The position numbers and the translations under genes are program-made. This document shows positions 1 through 64,000 of a stretch of 64,000 nt of DNA, piece after piece. The stretch is taken from contig JADNYJ010000025.1 of the NCBI GenBank assembly GCA_015501075.1, positions 62,001 to 126,000 on the forward strand. Reading direction: 5' to 3'. Position 1 is the stretch's first letter. Each line of letters starts with the position of its first letter. The notes under the pieces were generated by a model, which was not told the DNA's origin, searched no databases, and worked only from the letters and a program-made list of their open reading frames with translations. Source of the DNA: Gymnopilus junonius (Eukaryota; Basidiomycota; Agaricomycetes; Agaricales; Galerinaceae).

Positions 1-2
1 TC

Positions 3-974
3 CTATCATTCCTTGCATCGCATCCTCATATCTCCTCGTGCATCCGCCGTTTCCAGCTTGATTATTACCCAATAACATGGCACAATATGCACGAGGTTCA
101 AGATTATCGAACAATGTTTTCAAATAAGCTAGCAGACATCATGCACGGTTTTGTGGGCTTAAAAACTTTAACCGTTAATTCTTCCTTTTACTGGGATTGG
201 ACAAAAAAAGATCCTAGAATCAAAGCATGCCTTACTCAATTCTTTCATATTTCAACCCTTCAGCACCTGGAATTACATGGATTGGAATTGACGCGAACCG
301 AACTGATACAATTGATCGACATTCCAAAATTGACGCTTTTTCTGATCATTCTATGTTCTTCCGACTCTTCTACAACCTCAGTATCCTTGTACGATTCTAT
401 TCCAGAGAAAACGTGCCTTAGCGACCTAACGATCACTCTGACGAACCCTGAAATGGCACAAGACACCTTCGAGGTCGCTCGCGTGGCTGGAGCAACTCTG
501 CAGAGGTTGAAATGGACGTCTACCCCTTACTATGGTCAGTTCCTTTACTACCGGCATTGAAAGGCGAGCTAAATTATCTATACAGGATTTGTGGAAACAT
601 GCCTTGACGTAATCGACCTTAGCGTCATGCCTGTCCTCACCTTCCTATCCGTTTCTACCCCTTTGGACAAGGATTATATCGCCAAACTTACAAATATGAT
701 GCAATCGATGGTTGTTGAAAGCAAACTTCAGGTGCTGGAAATCGTTTGCGATTATCATGTCCTCCCAGATGAAATGACTGTCTCGACATGGCGATGGGAC
801 AAGCTCGATGCCTCGTTGACAAGTGCCGCACATCCCAACCTTCAAAAAGTGGTGGTTGTGATCAAGAAATCCAGGATTTCCAATCATAAGCCAATCAGGG
901 ATTATGAAGAGCATTGCGAAGAGGCTCTATCGCTTTTGAAAACAAACTCCCAAGGCTGCAGAGCAAGGGGATAA
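3..974 (+). CDS. F-box/LRR-like protein, 3' part (5' end outside window)
   Basis: Two exons, 3-534 and 586-974, joined by a 51-nt intron (GTCAGT...TACAG) that keeps the frame. The frame is open to the left window edge with residues that read as protein (LSFLASHPHISS...), so the gene starts upstream. The translation has a repeated pattern of leucine-rich segments such as LQHLELHGLELT and LSDLTITL. This is typical of the degenerate LRR part that follows the F-box in the large agaricomycete F-box families, which act as substrate receptors of SCF ubiquitin ligases. The F-box itself would lie outside the window, so the family call rests on style only. No stop or frameshift is visible, and the gene ends at a TAA at 972-974. 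Confidence 0.6.
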
Positions 975-1223
975 TTTTCGGTCCGTCATAATTCTATCCA
1001 CCGCTGACTTGGTTATCTGTTATCAACATCATTTTTTCCCGCATGACTACCGTACTTGAGATTTCCAGTTGAATAAAGTGTATAGACTCCATCTTACTCG
1101 TAGAAAACCGTAGCGCTGCCTTGAGTCTTGGCGGGTGGAAGAAGACTTTAGCTGCCGATACAGATGTTCTCATTTTGTTATCGAATGAAATAAAGATACA
1201 AGAAGGGCCTGGTGCGATATCAT

Positions 1224-2353
1224 TCAGCTCAACCAAGTTGTCCACTCATTTTGACGACCTTCAATAACTTGAGCAATATTTTTGGCGACAATTCGATCTG
1301 CCTGCTCGCTGGGATGGAGTTCATCGAACCTAAAATGGTAAAAACAATTTAGATTTACATGAACGAAAAGAAAAGCTCAACTCACCATAAGAAGCTGTCT
1401 CTGTCCGAGCCAGTCGCGATCGTACAATCTCCTGTGTCGCTCGTGGATTCGTTCAGCTGGAAAACGCACGCCTGGACTGCACCCGTTACGTTAAGAGGGG
1501 CAGTGCCATTCAAGTATAGTTGCGGGTGAGCGCGCATGTCAGTGAAAAGGCCATGAGAATCAAAAATGCCTAGACCTAATAATGAGCTAAAGTTACTTCC
1601 GGAAAAGGTGGGATAGATACGAACCGATGTGGGAGTCAGAAAGTTTGGGAGCCAGAGCTTCTAGCATGAGCTTTGTCAATTGATTTCCGGAGAGTACGAG
1701 TTCCTTCATGAATACACTCCACTCAGTCGTGTTGCGCTGGGCGGTCCAGTATCGATCAGGATAAGAAACAGGTGCATAAAGAGGCACTGTTTCTAGGGGA
1801 ATCATCTGCACGTTGAAATCAGCAATGCTTTATGCTGGTAAGGTTTATGGCGCACATTTTGGAATAAAAAGTTCCTCGCTCCACTAGCGTGAAGTGTCGT
1901 TACCCAGTTGATCATGCACTGGGTTACATCCACCAAGCTCGCTTGGTCACTCCCAGTCAAAAGTGCATTTGATCCAACGTCATTTGTTCCGATCCAGAGA
2001 GTATATATAGTCTCTGCAGGAACCAGATTGACAGACCCCTTCGTCTTCTTACCCGTCGGGCTAGTACCGGATTCGTTAAAATACATCGGAAGCTGGGTCT
2101 CGAAAACAGAAGGGAACGGTCTGAAGGTGATATTATTCGAGCATGTTGCGCCAGAGCGGGCGAATGGGAAGAGGTTAACGTGAGCATAGCCTGCCGCGTA
2201 AATGGGCCATTGTGTACCACCGTTGGAGACGACGACGACATCCGTATAACTGTCGCCGAAGGTGACTAAGTTTTTTATCTGACCTGGACGAACACCAGCT
2301 CCATAAATTGGCATTGCAAGCAGCGCGAGAGAGAGAAGTGTGGTTTTCAACAT
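1224..2353 (-). CDS. Secreted GDSL esterase, CE16-type acetylesterase
   Basis: Four exons (minus strand): 2353-1856, 1805-1625, 1575-1386 and 1329-1224, with introns of 50, 49 and 56 nt, giving about 324 aa. The start at 2353 opens with a signal peptide (MLKTTLLSLALLAMPIYGAG). GDSL/SGNH landmarks are present: block I FGDSYTD with the nucleophile Ser, block III GTNDVG with Asn, and block V DELHPSEQADRI carrying the catalytic Asp and His. The phrase NNITFRPFPSVFETQLP is typical of fungal carbohydrate esterase family 16 proteins, which remove acetyl groups from hemicellulose oligosaccharides outside the cell. All catalytic blocks are intact. A longer in-frame extension to 2440 exists, but it lies before the signal peptide and is unlikely to be used. 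Confidence 0.9.
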
Positions 2354-2720
2354 CTTGATGAACGAGTTTTGGGGGTGCCTCAGTGCTTGGCCGCGTTTAC
2401 AGAAAGATAGGGAGCGATGGGAAAGGCGTTTGGGTTCCAAACTTTTTGTTCAGCGTCCTATTTGAATCTTCAGCCTAAGCGCACTTCAAGACACATAATC
2501 GACAGCGATCGAGAAAAAGAACCAAAAGGATGTGCCAATTTGACCATGTCGTGTCATCAGCCAACGAGTTCAGTGCAGCTGGACACATGGAAGGCCTGTG
2601 GGGCGGAGTCACAAGGGAGGACGCTTGTAGATGTAGAAGAAAATTGGCGTGGAATTATTCGGATATATTGAGAAAATCGACGCTCTTTAGGAGGAGGAAG
2701 AAGGAGAGGGTATAACATAC

Positions 2721-2905
2721 CTTTAGCGAACGGACCGACGATTTTCCGTGCGGAGGCGACTTCAGTATTTTTGGCGGGCCAGTGCTGTGTATAATTGGGT
2801 CAAGAATAGACCGGAAGAGTCATTCCGTTTTTTTTGTCCAGGATGGATGCGTACTCTTGTGAACCGGCGGCGTATTTGACGCAGATGGGGGTCCCAAGAG
2901 GAAGC
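2721..2905 (-). pseudogene. Coding remnant of an unrecognised minus-strand gene
   Basis: On the minus strand one frame reads LPLGTPICVKYAAGSQEY...ILDKKNGMTLPVYS, then a single in-frame TGA, then PNYTQHWPAKNTEVASARKIVGPFAK. It ends at a good donor (AAAG|GTATGT at 2720-2719). The composition looks like real protein and the stop could be a CGA-to-TGA change. I do not recognise the family. No convincing flanking exons were found between 2440 and 2720, and the upstream part would run into the TIR element that begins at 3027. This may be a host gene broken by that insertion, but the insertion link is inference. Confidence 0.3.
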
Positions 2906-3017
2906 CAATTGCACTGATAGACGGATCTTGAGCGAATGGAGTAAATTCAGAGCAGGAATAAAATACATGGGGCCTTTGTCAGGACATCCACGTCACATGT
3001 AGAGCAGGCCTGTAAAC

Positions 3018-3026
3018 GGAGTTAAG
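3018..3026. repeat. Left target-site duplication of the TIR element
   Basis: GGAGTTAAG lies immediately before the left terminal repeat and recurs in the same orientation at 9847-9855 directly at the right end. The first two bases are shared with the terminal repeat on the right side, so the true duplication may be 7-9 bp. Confidence 0.75.
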
Positions 3027-3156
3027 CCAGGCTCCTAAAACCAGCCTCTAGTATCGCTCGCAAGAGCTTCATCTGAGAGCGGATGCATGTGTTTCATCAG
3101 AGAGCAAACACGGTCAAATATTTTGATGTACAAACAAAGCTAAGGGCTCAAGCTCG
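3027..3156 (+). repeat. Left 130-bp terminal inverted repeat
   Basis: It matches the reverse complement of 9719-9848 at all positions except two, both of which are CpG on this arm and TpG or CpA on the other. It contains the subterminal motif CCAGCCTCTAGTATCGC, which recurs in related form in the inner inverted repeat near 9100 and 9700. Confidence 0.9.
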
Positions 3157-3575
3157 GGTTGACCGCCATAGTCCTGGGTATGTTATCTGCCCGGCAATGT
3201 CCGAGACACGGTTTGCTCGCCATTGTCGTCGACCTCTTGGACGCAAATGATGATTTTTGGCTACGAGAACTTACAGGACTATGTACGACTATATGTTAAT
3301 AAAATCTGTCTATTTAGATTTTTTTTTTGAGGTCTTGACGAGGCATAAACCCTCGAAATGTTATCTGCCACAGCCAATGGCAGATAACATGGCAGATAAC
3401 ATTGGCACATGCATTACCTGCCCTCAGGCAGCCCTCGTACTGCTTGGGCGAGGACGCGACGCGTTCTCATTCTTTTTTTCCCTATTTTACCACCTTTCAT
3501 ACTCCTAGGCTGCTTTCAAAACTCGCTTTTCGATTCCTTTCTCACTGTTCCATCCCCTTCCCGTGCTAAAACCCT

Positions 3576-6500
3576 ATGGATGGGAGCACGTCTAAATGTG
3601 GTGACATGTCCACGTCTTCTCCGGTGTCGATGAATCCTGGGATTCCTACATGCGAGAACAATGAATCACATGCCAGATTGGACTCAGGTTGGGTTCAACG
3701 TGACGGTGACGCGATTCATGCTGCTGCTTTACCTGACAACAATGAATCTGTGAATGGTACGTATTCGGGATTCATTTCTTCTCTTACGCGACTTATCGCG
3801 TAACCCTCACAGATGGCGGCTTCAATGCGGATGACGAGTACGGCGGGGACGAAGATTTTACAGCAGAGATGCTGTGGCAAATGCTGGAACTCGAAAAGGG
3901 CATGGTTGGCCCAAGTACTGGTATGTAGCTCATTTGATATACTTGAATTCTGATGGTCTGATGAAGTACATCTAGATTCAAGAACCCCGGCTAGCGCTGC
4001 CATATCCTCTAGCCCCCCCCACGATGTAGTGGAAGTCATTGCAGCCGGAAACTCAGAATCGCAACCGGCGCCGTCACCCCTTCCACAAACCTTGCAACAG
4101 CTGCGCGAAGCTGCTGAACGTACCCAAGTCTGTAAGTATACCATTTTATTGGGTTCGTATATCTATCTAACACGTCAACAGGTCCTTTCTTCACATGACG
4201 CGACACCTTCGAACTTGAAGACGGCAATGAGGAGGACTCGGACGTTGAGTCTGAGAATGAAGAAGATATCCCAAATACGAGAGGCGAGGGCGATGAGAAG
4301 GAAAATGGCAACCCAAAAGGTGCGTAGAGTATCTCACAAGTGTGTTCTGCCTATCTAACTGGGATATTGTAGCCCCTTGGTTCAAAAAGCTGAAGTACAT
4401 GCCTGACTGGCTGTACACGTACTTCAGTGACATCGTCAAACCCCTTATCAACAAGAGGGACAAGCGACAGCTCATCAAGCCTCCCCCCTTTTCCGACAAT
4501 GGCCCATGTTCACCTCCAACCTTTTGGATCAACCCGCCCAAACCTGCCTTCCTGCTCTCGCACCGGCATTTCGAGCCGACATTATTCTATCAACCTCGGA
4601 TCTGCCTTTGGCTCCCTCATTTCTTTATCGACAAATTATATTGCCCAAAATGTCGAACCACCGTTCTCGAAAAGAATGGCCCCCTCTGCCCTCGCCGTAT
4701 TATCGATCTGCAAGATTCCTTTTATATAATCTCATGGAGTTACTATTGTCGGAAAGGTTGTAGATCCCACTTCGAAGGATGGGGCCGAGCGATCCTAAAC
4801 TCTCTCCCACCATTTCTTCAGCTTTCTTTCCCAGCAATCCTTTCACATTGAGGTGGCCTTTCGCATGAGGTAATGACTCAACTTCGCGTTAGCAATCAGC
4901 ATAAGATGGGGCCAAGTGGTGTTCGCTCGCTTCTTACTGAGATGCATACCCGCCGATTCAACAAACTTCAGCTTCAATACATCGAGGCTTTATTCAAGGT
5001 AGTTCGTGAACGCGACATTGCATGTACTAGTAGTGGTGGTAGGCAGAGCACCCTCGATTCGTACTTTCAGCATAAAATTTCAAACTTCAGTTTGTTTGGT
5101 GATCCCGATGGTTATGCGGGGTTTGTTCCAAGTGAACACTATCTCGCGGAGATGATGAACAAGGCGATTGAAAGGGACGAACATGATGCAAACCAGCATA
5201 CAGCATGTCTTGCACCTGACCAAATTTCGATTGATGATTCTCATAAGGTATGCTTTTCTTTTGTTTGATGCATAATCTAGGATGCTCAGTATTATTCCTA
5301 GGTCAATAAGCACATTGCTAAGATCGATGGGATTCCAATATTTGGGGCATTATGGACATGTATGGACTCACGGTACATTCGTGCCCAAGCCTTGACATTG
5401 ACGAAGGCTCATGATGAATGGTCGGGTCCTCTTTCTGGAATAGCAAAGTCGATGAAGCTCTATGGTCATCCAAACCCTCGTGTTGCATTTTCTGATGATC
5501 CAATCAAGGTTCAGTCATTATTTCAAAACTTTACTGACACTTCAATACAATATTCTGACATTATATTATTTGAATAGGACAAGCCATTATTGAAGGCTGC
5601 CTTTCCGTCCCTCTTTGAAAACTTGGTTCCTATGTCTGCTGCTTATGGGCTTGAGGCTCTCGAGCTCCCGTCTTCTGTCCTTTGATTCTTGATTCTCTGA
5701 GCTTGGTTGAGGGTGTTCTCTCATCTCTTCTTGCTCCACTGGATAATGATGAAGAGTCTCATTTATGCATTAGCTTGGATGCTGAATGGAATATTTCTCG
5801 CTGTACTGGAGTGTCTATTATCCAAATTGCTCCTCATTCACAGCCAAATGATATCTATCTTATCCCTGTATGTCGAATCTAATATTAAGCTACTATAATC
5901 TTTACTAACTTGTCTTTCGAGGTTCATAAATTTGGGGATAAGCTTCCTACTTCACTTATACGCCTTTTGGTATCTCCACGTATTTTCAAGATAGGGTCTT
6001 CAATCAAGGCTGATCTTACTCGACTCAAGAAGCAGTTTTCTCAGCTTCAACAGCAGGCATCATTCAATGTTATTGATCTTAAGGATTACTCTATCCGACG
6101 TGGAATTATTCCTCGAAAGGGCTCTGCTTCCCTTGATATTCTCCTCGAGAAAACAGTTGGGAAGTATTTGAGCAAAGACGAGTATATACGAAAGTGTGAT
6201 GACTGGGAAACAAGCCCACTGCACCCAGATCTTGTTCAATATGCATCTCTCGATGTTCATGCCTCACGCCTTATTTTTGAAAAGGCGACTCAAATTGCTC
6301 CTCTAGTTTGTGTTGACCATTCTACACCTCCTGGAACCCGCATTGTACTTCTTGTTCAGGAAGGAGGAGAGCCTGCAGCATATGGTAAAATTTGTGAAAG
6401 TCAACCTTCATCATTTGCACATATCCATGTGAATGTTCCTACCAAAAGTTGACTCTTAATCGAGATTGATACTGTCTGTATCCCGTCTGCTGCTGCCACT

Positions 6501-8967
6501 CTTCATTTGCTTCCTGATCAATCATCCGGAAAGACTAAATCTGGTGCATTGACTCTTGGACAACTTCAAGCCTCATCTCCAGTTCTGACATTCTGTGTTG
6601 TTGCACCTCTTTCCCACTTGAACTTTGATTATCGTGACCAGGTATGGCATTGTCAATTAATTTTTCAATATGAAAAATAATTTATTTTGTGATAGACTGA
6701 ACTCGATTCCATGATTACTTTACCAAGAATGCCAGATAATAATCCTTCAACATCATCTCTTGAAACTGTTCCACCATCTATTCCAGCTGTAATTGACTGG
6801 GATGATAGCCCTGACCAATTACCTCTCCAAGGCATAGAAGAACCAGATGAAGAAGAGGAGTCCAATAACATCAAAATGCTTGAAGCACATTCTCTGGCCT
6901 GTTCGAAACAAAAAGGTATTTTCAATTGTCTATTAGTTGGTCTATCAATAACTTTTTTCCAGGAAAGAAACGTCAGCTTGAGGACAATGATCTACCAGTG
7001 GACTCAAACATTTTGCCAGCTATTAGCTACCTACATGAAATGGTTGAATCTCTTCCTAATGCTGAGGTTGAATATACCTTAGTCAAAAAGGATGTCTTCC
7101 ATGCATTTCACATGCTTCCGATACCTATGAACCATGGATCTCATCCTGGATTTCTTCGGACCCTTCGTGATCACATCTTGTGCTGGGATCCTGTTAGCCA
7201 ATCTAAGGTGGATACTGTATGCTGGCAGCATTTTAATCTGACCTTTGACCAAATGCTTGCTCGAAACCCACGTTTTATTGCTGAACGAACTCCTCGCCAC
7301 ATCCCTTCTCCCAATATTCTTGTTCCAGCTATCAAACATGTTTATAATATGTTTCAGGATGCTGTTGATGCCAAGACTGGGGCCCGTCTCTTTACTGAGC
7401 CACTCCAAGCTAAAGCAAATGCTATCTTGGATCTTGCTTGTCAAGGTTATCTCTCTGATGTCAAGGGTGTTTCTATGTATGAAAAAGCGGGGATTGATAA
7501 ATATGGGCTGCAGAAGTGGAAATGCTTGCGTGGAACTAACAGTGTGGAAGGTGGGCCACATGGCAATATCTATCGAAAGTTTGGAGCACTCCATGGTTAG
7601 TATTTGGTTCTCAATGATTGTGAATCCATTATTCTTATATCTTCATTTCAGCAGGACCACGTTTAACTACAAATTGCTTAACTGATCACCACACATGGTA
7701 TAACCTCCAGGTAATTTGTCCATTGTATGTCATACACCTGTATCTCAAGCCTTTCAATGTAGGCCTTTGCAAAACATCTATATGGGGTAGACTGGGATTA
7801 CCATCATGATCTAGGCTTATAAACCGGACAGCCTTCTTCTGAATTATCTTTCTGACATAACTGGCAGTGCTGCATCATATGCAGAATGGATAAATGGTGA
7901 TTTATATGAAAGAACAATAGAGCAGTTTGGAATTTGCACATTTCCAGGTGCGTTCATATTTATTATTTCACAATACAAATTGACAACAAATTAAAATTGT
8001 TTTTATAGAAACATTGCGAACACGATTTTGTATGGAGCCTTATTCAGAGGCTGCCAAATCTGCCTTCAAGCTCAATGCTAATGATGATTGGCTTCGAAAG
8101 CGCCAAGGCCTTGCACTTCCAGCACTTCCTCCAACAACCCAAGAAGCCCGACAGTGCTTCTTTACCAAAGTACGTGAATTCTCTGAGCTTGCTATTTCCA
8201 ATGGCAAGAAACATGTCAACTTCGAGGCTTTTACACAAGAGTGGAATCGAACAGCTGATGGAAAAGAGCGATTTTATGTGACTGTCGAAGTTCTTTGTGC
8301 CTACGCAAAAGGCTGGGAGAAGATCAGCAATATTCGTGCATCTCAAGAGTTGATATCAAATCAAATGCAGAGCCTCAACTCTTCAGCTCAGGTGTTCCTT
8401 GCACCTTCAAAACCTTTCCCAGAGTATCTCACATCAGCTCCCTTGCATCTCCATCCTTTGGAGGGTGTAGTTGAACTATCTGAGGACCTGCCAGTGCCAA
8501 ACTCTCTTTCTACTGACCTTTCCACCTCACAAGTACATTATCCCCTGCCAAGCTCAACAATACAGATACATGAAGAAGTCCCAACTCTGGAGCCCACTGA
8601 GATGCAACAAGACTCTTCACGAGAGCCATCAGTGTATGTTTGGCGATTTTCTCCTTGTTTTTTTCGAGATGCTGATTGTGGCAATAGCAACTCATCGGCA
8701 AATAATTATGTTGGGATTGCAGAAATGAGCCGCGAAAATTCAACGTCTGGACAGGTTCCAGCCACCAAGTGACGGCGAGTCGTTCCTGAACATCTGCGCA
8801 AGCGCACAACTAGGTCATGCCACCATTGCTGAGGTATAGAATGCCCGGGAGGCAATGACATTTTGAAATGTCCTGCAGTGTGTGTGGTTCCATGCAAAAA
8901 ATGTTTGAAGACAGAGAACTGCAGAGGAGTGGACAATGGGAGACAATGTACATCATCGAATAAGTAG
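3576..8967 (+). pseudogene. DUF6729-like zinc domain + DEDD 3'-5' exonuclease, eroded
   Basis: One long multi-exon gene inside the TIR element. In order: an acidic N-terminal region (exons from 3576, 3814, 3976, 4191); a zinc-binding domain at about 4375-5260 (LYCPKCRTT, then YYCRKGCRS, then MGPSGVRSLLTEMHTRRF) that matches my memory of Pfam DUF6729; and an exonuclease at 5690-6310 with the DEDD motifs LDAEWN, IGSSIKADLTRL and YASLDVHAS. Next comes a conserved-looking block of unknown function (DVFHAFHMLPIP, then CLRGTNSVEGGPH) at 6963-7595 and its continuation to 7940. The tail (from 8010) ends in a Cys/His-rich segment (CHHC, CPGG, CKKC) at 8808-8950. The family is known as DUF6729 plus 3'-5' exonuclease in fungi. 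Lesions: in-frame TGA at 4196, 4849, 6450, 8770 and 8830, each readable as a mutated CGA, a one-base shift near 5680, and breaks near 7810-7840. It is therefore probably not translated in full. Confidence 0.75.
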
Positions 8968-9091
8968 TGGATACAGTACTTAGTAACTTGATACTGTAAT
9001 GGATTACATAAATCGATGACAAATTCTCCCTTTTCCTCCCTTTTTCTCTCCTTTTCCCCTTTTGGATACCCAGGAGTATGGGGGGAAAACC

Positions 9092-9726
9092 CAAGCTCGC
9101 GATATAGAGGCTGGCATTTTATAGATTCACGTGATCTGCGTGGGCAATGTCAAGGCTGTTTTTACAGTGTGATGTGCAGGCGCGTCACCAGAACCATGCC
9201 CAATTTGGAACTGCTGAATTTCCCCCCTTGTCCACTACAATTAGGAGGTAAACCCCTTTCCTCATGTCAATTTAGCCATGCCACTTGTTCAAACAGTTAA
9301 AGATAAATACAATTGGCATAATTAGCAATTATGCCACTTGAATAAGTGAGAAACATGCAAGGTAACCTTCCCATGGTGTTATTGTAATGAGTGCAAGTGG
9401 ATGGGTTCACCTAATTGTATGCAAAATATGGCTCTCCTGCTCATTCATACTAGAATTATGGTAACCAGTAATGGTAGACACATTATTAAAGAAAACTCAC
9501 ACCTAATTTGCATAAATACAGGGGAAGGAACTTAATACTTGAAAGAATTATTGGATTAACAGCCCACAATGCCTCTCCCTTGTCGCTCTGCAGTTGATGA
9601 TGTTCTCCGTGCCTTCGAGCATGCGAGCATCAATATCGGCGGCCTCCTGCCATAAAAAAAACCTTGATGGTTGCCCATGCAGATCACGTGAATCTATAAA
9701 ATGCCAGCCTCTATATCGCGAGCTTG
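9092..9726. repeat. Inner inverted repeat unit (possible MITE-like unit)
   Basis: Arms 9092-9146 and 9672-9726 are inverted copies (CAAGCTCGCGATATAGAGG... with GATTCACGTGATCTGC). I see one difference, again at a CpG, and a looser match continues inward to about 9167 and 9652. The interior is AT-rich with short palindromes, for example GGCATAATT-AGC-AATTATGCC at 9315-9335, and has no gene. The arm motif resembles the subterminal part of the 130-bp terminal repeats. No flanking duplication was found, so it could be a related non-autonomous unit or a structural part of the larger element's 3' end. Confidence 0.6.
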
Positions 9727-9848
9727 AGCCCTTAGCTTTGTTTGTACATCAAAATATTTGACCATGTTTGCTCTCTGATGAAACACATGCATCTGCTCTC
9801 AGATGAAGCTCTTGCGAGCGATACTAGAGGCTGGTTTTAGGAGCCTGG
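9719..9848 (-). repeat. Right 130-bp terminal inverted repeat
   Basis: Reverse complement of 3027-3156. Its inner 8 bp (9719-9726, CGAGCTTG) are also the outer end of the right arm of a second, inner inverted repeat (9652-9726). Confidence 0.9.
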
Positions 9849-11894
9849 AGTTAAGCTCGATTTCAATGGCTTGAGGTGAATCTTCAATTCCCAAAAATTG
9901 ATTCATTAAAGATCTGGAGCTCCTACTGGTGGTGTTGGGAATTTAGCAACAACGGGTACACATATAACTTGACTTCCTCTCCTATATTTTCGTCTTCTCA
10001 TGGAAGACTTCTTGAGGATGGGGTGAAAAGAGGCTCTGCAGTGTTGCTGATATTGATGAAATAAGACAATGATGCCTGTTTGAGTAAGTAATCGAGAGAG
10101 ATGGTTTGAAGAAAGGATTACTGTAATACCACAGAAATACTTTGCAGAGTTGTGTGGTAACTAGACAGTTGTTAGATGGAATCTGGCTTAGTGAAGCCTC
10201 TCATTTCGTGGAGGTATGGGAGCCCGGAGTAGGGACAGGCCTGGACTGGCAGCAGATGGTTGGGACGTACACGTGATTTGATGAACGGCCTGGATCCCGG
10301 TCCACGATGGACATGCCCTTCACCACCACCACCACCACCACCACCACCACCACACTACCACCAGACACTATTATCTCTGGCGAGGCTAATTTGTGGTGAG
10401 ATTCCATACCAGCCATACCAGCCTTACAACTATCAGCAAAACAATCCTCAATAACATCACAAAAACCTGTGTTTCACATTGTCTCATATCCCATCCCATC
10501 GTCTTCCTCCGTTATGATGAACCCCTTCAGCGATATGACAGCACCTCACCCTGCACATCAATTATTCATGCCTCCAGACCCTCGAGACCGTGGTGCCTGT
10601 GCTCAGTTCAGACTTTGTCGGAAAGCGTGAAAGGCTGCATGTTCTACTCATCTGCGCTCCAGCGGACAAAGCTTTCAGCAACTTTGCACTTTGTTGGACT
10701 TTGTCAACTCGCAGTTGCAGTACTATCGGGAGGTCCTTCTTGAACAAGCACGGCTTCATCAGGAGCTTGCTTCGTCGTATTCAGCCACAATGAAGGAAAT
10801 GACTAACCACTTAATTTATATCTCAAGCTTATCATCCCATGCCTTTTCAATCCCATCTTCATCTTCAACTTCAACTTGCTCACAAAATACAGCCACGCTG
10901 GACACAAACATGCCGAGTTTTTGTTTTTATGACCCACTGTTATCTCGCCCACCGAAGAATGACGTCACGTAACAGGGATGGGTTTTTTAATTTTCTCGGC
11001 TTTCTTTTCTTTTCTTTTCCGTTCCCCTCTCTTTCATCCGCAACCTCTTGCATCCCCATAGTATTGTGCCACCGGTGGTTTGTTTTCACAATTGGGGAGT
11101 GCTAGTCCGGCCAACGTCCCCCTTGCAGTGCTATGATTCGCTTTTATTATTATTATACTTATAGTTTACGAAGAACTGGCGAGGTAGTTCATAGCTACCT
11201 GAGTTACTATGTAACGTAGTCAGTCACAAATAATTCCAATTCAATGATCTGACCTCACTATCAACTCACTATCTTCCACAACTGCGATGCTACATAGAAA
11301 TATGCGGATGCCTTGAAGCGTAAGTACGATTGAGCCTCCTTGTTGTTGATCGGTTTTCAGGTGTCGATTTCAACTGATACAGGGCTTGCAACCCACTTTT
11401 TACAGTGCATGACATGCACTTACTACACCACCTGGAGTCCTGGACCTGGACCCAATGCGAACCACAAACCATACTTCAGATTATACTGAAAGCTGATTTA
11501 TTATCTGAACATCGCGGCTAAGGGATGCTCCATCACGGCCTTCATCTATGCCAAGTTCCTGCAGGAGCTTGCACAGCCTTGTCTATTTTGGTCGAATCAA
11601 CTACACGAGGCCTTGGTAAGGCCTCGGGTCTTTCGAGTAGAATCTACGTACAGGAAAACTTACCACCATTTTGTACATACTGAAATCATCGTATGAGGTA
11701 TTCATATCGATCTGTTCAGGCAAGACGAGGCATGCGTTAGGGCGTGTGAAATATACTGAAAAAAAATGAGGTCATGCGGAAATGATGAATTGACAGTCGT
11801 CTTGGAGCCAGAAAAACTTAACCTGATCCTTCACGTACCTAATTCATACCCCCTATACCCCTTCCTTCCTTCGACCTGTACTCGTACCACCATC
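9849..11894. other. Gene-poor interval with a (CAC)n microsatellite
   Basis: Between the TIR element and the PalI/SUR7 gene there is no convincing intact gene. A (CAC)n tract lies at 10321-10353. A long frame at 10514-10972, listed separately, looks like decayed coding sequence. The stretch 11100-11890 shows no features except promoter-like sequence just before 11895. Confidence 0.5.
10514..10972 (+). pseudogene. Possible decayed coding sequence, unknown family
   Basis: One frame runs from ATG 10514 (MMNPFSDMTAPHPAHQLFMP...) to a stop at 10972 with a single internal TGA at 10628, which could be a mutated CGA. The second half (LLDFVNSQLQYYREVLLEQARLHQEL) is helical and heptad-like. The upstream sequence is rich in Q, P and S. 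I do not recognise a family. No intron removes the stop cleanly. It could be a relic of a regulator-like gene or chance. Confidence 0.25.
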
Positions 11895-12938
11895 ATGTCT
11901 CGCGCATTCTGCATCCCCGGAGTCGTCTTCCTCTTTTGCGCCTTCGTCCTCAGCTTCCTGGTGTCCATATCCCTGCCATTCCTGCCAGCGCTCGACGTCG
12001 TTCGGACTCACTTCGGGGATGGGCAACAAATCCAGCAAATTCAGACGAATTCTTCAGGAGTAGAGGAAGTTAGAGTACGTTTCGTGATCTCCTGTCTCTA
12101 GTTCAACTTTCTAAGACATTCTGTACGCGCAGTTTGGTATCTGGTGAGCTGGCTCACGCATATGAAGGGTGCACTACGTGTACTAACACCGCTCAAAGGT
12201 CTGCATGCTACTATGATCTCAAGGGTGACCGCACATGCCTTCCAACTGGTGAGAGCCCCTCTTCGCTGATAGTCCGCTCATTAATTTTCATATCGTCAAC
12301 CGGAAGGTCACGCCTACAGCTTCGAGATTCAGAACCCAGCGCACAGTGTGACAGCCTTGGTAGATTCATCTTGGACTCGTGGTCTTGCCGTTCACCCAGT
12401 CGGTCAGTCATTTCTCTGGTTTTACCCCCTTCCAGGTTGCCTGATCTTCGACGGTTTTCTTCAGCCACTGGTGCCACCTTGCTGGCGCTGCTATTCTCGG
12501 TGTCGACCCACATCACCGTCACGCTCATTGCATCGCTTGTTTCCTTCTTGGCAGCGCTCTTGACCCTCATCGCGTTCGCCATCGACATTGCTCTTCTCGG
12601 ACTTGCCAGGCATGAAATGGACAAACTCCAAATTGGAGCTCACACCATTGCAGGACCAGGTTTGTCACCATTTTTTTTCTCACTGGGCGACATCGTCTTC
12701 TTGACATTCTTGCATCCTCTTCGGTTATGATGACATGCTGACATTTTCTTTGCCTCTGTTTGTCGATATTCTAGGCTTCTGGATGACTTTCGTCTCCCTC
12801 ATCCTTTGCCTTTTGGCTGGATGCACTGTGTGCTTTGGCCGTCGTCGCGAACGCCTGTCAGGCGCAACTACCACCTCATACCCCATGACCTCCAAAAAGG
12901 GCGGTTTCTTTTCGAGATTCCGCCGCAACAAGGTCTAA
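11895..12938 (+). CDS. SUR7/PalI family plasma-membrane protein
   Basis: Six exons with consistent phases: 11895-12074, 12133-12143, 12199-12248, 12307-12402, 12465-12659 and 12775-12938, about 198 aa. Exon 2 is an 11-nt micro-exon that completes the family motif FGIW. The layout is that of SUR7/PalI (Rim9) proteins: a first membrane segment (IPGVVFLFCAFVLSFLVS), an extracellular loop with FGIW and a CYYD...C cysteine pair, then three more membrane segments (TGATLLALLFSV, IASLVSFLAALLTLIAFAIDI, FWMTFVSLILCLLAG) and a basic cytosolic tail (FFSRFRRNKV). PalI proteins help sense ambient alkaline pH at the membrane; other family members organise eisosome-linked domains. The specific role here cannot be assigned. 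Confidence 0.85.
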
Positions 12939-14145
12939 AATTATGAATGCCGGATTTCCATAAGTGAAGATCGCCTGGGCTTTTCACGATCGTGGACTTT
13001 GAAGACGCTTTATTCCGAAAACCTTGTTACCCCATACCCTTCGGTTTTGTCGTTAATCACTTTGATGACCGTTGCTGTCTCGGCCTTCTTCTTACCCACC
13101 CACATTCCCTTATCTATTTTTTGGTTCAGGATCGTTGAAACTAATATCTATGTAGAAGTACGCTTACTTTGTCTTCGGAATCAGGCCTGGTTTTACCACC
13201 TATAGACATGTCTTCGCCATAGTACATCAATCCAGTGTGTTGCTTGCTGGCATGTTTTGGTGCTCCTCTCGTACCTTCTTCGTTGATAATAGACAGTGCG
13301 CTCCCAGTTACTCAGACGGGTTGGGTCTCATCCCATCCCATTCGGAGACATGATTAATACCGGCCGTATTCTTTCAATTGTCACTGCCACTGTCAGGACA
13401 TGATTCTATGATGATGGTTCATCATGCGCAGTATTAGGTTAATTGAGTACCATTTTTATTCAAGTCTGCCAACACACGGTTTTGGAGTTATCAGACCTCG
13501 TCGGATCAATTCTAACCTGACTATCGTCCCATCAACTTCGGCTCTCCGACTGTCTCGTTGAAGGACGATATTTGGGTCGACAAACTTAGGCCGTACTATG
13601 ATTATGGGGACCAGTCGGCGTCACATCCAATTCTATTCCCCTTAGCCCTGGGAGTGAAGGTTACATTGCTACACTCCTTCCCTTGATTTAAGCCTTTGTC
13701 CTTCGTTTTTTATTGTCTTTTTGGCCGCTCTAAGAACGTATGATATAAAGTGCCAGTCAGGTTTCAGAAGAGAAAAGGTTCCTACTAAATACAGCATTTT
13801 CTTATACCATATAAAATATTTTTTAAGGTGCTAACTCCTTGTCGCAACGTAGGTATGCGACTTGACAAGTAGCCTGTTTGCTCAATGGCGCATTTACAAG
13901 AGACTTTGGGATAAGCGCCCATTTTAGTATGTCCACAGCCTCGTCGCTCTTTACATATGGAGATCGGCTTCTTGCCCCCGTGTGGAAAGGAAAATTGGCT
14001 ATGTAGGTTTCCTTGCTGTGCAAATATAAATGGGAGATGCCTTGAGCCACCCCTCTAAACCTCTTAAAAAAGGCGGTCAGACATATCAACTTCCCTCCGG
14101 CAAAACGTAGTACGCACATTCGCGTTCGCCATCATCAGATCCAAC
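12939..14145. other. Intergenic stretch, no gene seen
   Basis: About 1.2 kb between two plus-strand genes. It reads as 3' flanking sequence of the PalI/SUR7 gene followed by AT-rich sequence. The short frames here have no codon pattern, splice context or recognisable motif. Confidence 0.5.
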
Positions 14146-14749
14146 ATGGCTTTCGTTGCAAACATTTTGGCAGGCGCTGCCAACTGGTTCTCGGACGTAT
14201 TCTCTTCCACTGGAACTCAAGCTACCGCCATCACCTCAGAAGTCGACACAGGGCCTCAAAGGCAGGACAGCTCTTCTAGTAGCACAAACAACGCGGTAGC
14301 ATACCCAGTTACAGCCTACAATCCATTTAGTTTCATCGGGGACCTTCACGTCCTTTCGTTGGGCCAGCGCGCGGGTGGACATTTTCTGCCACTTTACGCT
14401 ACTACTATCCCGCCTGGTGCTGGGTCGTATTTCAGTCTCGCGAGGTGGAGAACCGTCTTGCGTGAGTTGGTACAGCCAGCGCGGCTTAGGTTCTGACGGA
14501 ATCTTTCCAGGTGACAGGGCGCGGAATCTCGTGCTGTACTTTCCAGATGGAACGCGCATAGCGAGGATTCCCGCCAATGACTGGGCACGAGCACCCCCAC
14601 GTCGGCATAGATCCGACTGGATTGAAACGGCAGTCCGTCACAGGATACTCGGTCCTCTGATTGGATCCTTTGGTGTGTTGGCCATTGCAGCACTGATAGC
14701 GAAGATTGTTCAGCACGTGGTCCAGAGATCCCATGCCTGTTCCCACTGA
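14146..14749 (+). CDS. Hypothetical protein with C-terminal membrane segment
   Basis: Two exons, 14146-14461 and 14511-14749, separated by a 49-nt intron (GTGAGT...CCAG) that restores the frame, giving about 184 aa. The N-terminus (MAFVANILAGAANWFSDVF) is followed by a Ser/Thr-rich region, a middle part with LVLYFPDGTRIARIPANDWARAPP, and a hydrophobic C-terminal helix (LIGSFGVLAIAALIAKIVQHVV). The layout suggests a tail-anchored or single-pass membrane protein. I do not recognise the family. An ATG directly after AT-rich leader sequence and clean phases support a real gene. Confidence 0.6.
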
Positions 14750-14872
14750 TAAACATAGAAAGATGGTCGAGTTCAATACTAGAGAGATAAGATGTACTTT
14801 TAGATATGATACCCCCACTCAGTCGTCGTGTTGTCGTCACAAGCTCTGTACTTTGCAGTAATAATACGTCCC

Positions 14873-15304
14873 TCATAGTAGTTTTCGTTGCCCAAAAGAT
14901 GAACAAGGATGGATCACAGTGGTGGCCGTCTTCAGCCAGAAATTTTCACATCGATATTGAAATAATTGCAGGCTGAGTCCCGTGCTCCAGCGTTTACACA
15001 CGTGAACCACTATTCCATTTCCTTCCCGAAGTGTAATATCTTGTTCATGACACAAAAACCCAGAGAGCTGCATAGCACGGCCAGCCTTCCTAATCTCTAG
15101 AGCCAGTGAGCCAAGGCCTTGGGGTTTGACAGAAGCTAATATGGTCTTCCTAGTATAAAAAGCTATGTCTCCGCGGGACAGGGATATCATAATGTGCATC
15201 GCCCAGAAGTCATCTACGGCAGCCATCGGCAGGAGATTGACGAGACAAGGTTGATGACGTTCGCAAAGTACGATTCGGTCAAGAAGATGGCCTAGAAACG
15301 ACAT
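14873..15304 (-). CDS. Weak minus-strand open frame, unknown
   Basis: A 143-aa frame starting at ATG 15304 and ending in TGA. The translation (for example FYTRKTILASVKPQGLGSL and SGFLCHEQDITLREGNG) has a protein-like composition, but no domain is recognised and the upstream sequence gives no clear splice partners. It may be a decayed gene or a chance frame. Confidence 0.25.
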   Translation of the reverse strand: MSFLGHLLDRIVLCERHQPCLVNLLPMAAVDDFWAMHIMISLSRGDIAFYTRKTILASVKPQGLGSLALEIRKAGRAMQLSGFLCHEQDITLREGNGIVVHVCKRWSTGLSLQLFQYRCENFWLKTATTVIHPCSSFGQRKLL

Positions 15305-18153
15305 CAGCTAAAGCCAGAGTTCAGAGTAAAAAGCCCAGTGCTGTCCTTCAGGTTCTGCTTGATGTCATGTAGGATCCAACGAATCAGAGACCTGCTCACG
15401 CTCAGACCAATAGGATGTTTGGAACCGATGTCCGAGGAAGAGCTACCTGATACCACGGTGTTCGGAACGTGTACGGATTTGCCAGGAGCTGTAAAGAGCA
15501 AAGAGAGGCTGAGATTAGAGATCACGGAGAGCTCTCGCGATAGGATGCTGAAAATATCGGTTTCTGGTCTAGAAGAGATCCATTGGAGGACTGGAAGGAT
15601 CCTGGGTATGGAATCAGTAGAATTTCCTTCAGAGAGTACACTAAGTTTCTCAGATCAGGTACCGCAAAGAAAGAGGGTTGTGATTGTAGGAGCGTCGTGA
15701 CCTCGACCTCGCGCATAAACGTAGCCAAGGACTAAAGGAGAGTAGTTATAGCCACCGCTACTGTCACTTTGAAGGAGCCGTCGCACTCTATATCGCACTC
15801 GGTTCTGTGGCAAGTTGGGTATGACATCGGCCGTTTGAGGACGTGAGTATATCTTGTAGTCTTTCTACCCATACTGAGCACACACCTTAACAGGCATGTA
15901 AACAGTAAGAGGGTCCAGGGTCTAGAACAAGATAAGCTATTTGAACCAGAAACGCGCTGAAAAGACAGGTGCATTTTAGCTGCTGGGTCAAGACGGCTAG
16001 ACAGATTTCAAAGGTCGAGTACAAACGGTTAGGCTCCAAGTTTAATCCAAGTCGCTCCGCGTGTCAGTTTATTGGAGAGATAAGCTTTAGTGGTGGTAAG
16101 CAGAATACGAGAAACTGCCCCTATTGGTTGGTTCAGCTTCGAAGTCCGACCCGTGGAGCACTTTATGGTCCGCCTTCTTTGTCTCGAACGTTCAGCATCA
16201 TCTGCCATTAGGGTGCTTCAAAGCAGAAGTTCCCGTCACAACACTGTAGCCACATTCCAGCCAACTTTCAGGAAGAAAATTACCATACGGATATCCGAAA
16301 AGCTTGTGAAAAGGTATAAAATTTTTTGTTGCACATGTAATCACAGTGGCGAGTCGCAACTCGGGTTAACTTTTTTTTTTCGGTCAAATTTTCCTCCTTC
16401 AGCTGGTGGGCGGTTCTTGATTTAACCATCCAATCGGCTCATTTTCCGTTGCAGGGTTGCAAAGAAATGAATTAGGGCATTGTTATGCCTCAAACCGAGC
16501 CTAACCATGACCCTTTGGTGCATGCACTAGGCCAATTCATCTCTGCGGCCCATTTTTTTTTCTCATCAAGAGCGTGTATTGGTGGCGACTTGTCGGTTCC
16601 GCAATTCGCCTGGATGATTGTCGGGATGGGCGCATGCCGATCAGCGCCTCGTAATATTCAACATCGGGCGGCTTTGGGCGGCAGTCTCTGGCCAACTCCG
16701 CGATCTTACTTACGAGGTACCAGAAGTGGCGGTATTATAAATGGTGAGTACATATACACATCAACCAGATTTCTGGAGATTCCCGTACCCATTTCGCTTG
16801 CTGTGGTCGGTAAGGGTCTTTTAAGGCTTCGGATTTACTATGTCCGGGAGTTGCTGTTTGAGGATCTCTCAAGTCAACTTGTCACCGAAATTTCGCTCCG
16901 TTGGAAGGGAGCAGAGTTGCTGCTTTAGACTATTTGAGGTTCTCGATCTCTGGCCTAAGCATATGTTATGGAGCTGACTACGAACGATTTCTCTCTGACT
17001 TGGTTTTTCATCAGGGTCGTGATTTACGACTGGCCCGTCACCGGTATTCTGAAACTCGAATTTGGCCTGTGGGCTCGTTGTCTAGGCTGTTCTGTTTCTC
17101 CGAACGACTTTGACCGTTGCTGATTTCCTGTTGGTTATTCTTGGAGGCTTATCCACGAGCGCCTATACGTGTCTGTTTCTAGCCTCCGAGCTCGATCTGT
17201 TGTGCGCCCAAGGCAGAAGATCGAATGCCAACAGAAGACTAGAATGATTCGCCTGTGCTCCTGTGGTTCGGTGGCATTCGGTGACCTGGTCGACAGCGGA
17301 ACATCTCATCGGCAACTTTCTGTTTCTTATGTACAAACCATGTCTTCCGGAACTATTAGTCTATCTAGTTATTGTTGGACCGAGACATCTCTCACGGAAT
17401 CTGGCGACAAACTGAGCTTTCAAAGTCTCATGTTCTGGATGCATGACTGAAATTAAGGCCGAGAGGCAGCCTGCGGAACGCGGAAACCACAGGTAATTGT
17501 ACCCCAGATTTTCCTGAGACTTTCTTTTTGTCTGGGCCGAGAATTTCACGAATCTCTTTCTCTAACTCGTGACGCGGCAGCATTTGCTGAGCTTTGATTG
17601 CATACAAGAGTTCGTCTGATCAATGCTCAAGGTGTGGTAAAACGAAAGGTAAACAGTGTGTGCAGGTGCGCGACTTTCGTGCTGCGGCCGCCTGTCTGCA
17701 GATGTTATTCACCGGAAGAAGGCCAGCTTCCAAATCTTTATTGCTATCAAGCATTTGATCTACCTCGCGTGCCTCGTGTACGACGGAGAGGTGACGTGCA
17801 GGATCTGATCAGGTTGCCACGTGGGAGAGACTATCCGATTCGGGACCTTAGATTTTAGCGTGTCGTTGCCTGCTTCCCTGTCACCGTAATTGGCTAATTT
17901 GCAATTGTATAGAGGGCCATAATTCGCATCATGCCTACGTCCCCACATCCTGACACGGGTTTGTCCTGGAGGTAACCCTAATTAATCCCAAGCGTTTCAT
18001 GGGCCAATGCGATTGGATTAAAAGCCAGCTAGTTCAGGCCACTTCCAAATCCTCCTCATTACCACCCATTTCCACCGTCTCCAGTTGCGTCCTTCCAAAG
18101 GCGAACGCTTGTCTTATTCTTTCTTCTCTTTAATTCTTATTCTTCTAAACATC
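15305..18153. other. Gene-poor 2.8-kb stretch
   Basis: Only short frames without recognisable motifs occur here, on both strands. There are no long inverted repeats, poly-A ends or coding domains I can name. It could be an old, heavily mutated insertion. The last 150 bp act as leader sequence for the small gene at 18154. Confidence 0.4.
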
Positions 18154-18542
18154 ATGTGCAAGCACGAAGTGTGCGTTGTCCATACATCTAACTTGTCTTC
18201 TTTGACTGACCTTTCATTCCTTTAGTATCGGTGATTACTATAGGGGCTGTGGAGTATTTGACGTTCACCGTAGCTTTATTCTCCATGGTCTGACCGCGTC
18301 ATAGCATTTCCACGGCAGGTATTATACGGGCGAGACCCTCGACTGCAACAACGTTCTATGCAAAAGTAGCCGCGCTCACAAGCACAAGTCGGCCACCAAT
18401 TGTGGATGCCAAGAGGTACGCTCAACAATTGACGCTTTTGTTGCGCCTCTGATTCAACCGCATCCAGGTCGTCATTGAAGACCGAAAGATCCAAAACATG
18501 TTCCAAATTCCATTCCCGGAATGTCAACGCACGACGCGCTAG
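18154..18542 (+). CDS. Small Cys/His-rich conserved protein (76 aa)
   Basis: Four exons with consistent phases: 18154-18170, 18226-18253, 18305-18415 and 18468-18542; introns are 55, 51 and 52 nt. The product starts MCKHEVIGDYYRGCG, continues with HFHGRYYTGETLDCN and ends with KIQNMFQIPFPEC. The spacing of Cys and His (CGHFHG, DC...C, NCGC) suggests a small metal-binding fold. I recall short proteins of this style recurring in mushroom genomes without an assigned function; that recollection is not checked. It lies alone upstream of the Bbc1-like gene. Confidence 0.7.
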
Positions 18543-19269
18543 GGTCCTTCACATTATTCAATCATTTATCGTGGATTTTCTCGTTCGTCATGGGTATGGG
18601 TTAGAGGGCTTCTAGGTCGACAATGTCGTATATTTCTTTTTTGTCTTGAACTTTGCTATCGTGCATCATTTATTTACCATATCTTGGCACCTAATATCCG
18701 TCATTGCTCGTCGCTGTAGCCGTAGTTGCACAATAGACTCGTTATTTACTTTTATATGATTCATAAAAGCTTTGCAGCCGTGATTTTCCTTCATCCGCTG
18801 CATTCGGCCACCAGCAGGGCATCCCATCGTTGCTAGGTTAATGAGTAAAAATTATCATATCTGAAGTTGTCCAACTTCCCAATGCCACCTGTAGTCCGTT
18901 ATCCGTATTCCGATGCCGCATGCCTCGTGCGCTACGCTGTTCTCGGAGAGGACGAGGCCGACGCGCCAGTGTGAGGGATAATGGCGGGACTATTTATAAG
19001 CCACGTGGGTATCAACCCCAAATGGTAACTGTATTGAAACATTACGGAACAAACACATTTCTGCTCTCACCACCACCATCATCATCGTAATCTCGTTCCC
19101 ATCTCTTCTCCTGAAGCTTCATTCGCCGGTCCCTACGCCCATATTGCTCATTTCGGCCAGTAGCTTTGAACGTTCCAGAGTTTTGGACCACAGCGATCTC
19201 CACGTCAGATTTGATCGATTTCATCCAATCAGTGTCGTTCTAGACTTGAAACGAAAATTGTCAATCGAA
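18543..19269. promoter_or_regulatory. Upstream region of the Bbc1-like gene with TATA-like box
   Basis: About 0.7 kb without a gene. A TATA-like TATTTATAA and a CACGTG E-box lie close together at 18990-19007, roughly 260 bp before the ATG at 19270. Assignment as promoter is inference. Confidence 0.35.
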
Positions 19270-21217
19270 ATGCCTTCATGTAACTAAGCCGTTATCTTCA
19301 AGTTGCATTTACTGACGTTTGGTTTACTAGTTGCTGACTTGAAAGCCAGAGCATCGAAAACAACCTCGGCCGGTGTCGAAAAGCTTCACAATGTGCGAGA
19401 TAGGAATACTAGGTACGTTTTATCTTGCCCTACAATTGATCCACTGCTGAATGCCTGACTGTCAGCGTGCCAATGAAAAAGACTAATTGGGATCCTTATA
19501 GCGGTGCCCCACCGCCGCCTCCGCCTCCACCGAGAAGTCTCGTAAACAAGAGCAATAAACCTGCTTTGGCGCCTTTACCTCCTCCTCCCAGTCGAACAGG
19601 TTCAGCTACTTCGTCTTCGCGCTCCAGCTCAGTCGCTCAAAACGCACCAGTGTCGCCTGCACCACCACCATTGCCATCGCGTGGCCCTAGCTCAACGTCT
19701 CCACCTCAATTACCTCCCCGCAGCAACAAAGGACCTGCACCGCCTCCTCCACCACCTCGATCATCGCCTTCTCTTAATCATAATAAATCACCCCCACCTC
19801 CTGGACCGTCTGTCAGCAAGCCTCCTGCTGCTGCTGCCCCTCCTCCAATCGCCAGGTCCACCCGTCCGGGCTTGCCAACACGCCATACAACCCCTCCAAC
19901 TGCTCCCTCGGAGAATGACATTGACTGGGCAAATCTTTCCCCGGAAGATAAGGAGATATTCTTCAGTTGGCTTGATGAATTTTTTGCAAACTTTCGACCT
20001 CCGCCGAGAGTTAATTCCGACGTAGTTACTTCAGGTCAAGCTCAAACCACGTCTCACGCACGTCCTCCCCTTCGGTCATCCGTAAGTACAAACATGTCTG
20101 TCGCTGTATAGTCGTTATCTTTCGCCTGACATACAATCATTTAGTCAAAGCCTGTATCATGGTCTCGTCCGCAAGTCGGCAGTGCGTGATTCTCAATTTT
20201 CATGACATGAGCCGGCTTGTTGAAGTGTAGTATCAAAATATTTGCGATATCTATAGCCCAATCCAAGTTTATTTTGTCACACCCTCCCGCTACGAAGCAT
20301 GGATCAGCAGCCCTAGATTTAGCGTATTATTTTGCTCCGACAGCCCCTTGGACCGGGGCATGGTATCATTCAACGACAGGAAAGTTGACTGTTCCCCCTC
20401 CTCTGGTTGGCAATAACGACCATACGTATATGACATCGTGGAGATCATTGGGGTCTGATAAGACACGAATGTTGGCGTGTTGTTCTCGGACCTCAGCGTC
20501 GTTTGGTGTTCAGTCAAGTTCAACACAACCAGACCCGAAGATACAAGAGCAGCGGAAACGACATGCTGTTTATCTGCCACCGCCCAAGCCGCTGGGGAAC
20601 GTGGAGCTTGTCGAGGCTCATGAAACGTACGGCGAGTCCATTGCTCTGTTTGCCGAATCTTTTCTTGGTTCTGGCCAGTTCTGTGCCCGCGGAGAATGCT
20701 GGGATTTGGCAAACGAAGGTCTGAAGTATTTCAAGGACTACGATTACATTCCGAACCTGTACCGAGCATCAGTCGGACCCATGGTCATCTTATCTATGAA
20801 GGCAAGGCGACCAACGGTGGACGTGAGATGGTTGGGCGATGGCGTGGTGGAGATGACCGTGTCAGGAGAGGCGACATTATTGAATGGAGGAGGGTGAGGA
20901 TCAGCATGAGGAAAGGTCCTTACGCTGGCGGGCACGCCACTCTTGGCGATCCTGATCATACAGCTGTCATTGTCTCTGACATTGTACCTTCTTCGCCCCC
21001 GAAAGACGGTGCGAGCCTCAGCCCATCCGATCTGGGCGTGATCGTGGTGGTCGAGCAGAGCGCAGGCAAGCTGCCGTCGAGACAAGAGTATGATTTGAGT
21101 GGGTTTGAGGAGGGCGAGGTGTGGATATATCGGCCAATCGGTATGCAGGCATATCTTGGTATCTCAGATCTCACTGCTGAGCCCCCGGAGGATTTACATG
21201 GTTTGCAGTCACTGTAG
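19270..21217 (+). CDS. Bbc1/Aim3-type proline-rich actin-patch protein, one frame break
   Basis: Exons 19270-19279, 19331-19412, 19466-20081, 20145-20181 and 20257-21217; the 10-nt first exon encodes MPS. The N-terminus is helical (FADLKARASKTTSAGVEKL), followed by a long poly-proline region (residues about 40-170) that would bind SH3 or profilin partners. The C-terminal domain (ALDLAYYFAP, then SFLGSGQFCARGECWDLANEGL, then RRGDIIEW and PDHTAVI) matches the cysteine-proteinase-like fold of Bbc1/Aim3, proteins of cortical actin patches and endocytosis. The Cys and His of that fold are present. The frame shifts by one base at about 20754: the part before ends DYIP and the part after continues PVPSISRTHGHLIY. 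The downstream frame is intact to 21217. This may be a sequencing error or a real lesion. Confidence 0.75.
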
Positions 21218-21573
21218 ACATTTTAGGGCGCATACCCCGCAATTTTGGATTATTGTTTTCATTGTTCTCTATTATAGTTGTACAATATAAATACGTCTTG
21301 GATTCCATACAACTGTTGACAAGCATGACTAAACATTTTGGGGTACAAATATCATACTTTTTGTGCTGCTTATCACGAGCATGAGCCACGGCGGTAGTCT
21401 GGCAGCTAAAGCCAAACCAGACACCCTCGGAATGAAACCAAATTTATGGCGAAAATGGTATGTAATGACCGCTCAAACACAGTCGGTCTGATAAGGTGAT
21501 GGCAGATCGATAACGATGCATGTATCGCAAACGGCGATGAAGATGCATAGAACAAAGGTAATGGCTTGGGGCG

Positions 21574-22920
<1,347 letters not shown>

Positions 22921-23352
22921 TGGCGCAATATAAGCTGATGAAGGATGTCCTGGAAAAGAGCACTGGTCGAAATTCTTTGAGAACCGTGATGTGACATGTG
23001 ACCAATACGCGCCTCGTTCTCACCCCTGTCGTTGTCATGTCCGTCTCTGTCAAGTCTCTACTTCTGTCTCTCAGATGACCTATAGCACAGCAGTACAACC
23101 TATGAGCTGATGACTTTCATGTTGCTAATTTAAACCCTCCACGATTCTTATGGGCTAATTGCCATACCACAGCCTCAATGACCGTGTTGCCGTCTCAAAA
23201 ATACTACCAGCAGTTGGGCGGAGCTGCTTGTAATATAATTGGTCACAAACCAGAATCAATTCACAAGTTACATGCCAAATTTACTTTGAAATATATAAGA
23301 GTCTCGTAAGCTCTCGCATCTTCTTTCCTACGACAATCTTACCTATATCTTG
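22921..23352. promoter_or_regulatory. Divergent promoter region between DIM1 and membrane family copy 1
   Basis: About 430 bp separates the two divergent starts. A TATA-like ATATATAAGAG is at 23290-23300, about 55 bp before the ATG at 23353. No gene is seen. Confidence 0.4.
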
Positions 23353-25115
23353 ATGGATGACTCAGAGCCTCAAACCTCTACTCTTCCCATAAATTTTGGA
23401 AAAGGTCTTGTTGAAGTAGGTGCCCTCACAACTTTGATAGGCTCTACAATTGCAGCTGTACTCGTTCTCGGAAAGAAGGGTCCGGCAGGCATTGTATGGG
23501 GGACGATCAGTGCTTTTGGCAGCTCCTCAGTTGTCAAGGCTTGCGCCAGTGGTGCAACTCCGGGATGGTTCAGGCAGATGGTTAACCTCAGGACACCGGT
23601 ATCTGATGCAGCACTTGGACTGGATCTACCACTATCACCAAGCTTCAAGCTCGCGCGCATGGCGAGAACTGGCTTAGATCAACCAATTGGCGTCTTCTGC
23701 GATGCCGGGGCATTAGAACATGTAAGTAACCTAATTCAGGCTCGCGGATAAAGAACAGAATTAGATTGATATTTTAGGCTTCACCCATGGTCAAGGAGCA
23801 CCCGTCCTGTAGGGATGTATATGTGTTTGACGATGAAACCCAGTTCATTCTTGACGGACTGCCAGCCACCTCTCCTGGAGACCCACTGAAAGTCTATGAA
23901 TATTCTTCTTACCCATTTTTTTGGTCCCACGGCACCTGGCACCAAACGTCCTTACTTTCTCTGTCCCTGTTGAAGTATAGTGAAGCGTATTTCCTATTCC
24001 GCGGAAGCATGGCTATGGCCATTCTATCCGCTGCTCCATTCACCTTTTTTCTTTTAGCAGCAATCTGTCTGGAAATCAACGAACTTATTTCATCAAGGCG
24101 TCCAATGAAGACAGATGGTCAACTTGACATTGTTGCAGGGCCTCTTCCTTCGGTCAAGCAATTAGGCGGACCGAGGAAAATATTCCTGGGCGCTACGAAG
24201 AATGTTCGGAATTCTTTGCGGATGAAGATTATTTGGACAGTAGGCGCCGTCTTGTACTTGATATCACTTCTCATATCCTACGTCCTACTCGACCGGCACA
24301 CAACAGACGTTGTCATCACTTGGGCAGTTTTTCAAGTTACATGGCTCGTCCTACGCATCCTGATTTCCCATCTTAAAGGGTCTTCCGAGGTGACAGGTAC
24401 TCGTCGAATAATCGCAAACGAGATACAAGCCCTAACTCTTCCAATGAAATTGCGTGTCGCGAACCTCATTTTGGCCGTGGCAAATTGCCTGCAAAACCTT
24501 CATCCTCGAGGCTTGTTAGCCTACGCGGAAGACTCTTATTCGATTGTCCAGATTACTAGGATGCTGGTAATCACCAATATGCGCCAAGTCTATGTACTTC
24601 CACGGGAACATTCTTCTAGTATCCAACTGAATGTTGTGGCAGTCATCGGGGACGTTACTTTATCCAGCGCGGCGTGGATGCTGGGGTCAAAATTTACCCC
24701 TATGGACGTTTATGATAGCTGCATCATAGTCCTTTCCCAAGGCCAACCCCAAGGTCTTATTGCTATACCTTCAGCCCGCGTACTGACAGCCAAGGCAAAT
24801 TTTCAAACCGGCGTGAATGGCTCAGAAAAAGTAGACCCTTTATTTGTACCTCGAACAATGGCTGGAGGGTCGGAAGTTTCGGATCCGGAATGGATGTATT
24901 GGATACCTTGCCAGTCAGGAAATTGGCTGCAGTTCAAGAGTACCAACTTATTGTCACTAGGGAAACGTACCGCTGACGTGTTGAATGACGATCAACTAAC
25001 AAAGGTACTCAGTGCTGGAAACCTGCACATCAGTCTAAAGATTTCGCTCGAGGTGAAGGAAATTGTTGATATCGCACGAAAAGCAGCAGAGCTTCTGGTA
25101 TCTGTATTTAATTGA
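23353..25115 (+). CDS. Multi-pass membrane protein, family copy 1
   Basis: Exons 23353-23721 and 23778-25115 (56-nt intron), 568 aa. Exon 1 has two hydrophobic segments (VEVGALTTLIGSTIAAVLVLG and GIVWGTISAFGSSSVVKAC). Exon 2 adds membrane segments such as AILSAAPFTFFLLAAICLE, IIWTVGAVLYLISLLISYVLL and VVITWAVFQVTWLVLRIL, then a soluble C-terminal half with AVIGDVTLSSAAWMLGSKF and WMYWIPCQSGNWLQFKS. Copies at 27096 and 34489 share the same intron position, length and motifs, so this is a local gene family. I do not recognise a characterised family. The function is unknown. Confidence 0.75.
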
Positions 25116-25746
25116 ACAGTTATTCTGCGTCAGTGTATCCTACAAAATTAATGTTATTGAAGGGTATTTAAGCAATCCACTATTCAGTAAACCGACCGTA
25201 TATATTCTATATGGAAAATGCGGTTATCCATTGACTCCCTTGATTGGATCTTGATCTCGAGGTCAAGAGGCTCGATTTGGCTCTGAGCGCTTCCTTTTTT
25301 AGCCTCAGGTCCGGGACTCCAGGAAAGCTTGCGCTGGCGATTCGGATTGGGCTCATTTATGCACAGATAGGCTCATATAATTCCAGGTTCTATGTTCACC
25401 GATAAACAGAACTTATCTTATCGCGGTAGCTTCTGGACTATTCGGTAGCTACCAAATCGTTATTTCACGCCAAAAGCTAATTTGCATATTCCACTGCAAT
25501 GACCATGATCTTTACCAGGATAGATCTTCGACCAAAACGACACTTGGTAAGCATTGAGTCAACTTTAATTGTACTTGAATGAAACATTATCAAGTGAACA
25601 AGTCCACGGAATTTAAATAAGGTTTCTTCGAGGACGTTGTACGTAAGAACACCAGGAAGATTCCGAGGTATATAACGGTGTCCACGTTGACCCATGTCAA
25701 CTTAACCCAAACCCCAACTTCTCGAGCTCCCGCTGAAGCCTGAAGT
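25116..25746. other. Intergenic stretch, no gene seen
   Basis: About 630 bp between copy 1 and the zinc-finger gene. No coding pattern or repeat is recognised; the last 100 bp would be the zinc-finger gene's leader. Confidence 0.4.
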
Positions 25747-26743
25747 ATGCCTGTCGAGCATTTTTGCCTGTCCTGCAAGAAATCCTTCTCTACCATTGAT
25801 GGAGTCAAGTCTCACGCTAGAGCTAAGCGGCATACACCCAACCCATTTGTCTGTGAGGAGTGTGAACTCTCGTTTGGCTCCTTGGGGGCCTTGGAGGCGG
25901 TTCGTACAAGGACTTCTTTTCCGGAGTTCATGCACCAGATTGAAATCTTTCATCGTAGCATTTGAACTCGCCTAGACATTCTGTGGACTATCCACCTGCT
26001 GCTTATTTGGACGGACTCGCTGACAGCGATAGCGATGAGGTGTCATCTTCCGATGATTCGGAAGACGACCCTTATTGTGATGGCTGTGAGCGTCAGTTCG
26101 TCGATACGACCGCCTTGAATCAGCATTTAGCCTATGCTTCTCAACACAACTGGTGCTTCGAATGCTCGCGAGACTTCAAGTCGGAGAGTGCCCTTCAGCA
26201 GGTAAATTGGACATCTACCGCTTTTCTCCCATTCTCACTTATTCGTAGCACCAAAGTTCGTTGGCCCATAAAGGACGCGACTTCAAATGTCCTTTCTGCC
26301 AAGGGATGTTCAAGAGCCCTTCTGGGATCGCCTTACACATCGAGTCGGGCTGCCATAAAGTTAACCGCCATCAAATCACTGCAGCTGTCCATAAGATGAA
26401 CATCATTCCCAACATTTCCATCAAGCGAATTACCGGCCCTGTCCAGCCGCCTACAACCTTGCGCACCTATATCGCCACCGAGGCCTCCTTCAACGGTTCC
26501 TCCTACGACTGCTATCTTTGCCAAAGAAAGTTCAAGACCCTTCTGGCCCTCAATTCGCACCTCAATTCGCCTGCGCACGATGATGAAGAGTTCAAGTGTC
26601 CAAAGTGTAAGATGGAGTTCAAGCTGATCTCCGGATTTGTTCAACATCTGGAGAGCCAGTCGTGCGGGTTGGCCAAGACGACCCAGATTGATAGTTACTT
26701 CAACGACCTAACGGACCAATTTTCTCGTCTTCTGAAATTCTAG
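25747..26743 (+). CDS. C2H2-type zinc-finger protein
   Basis: Exons 25747-25899, 25959-26201 and 26249-26743, all joined at phase 0 (introns 59 and 47 nt), 296 aa. At least six C2H2-like units are visible: FCLSCKKSF...H, FVCEECELSFGS...H, YCDGCERQFVD...H, WCFECSRDFKS...H, FKCPFCQGMFKS...H, YDCYLCQRKFKT...H and FKCPKCKMEF...H. An acidic Ser/Asp tract (DSDSDEVSSSDDSEDD) separates the second and third units. The protein is probably a nucleic-acid-binding factor. The regularly spaced fingers with aromatic-X-Cys starts resemble fungal expansions of C2H2 proteins of unknown targets. It sits between two copies of the membrane family, which may be chance. Confidence 0.85.
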
Positions 26744-26807
26744 CCAGGTGAGTTCTGGTTTGATTTTGTCGCATTCTTTCCTCATCCTGTTTAGGAGGCC
26801 GGAACAT

Positions 26808-26839
26808 GGGTGAACATCATCAACAGATGATGTTCACCC
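26808..26839. repeat. Perfect 13-bp hairpin downstream of the zinc-finger gene
   Basis: GGGTGAACATCAT and ATGATGTTCACCC are perfectly complementary around a 6-nt loop (CAACAG), about 65 bp after the zinc-finger stop codon. It may form in the 3' UTR or be a palindromic protein site. Confidence 0.6.
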
Positions 26840-27095
26840 GTTTTACAGCCTTCATCGCCAACCATTACCGAAAGTACCCCAGTGTATAATACCTGGTGCC
26901 TGGCGTCTTTAGTGTCTTGTTATTTTCGGAATAAATATATTTTGGATTCTACTTTGATAGATGAGCGGGGTGTAAATTTAGCCTTATGTGCTCAAGACGA
27001 AAGCTTATCAAAGATCAGTTGCGGCGTGCCTTGCACAGCCCAAAGCCCAGCATAGCATAGCGTATACCTGCCGCTTAGCTTCTGCCAACACCTTC

Positions 27096-28867
27096 ATGGA
27101 TCAGACAAAGCCTCACAACTTTTCTCTGCCGCCTATTAACGTTGGGAATGGGTTCGTTGAGTTAGGGGCGCTTACGACCCTTGTAGGATCTACGGTCGCT
27201 GCTGTCCTCGTCCTTGCAAATCAGGGTCCAGCAGGTATCGTCTGGGGATCCATCAGTGCTTTCGGAAGCTCTTCAGTCGTCAAAGCGTGCGCCAGCGGGG
27301 CAACTCCAGGATGGTTAAGACAAATGTTCAATCTTAGGACGTCGATTTCTGATTCAGCGCTCGGAATGGACCTACCTCTATCACCAAGCTTCAAGTTGGC
27401 GCGCACGGTGAGGAGTGGCATGGGCCATCCAATGGGCGTCTCTTGTGATGTAGAGACTTTGGCGGGCGTGAGTTCTTTATTTATCCTCAATTTAGAAAGC
27501 TTACTGTAGAATTTCAGGCCTCACCCTTGGTCAAAGACCACCACGCATGCAGTGACGTATACGCGTTCGACCATGAGACGCAATTCTTGCTCGATGGACT
27601 ACCTGCAACCCCTCCCGGAGACGCACCGAAAGTGTATACATACTACTCTTACCCCTTCTACCGCTCTCACAGCACCTTGTACCAGGTATCTTTAATTTGC
27701 TTCTCCTTGGTAAAGTATCTTGAAGTGTATTTCTTGTACCGTGGAAGTGCAGCGATGGCCATTCTGTCCGCTACTCCCTTCACGTTCTTCCTCTTCGCCG
27801 CCATTTGTCTTGAAGTCAACGAAGTGGTTTCGTCCAGGCGTCCTATGGAAATAGATGGTCAACTTGACATAGTTTCTGGGACCATACCATCAGTCAAACA
27901 ACTAGGGGGATCAAGGAAAGTCGTATTAGGCGCCACAAAGATCGCCCGAACCTCCATATGGTGGAAATTGATTTGGTCAATAGGCGCTTTGTTATACTCG
28001 GTATCGCTTATCATATCCTACGTGCTCCTTGGGCGGCAAACAACTGAGGTGGTTGTTATGTGGGGTATTTTTCAACTTGTGTGGCTAGTCCTTCGCATCT
28101 TAATTTCGCATCTCAAAGAGTTTTCCGAGCCAACGGCTGGCCGTCCCATTGTAGCAAATCAAATAGACGACCTGTCGGCGCCGATGAAATTGCGTCTCGC
28201 AAACCTGACTTTTGCTGTGGCTCTCTGTCAAGTACATTTGCATACTCGAGGCCTTTCAGCATATGCCGACGACTCTTATTCAACCTCTCAAATCGCAAGG
28301 ATGCTAACAATGCCTAATATGCGCGAGGTCTACGTCCTCCCACGTGGAAATGTTTCCACTGTCCAATTAAATGTTGCGGCAGTTATAGGAGACGTCGCTC
28401 TATCCAGCGCAGCTTGGATGCTAGGGTCAAACTTTACACCAATTGACCTTTACGACAGTTGCATCATTATTCTGAACTCCATTCTATCACAAAATCAACC
28501 CCATCGCCTAATCGCCATACCTGCAGTCCGTGTAATGACAGCCAAAACCACATTTCAAATTAGCGTCAAGGGTTCGGAAAATGCACAACCATTGTTTATA
28601 CCACGAGGTGTAGCTGGAGGATCAGAAGTCAGGGATCGGGAGTGGATGTATTGGATACCTTGCCAGTCAGGACACTGGCTGCAGTTCAAGAGTTCAAACT
28701 TGTCATCATTGGGGAAGCACATGGCAGAGGTTGTGGATGACAATCAATTAACAAGAACGTTGGAGGCTGGGAACCTGCACCTGAGCCTGAAGAATTCACT
28801 GGAGGTAATGGCCATTGTTGATATTTCACGAAAAGCTGCAAGAATTTTGCTATCCATATTAACTTAA
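27096..28867 (+). CDS. Multi-pass membrane protein, family copy 2
   Basis: Exons 27096-27467 and 27518-28867 (50-nt intron), 573 aa. It aligns with copy 1 along its whole length and shares the intron position, for example VELGALTTLVGSTVAAVLVLA, GATPGWLRQMFNLRT, and WMYWIPCQSGHWLQFKSSN near the end. The start at 27096 corresponds to MDDSEP in copy 1; an upstream in-frame ATG at about 26988 would add 36 residues that have no counterpart. No stops or shifts are visible. Function is unknown. The tandem arrangement with copy 1, separated by one unrelated gene, points to local duplication. Confidence 0.75.
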
Positions 28868-30599
28868 ATGTAATTATACAGAAAAACGTGGAAATACCAT
28901 CGACCCACAGATCTCCAGAATTCGGATGTAATTATATAAGGCCCACGGTACAAGGCATTCTACTCTGCAAAAATGTTCTTGTATGTAATTATTCTGAAAA
29001 AGTTGGGCTTGCCCAGGTCTCCTTTGGCGAATGCAGATCTGACCAGGTCCGTTTAGAAGCCTAATACTAAAGGGCTGTAAAGGAGGGTGCAAGTGATGTC
29101 AAAATTAGAACACTTTCGGTGGTATTAGTAAACGCATTGTCACGTGAAGTAAATCAACTGATTCCAAAATTCGCCCGATGCCCTTCATCCGAATCTCCCT
29201 CTCTTCCGGACGGACGCGGCTAACATCTTCACCAGCAATGTCAACTCCTACCTCAAAGTTGGCCCTCTTTATAGGAATAGTAAGTCAGTCATTTTCTCAC
29301 CAATTTTCAACATTTTAACCGAATTTGTATCGTCGACTAGGCAGCTCAGGACAACGCTCGTGACAAAACTTAAGGGCGAGGGCGTAGTTCCCTTGTCCAG
29401 ATACATTCTCGGAAGAACATCTTCTCTTCCTGGTCTGTCGTGTTCAGCCAGACCCATAATGTGCGTCTTTGAATTCGCCATGTTCTGACCACGTCATAAC
29501 ATACACCTTTTTAGTTATTGCTCTTGTTTGTGGCGACCATTCTACACCAGCTACTTCACGCATGAGTTTATATCCGTACAAAAAGCCAAGTGTTGCTTAC
29601 ATGGTAATTTCCAATGACAACATGAAGTTTCCATGATTGCCAATGCGACTTGTGTTTGTAATGGAGGATTGCACAGTCAAAGTACGTGTATGTGTGGATT
29701 TGATGTTGGATGGGAGTTGCCCAACATTAATTTAACTCTTTCAGCATCTCCTGTGCAACCTGCCCATCATTTCCTTTGGGTACGTTGTCCTTGACACCCT
29801 GGATTCTTGTCGTTAATCTCAAGTTTTCAATCAGGATAAGTGTACTCCATTATACGCCTTTTTTACACCACACGAAGCAGAGTTTGAAATGTTAGAATTT
29901 CCAGGACCAGTATACTTTCGCCCCTTCATGCCATTCTGCGGTCTAAGGTCCTGGGCATCCTCACGCCATTGTCCTGCTAGTAACTCACACGGAGTCATTT
30001 GTCCAGCTTGCTGCATAATGGCACCATTAACCTTCCCCTAGCTCAATGAACATCATAGGACATTTTACTGATCCTTCCTAGTCGTCTATTTGTTTGCTGA
30101 CGCTGTTCATCTAGTGGGAAACCTGGTTTAAGTCTGGGTTATGAGACATTTTTCGAGGCATTTTTGTATAGCTTTCACGTTCTCATGTTGTGTAAGTTGA
30201 GTGATTTTTCAAATGCAAGTTTGAAGTGGATTGGGAAGGCAGTGAAACATTCAAGTGACAAGAATATATGAAAAAGGGTATTCCAGCATCATCAATGCAT
30301 TAAGGCTTTGCAAAACTTAACAGGGTAAAGTTTGGTTTAGCTCTGTGATAGCCTTGATAGTGACACGATTTTGACTGATTTCCGTGGACCATCATCAATT
30401 TATCGCTGAGACTATTTTGGACAATTTGCCACTGAGGACGTAATGCAACATGTGCATACCAACAATGTGCCACCTAACACTCGGCTTATCTCCTCTCATA
30501 TCGCCGCCCACTTGTTCTTCGTATCTTGCCTTGCGAACCTTGGTCAGGTAGGATCTCAATTTGGTCTCGAAATTCCCGTACCTTTTGCCGCAGACCTCA
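28868..30599. other. Intergenic stretch with unconvincing short spliced frames
   Basis: About 1.7 kb. Short exon-like pieces occur (for example around 29240-29510 and 29830-30040, the latter reading LEFPGPVYFRPFMPF), with plausible splice signals, but I could not join them in phase. No family is recognised. They may be remains of a decayed gene. Confidence 0.35.
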
Positions 30600-32168
30600 A
30601 TGACACCAGAAAATACAGAACATAGAACGGAACCAAGGGGCATTCTACAACTCCACGAAGATATTCTGACAGAAATATTTCTCTGGAATGCAAACATCTT
30701 CACAGCGAAAAACTGCGTAGTGACCACGCGCTCTGCATCCCAAGTCTGTCAGAGCTGGCGGTCAATTTTACTCTGTTCGTCCTCGGTATGGGGGCGCCTT
30801 ATGGACTTGGATACTCTTAATCAAAAGAGCAATGCATGGAGGCAAGAAATTCTCAGCAGGAGCGGACAATCACTTCTATGGATTGTTGGTTCAAAGCCCT
30901 CCACTACATCTCAATCATTTCTCTTTGATTCCTTGTTGAGCCTGCACTGGGAACGGATTGAACATCTTCAGATCAGAAACATCATGAAGTATTACTTGAG
31001 CAGCAAGGCTTGGGACAACCTTCGTCGTCCAGCTCCTAACCTTCGTTCGTGTTCTCTAGAGTGGTACTCAGGTGCAGATCAGCTTTTTTCCGAATCGTCC
31101 GCACCTCTTTTTGCCGATTATGCCCCCCTCCTGTGTCATTTCTCAGTCAGTCATGTTAAGCTAGATCTTAATTCTGCATGGTTTTCAAATCTACGCCATC
31201 TCGACTTCAGGTTTCAGCTCACCACAGCAGACGTCCTGCAAACCCTTCAATCCATGGTCCATCTCGAATTTCTGGGCATATCGGGGGATGGAGAAGAACT
31301 CCTTGATGATGACCGCCCTTCACAATTACCAACTGTTGTCCTGCCGAACTTGACAGAATTACGGCTGAACCACAGTTCAGTGAACATCTGCAGTGCACTG
31401 TTGGGGCATATCCGCCCCGCCGATAACTGCAGGCTCTCATTCGAGACCTCCCTGGACCCTAAACCACATCAATCAGACCTAGACCAACTCTCGAACTCCC
31501 TCTCCTCCTTATTCCGATGCTACCTTCATTCTCAGGCCCATTCTATACCACAAATTCACCTCATGCTTCTTGACAGCCATTGCATATTTGAATGCAGCCC
31601 AGATATAGCGAAACCGTGGCATGTCGAACACTCATCTCCCAAATTCAAAATGTGTTTCTATGCCTGGTCGCACCCAATCTGGACAATTCTACCAATGCTT
31701 TCCACGTTCGACCTCTCGGCTATACAGAAGCTGCACCTTATGGTCAACACACAAACCAATGTTTTCCCATCCCAGAAGGTCCTGCACTTTATGTCATTCT
31801 TCTCAAGATTTTCTTCAGTCACTCATATTGAACTCCAAGAGGTCGAGCTCCACGCGATATATCCTTTATCCATCCTTGCTGATCGTCAACCTATTTTCCC
31901 CCGGCTACAAACACTTCATTTGGATACATTTAATACTCTTGATCATCACCACCTTCTTGATTTTTTGCGCTTTAGACGGGATATTGGCCAACCGATATCA
32001 ACAGTATTTTTTGCCTTCCTTCCTAATGACCGGGAGAAGAATCTTGGATTGAAAATTTTGGACGAAATTATTGGGCTCCGTCTCCATTGGTACCTGGATG
32101 GCAAGAAATTTGAACATATCTGTGGATCTAATATGAGCCCTAGTCCATTACAACTTCTTAGTACTTAA
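30600..32168 (+). CDS. F-box protein with degenerate LRR region
   Basis: Single long exon, 522 aa from ATG 30600. The N-terminus carries an F-box-like motif (LQLHEDILTEIFLWNA, then ASQVCQSWRSILLCSSSVWGRLMDLD), which in the family binds Skp1. The rest is a leucine-rich, WD-free scaffold (LDFRFQLTTADVLQTLQS, LPNLTELRLNHSSV) of the type seen in expanded agaricomycete F-box families that choose targets for ubiquitination. The frame could extend upstream to 30561 without an ATG. A closely related but broken copy follows at 32509. The ORF itself is intact. Confidence 0.8.
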   Translation: MTPENTEHRTEPRGILQLHEDILTEIFLWNANIFTAKNCVVTTRSASQVCQSWRSILLCSSSVWGRLMDLDTLNQKSNAWRQEILSRSGQSLLWIVGSKPSTTSQSFLFDSLLSLHWERIEHLQIRNIMKYYLSSKAWDNLRRPAPNLRSCSLEWYSGADQLFSESSAPLFADYAPLLCHFSVSHVKLDLNSAWFSNLRHLDFRFQLTTADVLQTLQSMVHLEFLGISGDGEELLDDDRPSQLPTVVLPNLTELRLNHSSVNICSALLGHIRPADNCRLSFETSLDPKPHQSDLDQLSNSLSSLFRCYLHSQAHSIPQIHLMLLDSHCIFECSPDIAKPWHVEHSSPKFKMCFYAWSHPIWTILPMLSTFDLSAIQKLHLMVNTQTNVFPSQKVLHFMSFFSRFSSVTHIELQEVELHAIYPLSILADRQPIFPRLQTLHLDTFNTLDHHHLLDFLRFRRDIGQPISTVFFAFLPNDREKNLGLKILDEIIGLRLHWYLDGKKFEHICGSNMSPSPLQLLST

Positions 32169-32508
32169 GGTGAAATGAATTTTCCTAACAGATTGACTTA
32201 CAGTACCCGTAGATTCTAGATGTAAAGACTGACAACTAAAGTGACTCTCCATCCGCGGTTTCTGGGTACACAATTTCTTTACTTAGACTTTTAAAGTATT
32301 TTCCAGAGATCGACCGTGTGCATAATCACTCAACAACTAACAAAAATAAATCGTCAGCTGGAGCCATCAGTATGGACTGACTAGGCGTGAAATTGATTGA
32401 CCTATTCCAGAAAAAATCCTCAGCAGCCTCATCGTCTGACTATTGCTGCGGCCTGCCAACGACAAGCCAACGACCACTGCCAGAACGTATCTGCCGGCTC
32501 CGAGAATT

Positions 32509-34042
32509 ATGAAACTACACGACGATATCCTCCGGGACATATTTCTCCGGAACACGAACATCTTCACAGCAAGCGACTGCCTCACAACTACGCGATTTAC
32601 TTCCCAAGTTTGTCACAACTGACGATCAATCCTACTCCATTCATCTTCGATATGGGGGCGCCTTATGGACTTGACCAATATTAATCAAAAAACTGACGCA
32701 TGGAAGGAAGAGGTTCTCAGGAGGAGCGGACATTCGCTCCTATGGATTGGTGGTTCGGAGTTCTTCACTGCCAATTCAGACTCTTCCTTGTTCTTCGATG
32801 CCCTGCTAGCCCTTCATTGGGAAAGAATTGAATACCTTCATGCGAAAAGGTCTTACCCCTCGCATAATAAAGTGTGGTATAATCTTCATTGCCCAACACC
32901 TAACCTTCGTTCCTGCTCTGTACAGTGGGATGCGTACTTGGATGAAAGTTCACTTTTTCCCGAATCATCCCCACCTCTTTTCGCCAATTTGGTCCCACTT
33001 TTACTTCATTTCTCGATCAGCTGCGTCAAGCTAGACCTGAAAGCCTCGTGGTTGGCAGATCTGCGCCATTTTGACTTTTGGTTCCAACTCACCACGATAG
33101 AGATCCTGCGGGCCCTTCAATCTATGGTCCATCTCGAATCTCTGGGCATATCATGGGAAGGAAAGAAACACCCTCGACTTGATTCGCCTTCACATTTACA
33201 AATTGCGATACTTCCAAATTTGATCAAACTACGACTGAACCACAGGTCATTGACCATCTGCAATGCACTCCTGGCGCATATCCGCCCAGCCGAAGGTTGT
33301 GTGCTCTCGTTCGACACCACCTTGGACCCTGGTCCTTCCTTACAGCAAGAATTAGAGCAACTTTCATTTGCCCTCTGCTCTTCGTTCCGTTCTTACCTCC
33401 CTGTCAAGCCCCGTTCTATTTCCCAGATTAACCTCACGATGCTGGCTAACTTTTTCACATTTCAATGCGGCCCGCCCGATGAATGGAGACCATGGGGCAC
33501 GAAACATGCACCACCAGAATTTAGATTATGTTTTCAAGCCTCTTCACACCCTACGTGGTCGGTTCTACCACTGATGTCCACGTTCGACCTCTCTGCGATA
33601 CAGAAGCTGCGCCTGGATGTCAATACGAGGCTTAATGTTTTCCCATACCGAAAATACTCGGACTTCCTGACATTTTTTCCCAGTTCTCCTCCATCACTCA
33701 TTTTGAACTTCGAGAGAGCCTGCTCCCTGCAATATATGATTTATCTATCCACGCTGGTGACCAGCACATTTTTCCTCAGCCGCACACAGTTCAGTTAGAT
33801 GCCTTCAGTTAACCTCGGCATCCTCTTCCCTTTTTTAGGCGCCATCGAAAAGACATTGGGCTGCCGATAATGACACTCATTCTTACCATCCTTCCGCGGG
33901 ATTTGGAGAGGAGGCTTGAATTGAAGGTTTTGGATGAGATGGTAGGGCTCCGTCTTCGCTGGTATAAAGACCACAAGGAATTCGAACATTCTGCGGATCT
34001 AACCCTAGTCTTTTGCAAATTCTGAGTACCTGGGGAGTTTAA
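32509..34042 (+). pseudogene. Decayed tandem duplicate of the F-box gene
   Basis: The translation follows the 30600-32168 gene almost from end to end (KLHDDILRDIFLRNT, WGRLMDLTNINQKTDAW, LPNLIKLRLNHRSLTIC). Lesions relative to the intact copy: the conserved Trp of CQSWRSIL is a stop (TGA at 32620-32622); a one-base shift at about 33685 moves the frame from LTFF to FSSITHFELRE; an in-frame TAA follows LDAFS at about 33811; and another one-base shift lies near FEHS at about 33988. Several independent breaks show that it no longer encodes a full protein. A 377-aa internal frame (32665-33798) stays open and could give a truncated product. Confidence 0.85.
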
Positions 34043-34488
34043 TCGCTTCTTCTTAGCTACATACTTCTTGTAAGCAATTGCAAATCTTTATCCTAACCGG
34101 CTAATAACCGGCAATCTTTACTGTCGCTTTTTGCAGTCCTTTTCTGGGCCCATCAGGTAAGTCATATATTATATATTACGAAGAAATACGGTATATTTGG
34201 GGGTTTTAAGCTTAAAGCTTAAAGGCTGGCATCAAGAGTATTTTGAGCTCTGGAAAATGTAACGAAAAGAAAATGAGAACTGTGAGAGTAATAGGTGGCC
34301 GCTCTCCCGACGCTGACCATGTTCAGCGATTCTCACAAACATCCAAGTAACGGTATCACAGACACGTCAAATGACTACCACCGCTATACTCCTTTCCCCT
34401 TCCTCACTGTGCGCCGCAGTGAGCAGGCACCTTTCCCTCACATTCTCTGCCCCTTGCGACTGCGGTCGCCTGAACACTGAACACTGCC
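34043..34488. other. Intergenic stretch, AT-rich
   Basis: About 450 bp between the F-box pseudogene and membrane family copy 3. It includes ATATATTATATATTACG at about 34166 and a promoter-like leader before ATG 34489. No gene is seen. Confidence 0.4.
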
Positions 34489-36621
34489 ATGAATGAATCC
34501 GAGCCCACTTCCGCCTTTAAAGCTGCTGCTTCCTTCCTCCCAACACTCAACTTTGGCAATGGTCTCATTGAAATCGCAGCCCTCACTACCCTGATAGGAT
34601 CCAGTACCGCAGGAGACCTCATCCTAGGAAACAGAGGCGCTGCCGGCCTCGTATGGGGTAGCATATCAGCTTTTGGTTCGAGCTCGGTGATTAAAGCATG
34701 TGCCAGCGCTGCTAGTCCAGGATGGCTAAGACAAATGTTGGGGTTAAGGACGCCATCATCGGATAAGGCTATGGGCATGGATTTGTTCCTTGCACCTGGG
34801 AAGAAGGTGGCGAAGAGGATGAGAGGGACGTTGGATGATCCGGGACCGCTTGGGGTCAGTTGTCTTTCGGATGACCCTGATGGCACTGTAAGTTCTCTAA
34901 ATAATGCTCAATATTTTCAGCTGACCGTTCTTTATCTTTTGTTAATGTTATAGCCTATGGAAAAGTCACCCAAAATCAAAGAACATCACACTTATCGCGA
35001 TATCTACGCATTTGACAGCACAACCTCCGTCATGCTTTCCGAACTTTCTTCTACATCTGCAGACTCTCCTCCTGTCATCCACACACATTACCACTATGCG
35101 TTCTATCGCCCGCACCATCTACGCTTCCAGATCACCGTTCTTTCCTTATCCCTCTTCAAAGCCCTAGAAATCTACACCCTCCTAACTCAAGGCGGAATTC
35201 TAGTCAGTCTCCTCTCCGGCATTCCTTTCCTATTTTCTTTCGTATCAGGCGTATGTCTGGAGGTCCACGATATCATAACTGCCCGCCGACCCGTCGAAGT
35301 CGACGGGCACCTTGATCTGGTAGCTGCGTCTCCTTTACCAACAACCAAGCGGGTCGGAGGTCCAAAGAAAGTCGTCTTGGGAGCTTCTCCAAATACACAC
35401 ACAGGCCCATGGTGGAAGTTCTTCTGGATAGTGACGGGGACCCTCCAAACGCTCACCATCGTCTTTTCCTACTTCCTATTGGGACAACAGAGGACGGAAT
35501 TTGTCTTCGTATGGGCTGGGTTCCAGCTGTTCTGGGTCATAGCCCGGATATTAATATTTAATCTGACTGAACATACGCATCCGATGTCGGATCGGCCTAT
35601 GAAGGGGAGTAGGCTTGAGAGTCTGTCGTCGTCGATGAAATTGCGAGTGGCAAATCTAGTGTTGGCCGTTGGGAATTACCAAGCCCATATGCATCCCCGG
35701 AATATAGATGCCTACCTCGACGACTCTTTCTCGACACGTCAAATTGCTAGATTGCTCGCACCTGAAAACATGAGCGAGGTTTTCCCCCTCCAACCAAGGC
35801 ACGCCCGAGCGCACTCTAACACCTCTTTGAACACTCTCGTTCCTTCCCCTTCCACCGCCTCTTTCTCCTCCTCATCCCTTTCTGTCGCCTCTGAGAAGAC
35901 CCTATCAGCCCCAGCGCCAAGAACCTCGAAAGTCAATATTCTAGCTGTGATAGGCGACACCGCGCTCTCCAGCGCTGCTTGGATGCTGGGCAACTCGAAG
36001 TTCGGACCCATGGATCTATATGACAGTTGCATCGTCGTGTTCGAAGTGACCTCCTCCCCTTTATCCTCTTCGACGACCATAAATTCCATAAACTCGGAAA
36101 AGCCGACTTCAAGGATCGTGGCGGTACCTTCTGCACGCGTGTTTTCCGCTCGCTCGCAATGGTTTGATATCATCGCGGCCAGTAATGAAGATGCCCTGGA
36201 ACCCCTCTTTATACCCAGAGGAGCAGGAAGTCAAGTCAACGCAGACGAGAAGACGTGGTTATATTGGGTCCCATGTGAGAATGGGGAATGGCTACAAATC
36301 AAGAGCACCACGTCTTTATCCGCGCCCTCAACCAGCACCTCTTCAAACTCCCTTTCCACATCGCCCTCTGCCTCAAATCCAAATTTGAGCTCAACGCCGC
36401 CCTCCAAGCCTAGCTCCCTCCCGAGATTAGGCAACACTTCTACTGCGAAAGTGTACTCTGTTCTTGGGCATCAACTCGCGGAGGTGTTGGATGATAAGCA
36501 GCTGAGCGGGCTCCTTGGAGCGGGGAAGTTAAACATATCTTTGAAGGATGCGCAGGAGGTGAGGGGCGTGGTGGATGTTTCGCGGAGGGCAAGTGAGGCG
36601 TTGATGGCTTTTTTGCGGTGA
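34489..36621 (+). CDS. Multi-pass membrane protein, family copy 3 (longer)
   Basis: Exons 34489-34887 and 34954-36621 (66-nt intron at the same place as in copies 1 and 2), 688 aa. It has the same membrane segments and core motifs (FGNGLIEIAALTTLIGSST, AVIGDTALSSAAWMLGNSKF, YDSCIVVFEV, WLYWVPCENGEWLQIKS). It is longer because of Ser/Thr/Pro-rich insertions after residue about 410 (NTSLNTLVPSPSTASFSSSS) and before the end (SAPSTSTSSNSLSTSPSASN). Its codons are more G+C-rich than those of copies 1 and 2. It is probably the oldest-diverged or ancestral copy of the local family. Function is unknown. Confidence 0.75.
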
Positions 36622-38249
36622 CGTGGTGGTGGCGGGGAAGGGACGGGGATTGGAAGGTCGCCTCTGGTCGCCTTTACTCTTCCGAGACTGTGTATGTATT
36701 CAAGATATTGGTTCGTTAGACACTGTTATTTCATATTTCATGTACCCTGTAGATACACCCCTTCTGATCTATTTGACAGATCTGTTTTTAAATTTATGTG
36801 ATATACTTCAAGTTGGATATACTTAGTACTTTTCTTGTGACTTTTCAAATATCAAAATCCTCCTAACGGCTATTCGATTTACAGGACCGATTTGTTGCAC
36901 GGTCGAGTTAATTTTGTGACTGGCACTTCCATCTGCGAAGGGGACAAAGTATATACAAATGAATACAGACGTAAAATCTGTTCTTTCATATTGATGGGGG
37001 ATATTTAAACGCGTTTTTGACTCGGACATCTCTGTAGGGACGTTGTCAATTAAATCATAATCATGAATATATACAAGACCCCGACCTCGCTCCGCTTCGG
37101 TCCAAGCATAATGAAGGGAACAAAAAGATAGACCAAAAAAAGGGAGCAAACGAATTCGCGACATCTGCTTAAGTACAGTTATTCGACTAGATTTACGGTC
37201 ACTAGTGGTAAAGCCAGTAAAGCCCGCTACGATCCGGATCTCAGGAGATCTGCGATTCCTTCGCTTCCCGATCGATTTACCCTGTACATGGACTAAGCAA
37301 TGCGAGCCCTGCCATCGCTTGCGCCGCTATTCGCCTGTGAGGTAAGTGGGCACGGGAGCAGAACAAAGGACAGTCCTGCAACCAGTCGGTATTTTGAACC
37401 AGAGATGCAATGACATTGAATAAAATTTGAAAGACGGCGTGCAAGAAAGCGCCTGAACGGTAACTAATCAACCTATAGTAAAGCAAGAAAAAAAGACAGC
37501 ATGCAAATGTGCACCTCAAGTACATTAAGGTCCTGTTTGAACTTTAAAACATCAACCGAATACCAACCGCACGATATTGGTACTATTGATTCTTGAAGTC
37601 GGAGATAAATTGAGAGAAGAACTCTCATTTGATGTATGAGCTGGCTGCCGTACAGGTGCGATGATGGCAAGGAAGTATTCTTTTGCCAAGAGATCGCACG
37701 TCAGCTCAGTGATGTTGTAAGTCGAGATGTAAATCCACTAACGATCTGCTAATGCCACACACCAACTTACTTATGGCTCTGCGAACCAGCTCGGCTCGTT
37801 CTGTAAATCCTGTAAATCCAGTGGATTTACCGTAAATCCATCACCCATAAGTTACTTATGGGACTTATGCCCGCTTTTTCGACTACTTATCTACATTGAT
37901 GCATGCTTTACACCTAAGGTCCATGTTGCTGAGTTCAGGGATCATGTGGGCAGCGCGTCAGTCACATGATGAGAACATGCTCAACAGGTGATGGCTGCTT
38001 GTCCTCCTGTAATTGACTAAAATCACTGCTCATTTGCCATTGCTCCCATTGTAAATGGTATTTCAATTTTAATTTAAAGTCTACATTGCTGGAAGTGTTA
38101 TGCCTGGGTTGGTTAGCATTAAATTTGCTTGAAATACTCCCAGAATTGCGTGAATATAATGAGTCTCAGAAGATGAGTACATGTTCAAGTTCTCCTAAAC
38201 TGAATCATAGATTACAGCTCTTCTTCATCCTCTCACATCTTTTATCTTG
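36622..38249. other. Intergenic stretch upstream of the XPG-like pseudogene
   Basis: About 1.6 kb without a recognisable gene. Around 37800-37865 there are short palindromes (CCATAAGTTACTTATGG) and repeated GTAAATCC units, which may belong to the left end of the mobile-looking block that follows. No long terminal repeat pair could be paired with the right side. Confidence 0.4.
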
Positions 38250-40345
38250 ATGGGTGTAACTAATCTATGGAAAGTATGTATCTTAAATATTCACTCTTTT
38301 CACTTTGACAGAAGTCTCATTTCTAGGCACTTGCTCCTGCATCTGAAGCGCGGACTTTGACTCAAATTGCCATAACGGAAGGTTTTGACCAGCATCGGCA
38401 TTCGGATCGCTGCCTTCACATTGGCATAGATGCGAGGTTGGTCATTATCTCAGGCTCTTCAAGTAATGGCTGATATCTAATCTAATCTAATCTTCAGCAT
38501 ATGGATGAACAAAGCGCACTTAGCCACATGATATGGGAGAGGAAAAAGCACCCGACATGGCGAAAACCCGGCCCTTCGCACTCTGTTCTATCAGCTCTGC
38601 CAACTCTTGGCACTACCTGTCAATCCGAACTTCACTTTTGATGGACCCAATCGACCCGCAATTAAACGGGATACCGAAGTGAAGCCGGCTAAGCCCCACT
38701 ACCTTACGTTGTCATTTCAAAAGTTCATTGAAGCATTTGGATTTCATTGGCACACTGTAAGTTCATCTTTCTGATGTTTTGACTGCTACTAAATAATTCT
38801 GTTCTACTAGGCACCTGGGGAAGCAGAGGCTGATCTAGCTGAGCTGAACCAATGAGGTCTTATTGATGCTGTGTTTTCAGAGGACTCGGATACATTTGTG
38901 TTCGGAGCATCCTGTGTCATTAGAATGTAAGTCAGGGTCAGTTCCAGTATTTCTACTACAACTGATCTAGTCGCTTCACCTAGGTCAAATGTCACCGATG
39001 AAGGAGATTGGGTAACCGTTTATAGTTCAGCTGCTATTCAAGCAGATCCGGAGATTGCACTTGATCGCGCAGGTCTTTTTTTAATGGCCATTCTTTGCGG
39101 CGGAGACTACAACAAAGTCAGTACACTAAATATATCTACAGAATGGTTTTAAATGAGAGCTCAGGAGGGTCTTCCTGGATGTGGATGGCAGACAGCATGT
39201 CAGCTCGCTCAGACTGACCTTGCACATAGGTTATTCACTGTGGCGTTAACATCACCTTCCAAAGAAGCAATGCGGGTGTCTTTGATTGATTGGCGCAAGG
39301 ACTTGCGAACTGTTCTGACCAATGACCCTCAGAATGTATTGGGCCGAAGGTATCCTCAATTAGCAAAAAACGTAACCCCAAAGTTTCCTTCGATTGATGT
39401 GCTTCTTCTTTATGCACGACCAATTACCTCTTGGACAGCTAACCAGATCCCGAACACTGAATCTTGGCATCTTCGGCCACCTGATCCGACAGCCATTGCC
39501 AACCATTCTGAAAAGTATTTTTCATGGGGGTCCCATGGGGAAATGATTGGAAGATTCCGGGAAAAACTGTGGCCTGGTATTGTATTTCGATATCTCTTAA
39601 TGGTATGTCAGAAAGTATATTATTTATTCCATGGACTAACTTGCCGACGATAGCTACCCCCTGTCAGCCAGAGATACAACAGCACCGCCAATGGAGCTTT
39701 CACAAATATCCATATTTTGTGCATCCATAGATTCAAGCTCGGACCTGGCCAGCCTGTTTACGATCCTAATGTCAATGGATATTGTGTCGTCATTTCAACG
39801 GACAACCTTATCCGTGCCTCTGCTATCCAACCTGAAATGAACCTATCTGGTCAAAGCGATGATCGTAAAAATGCTCACATATGGGTGCCAGCTTCGGTTC
39901 TCAGGGTTTCACTATCATCCCTTGTTGAAAATTTCCATGCACAAAGGCATATGCCTCCGGCTCTTCCAGTGCCTTTCATTCCTCCGGTAAGTGAGTATTC
40001 TTTGGATAATTGAACATCCTTGACACTTGTATGACTCCTGTTAGGTTTTGACGACTCTACAAAGACAGTCAGGGTAAGCAGGAGGTATTTATGAAGGCAG
40101 ATACTAAGCTAACATTACAATTATCTGCCAGGTCTGGAGCTTCGTATCTTGACCCTATTGTAATTGATGGCGAAGACAGTCACCGTGGTCGAATCTCCCT
40201 CGGCACCATTGATTTATGTGGACCAGACGAGTTTGTTGAAGGATCTTCAACGGGTGCTGGTCGCAGCAGCCGTGGTCTTGGCGTTATTGATCTCTGCGGA
40301 CCGGAGGAATTTGTTGAAGGGTCGACCGATGGTGGCTGGTACTAG
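38250..40345 (+). pseudogene. XPG/GEN1-like flap endonuclease, two in-frame stops
   Basis: Nine exons (38250-38273, 38327-38436, 38498-38756, 38811-38926, 38984-39116, 39165-39602, 39654-39986, 40045-40073, 40132-40345) join in phase. The start MGVTNLWKAL, the N-region HIGIDASIWMN and the I-region APGEAEADLAELN...AVFSEDSDTFVFG are typical of the XPG/FEN1/GEN1 family; the Asp/Glu metal ligands are visible (GID, EAEAD, SEDSD, GGDYNKEGLPGCGW). These enzymes cut flap or junction DNA. TGA codons interrupt it at 38529 and 38853; the second follows AELNQ where the family continues GLIDA. The last exon has two copies of IDLCGP(D/E)EFVEGS, which resemble SUMO-interaction motifs. XPG-like genes of this kind are multi-copy in mushrooms. 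Link to the next Crypton gene is unknown. Confidence 0.75.
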
Positions 40346-40560
40346 AAATAGCGATTGAAATTATTCTAGTGAAATTGATCCGTGTACACACTCTCTGTAG
40401 CTAGAAGATCACTAATGTAATTGTATGTGCCGCCATGACAATATTGGGTTGATCTCCGGGTCTGTAATTGAGATCAATTAGGAGTTTGAAACAGAAAGAA
40501 AAGCTGAGACCAACTCACCTTCTTTCCGACCTGCTTCACAATTTTCCTTTCAGTCCAAAC

Positions 40561-42889
40561 ATGGTCAAGTCAAAGAGATCGACAAAAGAAAGGAAAAACA
40601 TCTCCATCACCCTGCCGAGTGATCCCAAAACATTGAAGGCACTGAAAGAAGTTTGTCAAGCCCAGGTTGCGAAATACAAGACCATCAAAAATACCAAGGA
40701 TGCATACAATGGCTATATTGGACGGGGAAGGAAGTTTCTCGAAGGGCTCATTGTACAACGAAAGGCCAATGGCGAGGGAGAGGTCTGCATGGATGGAATT
40801 CAGACTGCTGAACTAGAGAAGGCCTTGGATGGACTGCCAAACCGACACTCGGCCCAAGTTCTCGAGCTCTTTCTCATACAGAAATGCTTCGTCGAAGACA
40901 GAGGTGTCAGCACGGCAGACGGGATCCATGGCGCGTTTTGTGAACTTTGGGATAGCATGTACGTCTCGAAGGTTAATTGGCAAAGGGAAGACAACTGATA
41001 TTACCAAAGGGACGGAAACCGATATGCAGGTGCTTACGAATGCAATGAAGAGACTGGGGAGGTACGCGGTTGTCCAGCGCGAGCGCAGTGTGTTTTAGAT
41101 GTTGTTAAGAGTGTTAAGATATGGGCAAAAGCAGACGGCTCCTCTGCAACACGCAACCATGCCGACGCCATGACTCTGGAAGAAATTCAAAAGTTAATGC
41201 GATGGTCAATGAGTGTTTGCCCTGACGAAAAGCTTACCGAAGACCCTAAGGGGATTACCGACACTGCTGACTTGGTGTTTCGCCTCGAGCATGGTCTTAT
41301 GCATGCATTTATGAGCTCGGCCTTCACACTCTGGACGCGGTCAGTCCAATTCTCAGAGCTTTACAAAGTGAAATACTCACCTTTCATGAACAGTTGCTTC
41401 GAGCTCTTAAGCTTACAAGCCCAAGATGCCAGGACAGACTGTTGTGGGCTAGCTCCTTACTATGCCCCTCACTTCAAGATTTATTTGAACCATCGTAAAG
41501 GATGGCAGCAAGAGAAGGGATATGAGGGCCGGCGGGAAAGTGAGTAAATTGTTTGACTATCTATCTATACACCGCCTTTAATTTAATCACAGGTAATGTC
41601 TATGATATATATCAGCAAGATATAGATGAAATAGACATGTATACACACTTTAACCGATGGAGAAACCTTCTTGAAGGGTACCTTGGTGAGAAGCTGAGTG
41701 GCGAAGATAGCTTCTTCCCGCACCTTAGCCCCAATGGAGTCATTCGCACAACGCGGGCAATGAGCTATGACTCCTTGCAAACCCTCCTCGTGCGCTTTTG
41801 CAAAAGTGCTGGGGTCGATAAGCGTTACACGACGCATTCGTTCCGTCGTGGTGGAGCGCAATATCGCTTTATGTCGGCCCCGATCGGGAAACGCTGGTCC
41901 CTCAACCAGATCCGTTGGTGGGGCGGTTGGGCTGTGGGCGAAAATGTTCGTGTCCCCGCACTTCTTTTGCAAGTTAAGTCAACTGCTGACTTTGTTCATT
42001 AATAGGTTGATACATTGATAAAGTATCTTGTCGACTCACTGCAAAGCTTCGAAACTGGGTTTGGGCATTTACTTCACCCAATTCCCATCCAGCCTGATAT
42101 GAGCTTTATGGGAGACCATACTGCAGTTGCGGCTGTAACTGCGGAGGAGTTTCGTCAGTTTGGGAATGCGATAAATCGAAAATTTGATGAAATCGTTACC
42201 CTGGTGACTTCCGCACCCCCGTTGTCCATACCCCACTCAAACGCAATGAATGTGGACCAACCGTGTCCAACTGAGCGACTCGTCTACCCTCGTCCCTTGT
42301 ACTTTGAAGACGGGATCGGAGGAATTCATCAAGCGTCAGGTACTTGTCGTGATCTTGCGGCACCTCCTTGTTGGGTGGAAACCAGTGCTCCGGCTGCTTA
42401 TTCCAAGTCAGGTCAAGGCCACAGCAACGTGACACAAGGTACACCATACCAATTAGCCAATTCCGAAGTCCTCTTGTCACCGCCCCCTCTTTTCCCCAAA
42501 GTCTCCATCACTCCTCTCGGTCGTGCGGTCGGGGCATGGCGCCGAGCCATCAAGCAGTGGGAGGAAGTTGATCCAGTCACAGGGAAAGCCCTGAAGGACT
42601 GGCCTCCCGAATGGTATAATGGTGAGCAGCGACTAAAGGTGGCCAGTTCACGGAGACAGAGGGAGGTGATTTTTGAAGAATTTGTGAGGTGAATAATAGC
42701 CTTACCTTGAGAGTGGGCATTATACTGATTAGCCTCGATTTGCCTCGATTTGTTAGGCTTGGCAGGGATTACGACCGATTCCTCGAAGTCTATTCGGATG
42801 CTGATAAAAGTATGAAAAACCTTATGATACTGATTCGTGAGAGGAACGGAATGAGTCGGTCAAAAAAAGGATCCTCACGAGAGACTTAG
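40561..42889 (+). mobile_element. Crypton tyrosine recombinase gene, intact
   Basis: Five exons with consistent phases: 40561-40958, 41010-41539, 41593-41945, 42006-42688 and 42757-42889 (introns 51, 53, 60 and 68 nt), about 698 aa. A tyrosine-recombinase core is visible: box I-like TRSVQFSELYKV, then HSFRRGGAQYRFM (the H-x-x-R motif), the RWWGGWAVGENV block and IKYLVD carrying the likely nucleophilic Tyr. A C-terminal segment (WRRAIKQWEEVDPVTGKALKDWPPEW, then RDYDRFLEVY) matches the GCR1_C-type DNA-binding domain that marks fungal Cryptons. Cryptons move by site-specific recombination and lack terminal inverted repeats, so the element ends could not be set. No stop or shift is present. Confidence 0.88.
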
Positions 42890-43550
42890 GTGCAACTTTC
42901 TTTATTTTATGTATAGTACTGCCTGCACACTATAATCCCTGCTTAATCGTAGCTTAACCGCATATTAAAAATCACACCCTCTGTTAATAAACAATGACTT
43001 TGACGTACCAAGCTAATCTCCATCATCTAGGATGATCAAGTGACCAATTAAGACTAGAGGAGGTGCAAAGAAGGATTTCAAAGATATATTTGAGGTATGC
43101 AAAGAGAGAGGTATGGGATGAGAGAAAGGGAGGTATGGGGGCAAGAAGAAAGAAAGGCCTGCCACATGTCAAAGCCAATTGCTCTAAGGGAACACCGAAA
43201 AGGGCCTAGACGCAGCGGCAGGCAAGAACCAAGGCCAAGCGCGACCCAGAGCCAGGGGCCGACCTCTCGAAAGGGAAAGACTACGCAAACGAGCAATTGT
43301 ACATATAGAGGAGATGGGAGAAAGAATGAAAGCGAGCAAGGAAGGGCGCAGATAAGCCCACAGGATCAAATCGGGTCAGGATCAGGCACGATCCGGCTAA
43401 ACCCCCGTAAATCCCTCGGCATAAGTATATAGATATCTACTTAGGATCTCACCGCTGACTCAGCATCGTTATAAGCTCTGACTCATATCGTCGCTCGCTA
43501 CACACCGTTGTACTCTATGTCCTACTTACAGGCCAGCTGCTCAACAGCCT
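42890..43550. other. Intergenic stretch, purine-rich
   Basis: About 660 bp after the Crypton gene. It contains a purine-rich run (43080-43170) and no recognisable gene. It may include the right end of the Crypton and the promoter of the next gene. Confidence 0.4.
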
Positions 43551-44987
43551 ATGTCCGAAATACAAGAAAAAACCTCTCCTCCTCTTTCTAATCGATCGAG
43601 TACTTCCGCTGACACCCTCCTTGAAGACTTTGCTGCCCTTCGTAAGGCTATCTTTCTTGATGGACTCATTACCATCGCCAGTCGAATTCGGGGAGTTGGG
43701 TGCACTGTGGATGTCGAAAATCCTTTTTATGGCAGCTTTAATCTCATTTACGCAGTCACCTTCTTGGATGGCGTCAAATGGGCCGCTCGAATCCCTCTAC
43801 ACGGTGTGAAGGAGTCATTCCACGATAGCGATGCCAAGGCGCTGAAATCACAGGCTCTGACGATGCGATTTATAAAGCAGAACACAAGCATCCCTGTTCC
43901 AGATGTGATCCATTTCGACACGACGTTTGACAATGCGCTTGGTGCGCCTTTTCTGCTCATTACATGGTTGGAAGGGATACCTATTTATTCGGCCTGGCGC
44001 AAAACTTCAAGCTTCGACGACCATACAATCCTGGATGAGCGAAGAGAGAAGATGTTGAGGTCTGTAGGGAAGGTTATGGCTCAACTTCGCTTTTTGTCTG
44101 CTCCAAAGCTTGGGGAATTGGACTTCGAGCCTACCAATGACACAAACGAAAAGCTTCGCGTGAAGGACTTCCAATATATGCATTCCCTTCATCTGGAAGA
44201 ACACTCCGAAGACGTCATGTTCAGTGATATCGGGCCCTTCGACCACACGAGGGATTTTCTATCCGCTCTAGAAAAAGACTCTATTCCCGATCGGCCCCTC
44301 GACGACTTCGCGCGAGGTCAACGCGAGTTACTCAAGATCATGATTGACTCCATACCCGTCGTGGAACACGAAAAATTCGTCCTAGTTCATCCGGACTTTG
44401 ATTCGCAGAATTTTTTGGTCAATGAAGAAGGTACGGTGACAGGCGTTTTGGATTGGGACGGTGTATCGACCTACCCTCGCTATATCGGCTACTCACGTTA
44501 CCCTGGATGGCTCACTAGAGACTGGGACCCGCTCATATATAACTACGGTGAGAACAGAATCCCCGACGGCAAGGAGGAGGATTCTCCGGAGACGTTGAGG
44601 AAGCTAAGAAAGATGTATTTCTCAATCATGCAGGAAGAATTAGGCGAGGATGAGGCCAAGTGGACGATCAACTCGCATTTATTCGAAGCAATCGAAATAG
44701 CCGCGAGGAACCCGATGAACTCTTCTTCAATTATCACCCTTCTGGTGCGGAGGTGTATCAAAGAACCGCTTTCTGTTAACACCGACTCTGACTCTGACTC
44801 TGACTCTGACTCTGACTCTGAGGAAGCCTCTTCAAGCGACGATGAAGATGATGTTCGGCACATGCCTTTTTGGGTCTACGAGTTGTCTGTAGCTCTGGGA
44901 AAGGGCGACCTTGCGGAAGAAAAGATCAATATACTGAAAGAGAAATTCAGAGAGGCGTTGGCGTGTACAACGCACATAATCGAGTAA
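43551..44987 (+). CDS. APH-family phosphotransferase-fold protein
   Basis: Single exon, 478 aa. The aminoglycoside-phosphotransferase (APH) kinase fold is visible: a nucleotide-lobe with ENPFYGSFNLIYAVTF and KWAARIPLH (Lys/Arg region), the helix SQALTMRFIKQNTSIPVPDVI, the catalytic motif LVHPDFDSQNFLV (His-x-Asp...Asn) and the metal-binding VTGVLDWDG. Such genes are numerous in basidiomycetes and their substrates are mostly unknown; antibiotic resistance should not be assumed. A low-complexity (Ser-Asp)n run lies near residue 410, encoded by a (GACTCT)n repeat at about 44783-44821, and may vary in length between strains. Confidence 0.85.
   Translation: MSEIQEKTSPPLSNRSSTSADTLLEDFAALRKAIFLDGLITIASRIRGVGCTVDVENPFYGSFNLIYAVTFLDGVKWAARIPLHGVKESFHDSDAKALKSQALTMRFIKQNTSIPVPDVIHFDTTFDNALGAPFLLITWLEGIPIYSAWRKTSSFDDHTILDERREKMLRSVGKVMAQLRFLSAPKLGELDFEPTNDTNEKLRVKDFQYMHSLHLEEHSEDVMFSDIGPFDHTRDFLSALEKDSIPDRPLDDFARGQRELLKIMIDSIPVVEHEKFVLVHPDFDSQNFLVNEEGTVTGVLDWDGVSTYPRYIGYSRYPGWLTRDWDPLIYNYGENRIPDGKEEDSPETLRKLRKMYFSIMQEELGEDEAKWTINSHLFEAIEIAARNPMNSSSIITLLVRRCIKEPLSVNTDSDSDSDSDSDSEEASSSDDEDDVRHMPFWVYELSVALGKGDLAEEKINILKEKFREALACTTHIIE
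44783..44821 (+). repeat. (GACTCT)n in-frame microsatellite
   Basis: About six copies of the hexamer GACTCT encode a Ser-Asp run inside the APH-like protein. Six-base units keep the frame when copy number changes. Confidence 0.85.
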
Positions 44988-45081
44988 AGAATCCGGGACG
45001 CAGAACGGTTTCTATTGTATAGCACTATTACTGCCGGTACATAAAGTATTCCCTTCTAATTTGTTTATTATAGCAAGTAAT

Positions 45082-46140
45082 CTACAGGGCGACACTGTTG
45101 GGTCGAGATACTTTTATGATCTGCACTTCGGGTCGCAAAGGACGCAGAATAGATACAGGTGAATTTGGACGCGAACACTGTTCGTCGATATTGATGGGTA
45201 AAGCTGGAGTAACTTCGACCTCGGAAGCCTCATGATGGACGCCAACGATGGGTCTATTAAGCCCTTCTGGCGAGTCTGACCCAGCTTCGGACAAAGCCAT
45301 CCTCCTGAAATATATCCCATAATCAGTGCTTTTTGTCCTGGAAGAAGGTAGGGAGTACGTGGAAGACGGGGTGGTAGAGCGTGAGGGAATAAGATTGGTT
45401 GGGCCAATTTTTTCGATAACTATGCGAGGAACGTCTTCAGAGTCCATCACGATTTTCGCCGCTGCCCACGGAGTACGCATATTCAACCAGTTGACCACCA
45501 TTTTTGTATATGCGCGAACATTAACCAAGGATATACCAGTGGAAAGTGTTTTGCCGCCCAGATTGGCGATACATTTGCGCAGAGCGGGGGCGATGACCTG
45601 GAAACAGCTCCGGGTCCGAGTCCTTTCTGCACAACTTGAGGCCCTGACCGCATCCGGGGTAACTTGACCTATCTCCATGTCGTACAGATAATCAGGTGCA
45701 TCAATGGCTAAAAACGGAAGTTTGAACCTCTTCGTGAGCGTCAAGTTGGGCGGTTTTAAGACTCACCATCTGGGCACAAGCTGGGCTAACAGAATTTCAT
45801 TGAAAAGAAAGGATTCATTTAACTGTTGCACCCAACATTTGAACAGATGGGTAAACATGGCCAAAGGATCTCGCTAAAAGTTTAAAATTAGCCAGTCAAC
45901 CCAAAGCGGTCCTTAAAATAGGAGGTCACGCCAGCAGACGCGTTATTTGCTCGTATTTGACAATTGCTTCTCAACTTCAAGAAATTATCCAATCTATTGC
46001 CTAGCTTCTGCCCGAGCAAATCAGCTTGTCAGAGTCTCTGCTCACCCGAATCCCTCTACGCGTAACACTGGTTGATTAGCTTCTCCATTAAAATGTCCAG
46101 CGTTTCTGAACTGTGATTGCAAGGTTGCTTGGTCCGTCAT
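45082..46140 (-). CDS. Hypothetical protein, 303 aa, four exons
   Basis: Four exons on the minus strand (46140-46046, 45993-45930, 45873-45767, 45727-45082) join in phase with introns of 52, 56 and 39 nt; the 39-nt intron is unusually short. The product starts MTDQATLQSQFRNAG, has a middle part (AMFTHLFKCWVQQLNESF, then LAQLVPRWFKLPFLAIDAPDYLYD), a central segment (CFQVIAPALRKCIANLGGKTL, WLNMRTPWAAAKIVM) and a Ser/Pro-rich tail. I do not recognise the family. It is compact and convergent with the upstream APH-like gene, with only 94 bp between the stops. Confidence 0.6.
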
Positions 46141-46589
46141 CTAAGAAATATGTTGTGTATGTACACAAGTGAATGCATCATAAATTTGAGCGTTCTCGAG
46201 CCCAAACAAGACTGCGCATCATTACCCATGATTGAACAGGCAGGAGGTGGAGGGATTTATATCCCAGAGGCTATGCAGCGTCCCTCATAGGTATGGTAAA
46301 CATCAGACCGCAGCTTCTACCCCGACCAAATGTTGCAGACGATTCATAAATCGGCGAAATGTGGCCTTTGGATGTTTAAGATGTACAATCGCATGAATTA
46401 CAAAATGCCTTGCGTTCACTTCAAACTGAACAATTCTGCTGGCGGTGCTGGTGCTGCGCAGCCTGCGCGTCCAGACGTGGGGGTGAAGGGTGGAGGTAAA
46501 GGTCTACAATCCAAATATATAATCCACCCACTTCATTAAAATTTTCCTCGTCTTTTCTTATTCTCTTCAGATTGCACTCAAGGATCTCA
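46141..46589. other. Divergent upstream region, no gene
   Basis: About 450 bp between the divergent starts at 46140 and 46590. It includes a pyrimidine-rich leader (TTTTCCTCGTCTTTTCTTATTCTC) just before the RTA1 ATG. No coding sequence is recognised. Confidence 0.4.
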
Positions 46590-47988
46590 ATGTCTTCTGT
46601 TTCTGTCGTCAGCCAAGCAACAGCTGCTAGCAGCTCGAGCAGCGCTACGATGTCCTGCATCACCGCCACACCCGACAAGAATGGCCACGTCCCCGTCAAT
46701 GACTGTCGCTCGCTTTACAATTACTACCCGTCGTTCGCTGCTGCGATCGTATTCAGCATCGTGTTCGGAATCTCGCTTTGTCTGCATACGACACAAGCGG
46801 TTCTGTGGAAGAAGGTGGGTACATGATATGCAACTGTAATTCTTTCTTCTTCGTCAAAGATGAGGGGTGCTAATTTAAGATTTGGATTTGTAGAGGTTCT
46901 GTTGGGTTATCATCATGGGTGTCGCATGGGAAACGGCGGCTTTTATACTTCGCATTATTTCAACCAGACATCAAATAAGCCTAGCATTTTACGAGCCCTC
47001 TTTCCTGCTCATCTTCCTAGCCCCACTATGTAAGCCCTGATTATATCTAACTACATTTATACCCAACCGAATATCATCTACGCGCAGGGTTCAACGCATT
47101 CGACTACATGCTCCTCGGACGCATGATCTGTTTCTACCTCCCCTCCCGCGCCATATTCCATATCCCCGCGACACGGCTCACCAAGCTCTTCGTCTTCTTC
47201 GACGTCGTCGCCTTCCTCGTCCAAGTCACAGGCGGTGTCATGGCCTCTAGCGGCCCCGACGAAAGCCAGTCCGCGATCAACCTGGGGCTGCACATCTACA
47301 TGGGCGGCATTGGCCTGCAGCAGTTCGCCATTTTGGTCTTCACCAGTCTGGCGGTGGGGCTCCATGTCGAGCTTTTGAAGATGGAAAAGGAGGGTTCGCT
47401 CTGGCACAGGGGCAAGGAGAAGGGGTGGAGGAAGTTGGTGTATACCCTCTACGCATCTCTGATATGTATGTATTACTGTGAGGAATTTTTTTTTTGTTTA
47501 GGTTTTTAGTCAAAGTTTTAGTCTGAATTATTTGCTGACTTTTGTCCCTCTCCTTTTTTTTTTAATAATAAAACAAAATCCAGGTCCGAATCATATTTCG
47601 ATTGATCGAATTCTCACCCGCCGGCAACGCGAGTAGCATCCCAGGACACGAAGCTTTCTTCTACTGCCTCGACTCGTTGCCCATGGCCATCGCTGCTTAC
47701 CTCATGAACATTTTCCACCCAGGCTCTATCCTCGTCGGTCCTGATTCCGAGTTCCCGACGAAGACCCGTAGAGAAAAAAAAGCGGAGAAGCAGGCGAAGA
47801 AACAGGCTAAGCAGCAGGAGAAACAGGCCACGCAGGCGAGGAAGCAGGCGGAGAAGTCGGAGAAACAGGCGAGGAAAGCGGGTTGGGGTCTTGTCCAGGA
47901 GGCGTCCGTATCAAACGAGGTTAACGCCGAAGCTGACTTTGGCTTGGGACGAATTGGAAAAGGAGGGAGAGAGGGAGATATGGTTTGA
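46590..47988 (+). CDS. RTA1-family membrane protein, one phase problem
   Basis: Exons 46590-46814, 46894-47029, 47088-47465 and 47584-47988. About seven membrane segments occur (SFAAAIVFSIVFGISLCLH, WVIIMGVAWETAAFIL, FLLIFLAPLWFNAF, FVFFDVVAFLVQVTGG, GLQQFAILVFTSLAVG, RKLVYTLYASLI, FFYCLDSLPMAIAAYLM) with the family phrase YMLLGRMICFYLPS and IIFRLIEFS...GHEAFFYCLDS. RTA1/RTM1-type proteins are fungal lipid-translocating exporter relatives linked to stress by toxic lipophilic compounds. A Lys/Gln-rich cytosolic tail (EKQAKKQAKQQEKQ) follows. All visible GT donors for the last intron leave exon 3 in phase 1 or 2, but exon 4 (VRIIFR) needs phase 0, so either an unusual splice or a small indel lies between 47440 and 47590. 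Confidence 0.8.
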
Positions 47989-48284
47989 TATGTGAGGAGG
48001 ATAAAGTTGGACTTGCTATACGCACATATACATACATATATACAAACATACATGTAGTCAACAGCCGGACTGCAGACTTTATGGACTCGCATGGTCGATC
48101 CATTTTACGCAATGCACATTACACTGTTCACTTCACACACTGGATCTTGGGATAACCTGTAGAGTACGAGAGTGCGTCGTGCCAAATAACTAGAATAGAA
48201 GCAAAATATGATTAGAATACATATCAGAAATAGCTCGCAATGACTCACATAACAAATATACGAGTATAACGCAGAACAAAAAAA

Positions 48285-51200
48285 TTATTTCTTCCCAACA
48301 GAATCAACCACCTCGATCCACCTCTTCGGGATCCCCTTGCCCATAAGGTACTCCACGACCGCAGGCGCCTGTTTCCCTTGCACGAGGACTTCCATCTGAG
48401 GTTGACTTTGGCCTGAAGGTGATTTACCTTGGAGGGGGGATACTAGAATGGGATGAGAATAGTGTTAAGTAAATGATTGGGCGAAACGATCAATCCGTAG
48501 ACAAGTATAAAAAAATCGACAAGGTAGAAATAAAACAGAAGGAGCAAGGCGACAAATCGTCCTATCCTATCCTATCCGCACCATGCGGGACAAGAAGGAA
48601 AACATTTCAAAGATGAAAAAAAATGAAATGCGAAAAAGAAAATAATAGGATAGGATAGAATTTACTCGTAGCATCAAAAAAAATGAAGATAAAGACAAAG
48701 GAAAAGAGAACGACTAGGAAGTAACCAGCTCGCCTGTTTCATACTTGCTAGTCGGATAAAAAGTGATGAAAAGGACGAGAAAAAAAAAGGCCTAATGGAG
48801 ATCAACCGCAAACGCCGCAACGACAACGACAACATTGAAAAAACAAGGACAAATTATGGGATAAAAAAATGCGGGAGCAAAATGAATAAAGTTAATCAAG
48901 TCAATAAAGCCAAGTCCTCCAGACCCCAAACGTTAAATAAAGAAGGATGAGTAAAAGGTGAGAGAAGGAGGGATAACGCGTAGTAGAAAAAACTTTAAAA
49001 AAGGGGAAAACAAGGGGAAAAAAGGAGGGAAAAAACGAAAAACGAAAAACGAACCAGAAAAAAAAAGAAGAAAGAACAACTCACCGCTCGTCGCACCCGC
49101 ACACACCCTCCTCAGCGCCTCCGCCATCTCGTCCGCGTCGACGACTTGGAAGGGCTCAAAGCCCGTAATGAGCGTGCACGCTTTGCGGCCTTGACGCATT
49201 TTTATGTGGATCTGGATAGGGCGGGGGAGCCTTTCCTGGATTGAAGGGAAAAATAAGAATTTAGAATGGGAATCGGGATCGGAATTTAAAGAATTTAAAG
49301 AAAGGAATAAATAGGACTGAAGGAAATTTTGGGATTTGAGGAAGGGAGGGAGGGAGGAAGGGAGAAGAGGGAAAAAGAAACAAGAAAAGAAGGAAAACAA
49401 AGAGAACGTACTTGACGACCCCGTCCCGCCCTCAACTCTCACCTCATACCACGCCTGCATCTTACCCAACACCGCCTTCATCAGCTCGTCGCGGCGCAAG
49501 AACCTGTCCATGTCTTCTCCGTCAGTGTCTTTAGCTTTGTCTTTGTCTTTAGCTTTAGCTCTGTCTTTGTCTTTAGCTCTGTCTTTGTGTTTATCCTTTT
49601 CTCCAGATCCGTCTCGTTCATTTTCTCTAGATTTTCCTTTCGATTTCGCCGTCTTTATCTTGGCAGACCGAAGACAAGAATAAAGCAGCTCGTCCAGGTT
49701 GATATACGCCTGCTCGTGCGGGTTGACGAGGTTGTGTGAGATGATGTAGGCGTTCAGCAGCGAGCGCAGTTCCAGGGCGGTGTATAGGTCAGATTTACTA
49801 GAAAGAGAAGAAAGAGTCAGCATCATATGATGCAACTAGAGTAGAAGAAGAAGAAAAATGAAAGAAATGAAGAAAGGTAAAGAAAGCGAGAGAAGTAAAG
49901 CATGTTGCTTCACAAACTTTGAATGAAAGAAAAATAAAATCAGAATAAATCGAACCCACCTCCCTCCAATCCCCTCCGCAAGATCCACACTCCCCTGATT
50001 CGCCTTCCACAGCTCCCTCACCTCCACCTCTCCTCCTTTCCCCTTCCCCTCCCTACCCCATCCTCCTTCTCCCTCTCCCTCTCCTTCGCCGCCCTCCGCG
50101 CCCTCTTAACCTCCACCTCGCCTATTGTCACGAACAAAGTATGTCCAGCAACGGAGGGATGGGAGGCATTAACAGAAGTGATCACCACCTCGGCTTTATT
50201 CTGCGGCGCGGGTTTGAGCGTGAGGAGGGACAGCTTTTCGCAGGATTTGAGGAAGGCGGTGAGGGATTTGTGGGTGGATGATTTGATGCTTATTTCTGGT
50301 CCTACGACGGGTGGGGTGCCATCGGTACTTTCTGGTGTTATTGTTAGTGTTGGTGATGATGCCCCCTGTAAAGAAGAGGAAGAGGATGAGGAAGGGCGTA
50401 AGGCGACCCAAGGGAAAGCGGGCCGGGAGGGGAGGATGTAGGTCGAGTAGAACTGCGTGGCAGGGATGGGGAATGCCGAGGGCGGGAGGGGCCCCAGGGT
50501 GCTGGAGATGGCTTGGAGGAGGGTGAGTGTGAGCAGGTGAGATATTTCTGTTGGGGTGTAGGTGTATGTCGGAGCGTTTACGCTTGGAGCGGCTGATCCT
50601 GCTGGTGCTGCTGCTGCTGAGGAAGGTTCAGCTTCGGATGGAGGTGGAGGGTTGTCCGATCCACCGATCTCGCGGGGTGTTGTTGAAGGAGGCAGAGACT
50701 CTTCTGCCCGATGCTGCTCTTCGTCTCCATCCTCTTCTCCATCCTCCTCCTCCTCTTCATCTTCATCGCTCTCCTCCATATCAGCACCCGCATCTTGCGA
50801 ACTCGAACTCTGCAACACCGTATCCTCGGGCATATCCCGCTTGGAGCCCATATCCCACAGGTGGTCTTTCCACGTATGCGCCACGAGCACCGCTTTGCCC
50901 TTCTTCTCCTCCTTGGAATTCGACGCCGCCGACCGGAGCCGGTCAGACGGGAGTGCGAGCCAGCCTACAGCCACAGGAGGTGATAAGGCCGGAGGGGACT
51001 GGGTATCCTTCCGGGAGTACTGCCGGATACAAATGAGATTGCGGTCCGGGAGGGAGGGCGGGCAGTGGATGACTGGCTTGGGGAGGTGAGGAAGCTTATA
51101 GTTACAGTGGGTGGATGGGGCACTGACCACCGGGTATCATCAGATCCGCACCGCCTATGAGAATAGGCACGACTACCGAGGGTGTGGAGAGGAACGGCAG

Positions 51201-51558
51201 CAGGTCCTGTTTCTTCCAGAGCGTGTACACCGTCGGGATCAGATCCCCATCCGAGCCTTTGCCTATGGTGAACCACAGAGGGTCGCCGTCAGGACCAAGG
51301 TAAGCAACCTATTCAAGAACGAGTTAGATTAGTCCACAATGTAAAAGTCAGAATTAAAAGAAATGAGGAAATGGAGCGCACGCCAGGCTCATTAACGTGC
51401 GTGAGGAACTTGACTGATAGAATCCCGTCTGGGACTAGGAGATCGCCTTCTTCCGGGGTGAGTGCGTAGGAGGCTACGACGCGCTGCTTGAGCTTGCGAC
51501 GGTCTGAGCTGCGCAGAGGCGCGGATGTTTTCAGATTGCTCAGAGGTTTCTTGAACAT
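48285..51558 (-). CDS. TMA64: Translation initiation factor eIF2D (ligatin/Tma64)
   Basis: Exons on the minus strand: 51558-51382, 51308-51131, 51071-49960, 49797-49437 (or -49412), 49235-49085 and 48442-48285. The N-terminal pre-PUA part starts MFKKPLSNLKTSAPLRSSDRR. The PUA domain includes WFTIGKGSDGDLIPTVYTLW and GADLMIPG. An acidic linker precedes a SWIB/MDM2-like region (EISHLLTLTLLQAI...). The SUI1 domain closes the protein (RQGRKACTLITGFEPFQVV, then EVLVQGKQAPAVVEYLMGKGIPKRWIEVV). eIF2D delivers tRNA to the 40S P site and recycles post-termination 40S subunits. The long third exon is one base out of frame between KEREREKEDG and GEVEVRELWKANQ (about 50030-50110, a purine-rich run). A Lys/Asp repeat (KDKAKAKDK) lies in the middle. 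The last intron is 642 nt. Confidence 0.85.
48443..49084 (-). other. Long low-complexity intron of eIF2D
   Basis: At 642 nt this intron is about ten times the window norm. It is A-rich on the plus strand, with (TCCTA)n at about 48562-48577 and its inverted counterpart AGGATAGGATAG near 48648-48659. No coding or RNA gene is recognised inside. Confidence 0.6.
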
Positions 51559-52186
51559 CGTCGGCGTACTGGTCAAACTCTGAAAATGAGACAATCACAA
51601 GCAAATAACGCATGCGCGTTTTATCATCTGTGAATTTAATTAAAGCGATGCCTATCTTCCTCCAATCTACGTAATCCTAAGCTGTTCTTGTAGCTTATGT
51701 CCTCAGCGAGTGCCAAGAAGTTCTGAAAACTGCTAATAACCACTTGAGTAGGAACAATGATGATCCCAGAATTCAATGTGGGTAAATGAAGTCCATTTAA
51801 AATCGACTAAAACAAGTATGTAATATGTGTTACATATAGCATACCTTGGATCGAATGAGGGGGTACTGAGAACTACGAGTATCGCGGGTTACCTTTGCTG
51901 ATTAAACCGCTGGGTCTCGAGTGGAGGCTTCGACAGGCAACGATATGTGTCATTCTGCTCCTGCTTCGAGTCCGAGTCTTTACCTCTTCAAGCAGAAGCT
52001 CGATAACGTTGGATTGCTGAGAATGATAGTGTTGAAAAGGAAATAAGTACAGTTAGACCCCGCTGAGCTACCCGCAATGATTCCGAGCGAAAATTCGGAG
52101 TGCAGCATCCACATCGAAAGAGCCGTCGTTGATACTAGTAGGGGAAGAAAGTCTCATGTCAGCGGCATCCATTGTGACCTCTTCGT
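51559..52186. other. Interval between eIF2D and the short Crinkler-like gene
   Basis: About 630 bp. Both neighbours are minus-strand genes, so this holds the eIF2D promoter and the 3' flank of the Crinkler-like gene. On the minus strand, 52050-52240 contains an open acidic frame (QDDVDEEVTMDAADM) in another phase that may be a remnant of that gene's lost C-terminal part. Confidence 0.35.
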
Positions 52187-52865
52187 CTACATCGTCCTGA
52201 TCCTGTGAACTGATATGCTGTCCTGGGTTATTAGTAACTTGATATTCTTCTTCAACGCTCCTCGACTCCGACAGAGTTCGACCGGGGACGAGTGTTCAAC
52301 GGAGTCAAAGTTGAGTTCAGAGTCTAAAATATTTGATAATACTGTATACAGAAATCGCATGTCAATGCGGCGGTCCAAAAGTCGACCTATACAAACAAGC
52401 AAAGCATTCATAAGCATAAGCATAGGATTTAATAAATTGTGTATCCAGCAAAAAAAAAAAAACGTCAAACGCACCTGATAGAGTTGGAGCCATAGCACGC
52501 TGAACCAAAACCTCCGTCTCGACTGACGATCCACCAAAATAACATCCTACCGCCTTGAGCGGCGGGAGCATCTCAGCTTGTGGACTCGGCCAAGATTCCT
52601 CTTTGCCTTCCCTCTTGTTTAATCTGAGCTCGTACAGCTTTCTCCCGTTGAAGATCGGATGTCTCATCTTCCAAAGGTAAATCTCGCTTGGATGGTGTAA
52701 TGAACCGAGCAGCGAGAGCTTAATATTCAGTATTGCCTGCGCGAGGCAGCTGACGGACGCTGTGGGATGAACTTGAACGACGAATTGCTGGCTTTGTGGT
52801 GTGCAGCCCATGGAATCCGACTCGGAGACGAGAAGACATTTGAGGCTGAGCATGGGACGATGCAT
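52187..52865 (-). CDS. Crinkler-type ubiquitin-like header protein, short
   Basis: Two exons, 52865-52475 and 52386-52187 (88-nt intron, phase 1), 196 aa. The N-terminal domain (MLSLKCLLVSES, FVVQVHPTASVSCLAQAIL, IYLWKMRHPIF, LPPLKAVGCYFG, VLVQRA) matches the ubiquitin-like header of Crinkler (CRN) proteins, a family of modular eukaryotic effectors and their fungal relatives. After the intron comes a short region (LNFDSVEHSSP, GALKKNIKLL) that aligns with the larger paralogue at 55802, but the frame stops before any nuclease domain. It is therefore a truncated or header-only version. The exact start (52865 or 52853) is uncertain. Confidence 0.6.
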
Positions 52866-54613
52866 TGCTTGGCTGGAATTGAGTCGACAAATTTAACGAT
52901 GGGGAGACCTCCTTTCCGAGATGTCGTAAGTGACTCCTATAGTCTTTGACTCCCTAAATTCGACAACTTCGTCAGGAGGAATTAGGGGAAAGATTGTCAT
53001 TAGGCAGGTGGGACAATGTTGGAGAAGGAATTTAACTTTTTAGTGCCCCGACTCAGAGATTCGAGAAGGAGTCTGACCAAGCGGAAAGACGGTTCACAGC
53101 CACACACTGGCTTTTCTCTTGCAAGACTTCAGTCAACACTAAGTCCTGCTCAAACCGAACGTGCATCTAAATTTTCTCCCTCCCAGTACTGCAATCTGAG
53201 GCTGCGCGCGATCTTTATCTTAGAACTTTAGGTGTATGTATGTGAAGTTCGGGACGCTGAATACTTCTAACTGCTCGAAGTTAATAGTGTGGCTTTCTTT
53301 CGGTAGGCTGTAATGTCTAGTACTGTCTCAGATGATTTGGTGGTCATAAGCAGGCATGTGACCAGCTCTAGTTGTGTACTTTGACTCCAGGTATGTTTAT
53401 GTTCTCATGCATTTGTTGGTTAGTGACACCTCTATTCAATAATACTCTCTCTGATATACGTTCTCCTCTCGGTAATCTGCAAAGTGAGGTTGGTGACGAT
53501 GGATGCATTTGAACCAGAACTGATCTACAACAATCAGCACCAATAATTCATTGCAATGTGTTCGAATACTGCTTTTCGTTAGCTTTGCGGTTTCTTAGGT
53601 CTGTCCTTTAGGCAGAATCTCTTCAATAGAGTTACCAAACCACAAACACTCAGATAATTGAGCCCTTGAAGATGGAGGTCCATTTCATCAACCACACACA
53701 TATTATCATCAGTCCATTATCAGTCTTTGCAAGAAAGCATAAATATTCTCTAATATATGGGCAATTACTAAATGCAAAACCTTTCACTTGTAATGCCAAT
53801 CAGAGAAATTCTGTGATTGGTAACGGATACTGCAACTTACAAATCAGGGTGGATAATCATCCTGCAGTGAATAAGCCAGTACCTGTTTATTGCTAAGGGA
53901 AGATAGATAAATCTTCTGACATACAGGCATTGAAGCTACCACTATTCCCCTTCAGAAATCCCATTCATAAATGCGAGTTGTTGACTCTGTGACCTACAAC
54001 ATTCCTTCCAACTGAGGAGAAAAATTCCATCAATACGTAGAAGGTGAGGGGTGTGTTGCTCTATTCATATCATAACCATAATCTCAAAGCATAAAACTTT
54101 CCACCAGATTGTCTCTGAATTTTAAGGGACTTCCTTACAAAATGCAATGGGTAGAATTACCTGACATCGAACTTCAACAAGAACCTGAGACTCACACCTG
54201 TTCATAGCAAAGTTGACAGAAGCCCATTCTATACTTTTCCAGTAATCCATGACCCTACAACTGGTGCAAATGTGGTCACCAGACTCCCTTCTAATTGCTG
54301 AATATTTCGAGAAGATGTACCTTGACACACCATCTTTTTTCCACATAATACCCTTTCTTTACAAGCTGCTTTCCCGCTGACTATATGCAAGCTTAACCCA
54401 CCCACTATTAAACACATTCATTGGAACTGGGAGCTAAAATATGGAAAAGTATAAAAGAGATCCTGTCTAAAAGGACCAAGCTGCAGTTGAGTAGGCAAAG
54501 ATTCAGGAGGTATGTGATAAGGTAGATGGGTGGTATGCTAAGAGGCAATGGGAAAGGGCCATTGGCTGCCTTCTTATTAATACAGCCAGGAGTGGAAGGA
54601 TATCACCACTAGA
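52866..54613. other. Gene-poor AT-rich interval
   Basis: About 1.75 kb between the short Crinkler-like gene and the CACTA-like fold-back element. No gene, tRNA or long repeat is recognised. The sequence is AT-rich from about 53240 on. Confidence 0.4.
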
Positions 54614-55295
54614 CACTGCTGGCAAGGATCACTTCTGTGGTCAGCAGAACTCTTGCAGAATGATGCAAAATATTGCCATTAGCAAAATGAATTCTTTTTT
54701 GCCAGATCTGCTTCCTGTGAAATTCAATAAGAATTCTTGAAGAATATAATATTCTGAATAACTTCTGACAATTGTAGAATTTATCCTTCTGCAGGCTGCA
54801 GAATATAATGAGAATTTTCTGTCCTCCTTCTGTTCTGAGTCAGTTCTGTGGCCTGCCAAACTTATTGTTTTCTTCACCTTATCAACAGGTTCAGCTGAAC
54901 TCACACATCTGATCAAAACAGAATGATAAAAATCTCCTTATAAGAAGATTTTTATTGTTTTCCTTCTTGCTGAATGTTTAAATTTGACTGAGTTCTAAAC
55001 TTTGCAGAATTCACCCAGAAGCTGAAGAAAACAATAAGGCCAGCAGGGTGCAGAACCAATTCAGAACAAAAGGAGGACAGAAAATTCTCATTACATTCTG
55101 CAGCCTGCAGAAGGATAAATTCTACAATTGTCAGAAGTTATTCAGAATATTATATTCTTTAAGAATTCTTATTGAATTTTACAGGAAGCAAATCTGGCAA
55201 AAAAGAATTCATTTTGCTAATGGCAATATTTTGTGTCACTCCGAATCATTCTGCAAGGGTTCTGCCGACCGCAGAAGTGATCCTTGCCAGCAGTG
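54614..55295. mobile_element. CACTA-like fold-back element (682 bp)
   Basis: The ends are CACTGCTGGCAAGG and its inverted copy CCTTGCCAGCAGTG. The arms, about 54614-54885 and 55025-55295, are long imperfect inverted repeats of roughly 270 bp around a short spacer. The trinucleotide AGA flanks both sides (54611-54613 and 55296-55298), as expected of the 3-bp target duplications of CACTA/EnSpm elements. No protein is encoded, so it depends on an element elsewhere. Fold-back arms of this length could give a double-stranded RNA hairpin if transcribed. Confidence 0.8.
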
Positions 55296-55801
55296 AGAGA
55301 AGAAGTTTGATCAATTGAACCCTCTTTATTTGTTTTCACCAGGGTCCCCTGCTGTAATTTACATGTATTAAATTTCAAATACGAAATGTCTTTTCCCATG
55401 AAGGGTATTTGGAAAAATCCGTGGCAGTGCATGTACAGGACGTGTGTGGTCAGGTGTGTGCGTGGCTAGTGCGTGCCCACTTGTGTTGCTTCGGAGCAAC
55501 GCGCATCTCCCAAAAGATATTTTCAGAACCATCCAGTCATCAATTTGATTAGTTCCTCTGATAAGAGCACATGGGCAACACTGTCTGACCTCAAGCCACT
55601 CAAGCTAGAAGGAGGCGCACATCGCGCAAGCGCTCAACGCGCATCAGTGAGATTTAGATGCATGCACGTGATTCCCAGCTCTCTCGGCATGCATCAATCT
55701 CTGCAGTTCCCGGTGGTTTGGTTCAAAATTCAGATGGTACCTCCTTTCCAACCAACTCACAACCAGAACGTTCAAACAATATTTCCCAAACCATCCCACG
55801 C
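55296..55801. other. Upstream region of the Crinkler-HNH gene
   Basis: About 500 bp. It contains a GC-rich piece with the hairpin GTTGCT-TCGG-AGCAAC at about 55486-55501. An in-frame extension of the downstream gene reaches back to ATG 55658, but the conserved start aligned with the paralogue is at 55802. Confidence 0.4.
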
Positions 55802-58800
55802 ATGCCTAATCATACGCTCAGCCTCATATGTCTCGTCATCTCAGATACCTGTGCACCACTAACCGATGAATTCGTTATCCAAGTCCATCCCACTGCGTCC
55901 ATCTCCAGTCTCACCCAGAAGATACTGGATACCGGGCATCTACCCCTTGGTTATCCAGATGACATACTCCTTTGGAAGACGGCAGACCCCATCGTTGATG
56001 ACGAACATCTTTCCGGATTTGTACTGGACAGAGAAAACTGGGAGGAGCTGTCTGTTTATCCCAGAGCTCAGATTCTTCAGCCGATGAAAGCAATAGGACA
56101 TTATTTCCAGAGATCATTGGTTGAACCAGAACTTTTAATACAACGTGCGACTCCTGTACAAGGCGTGTGGAATTTTTCCTAGATCAAAATATCCAACCTC
56201 ATAGAGGATCCTTGATCTGCTACCACCAACTTGCAGCTTTCTTCCCACGCTCCTACAGAGCTCTCGGGAGGCTCAAGGCGTACTAGCAGATTCAAGTAGA
56301 TAGAAGCCTACACTACATCACTGTTGTACCATCAAACATTATAGAGACAAGATAATAGAAGCGAGCGAAGGCACAACATGCTGCCAAAAGCCAAACCCAC
56401 GCCTGTCAGCAATGTCAATGACCACCACTTACGTAGCGTGCTGGAACTACCCAGAACACCAGAGGAATTACAAGACGTCAAAACCGGATGACAGGGGAAG
56501 AAGTTCCTAGAAGAAAAGCTACTAATGGTACCATCTGGCGGACCACTCACCACCGACATGTTAATACACTGTCTCCATCAAATATCCAGGATGCCAGGCA
56601 TGATGAATTCAATCACAAACGCTGTATGAAGCATAGCTTTTCTACTGGAGGACAAGGCTCAAGAGGAAACTGACCAAATAATATGAGAAAACCTCATCTC
56701 ACAGATTACCGAGCACACCAGCGATTGGGAGAACATGGCAGAAGGTTTTTGACAGAGGATAGACGAGAAGATTGACAGCAGGCTTAAGGATATCAAGGAG
56801 GTGATGAAGCAATTCAAACAGAAAGCTGACGAAATCATGCAGGAGATAGGGAAGAAGATCCAGAGCCAGGACACCCCACAGCAAGCCAGCAGAGGGATGA
56901 GCTATAGCAGAGCAGTTTTGGGCACAGTGCCAGCGCATGCAAACCCAAGAGTAGCAGCAAGGGAAGGGATCTGGATATGGCAAATCATGCTAGAAGGTGT
57001 TGGATGGGACTCGGAGTTGGGCAAGAAGACAGAGAGGGAAATAAAGGATATCATCAACAGGAAGCTAGGCGAGCTGGGGGCAGAGGGCCACAAGGCTAGG
57101 TCGACAATGAAACAGTGAAATGGAGGGCTCCTCATCGAAATGGAATCAGATAGCGGAGCGGACTGGCTGAGGGCCCAAGACAATGCGAAACAACTATGCG
57201 ATGCATTAGGACCACATATTCAAATCAAAACACGAGTATTCAACCGGACTGCCCCACATTCATAAAGAAGGTAAGCGAGTGTGATAGATTCAACCCTGAG
57301 AATGAGATGCCATTTATCCCCTCCATAGAGCCCTGGACGTGGACTACCAGCTTCGAGCAGCAAAGGTCACAAACAAGCACATGCGCTGCTCCTCCTCCTA
57401 TAAGGGTAATAGCCAAGAATCAGAAGGCACGAAAAGCACAGAACAGGGAGAAGTCCGCAACAGGAACGATGAGCCCCGACCCAGAACCGGCAACACAACA
57501 ATCCCCACCAGAAACATCAACCACACTGAATGACTGGTATGAAGACGTGGAACAGGAAAGAACCCAAATGACTCTACCATCATTGCCTCAAAATGATTGA
57601 ATGACAGAATGGCCCCCTTAACAGGCTACGTATCCTACAAATCAACATTAACAGATCTGACAAAGCCCATCTAGACTTACTCAACAGTCAACTAAGCAAC
57701 AAATGGGACATTGTACTAATACAGGAGCCCCATGTAATAAAATCCAGGAACATGAGAACCCCAGCAAAATTCAGACAGGTCTTCCCATGCGACAGAAAAA
57801 TACTCGACAAGTGGGTCCGCTCAGCCATCTGGGTCAACAAAAACATCAACACAAAATCTTGGAAAACCTTAAACATCCCAGGGATGAATGACATAATGGC
57901 GGTGCAACTGCATGGAGAATGGGGTCGACTGTCAATATTCAACATATACAATGACTGCAAACATTCGGAAACCAAGGAACGACTTGTAGAATATATCAAC
58001 GACAGGCGGGAGGAATTTATAGGTAATGACACAGATTACATGATCTGGGCTGGCGACTTCAACAGACATCATCCATTATGGGACCACGACTCAGACACCC
58101 ACCTTTTCACGACCAAGGCGCTGGACATGGCAGAAGCACTTTATGACCGGCTCAATCTCTTCGACTTTAGTATGGCCCTACCAAAGGATATCCCGACGTT
58201 ACAGCATATGTGCTCAAAAAGATTCTCCTGACCGGATAATGTTTGGTGCACCACAAATGCAGTTCCCCTAATCATAGAATGTGATGTTCGACCACAACTG
58301 CACCCTCCGAAGACCAACCACTTCCCTATAGCAATGATACTGAACCTCACACAGGAACGCGTTCCAACAGAGGAGAGATTCAACTTCAAAAATGTTGATT
58401 GGGATGATTTTCGGGGCAAGTTAGAAACTAAATTGAATGCCCTGCAGGAACAGCAAGAACTACAAACATGGGAGGACCTTGAAAACGCAGCAAAAGAGTT
58501 AACAATGGCTTTACAAGACACCATCCGAAGCAGTGTCGAAGTCATAAAGGAAGCAAGAGAGCAAAAGCGGTGGTGGACAAACAAGCTAAGTGACCTTCGC
58601 AAAGACATGAATAGACTAAGCAGCATTTCGTATAGGTACTGGGCAATAGAAGATCACGAAAGTCATGGTCAGTACAAAACGGCGCGAAACAAATTTGGTG
58701 AGGAAATTGTAAAGGTGAAGATAGCTCACTGGCAGGAATTCCTGGAGGAAGCGGATCCGAACATGCTATGGGTAGCTCATAGATATGCCAAGAGTCCAGT

Positions 58801-61800
58801 AGGCGATGGAGGAAGGCTGCGAATACCTACACTTTGCACCAGGGATGACACAGGCCGCGAACAGGAACTCAACATGAATGAAGACAAGGCTCATATACTA
58901 GCGAAGACTTTCTTCCCCCCACCGCCTGCGGAAATCGACATCCCACCCGATTATGACTATCCGGAACCCTTGCCAGACCCCGCCCCTATAACCAGCAAGC
59001 AAATCGAGGCACACATACATCAACTTTCACCCTTCAAGGCTTGCGGGCCTGACGAAATACCAAACGTGGTTCTACAACAGACAACAGACTTGATAATTCC
59101 ATGATTAAAGTGTATCTACCGAGCGACACTCGACCTCAACTACATCTTCAGTGGATGGAAAGACTCAACAATGGCTGTCCTGAGAAAAGTGGGGAAACCG
59201 AATTATGAAAACCCAAAGGCGTATCGTCCAATAGCACTTCTAAACACATTAGGAAAAGTACTGACTGCAATTGTTGCAGAAGACATGTCTCGACTAATAG
59301 AAAAGCACGAACTAATCCCAGCAACACACTTCAGTGGATGACCAGGACGAACAACCACTGATGCATTGCTATATCTAACACACAGGATAAAAACTGCCTG
59401 GCAAGACAAGAAGGTCATGAGCATCCTTTTCATGGATGTCGAAGGTGCCTTCCCGAATGCAGTAAAAGAATGCCTCCTCCACAACATGAAGAAATGACGC
59501 ATACCCAAGAAATACATTGACTTCACCAACCAGCTCCTTATGGGGCATCGAACCAAACTAAAATTTGATGACTTCACCTCTGCATGGATAGACTTAACCA
59601 ATGGCATAGGCCAGGGTGACCCATTTTCCATGGTTTCTTATCTATTATACAATGCTGATCTACTGGAAATTGCAGAGGACAAAGAAGCTGAAGATGCACT
59701 AGGGTATGTAGATGATGTCGCAGCAATGGCGATAGGAGATGACTTCAAGCAAACAACAGAACGGCTCTGGACCATGATGATGAAAATCGGAGGTGGCGAA
59801 CAGTGGAGCAAGGAGCACAACTCAAAGTTTGAAATCAACAAGTTCACCATTATGCACTGTATGCAGCAAACGCAGCAGGACCCACATAACAGATGACGGT
59901 GCATGCCACTTGATCACCCACAATTTGTGCTTCAAGGACAGGTAATAAAAGAGGTCAACAGCTACACATACTTAGGAGTTGAGATCGATAACCAACTCCG
60001 CTGGCATGCCCAAGCCAAGAAGGGAATGGCAAAAGCGAAGCAGTGGAACAGCTTATATGGAAGACTAACCAGACCCTCAACAGGACTTAACTGCAGATTC
60101 ATGCGACAGCTATACATTGCAGTCGCAATTCCCAAGATGACCTATGCACTGGAAGTATGGTACACTCCGCCAATCCAGCCAGCTGGCAGCAGATGGAAGA
60201 CCGGCTCAGTGGGAGTATTAAAACACATGCAAACTCTGCAAAGACAGGCCACAATTTCGATAGCAGGCGGACTCTGGATGACGCCAATGGACCTCCTTGA
60301 CCCTCACGTGGGGCTCTACCCCATGGAACTCCTACTTAGAAAAATCTGCCACAGGGCAGCAGTAAGACTTTGCACCATTCCAGATAACCACCCACTCCGC
60401 AGATTTGTACTCGACGTAAAGAAAACTGCAGCCACAATGCACCTCAGCCCAATAGACTACATCATCACGAACTACAAACTCGACCCAGAATTATTTGAAC
60501 CCATAGGCCCAGACATGTCCAACCCTGCTGAAATGTGCACATACAAGATCACTATAGCAAAAACATGGGATGAATCGATGGAAAAGGAAAGAAATGACAA
60601 TGCTGACTATAAGGTATTCACAGATGGCTCCGGATACGACAACAATGTGGGAGCAGCAGCGATTATCTACAAAAAGAATGATGAAGCACCATTCAAATCA
60701 CTGAAGTATCATCTCGGGGATCTTACAGAACACACGACATATGAAGCGGAAGGAATCGGCGGCATTTTGGCAACTCAGCTACTCAAAGGAATAGAGCCAA
60801 ACATAGGACAAAACCTGGTGACAATTTACACAGATAGTCAAGCTTTACTGATGTCTCTCACTTCCAGGAGAGCAGCACCCGGTCAATACATCAAGATCTG
60901 GCTAAACAAAAGCCTCGAGGAACTGTGCCAGTTTCAAATCTGCCTACAATGGATCTCAGGCCACACGGATGTACCAGGAAATGAAAAAGTCAACAAAGAA
61001 GCCAAGAAAGCAGCTCAGGGTAAAACCAGCAGGCGACAATGGCTTCCATCAAAAATGTGAAACGGAAGGCTCCCAGTCAGTGCAACAGCAGAGAAAAGGA
61101 AATACAGCACAGAACTAATGAACATGTGGAACCAAGCATGGAGGGCATCAAGTCATAAGGAGAGGATGGAGAAAGTGGACTCAGATTTCCCTTACAAGAA
61201 ATTCCGAGTCATTCGAGATAAGTTTACGAGAGCACAGGCCAGCCTGCTGACACAAATCCGAACAGGGCACATCCCATTAAACGCATACCTCCACAAAATA
61301 ACCAAAAGTGACTCCCCACGGTGTTTGCAATGTGCCGAACTCGTCAATGGACCAACCCCTCCTGAAACAGTCAAGCATTTCTTATTTGAATGTCCAGCTT
61401 ATTTCCAAGAATGTGCCGACATGACTCGTGCGCTACGAGAAGACAGCAGAGACCTAAAGGAAATCCTCAAGACAGCTGACAAAACAAGACACTTACTACA
61501 CTTTATAGCAAAAACGAAGCGACTCAAGAAGACTCACAGTGATATAACACCAAAAGACATGAATTAACGATGTCCAGTACACTTTACAGATGCCCAATGC
61601 ACCCAAGCATCGTACCCCAAACAAATCTCACCTGACATATGATCCCTGTACGCTAACCGAACACGAAATACGAAACTGACGAGGAAAAGAACTCATTAAA
61701 TGATTTACTCATGCTCAAATCGTACCAGTTGCCAGGCAACCAGGTACGCAAAAGAAAGATATCAAGACAGCAAGTATGACAACTAGTACAGAAGTTGCAG

Positions 61801-62866
61801 TACTCTGACACTCGACCAAGATTGGAGGGGCTCTAAACAGCAGCGGGGCTGCTGGGCTCATGCGGGGAGCAAGCACTGGTGGTGCACCTCACGGAGTGCA
61901 AGGGTCATCCATGGGCAAGACATAGTGGAATGGCCAGGGGCCGGAGGGGTACTGTACAGAAACCTTGTAAAGTCAATTATAGGGCTTCGCCCTCGGAGAC
62001 TATAACATCACTCAAAAAAAAAAAAAAAAAAAAAAATCCAACCTCATGCTCTTACAGATAGACTTTCGGACCACGCCATCATAAGGTCTCTCTCTGCACT
62101 ATCATTGAGCCTTTTTGACTCCCTCCTCAACTTTGATGATGTTGAAGATGTGCCCTCCATTGTATTTTCCCGAGAAGCCTTCAAGAAGAACATCCATGTA
62201 GCCCATGGATTATCTGTCACTTCACGAGCTCACGATTACACCGCCGACGGGAACACTAACACAGGTATCCCATTGCCTATCCACACCTCCTTTGATATGA
62301 CAACAGGAAGAGCGCTGCCATCGTCAATCATCGTTGCAGCTCATATTTTCCAACATCGATGGAAAATTATGCTCACTTCTTGGACAACTTTTCCATCCCG
62401 CACTATCAACGACCCACGCAACAGGCTTTTGTTGTACAAACCTGTGGAACATGCCCTGGATCGCTCACAGCTTTGCATCAATGTCGATTCAACTCAAGGC
62501 CTCGAGTCGATCTTCAAATTTCACCTATTGGATGAGACAATCAGGTCCAAGTCGCTTACAGAACGTGCTTGGGGATTAGGTGTAGTACCGGTCAGGAATA
62601 TCCAATCTTATAGGGCAGAAGACTTTCATATGACATTTGGCGACCTCGACGGCCAAGCCATTCACTGGCCACCGAAGTCCAAATTTTGGCCTTCCCGATG
62701 GCTCATGGCCTTACATGCTGCAATAGCAATGCGTTATGCTCAGGAGCACTATTCGTATCCAATGAGTGCAAATTTCCCCTACGACATCTCGGGCGATGTA
62801 AAAACTCTAAGCATAGTAGGTGCCGTCCACACAGTAATGGCCGTGGCCGCCGTGGCAGGTGAATGA
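55802..62866 (+). CDS. Crinkler-type ubiquitin-like header with HNH nuclease, split by a LINE
   Basis: Exons 55802-56162 and 62058-62866, joined at phase 1, give about 389 aa. The header domain (FVIQVHPTASISSLTQKIL, ILLWKTADPIV, LQPMKAIGHYF) resembles Crinkler N-termini. After the intron a linker (LNFDDVEDVPS, REAFKKNI) leads to a C-terminal HNH_2-like nuclease: ALPSSIIVAAHIF (first His), RNRLLLYKPVEHALDRSQLC (Asn and His/Asp) and FHLLD. In this effector class the header is joined to various nuclease or toxin-like domains that act on DNA. The intron would be 50 nt without the LINE; its donor appears to be GC rather than GT. The reading frame of both exons is intact, but the 5.8-kb insertion makes correct splicing doubtful. 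The intron phase equals that of the paralogue at 52187. Confidence 0.65.
56191..56202. repeat. Left LINE target-site duplication
   Basis: ATCCAACCTCAT at 56191-56202 recurs at 62036-62047 directly after the poly-A tail of the LINE, a 12-bp duplication made at insertion. Confidence 0.9.
56378..57600 (+). pseudogene. LINE ORF1 (gag-like), mutated
   Basis: It opens at ATG 56378 (MLPKAKPTPVSNVNDHHLRSV) and stays in one frame to about 57265 with five stops, all TGA (56489, 56627, 56684, 56750, 57116). A one-base shift near 57260 moves the frame into a segment that runs to the stop at 57598. A coiled-coil-like region (IDEKIDSRLKDIKEVMKQFKQ) is visible in the middle. In LINEs the ORF1 protein binds the element's RNA. 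I see no clear zinc knuckles. The stop overlaps the likely ORF2 start (ATGATTGA). Confidence 0.75.
57593..61567 (+). pseudogene. LINE ORF2: endonuclease, RT, RNase H; six TGA stops
   Basis: One frame is open from 57605 to 61567, interrupted only by TGA at 58229, 59102, 59339, 59495, 59894 and 61058 (and at 57602 if ATG 57593 is the start). Domains: apurinic-type endonuclease (LRILQININ, IQEPHV, WAGDFNRHHPLWD); reverse transcriptase (YRPIALLNTLGK, LFMDVEGAFPNA, IGQGDPFSMVSYLLYNADLL, and the active-site box LGYVDDVAAMA); RNase H (VFTDGSGYDNNVGAAAI, TYEAEGIG, IYTDSQALLM, WISGHTDVPGNEKVN); and a Cys/His tail (PRCLQCAE, KHFLFECPAY). Every stop sits where Arg is plausible, as expected of CGA-to-TGA mutation. 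No frameshift occurs in about 4 kb, so decay was by point mutation only. Confidence 0.9.
62036..62047. repeat. Right LINE target-site duplication
   Basis: ATCCAACCTCAT follows the poly-A tail and matches 56191-56202 exactly. The first A cannot be told apart from the tail. Confidence 0.9.
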
Positions 62867-63848
62867 GTCAGGGTAAGGTACAGGCAGCGTGGAATAAGGC
62901 TGGTGGGTGGTATGAAAAGGATGGAGGGAAGGGGATTTTTTACTAGGTGAAGCCTGACTTTCCCGACTTTCCCATTGCGGGGTTCATCATTTGAGCCAAG
63001 ACGACTTTTGCTGAAGAAGATCGAAGTGGAAGGGCCTGCAAGAAGGATTAGATGAATATACCATCGTCGCTTGGACTGCGGAGTGTATTGTGGTTTGACG
63101 ATTTGACGATAGACGTCAAGTAGTTTTTTTTCACTTCTTAAAGTTGAGCGGCAACATCCCTCGATCAGATTCCATTGTAAACAACCCGTTCTGTGTGGGA
63201 ACGGTATAAGATGAGGGGGGTTGGGTAAAGGACGGAACCATTCACAATTCCAGTCAAGTCCAGATATGGTGAGAACCCTCAGGATCACGGTCCTGAGCAA
63301 ATCTTCGAGTAAGGGTGAGCCAGTTCCTTCTATTTAGAGCTGCTCTCGTGGCTAGCTGCAAGCTGAGGGAATTTTAGCTAGTACAGGCCATTTTATACCT
63401 AAGTAGCTAGTGAAATTTTACTCTAAAATTTTAGAAGGGATAAATATGAAGAGATAGAAATGACTCAGAGAGTCTTTTTTAAGTAGGGAGCTCAACAACG
63501 AGAGATCGACGAGCACCTGTTAGTTGATGCACTAGGTTTCTAAAAATAAAATGAATTGAGTGGAATAACTTGCCTGTGGTCATCTAGCGAACATTCAATT
63601 CCTGGATCTTCATGCATCCGTTGTGAGCATGAAAATGACTAATTCCGTGCGCAACCGGAGCGCAAGCTCCACACCATTAAGCGACGAGATCTGGGTATTG
63701 GAATAGGTGTATGTAGGGTATCACAGAATACATATGATATATTGTTACGAATGAGGGTTGTAATAGGACGAAGCACTGAACGTTTTCAAGAAAATATAAT
63801 ATCACACCACAATCAGCCAGTCTTTTCAAACAGAGACGCCCCCCATCC
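62867..63848. other. Intergenic stretch, no gene seen
   Basis: About 980 bp between the Crinkler-HNH gene and the edge gene. Only short frames without motifs occur. The right part would hold the 3' flank of the minus-strand edge gene. Confidence 0.4.
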
Positions 63849-64000
63849 TCACAACGCACAGACGACCTGCATCCCATCGCTCAACACCGACTCAATCTCT
63901 TGCTCTTCCACCTTCGCTCCCTTCCCCTTCACATGTTCAATCGCACTGGTCGTCGCACTCCCAACACCCGCCCCTTGTCCACTCCCATCGCCACTCATAC
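63849..64000 (-). CDS. C-terminal end of a minus-strand gene (partial)
   Basis: On the minus strand the frame is open from the window edge to TGA at 63851-63849 and reads MSGDGSGQGAGVGSATTS, then IEHVKGKGAKVEEQEIESVLSDG. The Gly-rich part and acidic/basic C-terminus look like real protein, but no family can be named from 50 residues. The gene continues outside the window, or could be a very short separate frame. Confidence 0.4.
   Translation of the reverse strand, partial: MSGDGSGQGAGVGSATTSAIEHVKGKGAKVEEQEIESVLSDGMQVVCAL

Follow-up and report, generated by a model that had tools for sequence, protein, structure and literature searches.

Features of the locus

The window, meaning the whole stretch of 64,000 nucleotides from Gymnopilus junonius that was analysed, carries towards its left end an outer element that was annotated as a MITE. 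Its left 9-bp TSD (GAGTTAAGC, 3019-3027) is followed by the left TIR (CAGGCTCCTAAAACC..., 3028-3156, plus strand), which an inner insertion has severed from the remaining MITE of about 756 bp, including the second long arm (9092-9847, plus strand), and the right TSD, again GAGTTAAGC, lies at 9848-9856. A partial inverted repeat of the MITE arm is present at 9092-9147 and 9671-9726. The insertion was annotated as a degenerate copy, 5,935 bp long (3157-9091, plus strand), of a Dada-like DNA transposon, after the superfamily named by Kojima and Jurka in 2013 (PMC3706591). It begins with the TIR GGTTGACCGCCATAGTCCTGGGTAT (3157-3181, plus strand), ends with the TIR ATACCCAGGAGTATGGGGGGAAAACC (9066-9091, minus strand) and is flanked by the 8-bp TSD CAAGCTCG at 3149-3156, formed from MITE sequence, and at 9092-9099. 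The transposase gene occupies 3576-8967 on the plus strand with 14 predicted exons, the exon model having been built by hand except for the last intron, which was placed automatically.

Elsewhere in the window, ORFs on the minus strand at 48936-51130 carry SUI1 and eIF2D winged-helix domains, with SWIB below the cut-off, and are probably an eIF2D gene. An APH-family phosphotransferase ORF was found at 43551-44984, and a second ORF at 59903-61057, which contains an RNase H domain, perhaps derives from a retroelement.

Two elements at one site

In the preliminary description, the region was taken as one complete TIR element of 6.8 kb, bounded by a 130-bp inverted repeat and a target duplication. 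Both the repeat and the duplication are real: the long inverted arms (3027-3156 and 9719-9848) measure 130 nt with 98% complementarity, and the duplication that flanks the 6.8 kb is the 9-bp GAGTTAAGC, its ends fixed from other copies. The single unit did not survive the comparison of copies. Genome-wide, at least 40 matches to the 130-bp end were counted (40 of the 88 candidates scored), and both ends were read for 12 other MITE copies, of which eight are 878-888 bp (L002, L003, L005, L007, L041-L044), one is 804 bp (L008) and three are 1.2-2.2 kb (L004, L045, L046). None of these 12 arm-bearing copies is large enough to hold the gene, and the copies of about 880 bp match the window arm and 9092-9848 without a break. 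With the MITE end placed at CAGGCTCC, 12 of 13 copies (the window being one of them) show an exact 9-bp TSD, and none was found in L041. Listing the copies of the 130-bp end, as the preliminary description had proposed, returned the matching duplications but, among the copies read at both ends, no other into which the gene would fit.

The block exon of the gene gave 17 matches in the genome, one of them being the window, and the other 16 are covered by 15 extracted stretches, within which the sole match to the arm is a piece of MITE in L033. Five other copies of at least 95% identity (C781, C634, C5, C11 and C13) align with window positions ~3152-9098 and stop there, and the 130-bp arm was found in none of these five. 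Only one of the six copies at this identity therefore sits between arms; gene copies lying mostly outside such ends had been named beforehand as evidence against the arms being the ends of the gene's element, and this is what was observed. As the gene copies end without arms and the arms occur on short copies that lack the gene, two nested elements had been taken for one.

Long arms and 9-bp TSDs are common to MULE-type MITEs and the outer element, and PF10551 (MULE) has 16 matches in the genome. Judged by TSD length, arm length and these genomic MULE genes, the mover of the outer MITE was probably a MULE-type transposase.

Ends, copies and derivatives of the inner element

The inner TIRs, about 26 bp in length, consist of GGTTGACCGCC(C)ATAGTCCTGGGTAT on one side and an imperfect inverted copy of it on the other. 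The 8-bp TSDs are CAAGCTCG in the window, GACGCTCT in C13 (one mismatch in C781), AAAGTAGG/AGAGTAGG in C634 (one mismatch), CCTTCGAA in C5 and C11, TTGCGAGG in C402, which has an internal deletion, and TTCTTCTC in C891, which is interrupted. In uninterrupted MITE arms CAAGCTCG is single-copy, as read from 73 junction matches with at most three mismatches (each MITE copy contributing two arms, and the right arm of the window being counted). The same insertion occurs on two contigs in L026/L030 and in L028/L029, with 98.5-99% identity that runs through the flanks. Since C781 and C13, and likewise C5 and C11, have their flanks in common, the six near-identical copies represent four insertions; the assembly probably holds both haplotypes, with C781/C13 and C5/C11 as haplotigs.

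Probes made from the ends of the inner element located 29 and 28 places in the genome, and the flanks of 18 end pairs were read. Fourteen pairs lie 0.63-0.85 kb apart, too short for the gene, and the remaining four, judged by their ends alone, about 1.5-5.8 kb (C637, C235, C114 and C333). An exact 8-bp TSD flanks 12 of the 18 pairs, C756 among them, two more have one mismatch (C235, C333) and none was found at four (C190, C201, C112, C637). The flanks of C112 and C637 are shared, so that the 18 pairs correspond to 17 distinct sites. The short derivatives would need a transposase supplied in trans.

At C114:2244-7995 and C333:8597-14274, inner-type ends are separated by 5.7-5.8 kb, as in a full-sized element, without a block-exon match, with an exact 8-bp TSD at the former and one mismatch at the latter. 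In the open-frame copy of C634 (L027), about 205 bp of the inner left end are doubled in tandem at ~8404-8810.

A diverged full copy, L035 (C723:44501-54500, positions 2397-8589), carries GGTT-type TIRs of its own and the exact 8-bp TSD ACCAGAAC; the TIR has 18 matches in 24 positions, with no match above 16 in 100 shuffles, and the end structure is thus wider than one family. L039 also has an exact TSD, and its ends are only suggestive at a TIR of 16/24, for which 100 shuffles gave two equally good matches. For six further diverged copies (L032, L033, L034, L036, L037 and L040), the search for ends gave no convincing pairing of TSD and TIR.

In an alignment of six inner copies (window 3157-9091 and L026-L030, which include two haplotig pairs), transitions account for 260 of the 282 two-letter columns, and 202 of these 260 fall at CpG, where only 16% of C residues are located. 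This concentration points to cytosine methylation followed by deamination, or to a RIP-like process, and such decay fits the TGA codons of the window copy.

The transposase gene

The window copy of the gene is interrupted by premature TGA codons, among them 4849-4851, and by a frameshift near 5670. In the C634 copy, the predicted exon model (by hand, with an automatic last intron) gives a reading frame that stays open for 1,559 residues. Among Pfam domains, DUF6729 (PF20499, E 1.8e-12) and the 3'-5' exonuclease domain DNA_pol_A_exo1 (PF01612, E 9.9e-09) were the only ones above cut-offs.

Along the plus strand of the window, the DUF6729 core (4642-4761) provides four zinc-binding cysteines in a CCCC arrangement (codons 4642, 4651, 4747 and 4759) and is followed by the first catalytic Asp (IDDSHK, 5233-5235) and the second (FSDDP, 5494-5496), 69-70 residues apart. 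An inserted DEDDy 3'-5' exonuclease comes next (5778-6254; codon starts D 5778, E 5784, D 6012, Y 6240, D 6252), then the DxxH motif of the last core strand (DVFH, 7091-7102; D 7091, H 7100) and the RGTNSVEGGPH segment (7532-7564, bounds read off the sequence), in which codon 7547 specifies the catalytic Glu. The gene closes with a Cys-rich C-terminal tail and stop (8770-8967), where the window copy again has TGA codons. The composition given in the preliminary description, a DUF6729 domain joined to an exonuclease, a conserved block at 6963-7595 and a Cys tail, was accordingly recovered. The tail of C634 is Cys-rich without the CCHC spacing of the C-terminal zinc finger of Dada; a strict Cys pattern occurs in 4 of 52 proteins of at least 1300 aa, and the others may lack this pattern or be cut short.

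Conservation was counted over 60 aligned sequences, with those having a letter at the position as the denominator. The first Asp is kept in 54/54, the second in 59/59 and the Glu of RGTNSVEGG in 55/55, while the DxxH motif retains D in 57/59 and H in 58/58. The exonuclease residues are kept in 53/57 (D), 55/57 (E), 54/60 (D), 58/59 (Y) and 54/59 (D), and the zinc cysteines in 38/46, 46/46, 53/53 and 51/53. With the predicted RNase H-like core, the conserved D-D-E argues that the gene itself encodes a transposase, one of the two options left by the preliminary description. The block at 6963-7595, offered there as the candidate core, does contain the DxxH motif and the catalytic Glu; as the entire catalytic core it was rejected, because the first two catalytic Asp (codons 5233 and 5494) lie upstream, ahead of the exonuclease.

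Homologues and predicted structure

Homologue searches returned 58, 40 and 53 matches, overlapping with one another, among about 8000 candidates sharing most words. The named homologues among these matches, all of them from agaricomycetes, are mostly labelled as hypothetical or as 3'-5' exonuclease, and a profile from which the exonuclease had been deleted gave no named protein outside basidiomycetes among its 53 matches (about 8000 top word-sharing candidates scored). PF20499 has 14 matches in this genome and none in 14 control genomes.

By predicted-structure comparison, the catalytic core is predicted to adopt an IS256-family fold resembling ISCth4 (PDB 6xgx, 6xg8), with 9-11% identity among the matches listed and chains of 355-402 residues. 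For the P0038 model, which represents the subfamily of the window, ISCth4 was not among the 50 matches listed, these being filled by exonucleases. A viral structure library gave eight matches at E ≤ 0.001, of which those that carry a name are 3'-5' exonucleases or an RNase H-like protein, and a PHROGs search with two proteins gave no match.

Target sites

The targets of the inner family differ in sequence and are dispersed. Because any RNA gene hit by an insertion would be interrupted, the flanks were joined before the search with ARAGORN, which detected no tRNA at 27 such empty sites. Rfam, applied to 11 gene loci, the window and nine MITE loci (eight of which carry the window's site uninterrupted), gave no match. 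Over 21 distinct sites, counted after removal of the repeat sites L026 and C564 and of four pairs without TSD, a symmetric preference AnnGCT-N8-AGCnnT was observed that none of 5000 within-site letter shuffles equalled in strength; in the symmetrised positions, G occurs at -2 in 26/42 and A at -5 in 25/42. A derivative of about 821 bp in L046 (C564:3101-5400, positions 194-1014) is inserted in the MITE arm at exactly the 8 bp used by the window element, and points the opposite way. C402 was also considered as a MITE insertion and rejected, its shared 14-mer being short and away from the junction.

The inner transposase may therefore retain a Dada-like target recognition that has become a loose palindrome, with one hotspot inside the MITE arm, and we consider the chances of this to be about even. 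The palindrome itself and the two insertions at identical 8 bp speak for it. However, the preference is weak and was picked after scanning all positions, and the two MITE insertions could be a coincidence, given that the window and C564 are the only joined sites with a MITE match across the junction.

Proposed mechanism and alternatives

The nesting, the ends, the TSDs, the empty sites, the conserved residues and the predicted fold form the basis of an explanation in which we have high confidence, namely a nested pair made up of a MITE of about 880 bp and, inside it, a Dada-like transposon of 5.9 kb whose own gene encodes its transposase. The MITE, with its long arms, would have inserted first and produced the 9-bp TSDs, and the cut-and-paste element would then have entered its left arm, duplicating the 8-bp CAAGCTCG. 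Counting against this explanation are the four of 18 end pairs at which no TSD was found, and the 6-7-bp TSDs, the RNA-gene targets and, in the U6 and U1 families, the absence of TIRs that are described for published Dada. The protein, as predicted, would run from the DUF6729 zinc domain into an RNase H-like DDE core that houses the DEDDy exonuclease after the second Asp and ahead of the DxxH strand, and would continue through a helical insertion and the Glu to the Cys-rich tail. The zinc domains may bind the GGTT-type TIRs, and the DDE core would cut the element ends and join them at an 8-bp stagger. The exonuclease might trim the 3' ends exposed in transposition, either at the donor gap or at the element end; trimming of 3' ends was proposed by Kojima and Jurka (PMC3706591), and for this element we regard it as the weakest step and hold it tentatively, at somewhat below even chances.

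Among alternatives to this nested pair, the exonuclease-bearing mushroom elements could be a separate superfamily with an IS256-like core that gained its exonuclease independently. Three Dada traits are missing (the TSD is 8 bp against 6-7, TIRs are present and targets are dispersed), the exonuclease-deleted profile, among the roughly 8000 candidates scored, matched only basidiomycete or unnamed proteins and not animal Dada, and in Marasmius oreades a published Dada profile is reported to have given no multiple well-supported matches (PMC8290104). Nevertheless, we find this reading unlikely in view of the Dada of Laccaria bicolor and Ectocarpus, described with identical domain order, exonuclease location and four acidic residues (PMC3706591), of a spacing between the first two Asp of 69-70 residues beside 68 in Dada-U6_DR, and of the retained CCCC zinc cysteines. 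A cargo role for the gene, whose movement would then depend on a different transposase working at the inner ends, would agree with Pfam naming no transposase in its product, but is rendered highly improbable by the conserved D-D-E and the ISCth4-like predicted core, by the ORF list of the window element, where no second gene was noticed, and by near-full copies that align with that element over its length, barring insertions in some. A single transposon with 130-bp ends can be set aside with near certainty, for although the arms and the 9-bp duplication do enclose 6.8 kb, the arms recur on copies of about 880 bp with 9-bp TSDs and the gene on armless copies with other ends, TIRs of their own and 8-bp TSDs.

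With the nested pair as the preferred reading, PF20499 (DUF6729) occurs in a transposase family as its zinc-finger part, and mushroom proteins of this kind whose database entries read hypothetical or 3'-5' exonuclease are most likely transposases, so that labelling them as host exonucleases misleads annotation. The short derivatives with defined ends offer a simple route to an excision test of the role of the exonuclease. A further and rather doubtful possibility is that the agaricomycete exonuclease-bearing elements form a lineage apart from RNA-gene-targeting Dada, characterised by TIRs, 8-bp TSDs, short derivatives and a loose palindromic target in place of strict RNA-gene targeting, with the exonuclease setting the processing of ends or donor gap. 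If true, it would show a target-specific transposase turning general, or the reverse.

Comparison with known systems

A survey of fungal cut-and-paste transposons was reportedly carried out by Muszewska et al. in 2017. It is cited as the source of the Dada profile used for M. oreades (PMC8290104), and a table for Agaricus bisporus includes 15 Dada families (PMC7473861). The Dada-U6, U1 and tRNA families are known from fish, Daphnia and Perkinsus (PMC3706591, PMC8869645). In the parts of the founding paper covered, all Dada with clearly definable termini were found in multicopy small RNA genes, TSDs measure 6-7 bp, and subterminal repeats take the place of TIRs in the U6 and U1 families (PMC3706591). 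The inner element has in common with the U6, U1 and tRNA families a DDE core with DxxH and zinc fingers, and differs in its 8-bp TSDs, its TIRs of about 26 bp and its sites, where neither ARAGORN nor Rfam, within the scopes given above, indicated a small RNA gene. Because these traits of TSD, target and TIR diverge, and because published Dada were compared by their described features and not by sequence alignment, the element is termed Dada-like and not a plain member.

ISCth4 is a bacterial transposase of the IS256 family, and its chains leave no room for an exonuclease. The WRN exonuclease domain (PDB 2e6l, 2fbx) is part of a helicase protein; its counterpart here is set inside a transposase core.

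L. bicolor is of the same fungal class as the source mushroom. The layout D-D-[DEDDy exonuclease]-DxxH-E was published in 2013 for L. bicolor and Ectocarpus Dada, with the exonuclease at the corresponding position and the four acidic residues all present, and in the parts covered an exonuclease is stated for these two only (PMC3706591); the transposase is hence not of the undescribed type that the preliminary description had considered. The likeness extends to introns, the N-terminal CCCC zinc finger, the D-D-E with DxxH and the size, the L. bicolor copies being 5.7 and 7.8 kb (PMC3706591) beside the 5,935 bp of the inner element. No report of TIRs or 8-bp TSDs in exonuclease-bearing Dada was found in the open-access papers searched, Repbase entries lying outside this search. 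The founding paper, in the parts covered, gave the protein architecture of the exonuclease branch and not its ends, nor did it name target sites for the families of L. bicolor (PMC3706591), whereas the present elements supply this branch of Dada-like transposons with clean ends in the form of TIRs, 8-bp TSDs, empty sites and target preferences at dispersed sites.
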